A DNA stretch of 45,875 nt from the NCBI GenBank assembly GCA_040218145.1, contig JAVJQK010000018.1:1-45875 (forward strand). Reading direction: 5' to 3'. The stretch comes from Sandaracinaceae bacterium. Its GTDB lineage: Bacteria; Myxococcota_A; Polyangia; Polyangiales; Sandaracinaceae. The notes below the pieces were generated by a model. The model searched no databases. It was not told where the DNA came from and was given only the letters and a program-made list of their open reading frames with translations. Position numbers and translations under genes: made by a program. Shown here in pieces: positions 1-45,875 of the stretch; within the stretch, counting starts at the first letter, position 1; each line of letters starts with the position of its first letter.

Positions 1-80
1 GTCCGGTCACCCACCTGGCAGAGGGCGACGACCTCGGCCCTGAACTCCGGCGTGAACTTCCTTCGTTTTCTTTTCGGCAT
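1..80 (-). CDS. IS3-family transposase OrfA, N-terminal fragment (runs off the window)
   Basis: The minus strand reads MPKRKRRKFTPEFRAEVVAL and then CQVGDR before leaving the window. This is the typical start of the helix-turn-helix OrfA of IS3/IS911-type transposases, with a basic N-terminus followed by 'FTPEFRAEVV'. OrfA binds the terminal inverted repeats and is normally joined to the DDE-type OrfB by programmed -1 frameshifting. A GAGGAG ribosome binding site lies 6-7 bases before the ATG. Only 26 codons are visible, so whether the element is intact cannot be judged. The family call rests on a short but characteristic stretch. Confidence 0.75.
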   Translation of the reverse strand, partial: MPKRKRRKFTPEFRAEVVALCQVGDR

Positions 81-140
81 GGGACACTCCTCGCGCATCT
101 TCGCGCCTTCGGGGGTGTCCACGGAAGCGGGGGATCCTCA
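1..140 (-). mobile_element. End of an IS3-family insertion sequence
   Basis: Upstream of the transposase start, the minus strand runs through a segment beginning TGAGGATCCCCCGC, followed by a TGGACACC stretch. This resembles IS3-family terminal repeats, which usually begin with TG. The likely tip is base 140, because the microsatellite starts directly at 141. The opposite end and the target duplication lie outside the window, so the boundary is inferred. Confidence 0.55.
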
Positions 141-273
141 CTCCGCCTCCGCCTCCGCTTCCGCTTCCGCTTCCGCTTCCGCCTCCGCCTCCGCCTCCGC
201 CTCCGCTTCCGCTTCCGCTTCCGCTTCCGCTTCCGCCTCCGCCTCCGCTTCCGCCTCCGCCTCCGCCTCCGCC
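141..273. repeat. Hexanucleotide microsatellite, CTCCGC/TTCCGC, about 22 copies
   Basis: An almost unbroken run of 6-base units alternates in small blocks between CTCCGC and TTCCGC. It starts at the inferred tip of the insertion sequence and decays into imperfect GC-rich repeats after base 273. It would read as Ser-Ala or Ala-Glu repeats in some frames, but no start, signal or conserved domain supports a gene there. Confidence 0.9.
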
Positions 274-686
274 GCGTCCGCTGCCGCCTCGGCAGCCGCT
301 TCGGCAGTGGCGTCCGCTGCCGCATGGGCAGCCGCGTTCGCCTCGCGTCGGCCTCCGCGTCGGCCTCCGCGTCGGCTGCGCGTCGGCCTCCGCGTCGGCT
401 GCGCGTCGGCCTCCGCGTCGGCTGCGCCTTCCCCTCTGATGCTGCTGCCAGCCGCGTTCGCCTCCGCGTCGGCTGCGCCTCCGCCTCGGCTGCTGCTGCC
501 GCTGCTCCGACCGCCGGCGCGAGGGAGGGCGGCTTCGGGCTCGCCGGACGCTGGGTGGTCGCGGGTCCGAAAGGGCGGTGGGCCGGGGGGACCGATCACG
601 CTCGACCGAGCTGTCCTCGTCGCGCGTGGGTGCGCGCGGGGCTCGATTCGTCCGGCTCCCCCCGCGCCGTGTGCTAGGCCCTGGAC
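274..686. repeat. Degenerate GC-rich repeats upstream of the kinase, including three 23-bp units
   Basis: This gene-free stretch continues the simple-sequence tract. Three exact 23-bp units lie at 358-380, 381-403 and 404-426, each made of CGTCGG, CCTCCG, CGTCGG and CTGCG. A period of 23 is not a multiple of three, which argues against selection as codons. From about 500 the sequence becomes non-repetitive. It should contain the promoter of the kinase at 687; the only visible candidate is a weak TAGGCC hexamer at 675-680. Confidence 0.7.
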
Positions 687-2270
687 GTGCTCGAGCCTGG
701 AGACCTGCTCGAAGGCAAGTACCGTGTCCTTCGCCAGCTCGGCGCGGGCGGGATCGGCGCGGTCTACGAGGCGGAGGCCACGGACGTCGGGCGGCGGGTG
801 TGCGTCAAGACGTTGCAGGGGCGCTTCGCGAAGGACGCGACGATGCTGGCGCGCTTCCGGCGTGAGGCGAGGACGGCGGCCGCGATTCATCACCCCAACA
901 TCGTGGCGGTGTCGGCGTTCCATGACGGAACGGGCGGGGCGGGGTCGCCGCCTTTCCTGGTGATGGACCTGATCGAGGGGCAGACGCTCCACGCGCTGAT
1001 CCGGCAGACGCCGGGGATGGATCCGCCGCGGGTCGTGCGCATCCTGGCGCAGATCCTCGACGCGCTCGAGGCGGCGCACGGACACGGGGTGGTGCATCGG
1101 GATCTCAAACCGCACAACGTGATGCTGACGTCGACCCGCGCGATCGACGACTTCGTGCACGTGCTGGACTTCGGGCTGGCGGGGCTGCTCGACGATCACC
1201 GGCGCGAGCACTTGACGATGACCGGCCAGATGCTCGGGACGCCCGGCTTCATGGCGCCGGAGCAGGTCGAGGGGCAGCGGGTGGATGTGCGGTCGGATGT
1301 CTTCGCCGTCGGCGTCATCGGGTATGTCATGTTGACGGGCAAGCTGCCCTTCGGGGGAGAGACGGGGCCGGAGAGGCTGGTCGCGCTCCTCGAGAACCCG
1401 GCCGCGCCGCTGCGGCAGAGCCGGCCCGATGTGGACGCGGAGCTCGCCGCGATCCTGCACTGCGCGCTCGAGAAGGAGCCGTCGCGTCGGCACGCGTCGG
1501 CGAGCGCGATGCGGACCGCTCTGAGCCGGTGGGCGCGCCGCGCGATCCCGGAGGCGGCGGCGGTCCCGGCGACCGCCCCCCCGCGCCCCGCGCCCACCGC
1601 CGTGATGAAGGCCGCGAGGGAGAGCGAGCGCGACTCGCCGAGGAACGCCGCGCGTGAGGGCGGACGACTCGAGCGCCCCGGGTTGGATGGCCACGCCGCG
1701 CCCAGGCGACGCGTGACCGAGGCGCTGGCAGGCGCGTCGGAGCCGCCCCTCCGCGCTCGCCAGGTGCGTGCGTTCGCCGCGCGCCCGATGCCGATCGCGG
1801 CCGGCCGCGCGGCGTCGAGCCCGCAGGGGAGGCGTGGCTCGGCTGCCCCGCGGGCGCGATCGGCGCGGCCAGGCCCGAACGGCGCGCATGCCGTCGCCGG
1901 CGCGACGTCGCTCCCACCGCCTGCCTCGGCCCCGGCGCGCGAGGTGCCCGGCAAGCGAGTGGCGCTGCTCGGCGTCGGAGCCGCGCTCGCGGTGCTGCTG
2001 GCCTTGTCCGCGGGCGCGCTCGTCGTCGCGGTGGTCTCTCGGTCCACCGCGCCCGCGAGCGCGCACACGGCCCGCGAGGTCGGTCCGAAGTCACGAAGCA
2101 TGAAACCGATGGAGGCAGCGTCGATGGAGGCGGCGTCGATGGAGGCGGCGCCGCTGCCCGAGGGGAACGGGCTCCGACCTCCGTCTCCCGTCGCGTCGAC
2201 GCCCGCGGCGCCCGCGGCCGTCGCGCCGGTGCCCGTGGAGGTGCCGGGCGCTCCGGCCGAGCGGGAGTAG
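687..2270 (+). CDS. Membrane-anchored Hanks-type Ser/Thr protein kinase
   Basis: This 527-residue kinase phosphorylates Ser/Thr on unknown targets. The catalytic domain (about 11-280) has the glycine loop LGAGGIGAVY (18-27), the ATP-anchoring Lys41, the catalytic loop HRDLKPHN (137-144), DFG (161-163) and APE (190-192), so it should be active. A long Pro/Ala/Arg-rich linker leads to one transmembrane helix at about 425-450. A short exported tail follows and includes three MEAAS-type repeats (475-489). The start is the GTG at 687, placing MLEPGDLLEG just before the first kinase strand. There is no recognisable sensor domain in the tail, so the signal is unknown. It seems to be transcribed alone. 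Confidence 0.93.
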   Translation: MLEPGDLLEGKYRVLRQLGAGGIGAVYEAEATDVGRRVCVKTLQGRFAKDATMLARFRREARTAAAIHHPNIVAVSAFHDGTGGAGSPPFLVMDLIEGQTLHALIRQTPGMDPPRVVRILAQILDALEAAHGHGVVHRDLKPHNVMLTSTRAIDDFVHVLDFGLAGLLDDHRREHLTMTGQMLGTPGFMAPEQVEGQRVDVRSDVFAVGVIGYVMLTGKLPFGGETGPERLVALLENPAAPLRQSRPDVDAELAAILHCALEKEPSRRHASASAMRTALSRWARRAIPEAAAVPATAPPRPAPTAVMKAARESERDSPRNAAREGGRLERPGLDGHAAPRRRVTEALAGASEPPLRARQVRAFAARPMPIAAGRAASSPQGRRGSAAPRARSARPGPNGAHAVAGATSLPPPASAPAREVPGKRVALLGVGAALAVLLALSAGALVVAVVSRSTAPASAHTAREVGPKSRSMKPMEAASMEAASMEAAPLPEGNGLRPPSPVASTPAAPAAVAPVPVEVPGAPAERE

Positions 2271-2535
2271 CGCCCGGCCCCAGCCACTCCGGGAGGGACG
2301 GCTTCGGCGCCGAGCGCGGGCTCGGCTGCACCGCGCGCGCCCTGCATCTGCTGTCGTTCTTCCCCTACCTGTCGGATCGGTAGGGTGAGGAGCTGGCCGC
2401 CTGAGCTTGGTGTCGGGCTCGCTCGCGCACGAGCAGGCGGCCTTCCGGACCTGCTCAGTCCGGGGCCTCGCGGGGAGGGCTGCGTTTGCAGCGGCGCTGA
2501 CTGTGCCCCCGACGGAACCGCGGCATACTCGGGAT
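2271..2535. other. Intergenic region with two 7-bp inverted repeats
   Basis: No gene is supported in this 265-base gap. CCCTACC (2363-2369) pairs with GGTAGGG (2379-2385), and GAGCAGG (2431-2437) pairs with CCTGCTC (2450-2456). Either could form a terminator stem after the kinase, though neither is followed by a T run, or act as a protein binding site for the next gene. Confidence 0.4.
2524..2529 (+). promoter_or_regulatory. Putative -10 element, CATACT
   Basis: The hexamer ends six bases before the GTG start at 2536, so transcription would begin at or next to the start codon. No clear -35 was found. Confidence 0.35.
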
Positions 2536-3072
2536 GTGCGAGCGCATCTCGGCATCTTCGTCGCGTTCCTCCTGGCGAGCGTGGCCAGCGCGCAGGTCTC
2601 TGCGCCCGATCCTCGATACGGCGGGACCTATCGGTTCGACGGGAGCGAGGAGGACGGTCGGCGCCGGGTTCGCAGCGCGATCGAGCCCGCCCTCGCTCGC
2701 ATGAACCCCCTGATGCGGGCCATCGCCGAGCGGCGGCTCGACCAGAGCGTGCCCGTCGCGCGGCGCATCATCGTCGCGCTGAACGGCGACCGCATCTCGG
2801 TCCGCTACGAGGGTGAGCAGAGCCGCACGTTCGAGAGCCGCGCCGGGCATCCTCGAACGGTGGAGGCGCGAGACGGCCGCGAGGCGCGCCTGACGCAGCT
2901 CTTCCGCGACGGCCACCTCGAGCAGGTCTTCGAGGGCGAGAACGGTCGCATGTACAACGTCTTCCAGCTCGCCGAGGACGGCCGCCGCCTCACGCTGGAG
3001 GTGGTGATGACCGGCGAGCGGCTCGAGCAGCCGATCCGCGTGCAGCTCCCCTACGTGCGGGCCGGGGGCTGA
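2536..3072 (+). CDS. Exported protein of unknown function
   Basis: I do not recognise a family. From the GTG at 2536 the 178-residue product has a short charged start, a hydrophobic core and a signal-peptidase I site after ASVASAQ (about residue 20), so it should be periplasmic. The mature part is rich in Arg and Glu and predicted to be mostly beta-strand ('DGHLEQVFEGENGRMYNVF'), with no cysteines or membrane segments. The reading frame is open further upstream, but those codons encode no signal peptide, so the later GTG is preferred. A putative -10 sits directly before it. It has no obvious operon partner. Confidence 0.75.
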   Translation: MRAHLGIFVAFLLASVASAQVSAPDPRYGGTYRFDGSEEDGRRRVRSAIEPALARMNPLMRAIAERRLDQSVPVARRIIVALNGDRISVRYEGEQSRTFESRAGHPRTVEARDGREARLTQLFRDGHLEQVFEGENGRMYNVFQLAEDGRRLTLEVVMTGERLEQPIRVQLPYVRAGG

Positions 3073-3143
3073 GTCGCCGCGGTCGATGGTCGCACGCGAA
3101 GCTGCGGGTCGCTCGAGGCGTTTCCAGCGGCCTCGCTCCGGGT

Positions 3144-3149
3144 TAGGGT
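3144..3149 (+). promoter_or_regulatory. Putative promoter, TTTCCA-17-TAGGGT
   Basis: TAGGGT ends six bases before the ATG at 3156, and TTTCCA at 3121-3126 is a 4/6 match to a -35 at 17-bp spacing. This predicts a leaderless transcript. Confidence 0.4.
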
Positions 3150-3155
3150 TCGCGC

Positions 3156-3713
3156 ATGAAGAAGCACGGTTGGCTCTGGCTCGCTCTCGGGTTGATGGCT
3201 TGCGGCGGCGGCGGCGCGAGCAGCGGCGGCGGCGATGACGATCTGGGCGACGACGAGCTGTCGTTCGACACGAGCGGCGACGAGGTGGAGCCGGGCCACG
3301 AGATGCGCGGGAGCGCGATCGAGATGATCGGCATCAACCCACCCGAGCGGCCGTGGTCGGAGATGAGCCACGACGAGAAGGAGTGGGACATGGTCGGCCG
3401 GTTCCAGCCGATCTTCGCGGAGCTCTTCCGGACGCACGACGCGGAGGAGTTCCCCGAGGTCGGTTGTGAGACCTGCCACGGCGACGACATGCGGGATCGT
3501 GAGTTCGCGATGCCCAACCCGTCTCTGCCCCCCGTGCCGCCGGCGTCGAGCCCGGCCTACGAGATCATGCGCGACGCCCACCCCGAGGACATGCAGTTCA
3601 TGGAGGAGCACGTGACGCCGGCGATGCAGACCATGCTGGGCATGGGCGCGACGTTCACCTGCAACGGCTGCCACCCCGGGCCCGGGTCGGCCGAGGTGCC
3701 GACCACCTTCTGA
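3156..3713 (+). CDS. Small acidic lipoprotein with two CxxCH haem-binding motifs
   Basis: The 185-residue product has a lipoprotein signal with lipobox LMAC (Cys16), then a Gly/Ser- and Asp/Glu-rich linker. Two CxxCH motifs follow: CETCH (104-108) and CNGCH (169-173). These are the signatures of covalently bound c-type haem, so this is probably a periplasmic-facing di-haem electron carrier. Spacing and sequence do not match a standard cytochrome c fold that I can name. Met residues between the motifs (for example 145, 149, 157, 160) could be axial ligands. The stop is six bases before the RecQ-like helicase start, so the two may be co-transcribed although no functional link is evident. Confidence 0.82.
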   Translation: MKKHGWLWLALGLMACGGGGASSGGGDDDLGDDELSFDTSGDEVEPGHEMRGSAIEMIGINPPERPWSEMSHDEKEWDMVGRFQPIFAELFRTHDAEEFPEVGCETCHGDDMRDREFAMPNPSLPPVPPASSPAYEIMRDAHPEDMQFMEEHVTPAMQTMLGMGATFTCNGCHPGPGSAEVPTTF

Positions 3714-3719
3714 GCCGCG

Positions 3720-5486
3720 ATGGGGCGACGCCGGGGGAAGAAGCGCCGCCCCGAGGAGGGGCTCGAGGCGAACCTCGCCGGGGCGAGGGTGGTGGCGAAG
3801 GAGCGCTTCGGGGTCAAACGCCTTCACCCCGAGCAGGAGCGGGCGCTCGAGGCGGTGCTCGCGGGGCGCGACACGCTCGTCGTGCTCCCGACGGGCTACG
3901 GCAAGTCGCTCATCTATCAAGCGGCCGCGATGCTCCTCGACCGGCCGGTGATCACGGTCTCGCCGCTCATCGCGCTGATGCGCGACCAGGAGCGGAAGCT
4001 GCGCGCGGTCGGGGCGCCGGTGATCCGGCTCGACAGCACGCTGAAGGCGAGCACGCGGCGACAGTCGCTCGACCGCCTCCGGAAGGGGGGCAAGCTCATC
4101 GTGCTCACCACCCCCGAGACCCTCGAGTCGGAGGCGGTGAGGCCCTACCTCGAGGAGGCGCGGCCCGGGCTCCTCTGCGTCGACGAGGCGCACTGCATCT
4201 CGGAGTGGGGGCACGACTTCCGCCCCGCCTATCTGCGCCTCGGGAGCGAGCGTCGTCGGCTCGGTATCCCGTCGGCGCTGGCGCTCACCGCGACGGCCAC
4301 GCCGAGGGTGACCGAGGACATCGCCGCGCGCCTCGAGCTGCACGAGCCGCTCGTCGTGCGGGCGCCGCCGCACCGCGGGAACCTCGAGCTCTCGGTCGAG
4401 ATCACGCCGGGCAACATGAAGTACGAGGTCGCGGGGAAGCTGCTGCGAAAGCTCCCCCGGCCCGGCGTGGTGTACTGCGCGACGACCAAGGCGGTCGACG
4501 AGCTCTTCGCCGCGCTGACCCGCGCGCGCATCCCGGTGGCTCGCTACCACGGGAAGATGAAGACGAAGGAGCGCACGGCCTCCCAGAAGCGCTTCATGAA
4601 GAAGGGCAAGCAGGTGGTCATGGTGGCCACCAGCGCCTTCGGCATGGGCATCGACAAGGCGGACATCCGCTACATCGTGCACTTCCAGACGCCGGGCTCG
4701 CTCGAGCAGTACGTGCAGGAGGCGGGGCGGGCAGGGCGCGATGGGAAGAAGTCTCGCTGTGTTCTGTTGTTCGACCCGTCCGATCTGGAGATCCAGGAGT
4801 TCCTGCAGAAGCAGAGCCGGCCGACCGGCGCGCAGCTGCGGCGGGTGGGGCGCGCCCTCGCGGCGTGGGCGGCCGACGAGCGGAGCGTGACCGCGAAGGA
4901 GCTGGCCCTCTCGGCCGAGGTCCCGTCCAACATCGCGAAGGTGGTCTGCGCGCAGCTCGAGCAGCTCGGGCTCGTGGAGCTGGAGAAGCGGCGCTGGAGG
5001 CCGCGCGCGCACCCCGCGGAGCTGCTGACGAGCGCCGAGGACCTGGCCGAGCGGTTCGAGATCCAGCGGCAGGAGGACGCGCGCCGGCTCCGCGCGTTGC
5101 CCGACTACGCCCGCACGGAGGGTTGCCGTTCGGTGTTCATCCGGCGCTGGTTCGGCGAGGAGGATCCCCCGCGGTGCGGGCGCTGCGATCGCTGCAAGCT
5201 CGAGCGGAAGCTCAGCCGCGCCGCCGCGGACATGGTCGAGCGGGCCGAGCGCGCGGCCGACACGGGGGGAGAGATCGAGGCCCGCCCTCGCCGAGCGAAG
5301 AAGCCCGACGCAGCGCCGAAGCGGCGCCGACGTCGACGCCGGCGAGAGAAGAAGGGAGAGGGCCGGCGCCGCGCGCCGAAGGGCTCGAAGCGCGGCGATG
5401 GCGAGCGCAGGAGCTCGGCCGACGAGAAGAAGGGGAAGAAGCGGAAGAAGCCGAAGACGGCAAAGAAGCCGAAGAAGCGGGACTGA
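3720..5486 (+). CDS. recQ: RecQ-type ATP-dependent DNA helicase
   Basis: This 588-residue superfamily 2 helicase unwinds DNA 3' to 5' in repair and recombination. Visible motifs are Walker A LPTGYGKS (56-63), motif II DEAH (155-158) followed by CISEWGHDFR, motif III TATATP (190-195), and motif VI QEAGRAGRDG (333-342). A RecQ zinc-binding region has Cys469, Cys486, Cys489 and Cys492. The terminal HRDC domain is missing. In its place there is a very basic tail of about 90 residues (from about 500) made largely of Lys/Arg runs, probably for nonspecific DNA binding. The start at 3720 lies six bases after the preceding stop. The gene symbol reflects family, since paralogues may exist elsewhere. 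Confidence 0.93.
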   Translation: MGRRRGKKRRPEEGLEANLAGARVVAKERFGVKRLHPEQERALEAVLAGRDTLVVLPTGYGKSLIYQAAAMLLDRPVITVSPLIALMRDQERKLRAVGAPVIRLDSTLKASTRRQSLDRLRKGGKLIVLTTPETLESEAVRPYLEEARPGLLCVDEAHCISEWGHDFRPAYLRLGSERRRLGIPSALALTATATPRVTEDIAARLELHEPLVVRAPPHRGNLELSVEITPGNMKYEVAGKLLRKLPRPGVVYCATTKAVDELFAALTRARIPVARYHGKMKTKERTASQKRFMKKGKQVVMVATSAFGMGIDKADIRYIVHFQTPGSLEQYVQEAGRAGRDGKKSRCVLLFDPSDLEIQEFLQKQSRPTGAQLRRVGRALAAWAADERSVTAKELALSAEVPSNIAKVVCAQLEQLGLVELEKRRWRPRAHPAELLTSAEDLAERFEIQRQEDARRLRALPDYARTEGCRSVFIRRWFGEEDPPRCGRCDRCKLERKLSRAAADMVERAERAADTGGEIEARPRRAKKPDAAPKRRRRRRRREKKGEGRRRAPKGSKRGDGERRSSADEKKGKKRKKPKTAKKPKKRD

Positions 5487-5544
5487 CGGAGTCCACGCCC
5501 CAACCCGGGTTGACGTCCTCGTGCGTCCGGCCGACTCTCGCCGC

Positions 5545-6438
5545 ATGTCTCGCCTCCTCGCGTCGACGGCGCTCGCGTGCTTGCTCACGTGCCTCCTCAC
5601 CGCTCCGGCCGCCGCGCAGCGCCGAGTGGAGGTCGCCCCCGATCGGCTCGCGCCTCTCACCTCGGAGGGCTCGGTCGAGCTCGGCTTCTTCACCGGCTCC
5701 GTCGGGGCGTTGGGGGTCGACGCGGTCAGCGGGCTGCTCCGGGCCCGGCTGGTCTTCGATCAGACCATCGAGGTCGGCCTCGTGGCGGGCTGGGGGTGGG
5801 CCGAGGTCGACATCGGCGGCGTCTCCGCCGACGCCGCCTCCGCCGCGAACCCGCTCCTCTACGGGGGGCTCGTGCTGCACGACGACCACACGTGGCGGGT
5901 CCGCTTGAACGGCGGGCTCGCCTTGCCCGCCGCGCCCGACGAGGACCGGGCTGCTGCCGTCGTCGGGCTCAACGCCGGGACGCGCGGCCTCGCGGAGCTC
6001 TGGCTCTGGGCTCCGTCCCGTCTCTCGGTGGTGCCCGGAGCCCAGATCGAGGCCGTCCCCGTCGAGTTCCTCTACCTCGAGGGCTCGCTGCGGACGGGCC
6101 TCCTCTTCCCGCTCGCGGAACGCCCGACCATCGCCTTCGACACCGCGGGCGAGGTCGACGTCTCCATCGAGAGCCAGTTCACCGCCGCCTTCCACCACCC
6201 GAACGTGCTCGGCGGTGGACGCCTGCGCGCGGTGTTCATCCCGACGCTCGACGAAGACCGGGACCGCGCCCAGCTCTCGATGGATCTGTTCGTCCGCGGC
6301 ATCGGCCGGGTCAACGACGCGGAGCTCTTCGCCGAGTGGCGCCTCCTGATGAACCTCGACGACGACCTCGGCTTCGCGTTCGATCAGGGCAAGGTCTGGG
6401 GCATGTTCTTCGTGTTCGGCGGGGGCTTGCTCCCCTGA
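5545..6438 (+). CDS. Putative outer-membrane beta-barrel protein
   Basis: This 297-residue protein has a signal peptide (MSRLLASTALACLLTCLLTA, cleavage near APAAAQ). It then shows many short alternating hydrophobic/polar stretches rich in Gly and aromatic residues, ending in a hydrophobic 'GMFFVFGGGLLP'. That pattern suits a small outer-membrane beta-barrel, but I cannot name a family. The ATG at 5545 is chosen because it puts the signal peptide at the N-terminus; 49 open codons upstream are Arg-rich and not signal-like. It follows the helicase by 58 bases on the same strand. Confidence 0.7.
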   Translation: MSRLLASTALACLLTCLLTAPAAAQRRVEVAPDRLAPLTSEGSVELGFFTGSVGALGVDAVSGLLRARLVFDQTIEVGLVAGWGWAEVDIGGVSADAASAANPLLYGGLVLHDDHTWRVRLNGGLALPAAPDEDRAAAVVGLNAGTRGLAELWLWAPSRLSVVPGAQIEAVPVEFLYLEGSLRTGLLFPLAERPTIAFDTAGEVDVSIESQFTAAFHHPNVLGGGRLRAVFIPTLDEDRDRAQLSMDLFVRGIGRVNDAELFAEWRLLMNLDDDLGFAFDQGKVWGMFFVFGGGLLP

Positions 6439-6518
6439 GGGGGGGCTTCGAGCGGGCTGTGAGGCGGGCGTAAGCCGGGGCTCTGCGACGACGCACGCGC
6501 GCGGGCGGCGTGTGCCTC

Positions 6519-6524
6519 TACAAT
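6519..6524 (+). promoter_or_regulatory. Putative -10 element, TACAAT
   Basis: This 5/6 match to TATAAT ends nine bases before the ATG at 6534, predicting a transcript with at most a few leader bases. Confidence 0.45.
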
Positions 6525-6533
6525 GGCGCCAGC

Positions 6534-8132
6534 ATGCGCGCTCTGTTGCTCTGTCTCCTGCTCGCGTCCGGATGTGACGGCGAGGTCGCCCCGGACGCTG
6601 GCTCCGATCCTGTCGACGCCGGCGCCGACGACGCGGGCCCCGGGGACGCGGGCCCGCCGATCGTCGACCTCTGCGACCCCGGCGCCGATCCCGGGCCGTT
6701 CCCTGCCCCCGACGCGTGGGCGCCCAACCGCGGGCCGGGCGGGCCCAGCGCGACCTTCGAGGAGGGGGCGCTCTACGCGAACTGCGCCTTCCTCGACGGC
6801 GGAGAGCTGGACACGAGCGACCACCACAACCTGGTCACCATGTACGACGGCTACCTGCTCATGCCGTGGGCGCCGGAGTACGGCTCGGGCGGGCTGACCT
6901 TCTGGGAGTTCGACGACCCGTGCGATCCGGTCGTGGTCGGCTCGGGGCACTCGGGCAGCATGCGCGAGACGCACGCCATCGGCTTCTCCCAGCTCGACGG
7001 GCGCTGGGCGGTGGTCGACCAGCTCGGGCTCGCGCTCAGCGAGGGGCGGGGCGGCATCCAGTTCTGGGACGTGAGCGACCCGACGGCGCCCGAGGCGGTG
7101 CGGGATCTCGAGCTGCCAGGATTCGTCTACCCGGACGCGTACGCGCGCGTGACGCTGAGCGTGTTCTGGCAGGTGCCCTACGTGTACGTCGCCGGGGCCG
7201 ACAACGGCGTGTACATCGTCGACGCCGCGAACCCGCGCCAGCCGCGCTTCATCGGGCAGTACGTCTTCGACCCGATCCTCCGCGTGGGCCAGGTGCAGGT
7301 GATCGGGAACCTGCTCATCGCCACCGCGGCCGAGGGGCCGCGCACGGTGCTGCTCGACGTGAGCGACCCCGAGGATCCGCAGCCGCTCCCGGGGGGCGAC
7401 TTCCTCTCGACCGACGGCGAGGGGCGCGCGCGGGAGGCGTACTTCACGAACTTCGTGGGCGGCCACGTCTACTACGCCAACAAGGACGGCGGCGGCGGCC
7501 TCGTCGTGTGGGACGTGCGCGACCCGCGCGCGCCCGCGTACGCCGGGAGCCACATCTCCGATGGCAATGGAGGTTACGTCTTCGTGCAGCACGACCTCGC
7601 GTTCGTCGGCGAGTCACGCTTCGCCGCGATCTATGACGTCTCGGATCTGTCGAACATCACCGAGGTCACGCGCCTCCAGCTCGAGGGGGACCTCGACACC
7701 GTCACGCCCATCGGCAACGTGGCGGTGCTGAGCGTCGACGACGACGCGAACCCGGACCAGGGGAGCGCGGTGGCTCCCTTCGCCACGACGCCCGATGCGC
7801 AGGGCCCGGCCGTGCGCTGGACCTGGCCGGAGGACGGGGCGACGGAGCTGCGGACGACGTCGCGGATCGGGCTGAGCCTCGACGAGCTGATCGACGTGAG
7901 GTCGGCGCACGAGGGCTCGGTGCGGCTCTATCGGAGCGGCGCCGACCCGGACGCGGGCCGCGTGCCCGCGGTGGTCAGCGCGCAGGAGGCGATCGTGAAC
8001 GTGCACCCCCGCTGCGCCCTCGCGCCGAACACCGAGTACACGGTGGAGGTCATGGCCGGCGGGATCGTGGACTTCAACGGCAACGCGATCGCGGAGACCG
8101 CGCGCTTCACCTTCACGACCGGCCCGGAGTAG
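6534..8132 (+). CDS. Lipoprotein with LVIVD-type beta-propeller and C-terminal Ig-like domain
   Basis: The 532-residue product has lipobox LASGC (Cys14) and then a 'DAG'-rich linker (about 20-50). Multiple repeats of the form 'FWDVSDPTAPEAVRDLELPG' and 'LLDVSDPEDPQPLPG' (about 110-420) are typical of LVIVD/YVTN-type propellers on bacterial surfaces. The last 100 residues ('PNTEYTVEVMAGGIVDFNGN') resemble SbsA/Big_5 Ig-like domains. It probably acts as a binding or scaffold protein on the cell surface. The start at 6534 puts the signal peptide first. The next gene begins 12 bases after its stop and encodes another propeller lipoprotein, so the two probably form an operon. Confidence 0.82.
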   Translation: MRALLLCLLLASGCDGEVAPDAGSDPVDAGADDAGPGDAGPPIVDLCDPGADPGPFPAPDAWAPNRGPGGPSATFEEGALYANCAFLDGGELDTSDHHNLVTMYDGYLLMPWAPEYGSGGLTFWEFDDPCDPVVVGSGHSGSMRETHAIGFSQLDGRWAVVDQLGLALSEGRGGIQFWDVSDPTAPEAVRDLELPGFVYPDAYARVTLSVFWQVPYVYVAGADNGVYIVDAANPRQPRFIGQYVFDPILRVGQVQVIGNLLIATAAEGPRTVLLDVSDPEDPQPLPGGDFLSTDGEGRAREAYFTNFVGGHVYYANKDGGGGLVVWDVRDPRAPAYAGSHISDGNGGYVFVQHDLAFVGESRFAAIYDVSDLSNITEVTRLQLEGDLDTVTPIGNVAVLSVDDDANPDQGSAVAPFATTPDAQGPAVRWTWPEDGATELRTTSRIGLSLDELIDVRSAHEGSVRLYRSGADPDAGRVPAVVSAQEAIVNVHPRCALAPNTEYTVEVMAGGIVDFNGNAIAETARFTFTTGPE

Positions 8133-8144
8133 CCGCGGACCCCC

Positions 8145-10334
8145 ATGCGCGTCCCCTCTCTCCTCGCCAGCTCTCTCTTCACCGCCTCTCTCTTCACCGC
8201 GCTGGCGCTGCTCGCGTGTGACCCGCAAGCGGCCCCCGACGCGGCGAGCCCGGACAGCGACGCCGGCCGGGACGCGGCGACGGTGGAGATCCGCGCCGAG
8301 GCGGGCCCCTCGCGCTACGCGACGGTCGGCGAGGTGGTCGCGTTCGACGGCTCGCGCTCGACGGGGGCGGAGTCCTATCGCTGGATCTTCGGCGACGGCG
8401 AAGAGACGGACGCGAGCGCCGACCCGACGGCGAGCCACGCCTACGACAGCCCCGGTCGCTACCGCGCGTTCCTCGAGATCCGTGGCGGGGGGCGGACGCG
8501 GACCGACTCGCTCACGGTGAGCGTGACGCGGCCGGCCGTGCACGCGTCACGGCAGAGCAGCTCGGTGGCGGTCGCGGGCGGCGAGGTGGCCGTGGTGAGC
8601 CCCGACTCGAACGAGCTGGCCGTGTTCTCCATCGAGGCGCTCGCGCTGCTGAGGCGCGTGGCGTTGCCCGCCGATCCGCGGACCGTGACGCGCTTCGGCG
8701 ACGGCTGGGCGGTGGCCTGCCAGGCGGCCGGGGTCGTGGCGCTCGTGAGCGAGGACCGCGTCGAGACGATCGAGATGCCCGCCGCCTCGCGGCCGTTCGG
8801 GGTCATCGCGGTCGACGGCGCGCTCTACGTCTCGCTGCAGGCCACCGGGCAGCTCGCGCGGGTCGAGGACGGCGCGGTGACGACCTTCGACGCGATCGAG
8901 GACGCGCGCGGCGTCTCACTCCTGCCCGACGGACGGCTGGCCGTCACGCGCTGGCGCTCGCCGGACGCCCGGGCCGAGATCGCGGCGCTGGCGCCCGACG
9001 GAAGCGCGAGAGAGACGTGGACGCTCGGCTACGATCCCCAGCCCGGCTCCGACACCGAGAGCGGCGGGGTGCCGAGCTATCTCGAGCAGGTGCTCGTCTC
9101 GCCGGACGGCGCGCTGGCGGTGGTGCCTTCGCTCCAGGCGGCCATCGGGGAGGGGCTCTTCCGGAGCCCACGCGCGCTCACGCACGAGACGACGCTGCGC
9201 GCGGCGGTGAGCTTCTTCGATCCGCGCGGCGGCGAGGAGGACTTCGAGCGCCGCAAGCTCTGGGACGACCGGGGCTTCGCCGCGGCCGGCGTCCTGTCGA
9301 GCCGGGGCGACTTCCTCTTCCTCGCGATGCGGGGCAGCCGCGCGGTCGAGCGCCTCGATCTCCTCAGCGGCGCCCAGGCGGGCACGCTGCTCGAGGTCGG
9401 CCACGCCCCGCAGGGGCTCGCGCTCTCGGACGACGACCGGCTCCTCTTCATCGACGCCTACCTCTCGCGCGAGCTGGTGGTCTACGACGTGGCCGACGCG
9501 GGCGCGCTGCCGGTGGAGGTCGCGCGCCTGCCCATCCCGAGCGCGGAGCCGCTCTCGCCGGAGCTCCTCCGCGGCAAGATCCTCTTCAACGACGCCGCGG
9601 ATCCGCGGATCGCGCGCGACTCCTACCTCGCGTGCGCTCACTGCCACCTCGAGGGCCAGAGCGACCGGCGCACGTGGGACTTCACCGACCGCGGCGAGGG
9701 GCTGCGGAACACCATCGATCTGCTCGGCCGGGCGGGCGTGGGGCACGGCCCCCTGCACTGGAGCGCGAACTTCGACGAGGTGCACGACTTCGAGCACGAC
9801 ATGCGCGGGCCCTTCCGGGGGCTCGGGCTGATGGACGACGCGGACTACGAGGCGCGGAGCGAGACCTTCGGCGCGCCCAAGGCGGGGCTGAGCCCGGACC
9901 TCGACGCGCTCGCGGCCTACGTCACCTCGCTCGACGCGCACCTGCCCAGCCCTCACCGCGCCCCGGACGGGAGCTTGACCGAGGCGGGGGCGCGAGGGCG
10001 CGTGATCTTCGAGGCCGCCGGCTGCGAGAGCTGTCACTCCGGCCCGACGCTCACCGACAGCGCCGTCATCGCGGGCGCTCCCGTCCTCCACGACGTGGGC
10101 ACGCTCGGCCCCGGCTCGGGCGGCCGGCTCGGCGCCCCGCTCACCGGCCTCGACACCCCGACGTTGCACGATCTCTGGAACACCGCGCCCTACCTGCACG
10201 ACGGCTCGGCCACCCTCCGCGAGGTCCTGACCACGCGCAACGCGGGCGACCGGCACGGGGTCACGAGCGGGTTGAGCGAGGCCGAGCTCGACGACCTGGT
10301 CGCGTATCTGCTGCAGCTCGACGGGCGCCGATAG
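8145..10334 (+). CDS. Lipoprotein with PKD domain, beta-propeller and di-haem cytochrome c peroxidase-like domain
   Basis: This 729-residue protein has a lipobox ending in Cys25; the signal contains a small duplication (SLFTASLFTA). Residues about 45-125 form a PKD domain ('YRWIFGDGEE', 'SHAYDSPGRYRAF'). Propeller-like repeats fill about 130-460. The C-terminal third carries two haem motifs, CAHCH (497-501) and CESCH (627-631), and a closing 'PTLHDLWNTAPYLHDGSAT' segment typical of the MauG/CcpA (di-haem peroxidase) superfamily. It may reduce peroxide or oxidise a protein or metal partner at the surface. It sits 12 bases after the other propeller lipoprotein. Whether it is a true peroxidase or a MauG-like oxidase cannot be decided here. 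Confidence 0.88.
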   Translation: MRVPSLLASSLFTASLFTALALLACDPQAAPDAASPDSDAGRDAATVEIRAEAGPSRYATVGEVVAFDGSRSTGAESYRWIFGDGEETDASADPTASHAYDSPGRYRAFLEIRGGGRTRTDSLTVSVTRPAVHASRQSSSVAVAGGEVAVVSPDSNELAVFSIEALALLRRVALPADPRTVTRFGDGWAVACQAAGVVALVSEDRVETIEMPAASRPFGVIAVDGALYVSLQATGQLARVEDGAVTTFDAIEDARGVSLLPDGRLAVTRWRSPDARAEIAALAPDGSARETWTLGYDPQPGSDTESGGVPSYLEQVLVSPDGALAVVPSLQAAIGEGLFRSPRALTHETTLRAAVSFFDPRGGEEDFERRKLWDDRGFAAAGVLSSRGDFLFLAMRGSRAVERLDLLSGAQAGTLLEVGHAPQGLALSDDDRLLFIDAYLSRELVVYDVADAGALPVEVARLPIPSAEPLSPELLRGKILFNDAADPRIARDSYLACAHCHLEGQSDRRTWDFTDRGEGLRNTIDLLGRAGVGHGPLHWSANFDEVHDFEHDMRGPFRGLGLMDDADYEARSETFGAPKAGLSPDLDALAAYVTSLDAHLPSPHRAPDGSLTEAGARGRVIFEAAGCESCHSGPTLTDSAVIAGAPVLHDVGTLGPGSGGRLGAPLTGLDTPTLHDLWNTAPYLHDGSATLREVLTTRNAGDRHGVTSGLSEAELDDLVAYLLQLDGRR

Positions 10335-10340
10335 AAGCGG

Positions 10341-10979
10341 TCAGCTCGAGACGCAGCGGCCGCCCATGTCCACCGCGCAGCGCATCGCGCCGGGGCAGTC
10401 CGTGTCGGACCTGCACGGCGGCACGCAGATTCTCTCGCCCGGCGGGCCGAAGCAGTTGGGGAAGAGCGGGTCGGCGCACTGGGCGTCGGTCGTGCAGCGC
10501 GTGCTCGGCTCGCAGAGCCCCTCGACGCAGAAGGTCGGCGGGCCGCTCGTCCCCATGGGGTCGCAGTCCGGGTGGTCCACGCACTCGGCGCAGCCGCCCA
10601 TGAAGCAGCGACCGAAGAACGGGTCCGGGCAGTGTGCGTCCTCTTCGCAGCCGCAGACGCCGCGCACGCAGACCGTGCCGAAGGGGTGCTCGCCGAGGCC
10701 GGCCCGGCCGTCGCACTCCTCGGCCGCGTTGCAGCCCGGCGCGCAGAAGCCGCCCATGGGGCTCGGGCGGCACACGATCGCGTCGGGCGCGGGCATCTCG
10801 AGGCAGTCGGTGTGGCTCGCGCACCCCGCACCGGCAGCGTCGCGCCCGGTCTGCGCGTCCATCGCCGCGTCCGTGCCCGCGTCCGCGCCGGATCCGACAT
10901 GGCGGCTTCCGTCGAAGAGCGCCGAACATCCGCTCAGCGCCACCAGCGCGAGCAAAGCACCGAGACACCACACACGCAT
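10341..10979 (-). CDS. Cysteine-rich lipoprotein with SALFDGSRHVG signature
   Basis: The 212-residue product has lipobox LSGC (Cys18), followed directly by SALFDGSRHVG, a 'DAG/DAA' linker, and a Cys-rich body with repeated 'C..D..C..P.F..C' units. The many Cys residues probably form disulfides in a surface repeat domain. The N-terminus after the lipobox is nearly the same as that of the large lipoprotein encoded at 41748-43565. It is divergent from the hydrolase-like gene at 11019 with only 39 bases between starts. Function is unknown. Confidence 0.78.
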   Translation of the reverse strand: MRVWCLGALLALVALSGCSALFDGSRHVGSGADAGTDAAMDAQTGRDAAGAGCASHTDCLEMPAPDAIVCRPSPMGGFCAPGCNAAEECDGRAGLGEHPFGTVCVRGVCGCEEDAHCPDPFFGRCFMGGCAECVDHPDCDPMGTSGPPTFCVEGLCEPSTRCTTDAQCADPLFPNCFGPPGERICVPPCRSDTDCPGAMRCAVDMGGRCVSS

Positions 10980-10986
10980 CGCTGCG

Positions 10987-10992
10987 ACCCTA
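10987..10992 (-). promoter_or_regulatory. Putative -10 element (minus strand), TAGGGT
   Basis: This lies seven bases before the ATG at 10979 on the minus strand. It shares a 39-base divergent spacer with the promoter of the next gene. Confidence 0.35.
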
Positions 10993-11004
10993 TCACGGGG
11001 AGGC

Positions 11005-11010
11005 TATGCT
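11005..11010 (+). promoter_or_regulatory. Putative -10 element, TATGCT
   Basis: TATGCT ends eight bases before the ATG at 11019, which predicts a transcript with almost no leader. No good -35 is seen. Confidence 0.42.
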
Positions 11011-11018
11011 CGGCCCCC

Positions 11019-13097
11019 ATGCGGAACTGGTTGCACGCCGCCCTCTCGATCTCGGCCCTGATGTTCGGTTGCGACGGCGATCCGGCGCCCGACGCGGCCG
11101 TCGACGCCGGCCCGGACGCAGGGCCTCCCGTCGCGTCGTCCTCCGCGGTGCGCTTCTCGCTCGACGGAGACGTGGACACGCAGGAGACGTTCTTCTCTTT
11201 CCCGTTTCCGTCGGACCTCCGGCTCTCGCCGGACGGCACGCCCGAACTGACGGGCTACCCGAACCCGCGCGTGGCCATCGTCGACAACCTCTTGCCGCTC
11301 GCCCAGGACCGGCCGGGCTGGCCCGTGATCCCGGTCGGCCTCTTCCGCTTCGGCGCGCCGCTCTCGCCGCAGACGCCCGGCGAGCACTTCGCGGCCGCGC
11401 CCGAGAGCGCCGTCTTGCTGGTCGACGTCGACCCGGAGTCCCCGGACCGCGGCCGCCTCTACCCGACGATCGCCGAGACGCTCCCGTCCGACCGCTACAC
11501 CGGGGACAACCTCCTCGGCGTCGCCGCGTACCCGGGCGTCGTGCTGCACCCGGGGCGCAGCTATGCGTTCGTGATCCGACGCGGGCTGAACGACGCCGAA
11601 GGCGCCCCGCTCGACGTGCCCGAGGCGCTGACGCAGCTCGCCGCGGGCGAGACGCCGAGCGGCGCCTGGGGCGAGGCGGCGGCCGCGCTCTACGCCCCGC
11701 TCTTCGAGACCCTCGACACGCTCGACGTGCCGCGTGACGCGGTCGCCGCCGCGACGGTCTTCACGACCGGCGACGTGGTGGCGGACCTGCGCGACCTGAG
11801 CGAGCGGGTCCTCGACGCGCACGCGGTGACGGTGGACGACCTCGCGCTCGACCCGGGCGACGGCGCCACGCACGAGCGCTACTGCGAGCTGGTCGGCAGC
11901 GTCTCGCAGCCCCAGTTCCAGCAGGGCACGCCGCCCTTCGACACCGAGGGCCTCTTCGAGATCGGCGCCGACGGGCTGCCGGTGGAGCAGCGCCGCGAGG
12001 ACACGCCCATCGTGATCACGATCCCGAAGGGTCCGATGCCCGAGGGCGGCTACCCGCTGATGGTCTACTTCCACGGCAGCGGGGGCGTCGCGGCGCAGGT
12101 GGTCGACCGCGGACCGGCGCCGCCCGGTGGGCCGGAGGCGCGGGGGCTCGGGCCGGCGCACATGATCGCCGCCCACGGCATCGCGAGCGTGGGCGCGGCG
12201 CTGCCGCTCAGCCCGGATCGGCTGCCCGGCGCGGGCGCGATCGAGTACCTCAACTTCGACAACCTCGCGGCGTTCCGCGACACGTTCCGTCAGGGCGTGC
12301 TCGAGCAGCGCCTGCTCGTGCGCGCGCTCGCGTCGCTCGAGATCGACCCCGCCGCGCTCGAGGGCTGCGACGGCCCCGCGCTGCCGCCCGGGGAGACCCA
12401 CTACCGCTTCGACACCGACGCCTTCGTCGCGACCGGTCAATCGATGGGCGGCATGTACACGAACATGATCGGCGCGGTCGAGCCGCGCTTTCAGGCGCTC
12501 GTCCCCACGGGCGCGGGCGGCTTCTGGAGCTTCTTCATCCTCGAGACCACGCTCATCGAGGCGGCGCGCGAGGGGGTCGGCGCGCTCCTGCGCACGAGCG
12601 GGGACAACCTGAGCCACCTGCACCCGGCGATGCACCTGCTCGAGATCGCGTGGGAGGCGGCGGAGCCGATGGTGTACATGCCGCGTCTGTCCCGGAGGCC
12701 GCTCCCCGGGCTCCCCACGCGACCGGTCTACGAGCCGGTGGGCCAGGGCGACTCGTTCTTCCCCGTCCAGCTCTACGACGCCATCGTGGTCGCCTACGGG
12801 CACCCCCAGGCCGGCGAGGTGGTGTGGTCGTCGATGCAGGACGCGTTGTCGGTCGTGGGGCTCGACGGCGTGATCGACTATCCGGTCGCGAACAACCTCG
12901 AGGCCGAGGACGGGACGCCCTACACGGGGGTGGTGGTGCAATCGGCCGGCGACGGCTTCAGCGACCCGCACTCCATCTACGTGCAGGTGCCGGAGATCCG
13001 GCATCAGTGGACGTGCTTCCTCGCGACGGCGGTGCAGACGGGGACCGCGGTCGTGCCGCCGCCCGCGGCCGAGGGCACGCCCTGCGCGCTGCCTTGA
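11019..13097 (+). CDS. Lipoprotein with alpha/beta-hydrolase-like domain
   Basis: The 692-residue product has a lipobox-like LMFGC (Cys18) and a 'PDAAVDAGPDAG' linker. An N-terminal Ig-like half contains 'FSFPFPSDLRL' and a 'YAFVIRRGLNDAEG' segment of the kind found in Big_5 domains. The second half has the oxyanion-type strand 'YPLMVYFHGSGG' and a nucleophile elbow GQSMGG with Ser475, the marks of serine esterases/lipases. The His/Asp partners cannot be fixed by eye. It is probably an exported, membrane-attached esterase with unknown substrate. The ATG at 11019 gives a correct lipoprotein signal. Confidence 0.8.
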   Translation: MRNWLHAALSISALMFGCDGDPAPDAAVDAGPDAGPPVASSSAVRFSLDGDVDTQETFFSFPFPSDLRLSPDGTPELTGYPNPRVAIVDNLLPLAQDRPGWPVIPVGLFRFGAPLSPQTPGEHFAAAPESAVLLVDVDPESPDRGRLYPTIAETLPSDRYTGDNLLGVAAYPGVVLHPGRSYAFVIRRGLNDAEGAPLDVPEALTQLAAGETPSGAWGEAAAALYAPLFETLDTLDVPRDAVAAATVFTTGDVVADLRDLSERVLDAHAVTVDDLALDPGDGATHERYCELVGSVSQPQFQQGTPPFDTEGLFEIGADGLPVEQRREDTPIVITIPKGPMPEGGYPLMVYFHGSGGVAAQVVDRGPAPPGGPEARGLGPAHMIAAHGIASVGAALPLSPDRLPGAGAIEYLNFDNLAAFRDTFRQGVLEQRLLVRALASLEIDPAALEGCDGPALPPGETHYRFDTDAFVATGQSMGGMYTNMIGAVEPRFQALVPTGAGGFWSFFILETTLIEAAREGVGALLRTSGDNLSHLHPAMHLLEIAWEAAEPMVYMPRLSRRPLPGLPTRPVYEPVGQGDSFFPVQLYDAIVVAYGHPQAGEVVWSSMQDALSVVGLDGVIDYPVANNLEAEDGTPYTGVVVQSAGDGFSDPHSIYVQVPEIRHQWTCFLATAVQTGTAVVPPPAAEGTPCALP

Positions 13098-13110
13098 GCG
13101 GGCTGCTCCC

Positions 13111-13587
13111 TCACTCGTAGCGGATCTCGGCGATCGTGAGCGTGCGGGTCCCGCCCGGCGTCTGGACGCGGACCTCGTCGTCGAGGTTCTTGCGCATCAG
13201 CGCCGCGCCCACGGGCGAGCGGTAGGAGATGCGGCCGCGGCCGGCGTCGGTCTCGTGCTCGCCGACGAGCTGGTAGGTGACGAGGGCGCCGTCGTCGTCC
13301 TCGAGCACCACCGTGGCGCCGAAGAACACGCGATCGCCGCGATCCGCCTTGGGGTCCACGACGACCGCGGCGTCGAGCGCCTTCTTCAGGAAGCGCATCT
13401 TCTTGTCGATCTCGCGCAGGCGCTTCTTGCCGTAGATGTACTCGGCGTTCTCCGAGCGGTCGCCCTCCGCGGCCGCGTCGGCCACGCCCTGGACCACGCG
13501 CGTGCGCTCCTGCCCGAGCCTCGCGAGCTCTTCGATCAGCGCGGTGTGCCCCGCGGGGGTCATGTACTGCGGTCGCGTCTCCGCCAT
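13111..13587 (-). CDS. greB: Transcription elongation factor GreB
   Basis: GreB inserts into the RNA polymerase secondary channel and promotes cleavage of backtracked RNA. The 158-residue protein has the usual length. The N-terminal coiled coil carries the signature EGDRSENAEYIYGKKRLREI, with the acidic tip residues (D/E before and after 'RSENAEY') needed for cleavage. 'KKRLREIDKK' is typical of GreB rather than GreA, which has a different tip region. The C-terminal FKBP-like domain reads 'RISYRSPVGAALMRK' and 'VQTPGG'. It faces convergently toward the hydrolase gene with 13 bases between stops. Confidence 0.93.
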   Translation of the reverse strand: MAETRPQYMTPAGHTALIEELARLGQERTRVVQGVADAAAEGDRSENAEYIYGKKRLREIDKKMRFLKKALDAAVVVDPKADRGDRVFFGATVVLEDDDGALVTYQLVGEHETDAGRGRISYRSPVGAALMRKNLDDEVRVQTPGGTRTLTIAEIRYE

Positions 13588-13594
13588 GAGCGGG

Positions 13595-13600
13595 GGGATA
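13595..13600 (-). promoter_or_regulatory. Putative -10 element for greB, TATCCC
   Basis: TATCCC on the minus strand ends seven bases before the greB ATG, fitting the start-proximal pattern seen at other genes. The match to consensus is modest. Confidence 0.3.
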
Positions 13601-13634
13601 GCTCGAAAGGGCAGGATGTGGCATCCCCCGCACC

Positions 13635-14642
13635 GTGCGCTGCTTCTCCATCGTCGTCTTGCTCCTCGCTGGCTGCGGTGCGCGCACCGGGTTCCTCGAC
13701 GAGGGCGAGGAGGCGCCGCGCATCGACGCCGGTGTGCCCGAGTGCGTCGAGGACGCCATGTGCGACGACGGGGTCGCCTGCACGCGCGATCGGTGCGAGG
13801 CCGGGCGCTGCGTGGTCGAGGCGGACGACGTGGCCTGCGAGGACGGGCTCTTCTGCACGGGCCCGGGCCGCTGCGACGCCGCGATGGGCTGCGTCTACGA
13901 GCGCCCGCCGTGCGCGGACGGGCTCGAGTGCACCGAGGACGTCTGCTACGAGGCGGCGCGCAGCTGCGAGAACGTGCCCGACGCGCGCTTCTGCCCCCTG
14001 AGCTTCCGCTGCGACGCCGACATGGGCTGCGTGCCGAGGGCGCTGGTGCACGTGGACGACGCGCTGTGGGAGGTGGATCTGCCGAGCGGCGATCTCCACT
14101 TCCTCGTCCGCATGCGGACCACCCTCTCCGACATCGCGCTCGGCGGCGACGGCGTCGTCTACGGCACCACCCCGAGCGGGCTGAACACGGTGGACGAGCG
14201 GACCGGCACCACGCGCGCGCTCCTGTCGAGCAGCGACCGCACGGTGGCGCTCGAGGTCGGCCCCGACGGCTCCATCTACGTGGGCGGCAGCCGCACGATC
14301 AGCCGCGCGAACCTCGAGCGCCGGCGGCTCGACGTGGTGGTGGAGCTGCCGCGCTCGAGGAGCGCGAGCGGAGACATCGCCTTCATCGGCGAGCGCATGC
14401 TGCTCAGCGCCGTCGGCGGCGAGGAGGGCGACGTGCTGCTCGAGGTCCCGCTCGATGGCCGGGAGCCCTTCGACGTCGGCGAGATCGGCTTCGACTGCGT
14501 GTGGGGCCTCGCCGCGTTCGACACGACCCTCTACGGCTTCACCTGCAACGGCGAGCTGCTGCTGATCGACACGGAGAGCGGCGAGGGCGAGGCGATCGCC
14601 GACCTCGAGGGCCTCCGCGTCGGCGGCGCGGCCGCGCGCTGA
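13635..14642 (+). CDS. Cysteine-rich lipoprotein with C-terminal propeller-like domain
   Basis: The 335-residue product starts at a GTG and has lipobox LLAGC (Cys14). Residues about 35-135 contain spaced 'DDGVACTRDRCEAGRCV' and 'DGLFCTGPGRC' units, the disulfide-rich repeat common in surface proteins of myxobacteria. Residues about 140-330 look like propeller blades ('DIALGGDGVVYGTTPSGLN', 'LEVGPDGSIYVGGSRT'). It is divergent from greB and convergent with the PhoD gene. Function is unknown; a surface binding role is likely. Confidence 0.75.
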   Translation: MRCFSIVVLLLAGCGARTGFLDEGEEAPRIDAGVPECVEDAMCDDGVACTRDRCEAGRCVVEADDVACEDGLFCTGPGRCDAAMGCVYERPPCADGLECTEDVCYEAARSCENVPDARFCPLSFRCDADMGCVPRALVHVDDALWEVDLPSGDLHFLVRMRTTLSDIALGGDGVVYGTTPSGLNTVDERTGTTRALLSSSDRTVALEVGPDGSIYVGGSRTISRANLERRRLDVVVELPRSRSASGDIAFIGERMLLSAVGGEEGDVLLEVPLDGREPFDVGEIGFDCVWGLAAFDTTLYGFTCNGELLLIDTESGEGEAIADLEGLRVGGAAAR

Positions 14643-14646
14643 GCCC

Positions 14647-16314
14647 TCAGGGGGCGAGCGGCGGCGCGTCGGGCGCGTCGTCCGCGGGGACGGGCGCGTC
14701 GACGAGGTGGCTCGCGCCGGTCGCGGTCGAGACGCCCTTGGCGAACATCTCGCTCGTGTCGGTCTCGTCCTCCACGTCGCCCGTGAAGTACCAGTCGGCC
14801 TGCATGCGCGCCTCGTCCAGGTCGAGCACGACGTACCCGCGCCGGGTCAGCTGGGCCCACGTCAGGTGCGGGTTCTGGTCCATGAGGCTCATGGCCAGGC
14901 GATCGGCGCCGATGTCGGGGAAGCCCGGGGAGCTGATGCCGGGCGTGACCAGCTCGACCCCGACGGCGCCCGCGCCCATGTCGGGATCGTAGGTGGTGAC
15001 GTCGGCGGGGAGATCGAACGCCCACGAGGAGTGGATGTCGCCCGTGAGCACCACGACGTCGCTCACGCCGCCCGACTCGACCGCGCCGAGGACCCGCGCG
15101 CGGGCGGCCGGGTAGCCGTCCCACTGATCGGGGTTCGCGAAGCCGGTGATGATCGGCGCGATCATCACCTGGTTGCCGATGAGCTTCCAGCGCGCGGTGG
15201 AGGTGCTCAGCTGCTCGATCAGCCACGCCTCCTGATCGGCGCCGAGGAGCTGCCGGGCCTCGTCGTCGACGCCGGGCGCGTCGAGCCGCGGTAGCTCCTC
15301 GTCGCGGCCCCAGATGCGCGTGTCGACCACGATGAGGTCGAGCAGCGCTCCGTAGCCGAGCTTGCGCCAGAGCTGCGCGGGATCGGCGCCGTCGCGGATC
15401 GGCATCCACTCGCGGTACGCCTGCGTCGCGGCGGCGAGCCGATCCGCCCAGGCGCCCTCGTCCGGGTCGTGGTTCTCCGCCCCGCCGCGCCACGAGTTGT
15501 TCGCCGTCTCGTGGTCGTCCCAGATCGTGATGAACGGATGCTGCCGGTGCGCCTCGGCCAGCTCCGGCTCGCGGCGGTACTGCGAGAAGCGCGCGCGGTA
15601 GTCGTCGAGCGCGATGATCTCGGTGGCCGGCTCGTACTCGCGGGCGTTGCCGTACTGCAGGTTGCCGTACTCGTAGATGTAGTCGCCGAGGTGCACGACG
15701 GCGTCGAGGTCGGCGCGGGCCGCGATCTTGCCGTAGCCGTGCAAGAAACCATGACCGAGGCTGGCGCACGAGCAGATCGCGAGGCGGAGCCGGTCGACCG
15801 GCCCGTCGGGGGCGGTGCGGGTGCGTCCGATGGGCGAGGTGTCTCCGAGCGCGGTGAACCGGTAGTAGTAGGTCGTCGCCGGGTCGAGCAGGTCTCGGTC
15901 GACCTTCACGGTGAAGTCGCGGGAGGCGTCGGTGGTGACCGTCTCCGTCAGATCCACCGTCCCGAAGCCGACGTCGCGCGCCACCTCCACCGTCACCTCC
16001 ACGGTGCCCGGGTCCGGGTCGCCCGGCATGCCCGGGGTCACGCGCGTCCAGAGGATCACGCCGTTCGGGAGCGGGTCGCCGCTCGCCACGCCGTGCTCGA
16101 AGGTGGCGTAGCTGCGCTCCCGCGGAGGCACGGGCCCGGGCGGAGGGCCCGCGTCCGGCGGCGCGAGCGGGCCGGCGTCGGTCCCCGCGTCGTCGTCGAG
16201 GGGGACCTCGCCGTCGTCGCACCCGGGCAGGGCGGCGGCGAGGCCGGCGGCGGTCACTCCGCGTAGAAAGTCTCGGCGGCCGGGTCGGCTGCGGTCTTCG
16301 TCGTGGTCGCTCAC
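14647..16314 (-). CDS. phoD: PhoD-type alkaline phosphatase/phosphodiesterase, Tat-exported
   Basis: The 555-residue protein belongs to the PhoD metallophosphatase family, which cleaves phosphomono- and diesters with Ca/Fe cofactors. The N-terminus carries a twin-arginine signal GRRDFLRG (Arg13-Arg14) and then 'AAALPGC', so it may also be lipidated at Cys32. A fibronectin-like PhoD N-domain (about 70-165) precedes the catalytic domain with HLGDYIYEYG, IWDDHETANN and LTGDIHSSW, which are the metal-binding motifs. The start is a GTG. It lies convergent with the Cys-rich lipoprotein gene and no Pho box was recognised. Substrate class is uncertain. Confidence 0.92.
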   Translation of the reverse strand: MSDHDEDRSRPGRRDFLRGVTAAGLAAALPGCDDGEVPLDDDAGTDAGPLAPPDAGPPPGPVPPRERSYATFEHGVASGDPLPNGVILWTRVTPGMPGDPDPGTVEVTVEVARDVGFGTVDLTETVTTDASRDFTVKVDRDLLDPATTYYYRFTALGDTSPIGRTRTAPDGPVDRLRLAICSCASLGHGFLHGYGKIAARADLDAVVHLGDYIYEYGNLQYGNAREYEPATEIIALDDYRARFSQYRREPELAEAHRQHPFITIWDDHETANNSWRGGAENHDPDEGAWADRLAAATQAYREWMPIRDGADPAQLWRKLGYGALLDLIVVDTRIWGRDEELPRLDAPGVDDEARQLLGADQEAWLIEQLSTSTARWKLIGNQVMIAPIITGFANPDQWDGYPAARARVLGAVESGGVSDVVVLTGDIHSSWAFDLPADVTTYDPDMGAGAVGVELVTPGISSPGFPDIGADRLAMSLMDQNPHLTWAQLTRRGYVVLDLDEARMQADWYFTGDVEDETDTSEMFAKGVSTATGASHLVDAPVPADDAPDAPPLAP

Positions 16315-16322
16315 GGCGGGGG

Positions 16323-16328
16323 AGGGTA
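16323..16328 (-). promoter_or_regulatory. Putative -10 element for phoD, TACCCT
   Basis: TACCCT on the minus strand ends eight bases before the GTG start of phoD. Confidence 0.38.
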
Positions 16329-16352
16329 GCGCAGCGCCGCGCGGCGTGCGTG

Positions 16353-16952
16353 TCAGCTCGGCGTCGAAGCGCGAGTCAGGGTCCAGCTCTGCGGCCCCTC
16401 CTCCCCGAGCCGCCGGGACGCGGACGCGCTGAAGCCGAGGCGCTCGTAGAACGGGAGGTTCCGCGGGTCGGCCGTCTCCAGCGACACGGGGAGCGCCTCT
16501 TCGTCCGCGCGGTCGAGCACGGGCTCGAGGAGCGCGGCGCCGATGCCCTGTCTACGCGCCTCCGGGCGCACGCCGACGAGGGTGAGGAGCCAGCGCGGCT
16601 CCGGGGGACGATCGCGCTCGATCGCGTCGAGGACCTTGCCGACCGCGCTCAGGCGCCGCCAGCCGACCACCTCGATCATGCGCGGGAGGAGGCGAAGGGT
16701 GTCACCGAGGCCGAGCGCGAACGTGTGCGGAGGAGCCCAGAGCGACGCGCCGACGATCCGGCCGTGATCGCGCGCCACCCAGACCTCGCCCCGGGGAAAC
16801 GCCAGATCCTCGAGCATCAGCGAGACGTACGCCCGGCGGGCCCTGGGCGTCGGCCGCGCCAGCCAGCGCACGAACGGGTCCTCCGCGAGCGACGCGTGGA
16901 GCGCCTCCGCGATCGCCTCCGCCTCCGACACCGCGCCTCGTTCGATGTGCAT
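16353..16952 (-). CDS. GNAT-family N-acetyltransferase
   Basis: The 199-residue product is a Gcn5-related acetyltransferase, transferring an acetyl group from acetyl-CoA to an unknown amine. The acetyl-CoA pyrophosphate loop is VRPEARRQGIGAALLEPVL (R/Q-x-x-G-x-G/A form). The final part 'ADPRNLPFYERLGF' is the usual GNAT C-terminal motif. The ATG at 16952 is chosen because upstream codons are low-complexity and would run into the divergent gene. No signal peptide; cytoplasmic. The partner at 16996 is divergent with 43 bases between starts. Confidence 0.87.
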   Translation of the reverse strand: MHIERGAVSEAEAIAEALHASLAEDPFVRWLARPTPRARRAYVSLMLEDLAFPRGEVWVARDHGRIVGASLWAPPHTFALGLGDTLRLLPRMIEVVGWRRLSAVGKVLDAIERDRPPEPRWLLTLVGVRPEARRQGIGAALLEPVLDRADEEALPVSLETADPRNLPFYERLGFSASASRRLGEEGPQSWTLTRASTPS

Positions 16953-16983
16953 TCCGGGTTGATCCGCCGTCCGAGGGGGCGAA

Positions 16984-16989
16984 GATAAC
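16984..16989 (+). promoter_or_regulatory. Putative -10 element, GATAAC, overlapping a minus-strand TTATCT
   Basis: GATAAC ends six bases before the ATG at 16996. The reverse strand reads TTATCT at 16983-16988, which could serve the divergent acetyltransferase gene with a leader of about 24 bases. Confidence 0.35.
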
Positions 16990-16995
16990 GCGCCC

Positions 16996-19383
16996 ATGAC
17001 TGCCACGCGCCTCGCCGGTCTCTCTTCGTTCCTCCTCGCGCTCGCCGCCGCCCCGGTCTGCGCGCAGCCGTCGGGCGCCTGCTTCGGCGTGGCCGGGGAG
17101 CCGGAGGCCCGCGCGCAGCGGCTCGTCGGGTTGGACGATCGCGTGACGCTGAGCCCGTCGTGCGAGTACGCCCTCACCGCGGAGGGGCCTTGGAGCGCGC
17201 CGGCGGGGATCGCGGGCGAGGCGGACTTCGCGACCGTCTATCGAGCGTTGGCCCAGCGCCCTGGCGCGACCCCAGCCGGCGATCCGCGCGTGATCCACGG
17301 GCGGCGCGTGTCCTCGGGGCGGGGGCGCGACGCGGACCCGACGCCGCACACCCTGATGCTGCGCTACTGCGCGCACTATCTCCTCGAGGAGCAGCTCGCC
17401 TTCCGCGCGGTTCCCGAGGCCGGGAGCGGCAGCCTGCGCATCGACCGGGTCGCCGACGACGGCTGCGACGGAGCCGCGATCGAGCTCCGCGCCGTGCGCG
17501 GCGCGCGCGGAGAGCGGCTCTACGGGGGCGACGCCGAGGCCACGCTCGGGACGGGGCAGCGGAGCCTCTCGCTTCCGCAAGGTGACTGGAGCCTGTACGC
17601 GGCTCGTCCCGGGAGCGCGGTCGGTCTGCGGGTGGGCGTGTTCCGCACGCAGCGCGTGGTGACGCCGCTCCAGAACCACCTGCGCAGCGTGGGCCTCGAG
17701 GCGCGCTCACCGGTGGCGCAGCCGGCGCTGCTCGCGGCGCGCTGGGATCCGCGAGGGCCGGGGCTGCTCCTCGCGCCCACGGATCACGCGCTCTCGAGTG
17801 AGCTGCTCTGGCCCGAGCTCCGCACCGCGGCCGAGGCGGGCCTGCTCTGGATCGCGCGGGTCGAGAGCGACGCGCCGCCGGTGGTGCTGGGGACGGTCCA
17901 GCTCGAGGCGGGACAGCCCGGCGCGCAGGGGGAGGACCCCGCCGCCATCCGCCTCCCGGACACCGCGGTGCGCGACCTGATGCGCGCGCGCTACGGCGAG
18001 GAGGGGGACGCGCTCGCGCCCACCGCCAGCGACTGGGAGGCGCTCTTCGGATCGCTCGCGGTCTGCCTCACGCCCAGCTACCACGACACGCGCACCGCCT
18101 CGGTCGGCGGCCCGGTCCCCGATCCGCGCGCCTGCGCGGCGCTCGGCGGGTTGACCCTGATGCAGACGGCGGCCACCGAGGCGACGCCCACCCGCTTCTG
18201 CATCCAGCACGGCATGCAGGTGCTCACGAGCGACGGCGCACGGCAGGAGCTCGGAGAGCCGGAGTGCTTCACGCTCCCCGCGCCCGGGTCGGCCGAGCGG
18301 CCGCCCTACCGGATCGGGATCGCGGGCACCCGGATCGCGCTCGAGGGCGGCGACGGGCTGTGCGTCACGGTCGACGGGCAGGCGATCGAGGCCACCGAGG
18401 ACGGCGACTACCGGCTCCCGGCCGGGCTGCTCGAGATCCGGCAGGGCGGCGGGGAGGGCTGCGCCGGGCGCCAGGGCCTCGCGCGCCTGCGCATGCCGGT
18501 CGTGGACCCCCAGCGCGACTGGCACCCGGTCGGCCTCTACACCGACGCCGACCCCGACTCCCTGGCGTGCGAGGGCGGGGAGGGGCAGTGCCCGTGGCAG
18601 GCGCTCGCGCACGACGAGGCCACGCACTTTGCGTACGTGGAGGCTCGTCACGAGCTCGAGTTCCGCTTCTCCACCTCGCCCGCGGTGGCCGCCGCGATCA
18701 ACGAGGACCCGATCCAGGGCGTGCAGGTCACCCAGGACGTGCCGCTGTTGAGCGGCGTGCGCGGGCGCTTCGAGGGGGCGCGCGACTCGGCGGTCGTCGC
18801 CTACGCCTCGCGCGACGCGCAGTGCCCCGCCGGCGCCGCGTACGGGGAGCTGCGCCAGCGCCCGCCCTTCGATCCCGACGCGCTCCTCGTCGACGCGACC
18901 TTCCACGTCTTCCTGCTCGGCGTCGCGGGCGAGGAGGAGCCGGTCGAGTGCCTCGCGCGGGCGTCCTTCCGGGTGCGCTCGAGCCGCGCGCTGCTCGCCG
19001 AGACCGCGCTCGACGTGCTGGGCTTCGAGGTCGGCGTGCTCGGCGACGCGCAGGCGCTCTTCTTCGCCAACGACCCGGTCTCGCTGGGGCTCGGGCTGCC
19101 GCTCGTCTGGTTCCGGTTCTCCCCCGGCATCCGCTTCGTCAGCATCGAGGTGTCCGGCATGCTCACCATGGCCGCGTCGTTCGACCCGGCGGAGCTGTCC
19201 CGCGTCGGCGGCGCGCTCACCTGGGCGCTCCAGCTCGGCATCCCGGAGCACCTGCCGCGGCTCCTCTCCATCGGCGGCATGCTCCACGGCGCAGCCGAAA
19301 CCAGCACCATCGACAACCCGCTGGTGAGCTTCTTCGTCGGCCTGAACCTCTCGTCGCTCGTCGACCTCGCGGGAGGGCGCTGA
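16996..19383 (+). CDS. Large exported protein of unknown function
   Basis: I do not recognise this 795-residue protein. It has a clear signal peptide (hydrophobic core LAGLSSFLLALAAAPVCAQ, cleavage near residue 23). The mature body is Cys-containing and beta-rich, with several PEGA- or Ig-like stretches ('TRIALEGGDGLCVTVDGQ'). The last 110 residues have alternating hydrophobic strands and Gly ('SLGLGLPLVWFRFSPGIRF', 'LLSIGGMLHGAAE'), which would suit membrane-associated strands. The next gene starts two bases after its stop and encodes a lipoprotein, so the two are almost surely co-translated and may form a surface complex. Confidence 0.75.
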   Translation: MTATRLAGLSSFLLALAAAPVCAQPSGACFGVAGEPEARAQRLVGLDDRVTLSPSCEYALTAEGPWSAPAGIAGEADFATVYRALAQRPGATPAGDPRVIHGRRVSSGRGRDADPTPHTLMLRYCAHYLLEEQLAFRAVPEAGSGSLRIDRVADDGCDGAAIELRAVRGARGERLYGGDAEATLGTGQRSLSLPQGDWSLYAARPGSAVGLRVGVFRTQRVVTPLQNHLRSVGLEARSPVAQPALLAARWDPRGPGLLLAPTDHALSSELLWPELRTAAEAGLLWIARVESDAPPVVLGTVQLEAGQPGAQGEDPAAIRLPDTAVRDLMRARYGEEGDALAPTASDWEALFGSLAVCLTPSYHDTRTASVGGPVPDPRACAALGGLTLMQTAATEATPTRFCIQHGMQVLTSDGARQELGEPECFTLPAPGSAERPPYRIGIAGTRIALEGGDGLCVTVDGQAIEATEDGDYRLPAGLLEIRQGGGEGCAGRQGLARLRMPVVDPQRDWHPVGLYTDADPDSLACEGGEGQCPWQALAHDEATHFAYVEARHELEFRFSTSPAVAAAINEDPIQGVQVTQDVPLLSGVRGRFEGARDSAVVAYASRDAQCPAGAAYGELRQRPPFDPDALLVDATFHVFLLGVAGEEEPVECLARASFRVRSSRALLAETALDVLGFEVGVLGDAQALFFANDPVSLGLGLPLVWFRFSPGIRFVSIEVSGMLTMAASFDPAELSRVGGALTWALQLGIPEHLPRLLSIGGMLHGAAETSTIDNPLVSFFVGLNLSSLVDLAGGR

Positions 19384-19384
19384 C

Positions 19385-20500
19385 GTGCGCTGGGCGCTCT
19401 TGCTCGTGCTGCTCGTGAGCGGCTGCCGCGCCACCTATCCGGCGCCCGAGGGGCGCTCCGTGGCGCGCCTGAGCCCCACCCGCTGGGGGCGCACCGACGA
19501 CGGCGACGTCGAGACCATCCGTCGCGCGGAGCGGCAGTGTATCGCCGGGCTGAGCCCACGCGCGGTCAGCGCTGCGTTCCAGGCGGTGGACGAGGTCGCC
19601 GACGCGCTCGTCGATCTCTGCAACATCGCCATCGTGGATGACGACCCGCTGGTCTGGCACGTCTGGTGTGGATCGGACGCGACCTTCCAGTCCGGGCACT
19701 ATCTGGCGCCCTCGGACGGGAGCGTGCAGTGCGACGGCGCGCAGGCGTCGACCGCGTTCGAGTGCATCGGGCGCATCCTCGCGCGCCACGTCCTCGGCCG
19801 GACCATGAGCCAGCACGTGCAGGGCGTGGAGATCGTCTCGCTCGGCAGCGTCGACCGACAGCGCCTCGCGCCGGAGAGCGCCTTCCTCGCCGAGCCCTGC
19901 GCCGATCTCCAGGAGGCGCTCGCGCTCCCGGAGGACGCGCAGTGGAGCGCCCCGGAGGAGAGGCCCAGCGACGAGGCGCGCGGCGGGCTCTGGAACCGTC
20001 GGCTCAGCTGGTGCCGCGCCGCGTTCAGCGCGCGCGAGCTCCAGCGCGGCATGAGCAGCGCGGTCGGCGGGCGCTACGAGCTGGCCGCGATCGGCGCCGG
20101 AGACGACTGGCTTAGCGACTATCGACGCGACCACCGCGCGACCTGCCCCACGCCGTCGAGCGTGAGCGGCGAGCGCGGGCGCGGGCAGTGTCGCGACGCG
20201 CGCCGGGTCGATCTCTTCGTGCGGATCCGCGCCGAGCAGGGCAGCGCGGCCGCGGCCGAGTGCGAGCCGCCGGACACGCTGAGCGGCGGCGAGCCGGCCC
20301 AGGCCCTCTACTGCTACAGCGATTGCCAGGCCCGGGCCGCGACGGGGCGCAACCCGCAGGGCTTCAGCGCGCCGCGCGCGCGCGCCGATCTCCTCTTCGG
20401 CGCCAGCCCGGGAGGCGCCCCCGAAGGCTGGATCGTGCGCAGCGCGGCCGACCGCCCCGTCAACACCGCGAGCGTCCGCCGGCTCCTCCTCCGGGAGTGA
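19385..20500 (+). CDS. Lipoprotein of unknown function, paired with the preceding exported protein
   Basis: The 371-residue product starts with a GTG one base after the preceding stop codon, so it is tightly coupled. It has lipobox LVSGC (Cys14). The mature part has about ten scattered Cys residues ('ERQCIAGLSPRAVSAAF', 'CYSDCQARA'), suggesting disulfides in an exported protein. No family was recognised. With its partner it is likely a two-component surface or periplasmic assembly. Confidence 0.72.
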   Translation: MRWALLLVLLVSGCRATYPAPEGRSVARLSPTRWGRTDDGDVETIRRAERQCIAGLSPRAVSAAFQAVDEVADALVDLCNIAIVDDDPLVWHVWCGSDATFQSGHYLAPSDGSVQCDGAQASTAFECIGRILARHVLGRTMSQHVQGVEIVSLGSVDRQRLAPESAFLAEPCADLQEALALPEDAQWSAPEERPSDEARGGLWNRRLSWCRAAFSARELQRGMSSAVGGRYELAAIGAGDDWLSDYRRDHRATCPTPSSVSGERGRGQCRDARRVDLFVRIRAEQGSAAAAECEPPDTLSGGEPAQALYCYSDCQARAATGRNPQGFSAPRARADLLFGASPGGAPEGWIVRSAADRPVNTASVRRLLLRE

Positions 20501-20515
20501 CCGGCGCGCGGCTCC

Positions 20516-20830
20516 TCAGCGGGTGGCCAGGCGGGGCGCGTCGTCGTCGTCCGTCTGGGGCGCGCGCCAGCCGGGATCGCTCGGCATCCAGGGGGAGACC
20601 GGCGCGCTCGAGCGCACCAGGCTGGTGCGGTGACGCGGGGCGGGGCGATCGCCGGGGAGGGCGGCCTGGGCCTCCGGTCGCGCGGGCGGGATGCGCGCGA
20701 CGGTGGCGGTGCCGGGGTCGTTCCAGCCGTCGTCGCTGGGGAGCATGGCGCCGCTGGCGTAGCCCGTGGCGCCGACGGCGCAGCCCGAGAGGGCGAGGGA
20801 GGTGAAGAGGGCGAAGGCGAGGGGTCTCAT
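20516..20830 (-). CDS. Small lipoprotein
   Basis: The 104-residue product has a signal MRPLAFALFTSLALSGC with lipobox LSGC (Cys17), followed by a Pro/Arg/Asp-rich mature segment with no evident fold. It is divergent from the TetR regulator with 114 bases between starts, and that spacer holds GGTGAAG repeats, so it may be the regulator's target. Function is unknown. Confidence 0.62.
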   Translation of the reverse strand: MRPLAFALFTSLALSGCAVGATGYASGAMLPSDDGWNDPGTATVARIPPARPEAQAALPGDRPAPRHRTSLVRSSAPVSPWMPSDPGWRAPQTDDDDAPRLATR

Positions 20831-20863
20831 GGCGGTTCTCCGTGCCCCGACGCGCGGGGCTAT

Positions 20864-20907
20864 GGTGAAGTGATGGTTCTACCTTGTGGTGAAGTCAACC
20901 CTTCACC
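20864..20907. promoter_or_regulatory. Candidate TetR operator: GGTGAAG direct and inverted repeats
   Basis: GGTGAAG occurs at 20864-20870 and again at 20888-20894, and its inverse CTTCACC at 20901-20907, giving a 7-bp palindrome with a six-base gap. The site sits between the divergent lipoprotein and TetR genes, where a self-regulating repressor would bind. It is AT-richer than its surroundings. Confidence 0.5.
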
Positions 20908-20944
20908 TTGAGCGCGGCGGCGGAATGACGTACCCCGTGGAGGC

Positions 20945-21568
20945 ATGGCGGGCGGTCTCGAGGCGCATCAGCGGGCCGTGGCGGCCGAGAAGCGGGCCGC
21001 GCTCGTCGAGGCGGCGCGTCGGCTCTTCGGCGAGCGGGGCTACGAGCGGGTGAGCGTGGGCGCGGTGGCCAAGGCGGCCGGCGTCTCGCTGGCCACGCTC
21101 TACAAGCACTTCGAGAGCAAGGAGGCGTTGTTCGGCGCCATCCTCGCCGAGCGCTGCGACGCGTTCGTGAGGCGGCTCGCCGCGACCGACGTGCCGGCGG
21201 AGGGGCTCGAGGCGCAGCTCTGCGCGTTCGCCGAGGCGTACGCGCGGGGCCTCGCCGATCCCTCGACGGCCGAGACCCTGCGCCTCCTGATCGGGGACGC
21301 GCCGGCCTTCCCGCACCTCGCCGAGGCCTTCTTCACGCGCCTGGAGGGGCCGGTCCAGGGCCCGCTCCGCGACCACCTCAGGCTCCAGCGCGAGGCGGGA
21401 TTGATCGACTACGACGACGAGCAGCGGGCGGTGCGCGAGCTGCTCGGCATGCTCGAGGGGGGCGTGCTCTGGCGCATGCTGCTCCGCGGGGAGGGCGTGG
21501 ACGACGCGCACGTGCGCGAGGTGGTCCACAGCGCGGTCGAGACCTGGTTGGCGCGCTACGCGGTGTGA
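20945..21568 (+). CDS. TetR/AcrR-family transcriptional regulator
   Basis: The 207-residue protein has the TetR helix-turn-helix at about 20-65 ('AARRLFGERGYERVSVGAVA', then 'AGVSLATLYKHFESKEALF'). The C-terminal ligand-binding part includes 'PSTAETLRLLIGDAPAFPHL', a pattern of the AefR-like TetR_C group. Such proteins repress neighbouring genes until a small hydrophobic ligand binds. It is divergent from a small lipoprotein gene, and the spacer has a candidate operator. The kinase gene starts 21 bases after its stop, so read-through is possible. Ligand unknown. Confidence 0.9.
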   Translation: MAGGLEAHQRAVAAEKRAALVEAARRLFGERGYERVSVGAVAKAAGVSLATLYKHFESKEALFGAILAERCDAFVRRLAATDVPAEGLEAQLCAFAEAYARGLADPSTAETLRLLIGDAPAFPHLAEAFFTRLEGPVQGPLRDHLRLQREAGLIDYDDEQRAVRELLGMLEGGVLWRMLLRGEGVDDAHVREVVHSAVETWLARYAV

Positions 21569-21575
21569 GCCTCGC

Positions 21576-21581
21576 TATAGT
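21576..21581 (+). promoter_or_regulatory. Putative -10 element, TATAGT
   Basis: TATAGT (5/6 to consensus) ends eight bases before the kinase ATG at 21590. A TTGGCG at 21548-21553 is too far upstream for a standard spacer. Confidence 0.42.
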
Positions 21582-21589
21582 GTGCGGCG

Positions 21590-22750
<1,161 letters not shown>

Positions 22751-22775
22751 TCCTCCTCCCCGATCGATTGAAAGC

Positions 22776-25418
22776 ATGTCGAACCCTCCGTATCCCGGCG
22801 ATCACGAGCTGGAGACGCTGCCCGAGCTCGAGGGCGAATCGACCGTGGTCTCCACGGCCCCGCCGGCGCAGATCCCTCCGCCCGCGGCGACCCCGCAGCA
22901 GCCCGTCTCCCCGCGGCCAGCCCCTCAGCGGCCAGCCCCTCAGCGGCCCGGCCCGCAGGCGCCGAGCACGCCCAGCGCGCGTCCTCCGCAGCCGCTCGCG
23001 CCGTCGCCGTTCGGATCCGCGCCGCCCGGCAGCCCCTTCGGCGGGCCGCCCCCGCAGGGCGCGCCTCCGAGCCCGTTCTCCCAGCCGCCGCAGGGCGCCG
23101 CGCCCTCTCCGTTCGCCCAGGAGCCCCCACGACCGGCGCCGCAGCCTGCGCTGCCGGCCGGGCTCGTGCAGAAGACCAAGAAGGGAGGCGGCTTCTTCGG
23201 CAAGACCATGGCGGGGACGGTGATGGGGACGATGGTCTTCCTCGCCAAGAGCAAGCGGATCCCGACCGGCGTCAGGGTCGCGTCCGTGCTGCTCGTCGTC
23301 GGTGGTGTCGCCGCGGCCATCGCCGTGTTCTGGACGATGCGCGCGCGCGACCAGGCGAACGCGCAGCTCGAGGCCGCGCTCGCGCGCCCCGACGGAGCCG
23401 GCGTGGCGCAGGTGCGAGCGCTCGCGGAGGAGGGGCTCGAGGACCCGTCGATGGTGCGCGCGATCGAGTACCTCGGGGCGCTCCGCGATGGCCCCTCCGT
23501 GCCGATCCTCGAGGCGGCGCTCGAGGAGTCACCCGAGGTGCAGCGCGCGGCCGCGGCCGCCCTCGCGGAGATCGGGCCTCCCGCGGCGCAGCCGGCGGCC
23601 GACGCGCTGGCGGCGCGGCTGTCCAGCGAGGACGAGCTGGTCCGCGACCACGCGGCGTGGGCGCTCGTGCGCCTCGGAGACGCGCGCGGGGTCGAGGCGA
23701 TCCTCGCGGCGCTGAGCGCGGGGTCCATGCCCTCCATCCCGAGCTACGACCCCTACACGCTCGCGGACGTGATGGAGCACGAGGGGTTGCTCGCCGCGGC
23801 CGGCCACGACTCGGCGAACGTGCGCCAGCTCGCCGCCTTCCACCTGGGCGACCACTGCGCGCCCTCCGACGAGCCGGCCCTCGCCAGGCTGGCGGGAGAC
23901 GACGACGCGTCGGTGGCCAACGCGGCGACGGTGACCCTGGCCCGCTGCGACATGGGCGCGGCGGCGGCGCAGGTCCAGGCCGGGCTGGGAGCGCACCCCG
24001 ATCGCTGGAACGCGCTCTACACGCAGATGCGCGACTCGGTGGGCGCGCCGGGGCTGGCGCTGCTCTTGCCCCACGCGCCGAACGCGGGCGCGCACCGCAC
24101 GATGGTGCACGAGATCGCCACCTCGATGGACCCGCGCGCGCCGGACGTGCTCGTGGCGGAGCTGGCGCGGCTGGAGACCCCCTCGGCGCAGGATCGCTTC
24201 GACGTCGCGCGCGCGCTCGCCGCCGAGTCCGACCCACGCCTCGTGGAGGTCCTCGAGCCGATGCTCGCGAGCGAGGAGCGCGACCACGCGGCCCTCGCCA
24301 TGGAGATGCTGGGCACGACGGAGCGGGCGGAGGACGTCGAGGCGCGGCTGCTGCCGCTGCTGCGGACCGCGCGCGAGCGTCGCGCCATGGTGCTCGCCGC
24401 GCTCGCCGACGCGGGCGTCTGCACCGAGGGCGCGCAGCGCGCGATGACCCCGCACCTGACCCGGGGCGACGCGCGCGCCCAGGCGCTGCGAGCGCTGGGC
24501 GGGTGCGGTCACGAGCGAGCGCTCGAGCTCGCGCGGGAAGAGGTGGGAGCGCCGCTGCGCGCGCCGATCACGCAGTCGCAGGGCGAGCTCCGCCTGGCCG
24601 CGCTCGAGGTCGTCGCGGCGCGCGGCCAGGAAGATCTCGCGCCCGCGCTCTTCGAACAGCTGGAGGATCCGGACACCGAGCCCCGCGTGCGCTCGGCCAT
24701 CGCGGACGCGCTCGGCGTGCTCGCCTCCGACGCGCTCCGCGATCGCGCGGTGGATCGCATGACCGACCCGAGCCGGCCGCGGGCGGTGCGGGAGGCGGCG
24801 CTGCGGGTGCTGCGCTTCGGCGTGGCCGCCTCGAGCGTGCCGCGGCTGGTCGGCTTCGTGCGGGGCGGCGAAGACGACGAGCGGACCCGGCAGGCCGCCA
24901 TCGTGCTCGGGCTGGCGCACCACGCGGGGAGCCGGGCGGAGCTGACCGAGCTGCTCGACGACGAGCGAGCCCGGCGCTCGGCCGCGGTGGCGCTCAGTCT
25001 GGACGCCGACGAGGCCTCCGCCCGCGCGCTGGCGGCGCAGGTCACGGCCGAGGACGCGGTGCAGGCCGCCTCCGCGCGGGGGCTCCAGGAGACGCCGTGG
25101 ATCTTCGCGGCCGGGGACGCGGAGGGCGACTACGCGGATCTCGGCGCCGCCGTGCGCCTCCGGGACGCGGGCTACGCCGCGCCGCTCTCGCGCCTCTGCG
25201 AGACGATGGTCGCCGAAGAGGACGGGCTCGCCCGCTCCAGCCTGCTCGAGCGCCGTCGCCGGTTTCGCTCGCATCTGACCGAGAGCGGCGACGCGGCGAC
25301 GCGCGCGCTGGCGGCCGAGGGCCTGGCGTGCGCGGGCGCGCGCGGCGCGCTGCTCGCGGTCCGCGACGCGGGCGGGGTGGGGGCCGACGAGGCGCGCGCC
25401 GTGCTGCTCCGCCGCTGA
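22776..25418 (+). CDS. Membrane protein with Pro-rich cytoplasmic N-terminus and extracytoplasmic HEAT repeats
   Basis: The 880-residue protein begins with about 130 residues of Pro/Gln/Ala-rich low complexity (repeats such as PAPQRPAPQRPGPQ), then a basic patch and one transmembrane helix at about 167-188. From about 200 to the end it is built of helical pairs typical of HEAT/PBS repeats ('AAAAALAEIGPPAAQPAADA', 'VRDHAAWALVRLGDARGVEA'), spaced about 30 residues. HEAT solenoids bind partners. The disordered N-terminus has several Ser/Thr and faces the side where the upstream kinase acts, so it is a plausible phosphorylation target. Function is inferred from architecture only. Confidence 0.83.
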   Translation: MSNPPYPGDHELETLPELEGESTVVSTAPPAQIPPPAATPQQPVSPRPAPQRPAPQRPGPQAPSTPSARPPQPLAPSPFGSAPPGSPFGGPPPQGAPPSPFSQPPQGAAPSPFAQEPPRPAPQPALPAGLVQKTKKGGGFFGKTMAGTVMGTMVFLAKSKRIPTGVRVASVLLVVGGVAAAIAVFWTMRARDQANAQLEAALARPDGAGVAQVRALAEEGLEDPSMVRAIEYLGALRDGPSVPILEAALEESPEVQRAAAAALAEIGPPAAQPAADALAARLSSEDELVRDHAAWALVRLGDARGVEAILAALSAGSMPSIPSYDPYTLADVMEHEGLLAAAGHDSANVRQLAAFHLGDHCAPSDEPALARLAGDDDASVANAATVTLARCDMGAAAAQVQAGLGAHPDRWNALYTQMRDSVGAPGLALLLPHAPNAGAHRTMVHEIATSMDPRAPDVLVAELARLETPSAQDRFDVARALAAESDPRLVEVLEPMLASEERDHAALAMEMLGTTERAEDVEARLLPLLRTARERRAMVLAALADAGVCTEGAQRAMTPHLTRGDARAQALRALGGCGHERALELAREEVGAPLRAPITQSQGELRLAALEVVAARGQEDLAPALFEQLEDPDTEPRVRSAIADALGVLASDALRDRAVDRMTDPSRPRAVREAALRVLRFGVAASSVPRLVGFVRGGEDDERTRQAAIVLGLAHHAGSRAELTELLDDERARRSAAVALSLDADEASARALAAQVTAEDAVQAASARGLQETPWIFAAGDAEGDYADLGAAVRLRDAGYAAPLSRLCETMVAEEDGLARSSLLERRRRFRSHLTESGDAATRALAAEGLACAGARGALLAVRDAGGVGADEARAVLLRR

Positions 25419-25434
25419 GCCCGGCTCGCGCCTG

Positions 25435-26535
25435 CTAGGGCTGCGCAGGGCCGGTCGCGATCGGGAAGCCCTCGCTGCGCCAGTGATCGATGCCCTCGTC
25501 GAGCACGGCCGTGTTCTCGAAGCCGTTGGCGCGCAGGGCGTCCACGACCCGGCCGCTCGCGGCGTGCGGGCACGCGCAGTACGCCACCATCCAGGTGCCG
25601 TCGCGCGGCAGGGCCTCGACCACGTCGTCCATCTCGTAGAACGGCATCGGGATCGCGCCGGGGATGCGGCCCGCGAGCCAGTCGCTGGTGGCGCGCGCGT
25701 CGATGAGCACGACGCGGCGCCCCTCGTCGAGCGCGCGCTTCACCTGCGCCGAGGGCACGAACCGGTCGTCGCGGAGCGTCATGCGCGCCTGTCGCCCGTC
25801 GGGGTTCACCACCAGCTGCATCTCGTCGAGCGACGGGATCTCCGCCAGCCGGTCGTCACCGGGGTGCGCGTGCGCGGGCGGCCGGCGCCGATCGAAGCTG
25901 CGGAGGTGCGCCACGACGTCGTTCACCTGGTCCGGGGCGAGCCGATCCCGGAAGGCGGGCATGCGGGTGCCGGTCCGACCGTGGAGGATCGCGTACTGGA
26001 GGAACCCGTCGCTCGCGGTGGCCAGGAGCTGCGGGTTGCGGAGCTGGATCGCGTCGACGCCCTCACCGTTGGCGCCGTGGCACTGCGCGCACTCCGACGC
26101 GTACACGACGCGGCCGCGCCCGGCGTCGCCGACGACCGGGACCTGCTCGACGTCGACCTGCGGGTGGCGCTGCCAGCTGCGCAGGTAGGTCACGATCGCC
26201 TCGATCTGCGCCTCGTTGAGGGGGCCGCCGTGGGTGCGCGACCACGCGCTCATCGCGGTGCCCGGTCGGCCCTCCTCGAGCGCGCTCCGGATGAACTCGT
26301 CGCTCGCGCTCCGCAGCCACTCGGGCGAGGCGAGCGCCGGCGCGTCGTCCGCGGCGTACCCCTCGCCGTCGCGCCCGTGACAGAGCGCGCAGTAGCGGCG
26401 GTAGAGCCCCTCGCCCGCGTTCTCGAGCCGCTCGGACTCCGTCGTGAGCACGACGTCCTCCATGGGCTCGGCGTCTTCTTCGCAGGCGAGCAGCAGCGCG
26501 CTCGCGGCGAGGAGCCAGGTCGTCAGCCGTCTCAT
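25435..26535 (-). CDS. Lipoprotein with two cytochrome c domains fused to a rhodanese domain
   Basis: The 366-residue product has lipobox LLLAC (Cys18). The first cytochrome c domain (about 38-125) binds haem through CALCH (49-53) with a likely axial Met95. The second (about 133-218) uses CAQCH (149-153) with Met192. Residues about 258-360 form a rhodanese domain with strand 'RRVVLIDARATSDWLAGRIP' and active-loop Cys320 in 'YCACPHAASGR'. Rhodaneses transfer sulfane sulfur, and cytochromes carry electrons, so the fusion suggests oxidation of a sulfur species or redox sensing at the membrane. The start at 26535 gives a clean lipoprotein signal. It is divergent from the lipid kinase gene. Confidence 0.88.
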   Translation of the reverse strand: MRRLTTWLLAASALLLACEEDAEPMEDVVLTTESERLENAGEGLYRRYCALCHGRDGEGYAADDAPALASPEWLRSASDEFIRSALEEGRPGTAMSAWSRTHGGPLNEAQIEAIVTYLRSWQRHPQVDVEQVPVVGDAGRGRVVYASECAQCHGANGEGVDAIQLRNPQLLATASDGFLQYAILHGRTGTRMPAFRDRLAPDQVNDVVAHLRSFDRRRPPAHAHPGDDRLAEIPSLDEMQLVVNPDGRQARMTLRDDRFVPSAQVKRALDEGRRVVLIDARATSDWLAGRIPGAIPMPFYEMDDVVEALPRDGTWMVAYCACPHAASGRVVDALRANGFENTAVLDEGIDHWRSEGFPIATGPAQP

Positions 26536-26596
26536 CGGGGCCGGAGCATGACACGCTCGCGGCGGCTGGCGAGCGACCCTGCTACACCTGCCGTCG

Positions 26597-27592
26597 ATGT
26601 ACCTCGGCGTGGTCCTCAACCCCCTCGCGCGGCGGAACCGGAAGGACCGCGGCGCTCGCGCGCGGCGCCTCCGCCGCCTGCTCGGTCCGTGGGGGGAGGT
26701 GCACGAGACGCCCTCCATCGACGCGCTCAGCGGGACCTTGGAGGGGCTCCTGCCCCGCGCCACGCACCTGGTCAGCGATGGGGGCGACGGCGCGCTGCAC
26801 TGGATGATCAACACGGTGCGAGCGCTGCGTGGCGAGGACGAGCGCTGGCCCACGTTCGTGCCGACCAACGGGGGCACCATCGACTTCGTGGCCCGCAAGG
26901 TCGGGGTGCGCGGGCGCTCCGAGTCCATCGTGCGGGCCCTGACCGCGTTCGCGATGGCGGGCCGCGAGCCCGAGGAGGTCACCCTCGACTCGCTGCTCCT
27001 GACCGGCGCGCTGGAGGACGGGACGCCCTTCGACCGGGTCGGCTTCGCGCTCGCGGCGGGCGGGGTCGGCAACCGCTTCTTCGACAAGTACTACGCCGAT
27101 CCTGCGCCCAGCCCCACGACCATCGCCAAGGTGATCGGGCGGACGGTCAGCGAGTGGACCGCGGCGCGCGTCGCGCCCGGCCTGGTCAAGAGCGACAGCT
27201 ACGCGGCGCACCTCTTTCGACCCACCCGCGCGCTCGTGACCATCGACGGGGAGCGCGTCGAGGCGCAGCAGCACGGGGGCCTCCACGCCGGGGCCTTCGA
27301 CATCAACCTCGGCGGCGTGGTGCGGGTGTTCCCGCTCGCCAAGGAGCCGGGCGTGATGCACTTCCAGGCCGGCGAGATCGATCCGGCGGGCATCATCGCG
27401 AACCTCCCGGCCATCGTGAGCGGCGGCGCGATCCAGGGCCCCAAGCTCCGCGACACGTCCGGTCGAGAGATGATCATCGAGGCCCTCGACGAGCCCCTCA
27501 GCCCCATCGTCGACGGAGAGCGCTTCGAGGGGCTGCGCCGCCTCGAGGTCCGCGCCGGCCCGCCGGTCCGCATCGCGCGCGTCCGGGCCTGA
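26597..27592 (+). CDS. Diacylglycerol kinase-like lipid kinase
   Basis: The 331-residue protein resembles the DAGK catalytic family (YegS/DgkB-like), which phosphorylates lipid hydroxyl groups. The nucleotide loop is SDGGDGALHW (60-69, canonical GGDGT), followed by the second motif 'PTNGGTIDFVARKV' (89-102), where the usual GTGND is changed to GGTID. The C-terminal 'IVDGERFEGLRRLEV' matches the family's 'DGE' motif. No signal peptide; a cytoplasmic, membrane-acting enzyme is likely. The substitutions mean activity or substrate may differ. The preceding cytochrome-rhodanese gene is divergent with 61 bases between starts. Confidence 0.78.
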   Translation: MYLGVVLNPLARRNRKDRGARARRLRRLLGPWGEVHETPSIDALSGTLEGLLPRATHLVSDGGDGALHWMINTVRALRGEDERWPTFVPTNGGTIDFVARKVGVRGRSESIVRALTAFAMAGREPEEVTLDSLLLTGALEDGTPFDRVGFALAAGGVGNRFFDKYYADPAPSPTTIAKVIGRTVSEWTAARVAPGLVKSDSYAAHLFRPTRALVTIDGERVEAQQHGGLHAGAFDINLGGVVRVFPLAKEPGVMHFQAGEIDPAGIIANLPAIVSGGAIQGPKLRDTSGREMIIEALDEPLSPIVDGERFEGLRRLEVRAGPPVRIARVRA

Positions 27593-27662
27593 CCTCTCGC
27601 TCCCGTTTTTCGACCCAAGGACCCGCCGCCCGGGGCCTCGAAGTCGAACACGAGGAGGTTCC

Positions 27663-28931
27663 ATGCGAGAGAGTTGTTTTGCGCTCGGGCTGAGCGCGAT
27701 GGCGCTGGGGTGCGTGCACACGCCGCAGGTGCGGACGCCGCCCGGGGATTCGCCGCCGGTCGCGGCCGAGGAGGTCACCCGCGCGTGGGAGGACGCGAGC
27801 GCGGTCTTCGCCCGCCACGACGCGGCCGGGGCCTGGGACGGCGAGGCGTGCCGTGCGAGCTTGACCGCCTTCGAGCGCATCCGGACCCGGGAGGGGCGCC
27901 AGGATCCGCGCGCGGTGTACATGAGCGGGCTGGTCGCCGAGCGCTGCGGCAACGAAGATGGCGCGCGGCAGCTGTACGAGCGCGCGGTGGAGCTGGACCC
28001 GGCCCTCTGCGAGGCGCGCACCGCGCTCGGCGTGGGGCTGATGGAGCGCGGCGAGACGGCCGCGGCCCGCGCCGCGTTCGAGGAGACCCTGCGTCAGGAC
28101 GCGCGCTGCGCCCCGGCGTACCTGAACCTCGCCATCTTGCAGAGCGAGAACCCCGCGGAGCGCGCGGCGGCGGTCGACTCGCTCCGGCGCGCGCTGGCGG
28201 TCCGCGCCGACTATCTGCCGGCGCTGAACCAGATGGCGCTCGTGTACCTCGGGTGGAGCGAGGAGCGGCCGGAGCTGCTCGACCTCGCCGCGGTGGTCTG
28301 CCGCCAGGCGCAGCTCATCGACGAGGGCTACGCCCCCATCTACAACACCTGGGCGCTCATCGAGGTCGCCCGCGGGGATCTGACGGCGGCGGTGGCCAAG
28401 CTGAGCCGCGCGCGGCAGCTCGACCCGAGCCTCTTCGAGGCGCACATGAACTTCGGCCAGCTGACGCTCTCCCAGCGCGCGTACGAAGACGCCGCGCAGG
28501 CGTTCGCCGCCGCGCGGGAGCTCCGGCCGTCCAGCTACGACGCGGCCATCGGCCTCGGCGTCTCGCTGCGCGGGCTGCGCCGCCCCGAAGACGCGGAGGC
28601 GTCCTACCGGGCGGCCCTCGAGATCGACGAGGCGCGCCCCGAGGCCTGGTTCGACCTCGCGGTGCTCTACCAGGAGCACCGGGACGGCACCGTCGCGCAG
28701 CTCCAGCAGGCCGAGGGCTTCCTCGCGGAGTTCGTGCGCCGCGCGCGTCGGGGAGAGGGGCACGCGGCGGTGCTCGAGGACACCTTGCGATGGTGCAGCG
28801 ACGCGCAGGATGGCCGGGCGCGCCGCCGCCGCAGCACGTGCCAGCGGGGCAGGGCGCAGAACATCCACGACGCGCTCGTGATCCACGGCGCGCGCGCGGA
28901 GACGGACCGCCCGCCCTGGACCCGCGAGTAG
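27663..28931 (+). CDS. TPR-repeat lipoprotein
   Basis: The 422-residue product has a lipobox MALGC (Cys17) and then tetratricopeptide repeats over about 85-360 ('AVYMSGLVAERCGNEDGARQ', 'ARTALGVGLMERGETAAARA', 'AWFDLAVLYQEHRDGT'). A strong ribosome binding site GAGGAGG (27652-27658) sits four bases from the ATG. TPR lipoproteins act as scaffolds in the outer membrane or periplasm. The layout recalls the gliding-motility TPR lipoprotein GltE of myxobacteria, but I cannot claim orthology. The C-terminus is basic. Confidence 0.82.
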   Translation: MRESCFALGLSAMALGCVHTPQVRTPPGDSPPVAAEEVTRAWEDASAVFARHDAAGAWDGEACRASLTAFERIRTREGRQDPRAVYMSGLVAERCGNEDGARQLYERAVELDPALCEARTALGVGLMERGETAAARAAFEETLRQDARCAPAYLNLAILQSENPAERAAAVDSLRRALAVRADYLPALNQMALVYLGWSEERPELLDLAAVVCRQAQLIDEGYAPIYNTWALIEVARGDLTAAVAKLSRARQLDPSLFEAHMNFGQLTLSQRAYEDAAQAFAAARELRPSSYDAAIGLGVSLRGLRRPEDAEASYRAALEIDEARPEAWFDLAVLYQEHRDGTVAQLQQAEGFLAEFVRRARRGEGHAAVLEDTLRWCSDAQDGRARRRRSTCQRGRAQNIHDALVIHGARAETDRPPWTRE

Positions 28932-28985
28932 GAAGAACGGGCGCGAGCGGCTCGGGGCGTTGCGGTATCGGACCAGTGCTTACGG

Positions 28986-30452
28986 CTACTGGTCGAAGGA
29001 CTCGTGGCTCACCCAGCGGCTGCGTGGGTGCCGGCGTCGTCGCCCACAGCGGACCGCGTCGGGCCGGTCACCCGGGCGCCGCCAGTCGACGGTGGCCAAG
29101 GGGCTGAGGTGACCGTCCCGGTGCCGGATCCCGGGGCGGAAGAGCGGCGCCGGGTCGCAGTTCTGGCCGTCGTAGATGAGCTCGAAGTGCACGTGCGGGC
29201 CTCGGCTGATGCCGGTGGAGCCCACCTCGCCGATGATGCCGCCGCGCGGCACGCGCTCGCCGGCCACGACCGCGTTGGCCGAGTTGTGGGCGTACATCGT
29301 GACCCAGCCGCCCGGGTGGACGAGGAGCACCATGTTGCCGTAGCCGGGGACCTCGTCGCCGGCGTAGCCGACGATCCCGGGCGCGGCCGCGCGCACGTTC
29401 CAGCCGATCCGCCCCATGATGTCCATCGCGAGGTGGTAGCCGCCCTCGCCCGAGCCGTAGCCGCGCACGTACCAGCCGTTCGTGACCGGCCAGCGGAGGC
29501 TCCCCGGGAGGCGGTTGCGCGGACCGCGCGCGGCCCGGACCCAGCGGCTGTTCACCCGGCCGTGCAGGAGATCGCGCGCCGCGTCGCGCGTGCCGAGGCC
29601 GAGGTTGGCGGCCCGCGTCAGCGCCCGCTGCTGGCGCCGCGTGAGGGTGCGCCGCACCCGGCCACCCCGGTCCTGCTCGACCCCGGGGATCCACAGCCGG
29701 GCGCCCGCGCGGAGGTTGCGCACGCCGTCCTCGTTCAGCCCGTTGGCGGCCATGATCTCGCCCGTGGTGACGCCGAAGGCGCTCGCGAGATCCCAGATGG
29801 TCTCGCCTTCGGTGACCGTGTGCCGGAACCCGCGGGTGGCCCGGCTCGCGGCGAGGGTCGCCTCCCGGTTCTCCGTCGCGCGCTCCACCTGCCGCTCGGT
29901 GATCCCGGGCACGACGATGGCCTGACCCGGGCGCAGGAGCCGCACCGTCTCGTCGTCGAACGCGTTGCGCTCCATGATCGCGTCCATCCCGACCTCGTAG
30001 AGGCGCGCGACGTCCCAGAGCGTCTCGCCGTTCGCGAGCCTGTGGTAGGCGCCGTCTTCCACGGGGGGTAGCTCCTCCGGCTCGGCGGCCGGCTCCTCGA
30101 CGGTGACGGTCGCTTCGGCGCCGGGGACACGGAGCGTCTCCCCCGCGCGCAGCCGCCGAACGTCCCGCGGGCGGAGCTCGTTGGCCTCCATGATGTCGGA
30201 GACGGAGACGCCGTAGGCGCGGGCGATCGCCCAGAGCGTCTGGCCCTCACCGATGGTGTGATCGACGCCGGGCGGGGGACCCTCCTCGACCGGCTCGGCT
30301 TCCGCCTCGGCGTCGTCCTCGCCCGGCGCGGCCTCCTCCGCCGGCGGCGGCTCCGTCGTCTCCTCACCGCAACCGGGCCAGGCGGCTCCGGTCACGAGCG
30401 CTAGCGCGAGCGTCCACGCAGGGACGCGGGTCGGCGTGGTCGCGTCGGTCAT
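28986..30452 (-). CDS. LysM-containing M23-family peptidoglycan endopeptidase
   Basis: The protein of about 488 residues has an N-terminal signal ending in 'AAWPGC' (an imperfect lipobox), an acidic linker and three LysM peptidoglycan-binding modules: 'HTIGEGQTLWAIARAYGVSV', 'HRLANGETLWDVARLYEVGM' and 'HTVTEGETIWDLASAFGVTT'. The C-terminal M23 domain has 'YHLAMDI' (HxxxD zinc ligands) and 'HVHFEL' (HxH), so it looks catalytically complete. It probably cuts peptide cross-links during growth or division. The start at 30452 puts the signal first; an ATG seven codons earlier (30473) is also possible and neither has a clear ribosome binding site. Confidence 0.88.
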   Translation of the reverse strand: MTDATTPTRVPAWTLALALVTGAAWPGCGEETTEPPPAEEAAPGEDDAEAEAEPVEEGPPPGVDHTIGEGQTLWAIARAYGVSVSDIMEANELRPRDVRRLRAGETLRVPGAEATVTVEEPAAEPEELPPVEDGAYHRLANGETLWDVARLYEVGMDAIMERNAFDDETVRLLRPGQAIVVPGITERQVERATENREATLAASRATRGFRHTVTEGETIWDLASAFGVTTGEIMAANGLNEDGVRNLRAGARLWIPGVEQDRGGRVRRTLTRRQQRALTRAANLGLGTRDAARDLLHGRVNSRWVRAARGPRNRLPGSLRWPVTNGWYVRGYGSGEGGYHLAMDIMGRIGWNVRAAAPGIVGYAGDEVPGYGNMVLLVHPGGWVTMYAHNSANAVVAGERVPRGGIIGEVGSTGISRGPHVHFELIYDGQNCDPAPLFRPGIRHRDGHLSPLATVDWRRPGDRPDAVRCGRRRRHPRSRWVSHESFDQ

Positions 30453-30521
30453 GCCAGCGAACACGGGTAGCATCCTGGGGCGGCGGGGCCACCCGGCCGG
30501 GCCACCCGGCGGGGCGGCCGG

Positions 30522-30893
30522 TCAGCGCGCGTTGTACTTCTGTAAGTACATCTGGAAGGCGTCGTCGAGCACGCCCTCGAGCCGCTCGACGTCGTTCGAG
30601 TCACGCAGCTGCGAGCCCACGATGTGGCCGAAGTGCTCTCGGATGCGCATCGCCGCCTGGGCCCGCTCGGCCGGGGGCAGGCTCGCCAGCGCCTCGGCCG
30701 GCATCTCGTGCTCGACCTGCCAGGCGCGGACCGCCTGCAGCCAGAAGCCGAAGCAAGGGATGGGGTCCATGCCGAGCACCGGGCCGACCAGCGCCGCCAG
30801 ATCACGCAGCAGCGCGCCCTGCGCCGGCTCCATCTGCACCTTGTGGTAGGTCGCGGTCGCCCCCTCGAGCGCCGCCGCTTCGAACTCGAACAT
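30522..30893 (-). CDS. Small cytoplasmic protein of unknown function
   Basis: I do not recognise this 123-residue helical protein. It has no signal peptide; the body is Ala/Glu/Leu-rich with 'AMRIREHFGHIVGSQLRDSN' and an aromatic C-terminus 'FQMYLQKYNAR'. The ATG at 30893 is chosen because GGAGG lies eight bases upstream; an ATG 11 codons earlier lacks such a site. It is 69 bases upstream of the LysM/M23 gene and oriented the same way, so it may be co-transcribed with it. Confidence 0.68.
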   Translation of the reverse strand: MFEFEAAALEGATATYHKVQMEPAQGALLRDLAALVGPVLGMDPIPCFGFWLQAVRAWQVEHEMPAEALASLPPAERAQAAMRIREHFGHIVGSQLRDSNDVERLEGVLDDAFQMYLQKYNAR

Positions 30894-30938
30894 CTCAGTG
30901 GCCTCCACCGAGACGATACGACACACCCGAGGCGGCCG

Positions 30939-32105
30939 TCACGGGCCGGATGGGTCGGACGGAGCGGACCGGGCGCGCGCGCGGATCACCGGCTGCGGGA
31001 TCGGGAAGGGCAGCAGGTAGCGGACCTCGCGCCGCATGGCGCGGCGGACCACGCCGTAGGTGTGACCTGGGTGCCAGAACAGGAAGCCGTCGGCGCGACC
31101 GCGCCGGGCGGCGCGGACCTGCTGGAAGATGAAGTGGGTGTTGAACTCGTCCGCGCCCTGGCGGAACGCCTGCAGGAAGGGGCGGATCACCGCCTGGCGC
31201 CCGAGCCGCCGCCGCAGGGTGTGGATCCCCGCGAAGACCAGCCGGTAGGCGCGGTCGTCCTCGCCGCGCATCCAGTTCCGCATGGAGTTGACGTAGAGCA
31301 TCGGGGTGAAGACCTCGACGTAACGGGTCCAGGCCTCGAGGTCCTGGCCGAGGCCCGACGGGTCGCCGCGCCGCAGCGCCGCGAGCCCGAAGACGTCGAC
31401 CCCGAGCGGGATGTCGATGGCCTCGTCCACCGCGCGCAGGAGCCGGAGCAGCACCGCGGGGCGCTCCTCCTGGGTCTGCGCGGGGTAGCGGGCGTACTGC
31501 GTTCCGTCGTCCACCGGGAAGCGCACGTAGTCGAGCTGGATCTCGTCGAACCCGAGCGCCTCCGCCTCGCGGGCGAGGGCGACGACGAGCCGGTGGTTCT
31601 CGGGGTGGTGCGGGTCGAGCCACGTGCCCCCCGTGCCCCAGCTCGTCCAGACGCCCCGGGCCGGCCGGATGTCCTGGATGGCGCGGTCCGGCACCCGCTC
31701 GGGCAGCTGCCGATCGGCGAAGCAGACGATGCGCGCGATCGTGTACACGTCCTCGGCGTGCAGCGCGTCGATCAGCGCGCGCGTGTCGCCGAGCCATCCC
31801 GTCTCCACGCTCTGCAGCTCGGGGATCTGGCTGTCGTAGTGCACCCGGCCTTCGGCGTCCTTCAGGTCGAGGACCACCGCGTTCATGCGAGTGCGCCGCA
31901 CCTCCGCGAGCACGCCCTCGGCGCCGTGCTGCCGCGTGAACGTCGCCCCGAGGTACAGCCCGCGCGCGCGTTGCCCCGCCTCGGTGACCGGGTCGGTCAG
32001 CGGATCCCCGTCCGCGTCGGCGCAGGCGAGCCCGGTCCAGAGCGACAGGACGGCCGAGAAGGCTGCAATTCCGCGGATCCACACGATGTACCAAGTGTGC
32101 AACAT
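30939..32105 (-). CDS. Exported glycoside-hydrolase-like protein (DUF4015 type)
   Basis: The 388-residue protein has an N-terminal hydrophobic export segment ('IRGIAAFSAVLSLWTGLACA'). It then shows the DUF4015 (putative glycosyl hydrolase) TIM-barrel pattern: 'GLYLGATFTRQHGAEGV', 'MNAVVLDLKDAEGRV', and 'GFDEIQLDYVRFPVDD', in which Asp/Glu residues at strand ends are expected to act in catalysis or binding. It is a good candidate for a cell-wall or polysaccharide-acting enzyme. The gene is divergent from thiD, with starts 43 bases apart. The start is the ATG at 32105; a GTG a few codons later is possible. Confidence 0.8.
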   Translation of the reverse strand: MLHTWYIVWIRGIAAFSAVLSLWTGLACADADGDPLTDPVTEAGQRARGLYLGATFTRQHGAEGVLAEVRRTRMNAVVLDLKDAEGRVHYDSQIPELQSVETGWLGDTRALIDALHAEDVYTIARIVCFADRQLPERVPDRAIQDIRPARGVWTSWGTGGTWLDPHHPENHRLVVALAREAEALGFDEIQLDYVRFPVDDGTQYARYPAQTQEERPAVLLRLLRAVDEAIDIPLGVDVFGLAALRRGDPSGLGQDLEAWTRYVEVFTPMLYVNSMRNWMRGEDDRAYRLVFAGIHTLRRRLGRQAVIRPFLQAFRQGADEFNTHFIFQQVRAARRGRADGFLFWHPGHTYGVVRRAMRREVRYLLPFPIPQPVIRARARSAPSDPSGP

Positions 32106-32135
32106 CGATCCGCGGCTGGAAAGGAAACGGCCTGC

Positions 32136-32141
32136 TATGTT
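32136..32141 (+). promoter_or_regulatory. Putative -10 element for thiD, TATGTT
   Basis: TATGTT ends seven bases before the ATG at 32149, supporting that codon as the real start of thiD and a leaderless mRNA. It overlaps an in-frame ATG at 32137. Confidence 0.42.
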
Positions 32142-32148
32142 GCGCTCG

Positions 32149-32958
32149 ATGACGGCAGTGGCGCTCACCATCGCCGGCTCCGACCCCTCCGGCGGCGCTG
32201 GCATCCAGGCAGATCTGAAGACCTTCCACCAGCACGGTGTGTACGGGACGGCGGCGATCACGCTCCTGACGGTGCAGAACACCAAGCGGGTCTCCCACGT
32301 GGAGGTGATGCGACCGGAGCTGGTCCGCGATCAGGTGGAGGCGGTCCTGGAGGACGTGCCCCCGCGGGCGGCGAAGACCGGCGCGCTGGGCACGGTGGGG
32401 GTGGTGGAGGTCGTGGCCGAGATGGCGGCGGGCTTCGACTTCCCGCTCGTGGTCGACCCGGTGATGATCAGCAAGCACGGCGCGCGGCTGATCGAGGAGG
32501 ACGCGGCGTTCGCGCTCCGCGACCGACTCTTCCCGCACGCGACGCTGATCACGCCGAACGCGCACGAGGCGTCGTGGCTGGTGGGCTTCGAGGTGAAGGA
32601 CCGCGTGAGCGCGCGGGACGCGGCGCGCGCGCTCGCGCAGCTCGGCCCGAAGGGCGTGCTCATCAAGGGCGGCCACCTCTCGGGCGAGAACGCGGTCGAC
32701 CTGCTCTTCGTCGACGGACACCTCACGGTGCTCAGCGCCGAGCGGGTCGACTCCGCGCACACCCACGGCACGGGGTGTACCTACTCCGCGGCCATCACCG
32801 CCCTGCTCGCGCGGGGCGAGCCGCTGCTCGAGGCGGTCTCGGAGGCGAAGGGCTGGCTGACCGAGGCCATCCGACATCCTCCACACGTGGGCGGCGGCAT
32901 CGGCCCGGTCGGGCACTTCGTCCCCGTGACGCGCAAGAGCGTGCCGCCCGAGGCGTGA
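32149..32958 (+). CDS. thiD: Hydroxymethylpyrimidine/phosphomethylpyrimidine kinase
   Basis: ThiD phosphorylates HMP to HMP-P and then HMP-PP for thiamine biosynthesis in the cytoplasm. The 269-residue protein shows the ribokinase-fold signatures: TIAGSDPSGGAGIQADLKTF at the start, 'DPVMISKHGARLI' and 'HTHGTGCTYSAAITALLARG' (the anion-hole GTGC motif with the catalytic Cys). Length fits the family. An ATG four codons earlier is possible, but a -10-like hexamer overlaps it. No TPP riboswitch fits in the short divergent spacer, so it is not regulated that way here. It is convergent with the permease gene. Confidence 0.93.
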   Translation: MTAVALTIAGSDPSGGAGIQADLKTFHQHGVYGTAAITLLTVQNTKRVSHVEVMRPELVRDQVEAVLEDVPPRAAKTGALGTVGVVEVVAEMAAGFDFPLVVDPVMISKHGARLIEEDAAFALRDRLFPHATLITPNAHEASWLVGFEVKDRVSARDAARALAQLGPKGVLIKGGHLSGENAVDLLFVDGHLTVLSAERVDSAHTHGTGCTYSAAITALLARGEPLLEAVSEAKGWLTEAIRHPPHVGGGIGPVGHFVPVTRKSVPPEA

Positions 32959-32961
32959 GCC

Positions 32962-34743
32962 TCAGCCCATCCAGAGCAGCTGGATGAGCCCGCACGTCGC
33001 GAGCCCTACGAGCACGTTCATCGGCAGCCCGATCCGCAGGAAGTCGACGAAGCGGTAGCGACCCGCGGCGTAGACGAGGGTGTTCGTCTGGTAGCCCACC
33101 GGCGTCGCGAAGCTGGCGCTCGCGCCGAACATCACCGCGACCACGAGCGCGCGCGGGTCGACCCCCAGGCTCGCCCCCAGCGACAGCACGAGGGGGGTCA
33201 GCACGACGGCGACGGCGTTGTTCGTCACGAGCTCGGTCAACAGCGACGCGAGCGCGTAGATCGCGAGCAGGAGGGCGAAGGATGGCAAGTCGCGCAGCGC
33301 GGGCGCGAGCGCGTCGACGACGAGCGCCAGCGCGCCCGTCCGCTCGATCGCGCTCCCCATCATCAGCATCGCGAAGATGAGCACGAGCACGTTCCCGTCG
33401 AGCGCGCGCCAGGCGTCCTCGTGATCGACGCAGCGGGACGCGAGCACGACGGCGACCGCGATCAGCGCCGCGGTCGCGATGGGGAGCAGGCCGGTCGCGC
33501 TCGCGATGACCACGAACGAGAGCGCGCCGAGGGCGATGGCGGCGTGTCCCCTGCGATAGGGGTGACCCTCCGTCTCGCCCCAGACCATCAGCGTGGTGCT
33601 CCGCGCCATCCCCTCGAGGCTGTGGGCGTCGGCCTCGACGAGGAGGCGGTCGCCGCCGCGGAGGCGCGCCGCGCCGAGCTCCGGGCCGGCGAGGTGTCGA
33701 AAGCGCGTGATGCCGACCACGCGGACCGGCCATCGCGACAGGAGCGGCATCAGCTCGAGCCGCTCGCCGATCGCCTCGTGGTTCGGCGCGACGCTCACCT
33801 CGACCACGCGCCGCGCCTCGCTGGCCGGCAACGCGCGGTGCGCCACGCCGGCTTCGAAGCGCTCGTCCTTCGCGAGGGTGAGCAGCTCCTCCAGGCTCGC
33901 GCGCACGTTGATCCGGTCGTCGGCCTCGAGCGCGAGCTCCTCGAGCGCCGCGCCGAGCACGAGCTCCGAGCCTCGGCGCACGCTGAACACCTCGACCCCG
34001 CGGGGCGAGAGCGCGCGGACCGCGCCGACGCGCTGCCCCACCACGGCCGAGTCGCGAGGGACGCGGAGCACGCCGAGGAAGACCTGCGGGGAGCGGACGG
34101 TGGGCTCGCTCGGGTCGCTCTTCGGGAGCAACCACCGGCCGAGCAGGAGCAAGAGCAGCGCGCCCGTGATCGCGACCGCGACGCCGACCGGCGTGATCTC
34201 GAACACGCCGAAGGGGGCCTGCCCGTGTCGACGCGCGACGCCGTCGATCAGCAGGTTGGTCGACGTCCCGATCAGCGTGCACGTGCCGCCCAGGATCGCG
34301 ACGTACGACAGCGGGATGAGCAGGCGGCTCCGCGGCACGCCGAGCGCGCGGCCGAGCTCCCCCACCACGGGGATGAGCACGAGCACGACGGGGGTGTTGT
34401 TCATGAACGCGGAGCCGACGCCCGCGCCGCCGAAGAGGAGGGCGACGGCGAGCAGCGGGCGCCGGGAGGCCACGCGCAGGGTCCAGCCCGCGAGCGCGTC
34501 GATGACGCCGGTGCGCACGAGCGCGGCCGAGAGGATGAACATCGCCCCGATGGTCACCGGCGCGCTGTTCGAGAAGGCGGCCAGCGCGTCGTCGGCCGGC
34601 AGCATCCCGAGCGCGAGGAAGGCGGCCGCGCCCAGCGTCGCCACCACGGCGGGTGGGAAGCGCTCGAGGAAGAAGCCGATGAAGGTCAGGGCCAGGACCG
34701 TGAGCGCGATGGCGGCCTGGTGTGCTTCGATGAACGCGGACAA
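32962..34743 (-). CDS. SLC13-type permease with two internal RCK_C (TrkA-C) domains
   Basis: The 593-residue inner-membrane protein has about ten transmembrane helices in two halves, flanking a soluble region (about 215-385) that contains two TrkA-C-like segments ('RVGAVRALSPRGVEVFSVRR', 'ELGAARLRGGDRLLVEADAH'). 'NNTPVVLVLIPVV' and 'TNNAVAVVLTPLV' are the conserved substrate-loop motifs of the ion-transporter (DASS/ArsB-like) superfamily. It likely carries a dicarboxylate, sulfate or similar anion with Na+ or H+. The TTG at 34743 is chosen because GAGG lies five bases upstream and the helices start soon after; an ATG further upstream (34893) would add an arginine-rich stretch. Confidence 0.85.
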   Translation of the reverse strand: MSAFIEAHQAAIALTVLALTFIGFFLERFPPAVVATLGAAAFLALGMLPADDALAAFSNSAPVTIGAMFILSAALVRTGVIDALAGWTLRVASRRPLLAVALLFGGAGVGSAFMNNTPVVLVLIPVVGELGRALGVPRSRLLIPLSYVAILGGTCTLIGTSTNLLIDGVARRHGQAPFGVFEITPVGVAVAITGALLLLLLGRWLLPKSDPSEPTVRSPQVFLGVLRVPRDSAVVGQRVGAVRALSPRGVEVFSVRRGSELVLGAALEELALEADDRINVRASLEELLTLAKDERFEAGVAHRALPASEARRVVEVSVAPNHEAIGERLELMPLLSRWPVRVVGITRFRHLAGPELGAARLRGGDRLLVEADAHSLEGMARSTTLMVWGETEGHPYRRGHAAIALGALSFVVIASATGLLPIATAALIAVAVVLASRCVDHEDAWRALDGNVLVLIFAMLMMGSAIERTGALALVVDALAPALRDLPSFALLLAIYALASLLTELVTNNAVAVVLTPLVLSLGASLGVDPRALVVAVMFGASASFATPVGYQTNTLVYAAGRYRFVDFLRIGLPMNVLVGLATCGLIQLLWMG

Positions 34744-34955
34744 CCGAACCTCGTGGCTTCCGGGCCGACTCGAGACGTCCTCTAGCCCCCGAGGGCTGCA
34801 CGCATCGCGAAATCGACGGCCCTCGAGGTGCCGAACCGGCGCGCTCCGTGGGGCGGGGGCAATCCCAAAACGGGTACACAAAGCGTGACCCATCGTCGGT
34901 CGCCACCTATACTCCCCGGTGGGCCTCACGAGTCACATCGAGAGGTCGCGCGGCC
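34744..34955. other. Divergent intergenic region
   Basis: This 212-base spacer separates the permease and the signalling operon. Its right side is less GC-rich and holds a good promoter for the operon. No small gene or riboswitch was recognised. Confidence 0.5.
34885..34913 (+). promoter_or_regulatory. Putative sigma70-type promoter of the GGDEF-like/pseudokinase/kinase operon
   Basis: GTGACC (34885-34890) is a 4/6 match to TTGACA and TATACT (34908-34913) a 5/6 match to TATAAT, with a 17-bp spacer. This is the best-formed promoter in the window. It leaves a leader of about 36 bases with a GAGAGG ribosome binding site. Confidence 0.55.
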
Positions 34956-35570
34956 ATGACGACGGTGACCGAAACGGCGAAACGCCTCGGTGAGGGGCTC
35001 GACCTCTCGGACCTCCAGGAGGCCGACCTCGCCACGATCTGCGCCGACCCGTGGCTCGCGCAGCGGTTCGCGAAGGAGCTGGCCGAGCTCGCGCACGAGG
35101 TGATCCCCGGACGACGGTGGTCGGTCGAGGACCTCCGCGACATCCTCGAGGCGGCGGTGCGCCGGCGTCGGGACGGAGTCCGGGTCGTCGAGGGACGCTA
35201 CTTCCGCAAGCGCGTGCGAGAGCAGTGTGGGCTCGCCGACCGGTACGGGGATCCGTTCGCGGTGGTGGTGATCTCGCTCGAGCCGGAGCCGCAAGAGGGC
35301 GTGTACGAGAGCGTGCTGGACGCGGTGGTCGAGCGCCTCCGCAAGACGGACATGGTCTTCCTGTACAAGCGGCGCTTCGCGCTGGTGCTGCCTCGCATGC
35401 GCGCGGAGTCGCTCACGGCCCTCGTCGAGCGCGTCCGGGAGCTCATCGACGTCGGCGCGGGCGCGTCGGTCGTGGAGGGCATCGAGTCTGTCGTCTACCC
35501 CGACCCGGCGCGCCCCGACACGCAGTCCGTGCTGGACTGGGCCGAGGATCAACTTCGAACCGCACCCTGA
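34956..35570 (+). CDS. Degenerate GGDEF-like domain protein
   Basis: The 204-residue cytoplasmic protein has a helical N-terminus and, from about residue 80, a fold like that of GGDEF domains: 'RYFRKRV', 'YGDPFAVVVISLEP' and then 'RLRKTDMVFLYKRRFALVLP'. In this last segment the GGDEF active-site loop is replaced by YKRRF (137-141). It therefore should not make cyclic di-GMP and may act as a binding or scaffold protein. It begins a three-gene operon; the pseudokinase starts 17 bases after its stop. An alternative is an unrelated nucleotidyl-cyclase-like fold. Confidence 0.72.
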   Translation: MTTVTETAKRLGEGLDLSDLQEADLATICADPWLAQRFAKELAELAHEVIPGRRWSVEDLRDILEAAVRRRRDGVRVVEGRYFRKRVREQCGLADRYGDPFAVVVISLEPEPQEGVYESVLDAVVERLRKTDMVFLYKRRFALVLPRMRAESLTALVERVRELIDVGAGASVVEGIESVVYPDPARPDTQSVLDWAEDQLRTAP

Positions 35571-35586
35571 GACGGGTTGCGCTGAT

Positions 35587-37068
35587 ATGGTTGCGTCGGT
35601 GGGTGAGGGTAGGGCGAGGGTCGGCGGCGGCTCGGTCGGGAAGTACGAGATCGTCTCGCGTCTCGGCGGCGACGCGCGCGTGGCGCGGTATCTCGCCGAG
35701 CACACCGCCATCGGCCGCTCGGTGGAGCTGCACTGCCTGGCCGAGGGGCAGCCGGCCGAGGGCGACGCCGCGAGCCAGCTCCTTCGCGAGGCGCGGGTGC
35801 TCGGCGGCGCGACGCATCGCAACCTCCAGAGTGTGGTCGACTCCGGCCGCGACGCCGACGGGCGCCCCTACGTCGTCTACGAGTCGCTCCGCGGCGCGAG
35901 CCTCGCGGAGCTGATCGGACAGAACCCGCGCGGCGTCGATCCCATGCGGGCCGCGCGGCTCGTGCTCCAGGTGCTCGAGGCGCTGCGCGCCCTTCACGAC
36001 GCGGGCGTGGTCCTGCGCACGTTCGGGCCGGAGAACGTGATGGTCGAGTCGGTCAGCGCCGGCGACGAGCTGGTGAAGATCCGCAGCCTGCATGACGCCG
36101 CGCTCCTGATCGAAGGCGGCGCGGCGCCCATCGAGGGGGCCACGTACACGCCCTACCTCGCGCCCGAGGTGCGCCGCGGCGAGCCCGGGCTCGACCCGCG
36201 GGTCGACTTCTACTCGGTGGGCGTGATGCTGCGCGAGCTCCTGAGCGGGAAGCGCCGAGGCGACGATCACGCGCTGAGCGACACCGCGCGCCGCGCCCTG
36301 GCCCGCGCGCTCGCCGAGGACCCGGAGGAGCGCTTCGCCAGCGCCGACGGGTTCCTCCAGGCCGTGGCCTTGCTCCTGCCGACCGCGGATCGCCCACCGC
36401 GCGAGCAGCTCCCCACGCCCCAGGATCCGTTGCACGCCGACCTGCAGTACCTCCACCTGCGCCGCACGACCCGTCACGGGCTGCGCGCGGACGAGTCGTC
36501 GGACAGCCGGATGTCGTTGCTGCCGGTCTTGCTGACCATCGAGGCGGTGTACCGACGCTTCGGCCAGGACGTCTGGGCCTCCCTCTGCCGCGAGGTCGAG
36601 GACGCGGAGTCCCTCCTGCCCGGCGCGGGCAACACGCCCGTCCACCTCGAGCAAGGGGTGCCGGTGCCGCTCTTCGCGGAGATCCTGCTGACGGTGGATC
36701 GCATCGCGGGCCAGGGTGATCTCTCCCTGGTGCCGGAGCTCGGCGAGGCGGTCGCGCAGCGCGGGCTCGCGCGCCTGTTCCCGGAGCTGCCCGAGCCGCT
36801 CACGCCGTCGACGCTCATCGCGGGCTTCTCGTACATCTGGTCGCGGATCGGGTTCGACGGCGTCGCGCGCGTGCAGCGCGTCTCGGACGTGCAGGCCCGG
36901 CTCTGGCTCCAGGACCAGACGACGCCCAGCCTCGAGCTCGCCGGATGGCTCGGAGGGGTCCTGCGCGAGGCGATGCGAGAGGCCGGGGCGCGGGAGGTCG
37001 AGGTGCTGCTGATCGCCTCGCAGGCGCTCGGGGACGCCCGCGATCTCTTCGGCGTCGAGTGGCGCTGA
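35587..37068 (+). CDS. Pseudokinase (Hanks fold) with extra C-terminal domain
   Basis: The 493-residue product keeps the overall Ser/Thr kinase outline (about 20-290): 'KYEIVSRLGG', 'RPYVVYESLRGASL', APE (192-194) and 'DFYSVGVMLRELLSG'. Key residues are lost: the ATP-binding Lys is His49 (VELHC), HRD is LRT (143-145) and DFG is SLH (167-169). Catalysis is therefore not expected. Residues about 320-490 form a separate helical domain ('AVYRRFGQDVWASLCREVED', 'GLARLFPELPEPLTPSTLI') that resembles the myxobacterial DUF2378 family, with moderate certainty. It lies between a degenerate GGDEF protein and an active kinase, so an adaptor role is likely. Confidence 0.85.
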   Translation: MVASVGEGRARVGGGSVGKYEIVSRLGGDARVARYLAEHTAIGRSVELHCLAEGQPAEGDAASQLLREARVLGGATHRNLQSVVDSGRDADGRPYVVYESLRGASLAELIGQNPRGVDPMRAARLVLQVLEALRALHDAGVVLRTFGPENVMVESVSAGDELVKIRSLHDAALLIEGGAAPIEGATYTPYLAPEVRRGEPGLDPRVDFYSVGVMLRELLSGKRRGDDHALSDTARRALARALAEDPEERFASADGFLQAVALLLPTADRPPREQLPTPQDPLHADLQYLHLRRTTRHGLRADESSDSRMSLLPVLLTIEAVYRRFGQDVWASLCREVEDAESLLPGAGNTPVHLEQGVPVPLFAEILLTVDRIAGQGDLSLVPELGEAVAQRGLARLFPELPEPLTPSTLIAGFSYIWSRIGFDGVARVQRVSDVQARLWLQDQTTPSLELAGWLGGVLREAMREAGAREVEVLLIASQALGDARDLFGVEWR

Positions 37069-37138
37069 GGGCCCACTCCGCGAGGAGGTGATCCCGACGG
37101 CCCAGCCGGGTTAGGATCGGCGCTCGGGATCGCGCGCC

Positions 37139-39055
37139 TTGGATCTGACGGGACAAACCCTCCTGGGGAAGTACGAGGTCGAGAGCCTGCTGGGCGTCGG
37201 CGGCATGGGCGCCGTATGGCGTGCGCGCCACGCGCTCACCGGGCGAAAGCTCGCCATCAAGGTGCTCGACGAGGCGTACCTGAAGAACGATCAGGTGACC
37301 CGTCGCTTCGGCCGCGAGGCGCGGGTGGCGAGCTCCATCCAGCACCCGGGGATCGTCGAGGTGCTCGACCTCGATCAGACCGCCGAGGGCGTGCCCTTCC
37401 TGGTGATGGAGTTCCTGGAGGGAGAGACGCTGGCCAGCCGCATCGAGCGGCGGGGGCGGCTGCAGCAGGAGGAGATCGTGCGGCTCGGCCGCATGCTGCT
37501 CGACGCGCTCGACGCCGCCCACACTCACGGCGTCGTCCACCGCGACCTGAAGCCCGAGAACATCTACGTCGTCCCCGCCGGGCGCAGGGGCGAGCTGGTG
37601 AAGATCCTCGACTTCGGCATCTCCCAGATGCGCGAAGAGGGGGAGCACAAGCTGACCATGACGGGCTCGGTGCTCGGCACGCCCCACTACATGTCGCCCG
37701 AGCAGGCGATGGGGGAGCCGGACGTCGACCATCGCGCCGACGTCTACGCGGCCGGCGTGGTGCTCTACGAGTGCGCGGTGGGCGACGTGCCCTTCGACGC
37801 CCCCAACTACAACAAGCTCCTGCGCCACATCCTCGACTCCGAGCCCCTGCCGCCGCGTCAGCGTCAGGCGGACATCTCGGGCGAGGTCGAGCGCGTGATC
37901 CTGTGGGCGATGGAGAAGGACCGGTTCCATCGGCTGGCCTCGGCGCGCGAGATGTACGACTGGCTCGGCCGCGCCGACGCGGGGGAGGAGGTCCCCTACG
38001 AGCCCCGGCCGTCGAGCCTCCCGCCCGAGCCCATCCCGGTGGGGAGCGGGCTCGGGAGCACCGCAGCGAAGGCGGCGGGGACGCCGCGCCCGGTGGGAGG
38101 CCTGCCCGCCAACCCCGGCGTGCGCTCGAGCCTGATCAAGAGCACCGCCGCGGAGTGGACACCCTCCGAGCCGCCCTCGAGCGGCGGGTTCGATCTCGAC
38201 GTCGACGTGCAGCTCCACGACGCCTCGGTCCCCGACGAGGAGCCGGGTGACTGGTCCGTCTCACCGACCCTGGCTCAGCGCGCCAAGGCGATCTCGAGCG
38301 CCCCGCCCCCCTCCGCGCCGTCCAGCGTGCCCCCGCCTCGCGACCTCGGCGACGATCCGCTCACCCCGTCGGCCGGGCGGGCGCTCGATCTGGAGCTCGA
38401 CGAGACGGCGCTGCGGGCTTCCAAGGCGCCGCCCTCGATGCGTCCGCCCTCGATGCCCCCGTCCATGCAGACGCCCGCGGTCGGCACGGCCTCGAGCAGC
38501 GGCCAGTATCGCGCCGTGTCCAGCCCGGGGAGCCTGCCCGCCGGCTCGAGCCCGGGCTCGGTGAGCGCGCCGCACTCGGTCCCGCCGCACTCGATCCCGC
38601 CGCGCGTCGCGGACCTCTCCGGGCGCTTCGACGCGGTCGAGGAGGAGGAGGCGCCCGAGCGGCCCGCGTGGGTCCGGTTCGCGCTCTGGGGTGGCGGCGC
38701 GCTGGTGCTCTTCGTGGGGCTCGTCTTCGCGGTGCGCTGGGTCGTCGACCCGGGCGTGGAGGACGAGGTGGTCGTCGCCCCGCCCGTCGTCACCGCGCCC
38801 GCGAAGAACCGAGAGCCCGAGGCGCGCGGGCCGAGCTGGGTGAGCATCCGGGTGGAGGGCCTGCCGCCCGCGGCGTCCATGCGGCTCGACGGCCTGCCCG
38901 TGACCACGCCGTTTCGGGTCCGCGAGGGGGGCGAGCACGTGGTCGAGATCAGCGCGCCCGGCTACGAAGATCGCCGGATCGAGTTCGACGCGGACCGGAA
39001 CCGGACGCTCGTCGCGCGCATGAGACCGGCCGTCGGAGCCGTCCAGGCGCCCTGA
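37139..39055 (+). CDS. Transmembrane Ser/Thr protein kinase with extracytoplasmic PEGA domain
   Basis: The 638-residue kinase has an intact catalytic domain (about 12-275): LGVGGMGAVW (18-27), Lys41, HRDLKPEN (134-141), DFG (158-160) and SPE (186-188). A long Pro/Ser-rich linker leads to one transmembrane helix (about 512-534). The exported tail has a PEGA domain (about 567-634, 'VRIEGLPPAASMRLDG'-like). PEGA modules are surface or cell-wall-associated sensors. The start is a TTG at 37139, placing MDLTGQTLLG just before the kinase fold; no better start was found. It follows the pseudokinase by 70 bases and a TAGGAT hexamer (37112-37117) could drive it separately. Confidence 0.92.
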   Translation: MDLTGQTLLGKYEVESLLGVGGMGAVWRARHALTGRKLAIKVLDEAYLKNDQVTRRFGREARVASSIQHPGIVEVLDLDQTAEGVPFLVMEFLEGETLASRIERRGRLQQEEIVRLGRMLLDALDAAHTHGVVHRDLKPENIYVVPAGRRGELVKILDFGISQMREEGEHKLTMTGSVLGTPHYMSPEQAMGEPDVDHRADVYAAGVVLYECAVGDVPFDAPNYNKLLRHILDSEPLPPRQRQADISGEVERVILWAMEKDRFHRLASAREMYDWLGRADAGEEVPYEPRPSSLPPEPIPVGSGLGSTAAKAAGTPRPVGGLPANPGVRSSLIKSTAAEWTPSEPPSSGGFDLDVDVQLHDASVPDEEPGDWSVSPTLAQRAKAISSAPPPSAPSSVPPPRDLGDDPLTPSAGRALDLELDETALRASKAPPSMRPPSMPPSMQTPAVGTASSSGQYRAVSSPGSLPAGSSPGSVSAPHSVPPHSIPPRVADLSGRFDAVEEEEAPERPAWVRFALWGGGALVLFVGLVFAVRWVVDPGVEDEVVVAPPVVTAPAKNREPEARGPSWVSIRVEGLPPAASMRLDGLPVTTPFRVREGGEHVVEISAPGYEDRRIEFDADRNRTLVARMRPAVGAVQAP

Positions 39056-39065
39056 AGCGCTTTTT
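39045..39065 (+). terminator. Possible rho-independent terminator after the PEGA kinase
   Basis: A six-pair stem (AGGCGC with GCGCTT, one G-U pair) and a six-base loop are followed by a run of T at 39061-39065. The stem overlaps the stop codon of the kinase gene. It would separate the signalling operon from leuS. Confidence 0.4.
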
Positions 39066-39098
39066 CGCCGGGCCCGCGCGTGCTACGCGTCGCCCATC

Positions 39099-41744
39099 AT
39101 GAGCGAGCGCTACGAGCCCTCCGAGATCGAGCCGAAGTGGCAAGCCTACTGGGAGCGGGAGCAGACCTTCCGCACCGACGAGGATCCGGACAAGCCGAAG
39201 GCCTACGTCCTCGACATGTTCCCGTACCCGTCCGGCTCGGGGCTCCACGTGGGGCACCCGGAGGGCTACACGGCGAGCGACATCGTGGCGCGCTTCCTCC
39301 GCTGCACGGGGCGCCGCGTCTTGCACCCGATGGGGTGGGACGCGTTCGGCCTGCCCGCGGAGCAGCACGCGATCAAGACGGGCACGCACCCGCGCGACAC
39401 CACGCTGCGCAACATCGACACCTTCCGCCGTCAGCTGAAGATGCTCGGGTTCAGCTACGACTGGACGCGCGAGGTCGACACGACCGATCCGGCGTACGTG
39501 AAGTGGACGCAGTGGATCTTCCTGCAGCTCTTCCACCGCGGGCTCGCCTACCAGGGCGAGGTCACCGTCAACTGGTGCGCGGCGCTGGGCACGGTGCTGG
39601 CCAACGAGGAGGTCATCGGCGGCGTCAGCGAGCGCGGCGGGCACCCGGTCGAGCGCGTCCCGCTCCGTCAGTGGGTGCTGAAGATCACCGCGTACGCCGA
39701 TCGGCTGCTCGAGGATCTCGATGGGCTCGAGTGGCCCAACAGCACGATGACCATGCAGAAGGAGTGGATCGGCCGCTCCGAGGGGGCGGAGGTCGTCTTC
39801 GACGTGTCCGGACAGGAGGAGAAGATCGAGATCTTCACCACCCGCCCCGACACCCTCTTCGGCGCCACCTTCATGGTGCTCGCGCCCGAGCACCCGCTGG
39901 TCGAGAAGGTCACGAGCGACGCGCAGCGCGAGGCGGTCGAGGCCTACGTCGAGACGGCCAAGAACAAGAGCGACCTCGACCGTCAGCAGCAGAAGGAGAA
40001 GACCGGCGTCTTCACCGGCGGCTTCGCCATCAACCCGGTCAACGACGCGCAGGTCCCGATCTGGATCGCGGACTACGTGCTCATGGGCTACGGCACCGGC
40101 GCCATCATGGCGGTCCCCGCGCACGACGAGCGGGACTTCGAGTTCGCGACCAAGTACGACATCCCGATCATCGAGGTCGTCAGCGCGGACGGCACCCTGA
40201 CCGAGGGCGGCCTCGAGGAGGCGATGGTCGAGCACGGCGTCGCGGTCCAGAGCGGGAAGTACGACGGCACCCCGACGGCCGAGTTCAAGAAGCGCATCAC
40301 CGCCGACCTCGAGGAGGCGGGCAAGGGCAAGAAGCGGATCGAGTACAAGCTGCGCGACTGGGTCTTCTCCCGGCAGCGCTACTGGGGTGAGCCCTTCCCG
40401 ATCTACTTCCCGGTCACCTGCGACGGAGACCCGCGGAAGGACGACCCGCACACGATCCACTTCGATCAGCCGATCCCCCTCGAGGAGAGCGAGCTGCCGC
40501 TGCGGCTCCCGGAGCTCGAGGACTACCAGCCCGGCGACGATCCGGCGGGTGTGCTCGCGCGGGCCAAGGACTGGCGCTTCTTCCAGAAGGACGGGGCGTG
40601 GTTCGCGCGCGAGACCAACACGATGCCGCAGTGGGCGGGCTCGTGCTGGTACTACCTCCGCTTCACCGACCCGCGGAACGACGAGATGGGCTGGAGCGAG
40701 GAGGCGGCCAAGAGGTGGCTCCCCGTCGACCTCTACGTCGGCGGCGCAGAGCACGCCGTGTTGCACCTGCTCTACGCGCGCTTCTGGCACAAGGTCCTCT
40801 TCGACGAGGGCAAGCTCCCGGTGAAGGAGCCCTTCCAGAAGCTCGTGCACCAGGGCATGATCCTCGGCGAGATCGAGTACACGGCGTACCGCAAGGCGGG
40901 GGCGCTCGTCAGCGCCCAGCACGTGAAGTCGCTCGACGGCGGCAAGCTGATCGACGCGCGGGACGAGGCCGAGGTCGAGGCCGAGAAGGTCGACCCCGAG
41001 AAGGCCATCAAGAGGGGCCAGAGCTTCGTGCTCGAGGGCCACGAGGACATCGCGCTCGACGCGCGGGCCCACAAGATGAGCAAGGCGCGCGGCAACGTCG
41101 TCAACCCCGACGACGTCGTGCAGAAGTTCGGTGCCGACTCGCTGCGCCTCTACGAGATGTTCATGGGCCCGCTCGAGGCGACCAAGCCCTGGAACACCGA
41201 GAGCATCCAGGGCGTGCGCCGCTTCCTCGACCGCCTCTGGAAGGTGGCGACCGGCGCCCTCACCGACGACGCGCCGAGCGACGGCGTGCTGCGCCTGACC
41301 CACAAGACCATCCAGAAGGTCACCCAGGACATCGAGGCGATGCGCTTCAACACCGCCATCAGCGCGATGATGGTGCTGAACAACGAGCTGCACGGGCTCG
41401 CGGCCGCGCCTCGCGAGAGCGTCGAGGCGCTCGTCCAGCTGGTGCACCCCTTCGCGCCGCACTTCGCGGAGGAGGTCTGGGAGCGGCTCGGACACGCGCC
41501 GTCCATCCAGAACGCGCCGTGGCCGAAGTTCGACCCGAAGCTCGTCGTCGACGACGTGGTCGAGGTGCCGGTTCAGATCAACGGCAAGGTGCGTGGACGC
41601 ATCCAGGTCGCCAAGGACGCCGACGAGGCGACGGCCGTCGCCGCGGCGGAGGCCGAAGCGGACGTCGCGTCGCAGCTCGAGGGCAAGACCGTGGTCAAGC
41701 GGATCTGGGTGCCCGGCCGGATCCTCAACCTGATCGTGAAGTAG
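39099..41744 (+). CDS. leuS: Leucyl-tRNA synthetase
   Basis: LeuRS charges tRNA-Leu with leucine in the cytoplasm. The 881-residue protein is of usual bacterial length. The HIGH motif is HVGH (50-53, in 'SGSGLHVGHPEGY') and the KMSKS loop is KMSKA (659-663), both in place. The CP1 editing domain (about 220-420) contains 'TTRPDTLFGATFMVLAPEH' and the conserved 'GTGAIMAVPAHDERD'. A C-terminal anticodon-binding and zinc-free tail completes it. The KMSKS Ser to Ala change at the end is a tolerated variation. It starts 43 bases after the kinase operon and a weak TACGCG hexamer lies before it. Confidence 0.96.
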   Translation: MSERYEPSEIEPKWQAYWEREQTFRTDEDPDKPKAYVLDMFPYPSGSGLHVGHPEGYTASDIVARFLRCTGRRVLHPMGWDAFGLPAEQHAIKTGTHPRDTTLRNIDTFRRQLKMLGFSYDWTREVDTTDPAYVKWTQWIFLQLFHRGLAYQGEVTVNWCAALGTVLANEEVIGGVSERGGHPVERVPLRQWVLKITAYADRLLEDLDGLEWPNSTMTMQKEWIGRSEGAEVVFDVSGQEEKIEIFTTRPDTLFGATFMVLAPEHPLVEKVTSDAQREAVEAYVETAKNKSDLDRQQQKEKTGVFTGGFAINPVNDAQVPIWIADYVLMGYGTGAIMAVPAHDERDFEFATKYDIPIIEVVSADGTLTEGGLEEAMVEHGVAVQSGKYDGTPTAEFKKRITADLEEAGKGKKRIEYKLRDWVFSRQRYWGEPFPIYFPVTCDGDPRKDDPHTIHFDQPIPLEESELPLRLPELEDYQPGDDPAGVLARAKDWRFFQKDGAWFARETNTMPQWAGSCWYYLRFTDPRNDEMGWSEEAAKRWLPVDLYVGGAEHAVLHLLYARFWHKVLFDEGKLPVKEPFQKLVHQGMILGEIEYTAYRKAGALVSAQHVKSLDGGKLIDARDEAEVEAEKVDPEKAIKRGQSFVLEGHEDIALDARAHKMSKARGNVVNPDDVVQKFGADSLRLYEMFMGPLEATKPWNTESIQGVRRFLDRLWKVATGALTDDAPSDGVLRLTHKTIQKVTQDIEAMRFNTAISAMMVLNNELHGLAAAPRESVEALVQLVHPFAPHFAEEVWERLGHAPSIQNAPWPKFDPKLVVDDVVEVPVQINGKVRGRIQVAKDADEATAVAAAEAEADVASQLEGKTVVKRIWVPGRILNLIVK

Positions 41745-41747
41745 CGC

Positions 41748-43565
41748 TCAGCGGCACGCGCGCAGGCTGGTCATCCTGAGCTGCGACGCGCCGCCGGCGT
41801 CCACGAAGACGGCGGCGACGACCACGTCCAGAGCGTCCGGCGTCATGTGCGTCCCGATGGCGACGTCTTCGACCCGCCCGCCCGTCCCGATCGACGGCAT
41901 CGCCGGCCCGAAGCGATGCAGCGTGCCGTCCGCGGCGACCGCGCGCAGCCCGACCTCGTCGCCGCCCGAGGGGCCCGGGTTGGCGGAGGCGAGCAGCCCG
42001 AAGTCGTCCGCCTCGGCGAGGGCGGGCAGACGCACGGGCGGGCCCTCCATCACGGGTGCGTGGGCCGCGCTCGAGGCGCAGGCCGCGGGGTTGGTGTCGG
42101 CGCAGTCGCCGGGGAGGGTGAAGGTGCGCGCGTTGTTGGGCAGCGACGCGTCGACCACCAGCCCCACATAGTTGTCGCGCAGCCGCGCGAGGACCCCGCG
42201 ATGCGCGTCTCCCACGAAGCCGAGCGGCGCGGTGTCGACGGCGTTGCCGTCCCACAGCCACGTCGCCGCGTCTGCGTTGCCGATGATCACGCCGTCCGCG
42301 GCGGCGATCCACGTGTCGTGCTGCGTGGGTCGCACGGACGGGAGCGGCGCGCTGTTGTTTCCCGACGCGGTGAGCAGGGCGATCAGCGAGGAGCCGGCGG
42401 CGACACGCACACGATAGGCGATCGCGGCCCGCGCCTCGTAGTCGAAGACCCGCACCGGCCACGGCACGCCCATGCTGGTCTCGGTCACGGACTGCACGAC
42501 GCCGCCCCCGGCGGCGAGCAGACGCGCCTCCGCCGTGCCCGACGGAGTCTCGCCCCACACCCCCCCGGCGACGGCGCCCGAGCGGAGGCGGCGGAGCTCG
42601 TAGGCCGACACGTTTCGGTAGCCGGCCGTGGAGGCGGCCAGCATGGTCTCGTTCGAGATCGGACCGTCGAACCGCACGCCGGTGACGAACGCGCGTCGCG
42701 GGCTGACGTCTCCGGCGCCGTGGTGCACGATGACCGCGTCCGCGCCGTCGAAGCCGACCTCCGGATTCACGAACACCGAGAGCAGGTGCCCCTCGGGGGG
42801 ACTCGAGAGCATGTCGATGTCGGGCACGGTGACGGGAGCGGTCTGACCGACCTTGCTGTATCCCCGGTCCCCGAACAGCGCGCCCCACCGGGGGCTGCCG
42901 CAGGTGTCGTCCATCGGCGCCCCGCAGTCGGGGAAGCGGTCCGGGTACACGTCGGGGTTCTCGTCGTCGCAGTCCGCGGGGACCATGGGGCGCTCGCATT
43001 CGGGCGTCATGCGAGGGAAGCCGTCTCCGTCGCGGTCGCAGCCTTCGATCGCCGGCTCGCAGCGCCCCTCGACGCAGCTGGAGTCACTGGCGCAGTCCCC
43101 GCTCTCGCGGCACTGGACGCACCCGACCCCGGGCTCGCAGATGGGCGTCGGTGCGCTGCAGTCGGCGCTGCTGACGCACGAGGCCGAGACGCATTCGAAG
43201 TCGCTGCAGCGCTCGCCCGCGCCGCAGTCCCCGTCGCCGAGGCACTCGGCGCACTCTCCGTCCGGCGCGCAGAACGGCGCCATCGCGGTGCAGTCGTCGT
43301 TTCCGTCGCAGCCGCAGAAGGCGGGGCCCTCGAGGCACTCCTGCCCGAACGGGTGGCCCGCGCACTCTGCGTCGGCCTCGCAGTCGTCGACGCACTCGCC
43401 TTCGACGCAGAAGAAGCGCCCCTCCGCGTTGGCGGTCGGGTCGTTCAAGCACTCCCCGTGCGAGCTACACTCCTGGCCGTCGCTCCCGACGTGGCGCGAG
43501 CCGTCGAAGACGAGCGAGCAGCCCGAAGCGAGCACGAGCGCGGCGAGCATCGCCGCGGCGCGCAT
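41748..43565 (-). CDS. Large Cys-rich lipoprotein with SLVFDGSRHVG signature
   Basis: The 605-residue product has lipobox LASGC and then SLVFDGSRHVG, nearly the same as the lipoprotein at 10341-10979. The N-terminal third (about 25-200) has repeated Cys clusters ('CAECLGDGDCGAGERC', 'CVQCRESGDCASDSSC'); the rest is Cys-poor and beta-rich with no recognised family. The ATG at 43565 overlaps the stop of the upstream TPR gene (TGATG), so it is translationally coupled; GAGGGAG lies about six bases before it. An ATG five codons later is possible. Surface location is likely. Confidence 0.8.
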   Translation of the reverse strand: MRAAAMLAALVLASGCSLVFDGSRHVGSDGQECSSHGECLNDPTANAEGRFFCVEGECVDDCEADAECAGHPFGQECLEGPAFCGCDGNDDCTAMAPFCAPDGECAECLGDGDCGAGERCSDFECVSASCVSSADCSAPTPICEPGVGCVQCRESGDCASDSSCVEGRCEPAIEGCDRDGDGFPRMTPECERPMVPADCDDENPDVYPDRFPDCGAPMDDTCGSPRWGALFGDRGYSKVGQTAPVTVPDIDMLSSPPEGHLLSVFVNPEVGFDGADAVIVHHGAGDVSPRRAFVTGVRFDGPISNETMLAASTAGYRNVSAYELRRLRSGAVAGGVWGETPSGTAEARLLAAGGGVVQSVTETSMGVPWPVRVFDYEARAAIAYRVRVAAGSSLIALLTASGNNSAPLPSVRPTQHDTWIAAADGVIIGNADAATWLWDGNAVDTAPLGFVGDAHRGVLARLRDNYVGLVVDASLPNNARTFTLPGDCADTNPAACASSAAHAPVMEGPPVRLPALAEADDFGLLASANPGPSGGDEVGLRAVAADGTLHRFGPAMPSIGTGGRVEDVAIGTHMTPDALDVVVAAVFVDAGGASQLRMTSLRACR

Positions 43566-44416
43566 CAGAAGCTCCCTCGGACGGCGGCGCCACCGCCGCT
43601 CGGTCCCACCCACGGCGTGAGCGAGGCGCTCTCCGTGTCGCCGCCGTCGTCACCGCCGTCGTCACCGCCGACGAGGAGCAGGACCGCGCCGAGGGCGGCG
43701 CCCGCGAGCGCCACGCCGAAGCCGATGTCCGTGACGAGCGCGAAGGTTTGCAGATCCGCGACGTCCGCGTCGGTGCAGCCGCTCATGCAGCGCTCCGCGA
43801 GGTTGCCGTCTTCGACGATGGTGAGGCTGCCCGTGATGGCGACCATCACCACGCCGACGGCGGCGACGGAGAAGCCCGCGATGGCGCCGACGTTCGGGCC
43901 GCCTCCGCTCGGCGCGGCGCCACCGGGATCGGCGCTGGCCTCGACCTCGACGCTCGCGGCGACGTCCGTCGCCTCCGCGGCGTCCACCTCTGCGTTCTCG
44001 TCGCTGTCGGTCTGGGTCGACTGCGCCTCGATGCGCTCACGGAAGTTCCGGACCCGCAGCTCCAGGTTCGCGCGGTTGGGGACGTCCTGCACCTCCTCGA
44101 GGAAGCGCTCGAGGTGGCTGACCGCGTTCTCGAGGTCGCCCATGCCCTGGTAGGCGAGCGAGAGGTTGTAGAGCAGCTCCGGGCGCTGGCTCAGCTCGTA
44201 GGCGTGTCGCCACTCCCGCAGCGCGTCCTCGTAGCTGCCGGCCTCGTAATAGGAGGCGCCGGCCTGGAAATGGAGGCGCGCGCGATCCTGGGCGCCCTGG
44301 TCGGCGAGGGGCAGATGCTGCCGGTCCTCGTCGGGCTCCTCTTCCTGCGCCATCGCCGTCGACACGCCCCCGAGAATCGCCGCCGCCACGAGCAGCGCTC
44401 GCACCCAATGCTCCAT
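43565..44416 (-). CDS. Exported TPR protein with C-terminal membrane helices
   Basis: The 283-residue product has a signal peptide (hydrophobic core ALLVAAAILGGVSTAMA), then TPR-like helices ('ARLHFQAGASYYEAGSYEDA', 'PELLYNLSLAYQGMGDLENA'). A region of acidic and Ala-rich linker leads to two transmembrane helices ('IAGFSVAAVGVVMVAITGSL' and 'IGFGVALAGAALGAVLLLVG') and a DGGDDGGD-rich tail. It probably anchors a periplasmic complex. The next gene overlaps its stop by one base. The start at 44416 gives the signal peptide; codons upstream are not signal-like. Confidence 0.78.
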   Translation of the reverse strand: MEHWVRALLVAAAILGGVSTAMAQEEEPDEDRQHLPLADQGAQDRARLHFQAGASYYEAGSYEDALREWRHAYELSQRPELLYNLSLAYQGMGDLENAVSHLERFLEEVQDVPNRANLELRVRNFRERIEAQSTQTDSDENAEVDAAEATDVAASVEVEASADPGGAAPSGGGPNVGAIAGFSVAAVGVVMVAITGSLTIVEDGNLAERCMSGCTDADVADLQTFALVTDIGFGVALAGAALGAVLLLVGGDDGGDDGGDTESASLTPWVGPSGGGAAVRGSF

Positions 44417-44520
44417 GCCAAGGCCCTCCGCGGCCGAGTCTGCCACGATCGGGGCCGACCTCGAAGCATTCACAGGCCAAAGTTACGCCCGGCTTGCAGC
44501 GAATTCGGGGCTCTGCCACG

Positions 44521-45735
44521 ATGGGCCCTCCGTCGATGGCGAGCGACGACAAGACCGATCGGTTCCGCGCGATCTTCGAGCCCGAGGACATCTTCGAGCG
44601 CTTCGTGAAGAACGCGAACGCCAGCACCGAAGAGGCGCTGCCGCGGGACGACGAGCCGACGGGCATGGTCGCCAACGACCACGCGGACACGACGGTGCGG
44701 CCGCCTCCCGAGGCGCCTGCGCCCGTCGCCCCGAAGGCAGGCTCCGACGCCGCCGCCTCCGGGCCGCCGCCGGACGAGCCGCCGACCGAGGAGCCCACCA
44801 GCCCGCACACCGAGCTCCCCGAGGGCCGACGGCGCCGGGGCGGGCCGCCCACCTGGGATCACGCGGTCACGGTCCGGGGGCGCTCGCCGTACGACGACGC
44901 CCAGGCGATGCGCACGGGGGTCGGCGAGCCGCCCGAGGAGGATCGGGACGGCACCCGGCCCGACGCGCCGATCGCCCTCGCGATGGCGCGCGCGTTCGAT
45001 CCGGAGGCGACCGACACCGCGGCGCTCTTCGAGGCCACCGAGGCGTACGACGGCCTGGAGAGCGTCGAGGGCCCCGACAGCGGCGACGAGACGCTCACCG
45101 TCCCGCGCGGCCAGCCGCTCACGACCGACTCCGGCCAGCGCATCCTGCTGCTGACCAAGGTGAAGCGACCGTCGAGCCCGCCCTCGGAGGACCTGCTCGA
45201 CACCGCGCGCGCGGACGACGTCGACGCGTACCCGCTCTCGGACGAGCTGGAGAGCGAGGTCGACGGCCACGAGAGCGTGGTCGCGCCGCGCGGGCTGCAC
45301 ACCCAGCGGATCGAGGCCGCGAAGCTCGTCCCGGACGTCGAGAAGGCCGCCCAGCGCAAGGAAGACGCGGTCGTGGCCGAGGGGGTCGAGGACGGCCAGA
45401 TGCCGACCCGCGAGCTCGACCAGATCCTGAGCGACATGTCGGTGCTCCTCCGCTACGGCCACCAGGCGCAGGTCCGCGAGCGGCTCGCGCTCTTGCGGCG
45501 GACCTACCCGGAGGACCTGCTGCTGCTCCGCCGGCTCGCGGAGTTCTTCGTCGAGCACGCGCAGACGGACGCGGCGATGGAGACGCTCTTCGCGCTCGCC
45601 GGCGGGCTCTTCGAGCGACGGAACGTCGAAGGCATGCGCCAGGCCCTCGAGCAGGTCCTCGTCCTCGAGCCGGGCAACGAGCGCGCTTACCGCCTGCTCG
45701 GCCTCCTCGAGCGCCGCCCCGCCGACGGCGGCTGA
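44521..45735 (+). CDS. Acidic cytoplasmic protein with helical C-terminus, function unknown
   Basis: I do not recognise this protein of about 404 residues. The first two thirds are low-complexity, rich in Asp, Glu, Pro and Ala, and probably disordered. The last 120 residues ('LSDMSVLLRYGHQAQVRERL', 'LLLRRLAEFFVEHAQTDAAM', 'GMRQALEQVLVLEPGNERAY') form a TPR-like helical repeat. There is no signal or membrane segment. An ATG at 44536 is an equally possible start; neither has a strong ribosome binding site. It is divergent from the TPR/Cys-rich lipoprotein pair with 104 bases between starts. Confidence 0.72.
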   Translation: MGPPSMASDDKTDRFRAIFEPEDIFERFVKNANASTEEALPRDDEPTGMVANDHADTTVRPPPEAPAPVAPKAGSDAAASGPPPDEPPTEEPTSPHTELPEGRRRRGGPPTWDHAVTVRGRSPYDDAQAMRTGVGEPPEEDRDGTRPDAPIALAMARAFDPEATDTAALFEATEAYDGLESVEGPDSGDETLTVPRGQPLTTDSGQRILLLTKVKRPSSPPSEDLLDTARADDVDAYPLSDELESEVDGHESVVAPRGLHTQRIEAAKLVPDVEKAAQRKEDAVVAEGVEDGQMPTRELDQILSDMSVLLRYGHQAQVRERLALLRRTYPEDLLLLRRLAEFFVEHAQTDAAMETLFALAGGLFERRNVEGMRQALEQVLVLEPGNERAYRLLGLLERRPADGG

Positions 45736-45875
45736 CAGTCCGTTGAAGAACCTCGCTCCTCGTCTCTCGGGCGGGACGACCCGTCTCTCGGCCCGTGTCT
45801 CCTCGAAAATGCTGAAGCATTTCCTCGTCGCCCCGAACCGAGAACCGGGCCGTCGCGCTCCGAGATCCTTCGGGC
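45736..45875. repeat. Right-edge region with short direct and inverted repeats
   Basis: No gene is supported here. CGTCTCTCGG occurs twice (45761-45770 and 45782-45791). AAATGCT (45807-45813) is followed after GA by its inverse AGCATTT (45816-45822), flanked on both sides by CCTCG. The density of repeats and the change of base composition immediately after a stop codon suggest the border of a repeated or mobile element, but no transposase is visible. Confidence 0.4.

Follow-up and report, generated by a model that had tools for sequence, protein, structure and literature searches.

A Hanks-type kinase locus with non-catalytic partners in a Sandaracinaceae bacterium: a possible pseudokinase coupler between a GGDEF-like protein and a PEGA kinase

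Introduction

What would two proteins with degenerate enzyme folds do when they are encoded immediately ahead of an intact Hanks-type Ser/Thr kinase? The question is raised by a three-gene locus in the window analyzed here, i.e., the whole stretch of 45,875 nucleotides, contig C18 of the 11.06 Mb genome of a Sandaracinaceae bacterium. A sequence-only reading of this DNA had proposed that the two inactive folds and the active kinase form a dedicated complex. Bacterial pseudokinases are described as largely unexplored experimentally in a 2025 review (PMC12599244). For the pseudokinase of this locus, the arrangement of the genes and their distribution among genomes point to a partner kinase, to a second partner whose ligand can be tested, and to residues that could be mutated.

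Results

Organization of the locus

Three open reading frames follow one another on the forward (+) strand, at the coordinates given in the sequence-only reading: ORF1, encoding a degenerate GGDEF-fold protein of 204 aa from an ATG start (34956–35570); a pseudokinase gene (493 aa; 35587–37068); and a gene for an active-type Hanks Ser/Thr kinase with a PEGA-like end (638 aa; 37139–39055), which opens with TTG, a start that agrees with those of aligned orthologues. Gaps of 16 nt between ORF1 and the pseudokinase gene, 70 nt between the pseudokinase and kinase genes, and 43 nt between the kinase gene and leuS (39099–41744, +) separate the coding regions. Chance open reading frames are ruled out, since all three are conserved in other genomes. 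Downstream, leuS also follows the PEGA kinase gene in G589, G004, G002, G001, G006, and G008 (labels of surveyed genomes); upstream of ORF1 lies a divergent citrate-transporter-like gene. A single sigma-70-like promoter match (GTGACC-17-TATACT; 34885–34913, +) precedes ORF1 and scores 9/12, as compared to a mean of 0.1 matches in shuffled sequences. Its position has no fixed counterpart in the two closest orthologues from other genera, so that the earlier claim of one good promoter for all three genes keeps its match and is otherwise weak.

A thiD-like kinase gene lies near ORF1 in the window (31885–32958, +) and likewise at the related loci L030/L109, L031, L033, and L036; the neighborhood is therefore old. 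Lamin-tail-domain-like proteins are encoded upstream of ORF1 in relatives L032, L038, L052, and L053, the call for L052 falling under the Pfam cut-off and that for L053 being made through similarity to the others. Two more kinase-domain matches are present within the window, at 711–1343 and 21596–22339 (+).

ORF1 has a GGDEF fold without the GGDEF motif

The ORF1 product consists of a low-confidence N terminus (MTTVTE), a helical region, a GGDEF fold at residues 76 to 204, and a C-terminal VLDWAEDQLR. Single-sequence searches returned GGDEF matches that were all below threshold, and the Pfam GGDEF_2 match was likewise subthreshold (19.1 bits, cut-off 24.5). The predicted structure (pLDDT 82.5, modeled from 17 sequences) superimposes on the GGDEF domain 6khu (Z 15.1, rmsd 2.5, 127 residues aligned) and on PelD with c-di-GMP, 4dn0 (Z 12.8, rmsd 2.8, 120 aligned). 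In the position of (Y)GG(D/E)EF, ORF1 has YKRRF, and the GG(D/E)EF motif is present in none of the 24 aligned ORF1 sequences, the window included; the loss of the GGDEF loop, first read from the letters alone, is confirmed in these sequences. This alignment takes in 18 of the 21 loci from the ORF1 search and omits L029, which is identical to the window, L047, a fragment, and L049. Of these, L029 belongs to a Sandaracinaceae MAG (MED-G138) with 100% identity in ORF1; RxxD, the third Arg, and VLDWAEDQLR are likewise present in the L047 fragment; and L049, from Gemmatimonadetes and matched at E 5e-5, is an ordinary protein with GGDEF.

Arg-129 and Asp-132 (RxxD), together with Arg-159, are kept in 24/24 ORF1 sequences, as is the C-terminal LDW. 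R129xxD132 with the third Arg matches the residue pattern of the c-di-GMP inhibitory site in PelD-type receptors; for PelD, known from Pseudomonas aeruginosa and Bacillus cereus, the residues are given as R367/D370/R402 and R363/D366/R395 (PMC7112168). The equation of Arg-159 with the third Arg of PelD comes from spacing and from alignments in which the partners are GGDEF domains other than that of PelD. HMMER aligns R129xxD132 and R159 with RxxD and ERxR in DosC and in 3ign, a structure titled as a c-di-GMP complex; these matches are weak (E 0.0012 and 0.0037), and an unrelated SEC20 chain appears in the same profile search at a similar E value (0.0027). Retention of RxxD in ORF1 is suggestive because the catalytic motif is gone, and is no proof of binding because RxxD is also common in ordinary GGDEF domains: of 30 examined in this genome, 27 had a readable motif, and 22 of these carry RxxD.

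Ser and Thr make up 28% of the ORF1 N terminus versus 10% elsewhere across the 24 rows, in which the starts of several distant rows (among L041–L048) are chosen points in an open frame and hence unproven. This enrichment might mark a phosphosite, to judge from composition; it also occurs where no kinase gene is nearby. PHROGs contained no match for ORF1 or for the TPR protein described below.

The second gene encodes a predicted pseudokinase with an additional domain

The second gene product matches Pkinase at 62.9 bits (cut-off 31.7) and is predicted to adopt a PknB-like fold at about residues 13 to 265 (5u94: Z 29.0, rmsd 2.4, 237 residues aligned). It has VELH for VAIK and LRT for HRD, lacks DFG and an intact GxGxxG, and retains the αC Glu and APE. 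Ten orthologues were compared, one per species and counting that of the window. None of them has the HRD Asp, the DFG Asp, or an intact GxGxxG (G013 retains GxG); the β3 Lys is lost in seven and kept in three, and the αC Glu is kept in nine and lost in one. The protein is a Hanks fold with its catalytic residues lost and is predicted to be inactive. Because GG(D/E)EF occurs in 0/24 ORF1 sequences and the HRD and DFG Asp are missing from 10/10 pseudokinases, the losses are old.

The pseudokinase ends in a C-terminal domain at about residues 281 to 493 (36427–37068, +), the extra domain of the sequence-only reading. The domain is also present in three of the 20 other own-genome kinases examined (L218, L219, and L222), in which HRD and DFG are intact. 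Its profile matches five free-standing proteins of about 190 to 200 aa at 98.8%. Three of these (L088, L092, and L094) show weak V4R or DUF2378 similarity below the cut-off; the other two (L091 and L097) match no Pfam family at E 0.1. The C-terminal domain itself reaches 13.5 bits against TIGR02265 (DUF2378; cut-off 25). Its profile scores 0.1% against true DUF2378 proteins, and that of the free-standing relatives scores 10.4%, each in comparison to three DUF2378 rows only; true DUF2378 membership of the domain found no support in these comparisons and, given so few rows, may still hold. With the pseudokinase model as query, Foldseek and VIA gave kinases only among the matches listed.

The PEGA kinase is intact and of separate ancestry

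The third gene product matches Pkinase at 156.6 bits with GxGxxG, the VAIK-type Lys, HRD, and DFG, and its kinase domain is followed by a Pro/Ser-rich linker, one hydrophobic stretch (read by eye), and a PEGA-like C terminus. PEGA (PF08308) scores 19.7 bits, just under the cut-off of 20.8, and the region is conserved in five aligned orthologues. Among nine kinase orthologues, the Lys is kept in 9/9, HRD and DFG in the 8/8 that are readable (G007 being unreadable), and GxGxxG in 8/9, the last Gly being Ala in G004. Against the PASTA kinase model, which has a cut-off of 450, the kinase part scores 285 bits. The description of this protein as an intact membrane kinase with a PEGA sensor holds for the kinase motifs; its membrane segment is putative and its PEGA domain a candidate. 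Long orthologues are found in 12 of the 183 genomes of the window's order, with a score gap of 511 versus 345 bits to the next matches.

A tree of 35 kinase domains was built from eight pseudokinases, seven PEGA kinases, and 20 own-genome kinases, the latter being the 19 best pseudokinase matches (the neighboring kinase apart) of 150 scored plus one from the window. Pseudokinases and PEGA kinases form separate clades with support of 100/100 and 100/99, and the two are not sisters. The pseudokinases group weakly (81/44) with L218, L219, and L222, the kinases that share the C-terminal domain. Origin of the pseudokinase as a tandem duplicate of the neighboring kinase was rejected (AU p 0.002), a result obtained with a single model on a tree in which the pseudokinase branches are long.

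Presence and gene order among relatives

The survey covered the 183 genomes of the window's order, with the best seven to 17 candidates scored per genome; absences below refer to these candidates and are not exhaustive. The pseudokinase is found in 11 genomes, ORF1 in 20 as strong matches plus one weak match, and the kinase in 12 plus a piece in G010. With G010 counted by its contig-edge piece, all 11 genomes that have both ORF1 and the kinase also have the pseudokinase; these represent ten species, G589 being of the window's own species. Among the best seven to 17 candidates per genome, no pseudokinase was found in any of the nine genomes with ORF1 only, all of family f4, or in the two with the kinase only, G005 (75% complete) and G008, both of the window's family f1. 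G008 carries the kinase, leuS, and TPR genes in that order, with neither ORF1 nor the pseudokinase among its scored candidates. Among 377 genomes drawn from the phylum, ORF1 occurs in 15, of which 11 are of the window's order and four are of its class outside the order.

The kinase gene directly follows the pseudokinase gene in nine of the 11 genomes, the copy in G003 being truncated where its contig stops. The two genes of G013 are separated by a SprT-like/DUF2786 gene on the opposite strand. In G010, only the TM and PEGA end of the kinase was seen, in inverted orientation at the edge of a contig and roughly 2.9 kb from the pseudokinase. ORF1 adjoins the pseudokinase in 7/11; in G001 and G006 the two lie roughly 77 kb apart, and in G003 and G007 they are on different contigs, both genes being kept. 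The order of the trio is the same in genomes of three families, f1, f8, and, apart from one inserted gene, f6, and ORF1 of other species is 57 to 80% identical to that of the window. Synteny, which the sequence-only reading had put forward as a check, is borne out for the kinase, the next gene in 9/11, and fails for ORF1 in the 4/11 genomes where it lies elsewhere. The arrangement of two inactive folds before an active kinase is real and conserved. The three genes are nonetheless not an obligate unit, because ORF1 occurs without the kinases in nine genomes and the kinase without both partners in two.

A TPR protein encoded further downstream in the window (44524–45735, +) co-occurs with ORF1 in the presence survey. 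Its family is found in 21 of the 183 genomes at E<1e-50, and in two more weakly, and is present in 19 of the 20 genomes with a strong ORF1, the exception being G589, whose contig ends inside leuS. Eight of the nine ORF1-only genomes carry the TPR gene no more than 0.75 kb from ORF1; the remaining one, G503, has the two genes on different contigs, with ORF1 at the edge of its own. In G015 the TPR gene comes after the trio, in G008 and G034 it occurs without ORF1, and in the four more distantly related ORF1 genomes, from other orders, the family gave three weak matches. The TPR protein is possibly the true partner of ORF1.

Discussion

Comparison with related genomes suggests that the dead kinase ties ORF1 and the PEGA kinase together. 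We tentatively favor the reading, at somewhat less than an even chance, that this is a Hanks-kinase locus with non-catalytic partners in which the pseudokinase links the PEGA kinase to a GGDEF-like reader. Such a coupler is the simplest account because, among the candidates scored in the genomes surveyed, the pseudokinase is found only alongside both ORF1 and the kinase (in G010, a piece of it), even where ORF1 is distant. Confidence is held down because the independent gains and losses behind the presence pattern are few, and the position of ORF1 beside the pseudokinase may be an inherited one. Under such a mechanism, the PEGA kinase would be the enzyme and the pseudokinase the coupling element, most likely docking through its dead kinase fold on the kinase domain of its neighbor. 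Input would come from the pseudokinase C-terminal domain and from ORF1, which most likely still reads c-di-GMP at the PelD-like inhibitory site (R129, D132, and R159) and would hand its state on through protein contact. We infer these contacts, as well as the binding of c-di-GMP and the direction, on or off, in which the kinase would be controlled. If the c-di-GMP link is true, two large signaling systems of these bacteria would be tied together at one locus. In its fullest form, which we regard as doubtful, the mechanism would be a c-di-GMP-gated Ser/Thr kinase, with ORF1 sensing through its PelD-like site and a dedicated pseudokinase relaying to the PEGA kinase; were this so, two dead enzymes would make a direct wire from a second messenger to Hanks-type phosphorylation.

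The main rival, a serious one that we rate as unlikely, holds that ORF1 and the TPR protein are the older and real pair, that the kinase locus has a separate function, and that the PEGA kinase is the sole target of the pseudokinase, whose position beside ORF1 would reflect inherited gene order. The near-constant company of the two genes is as this reading predicts (19/20 strong-ORF1 genomes, the G589 contig ending in leuS; within 0.75 kb in 8/9 ORF1-only genomes; the TPR gene after the trio in G015 and present in the window). It leaves unexplained, however, why the pseudokinase is missing from the kinase-only G005 and G008 and was not found among the scored candidates of the nine ORF1-only genomes, and the TPR gene does occur without ORF1, in G008 and G034. 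An improbable alternative does without ORF1: the pseudokinase and kinase would act as a pair, the dead fold activating or restraining the PEGA kinase by contact and the C-terminal domain serving as a small-molecule sensor, with ORF1 unrelated. Adjacency in 9/11 genomes, with the kinase one gene off in a tenth, and alignment of the C-terminal domain with free-standing proteins, some weakly V4R/DUF2378-like, are consistent with such a pair; co-presence of ORF1 in 11/11, including the four without adjacency, argues against it.

One or both of the "dead" proteins might keep unusual chemistry, for example nucleotide transfer other than phosphorylation, since the β3 Lys persists in 3/10 pseudokinases and the αC Glu in nine, and nucleotide binding is possible in those; the absence of both the HRD and DFG Asp from 10/10, and of the GGDEF motif from 24/24 ORF1 sequences, makes this very improbable. 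Equally hard to credit is the absence of any functional link. The genome is rich in kinases, with at least 150 matches to the pseudokinase (150 of 351 candidates scored), and chance neighbors might be expected in it, yet the same trio order recurs in genomes of f1, f6 (one gene inserted), and f8, ORF1 of other species is 57 to 80% identical to that of the window, and co-presence is consistent.

In the literature searched, which mostly lay outside subscription journals, no description of this gene combination was found, in keeping with the earlier statement that no system of this composition was known. The main text of the 2025 pseudokinase review contains none of "myxococc", "myxobacter", "PEGA", or "GGDEF" (PMC12599244). 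Degenerate GGDEF domains have known precedents with different outcomes: according to one report (PMC4877007), SgmT of Myxococcus xanthus binds c-di-GMP through such a domain, whereas the GGDEF domain of TmoK neither makes nor binds it, so that binding by ORF1 cannot be assumed. Like PelD and SgmT, ORF1 combines a GGDEF fold without the catalytic motif with RxxD and a downstream Arg. Unlike them, it is a free-standing protein of 204 aa without their GAF, membrane, or histidine-kinase parts, it is encoded beside Ser/Thr kinase genes, and its binding of c-di-GMP is putative. Among pseudokinases, MviN of M. tuberculosis recruits an inhibitory protein, according to the review (PMC12599244), and 11 pseudokinases are reported among 99 M. 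xanthus kinases in another study (PMC6791715). The window pseudokinase resembles these in having a Hanks fold with lost catalytic residues and differs in its extra C-terminal domain and in the PEGA kinase of its own that adjoins it. With L218, L219, and L222 it shares that C-terminal domain, but their HRD and DFG are intact. PknB-like receptor kinases are laid out as a cytoplasmic kinase domain, a linker, one hydrophobic stretch, and a C-terminal sensor-like domain. The PEGA kinase has the same general layout, its hydrophobic stretch being read by eye, and departs from it in carrying a PEGA-like end in place of PASTA and in having a pseudokinase gene upstream. The parts are each of a known kind, and their combination is a new arrangement.
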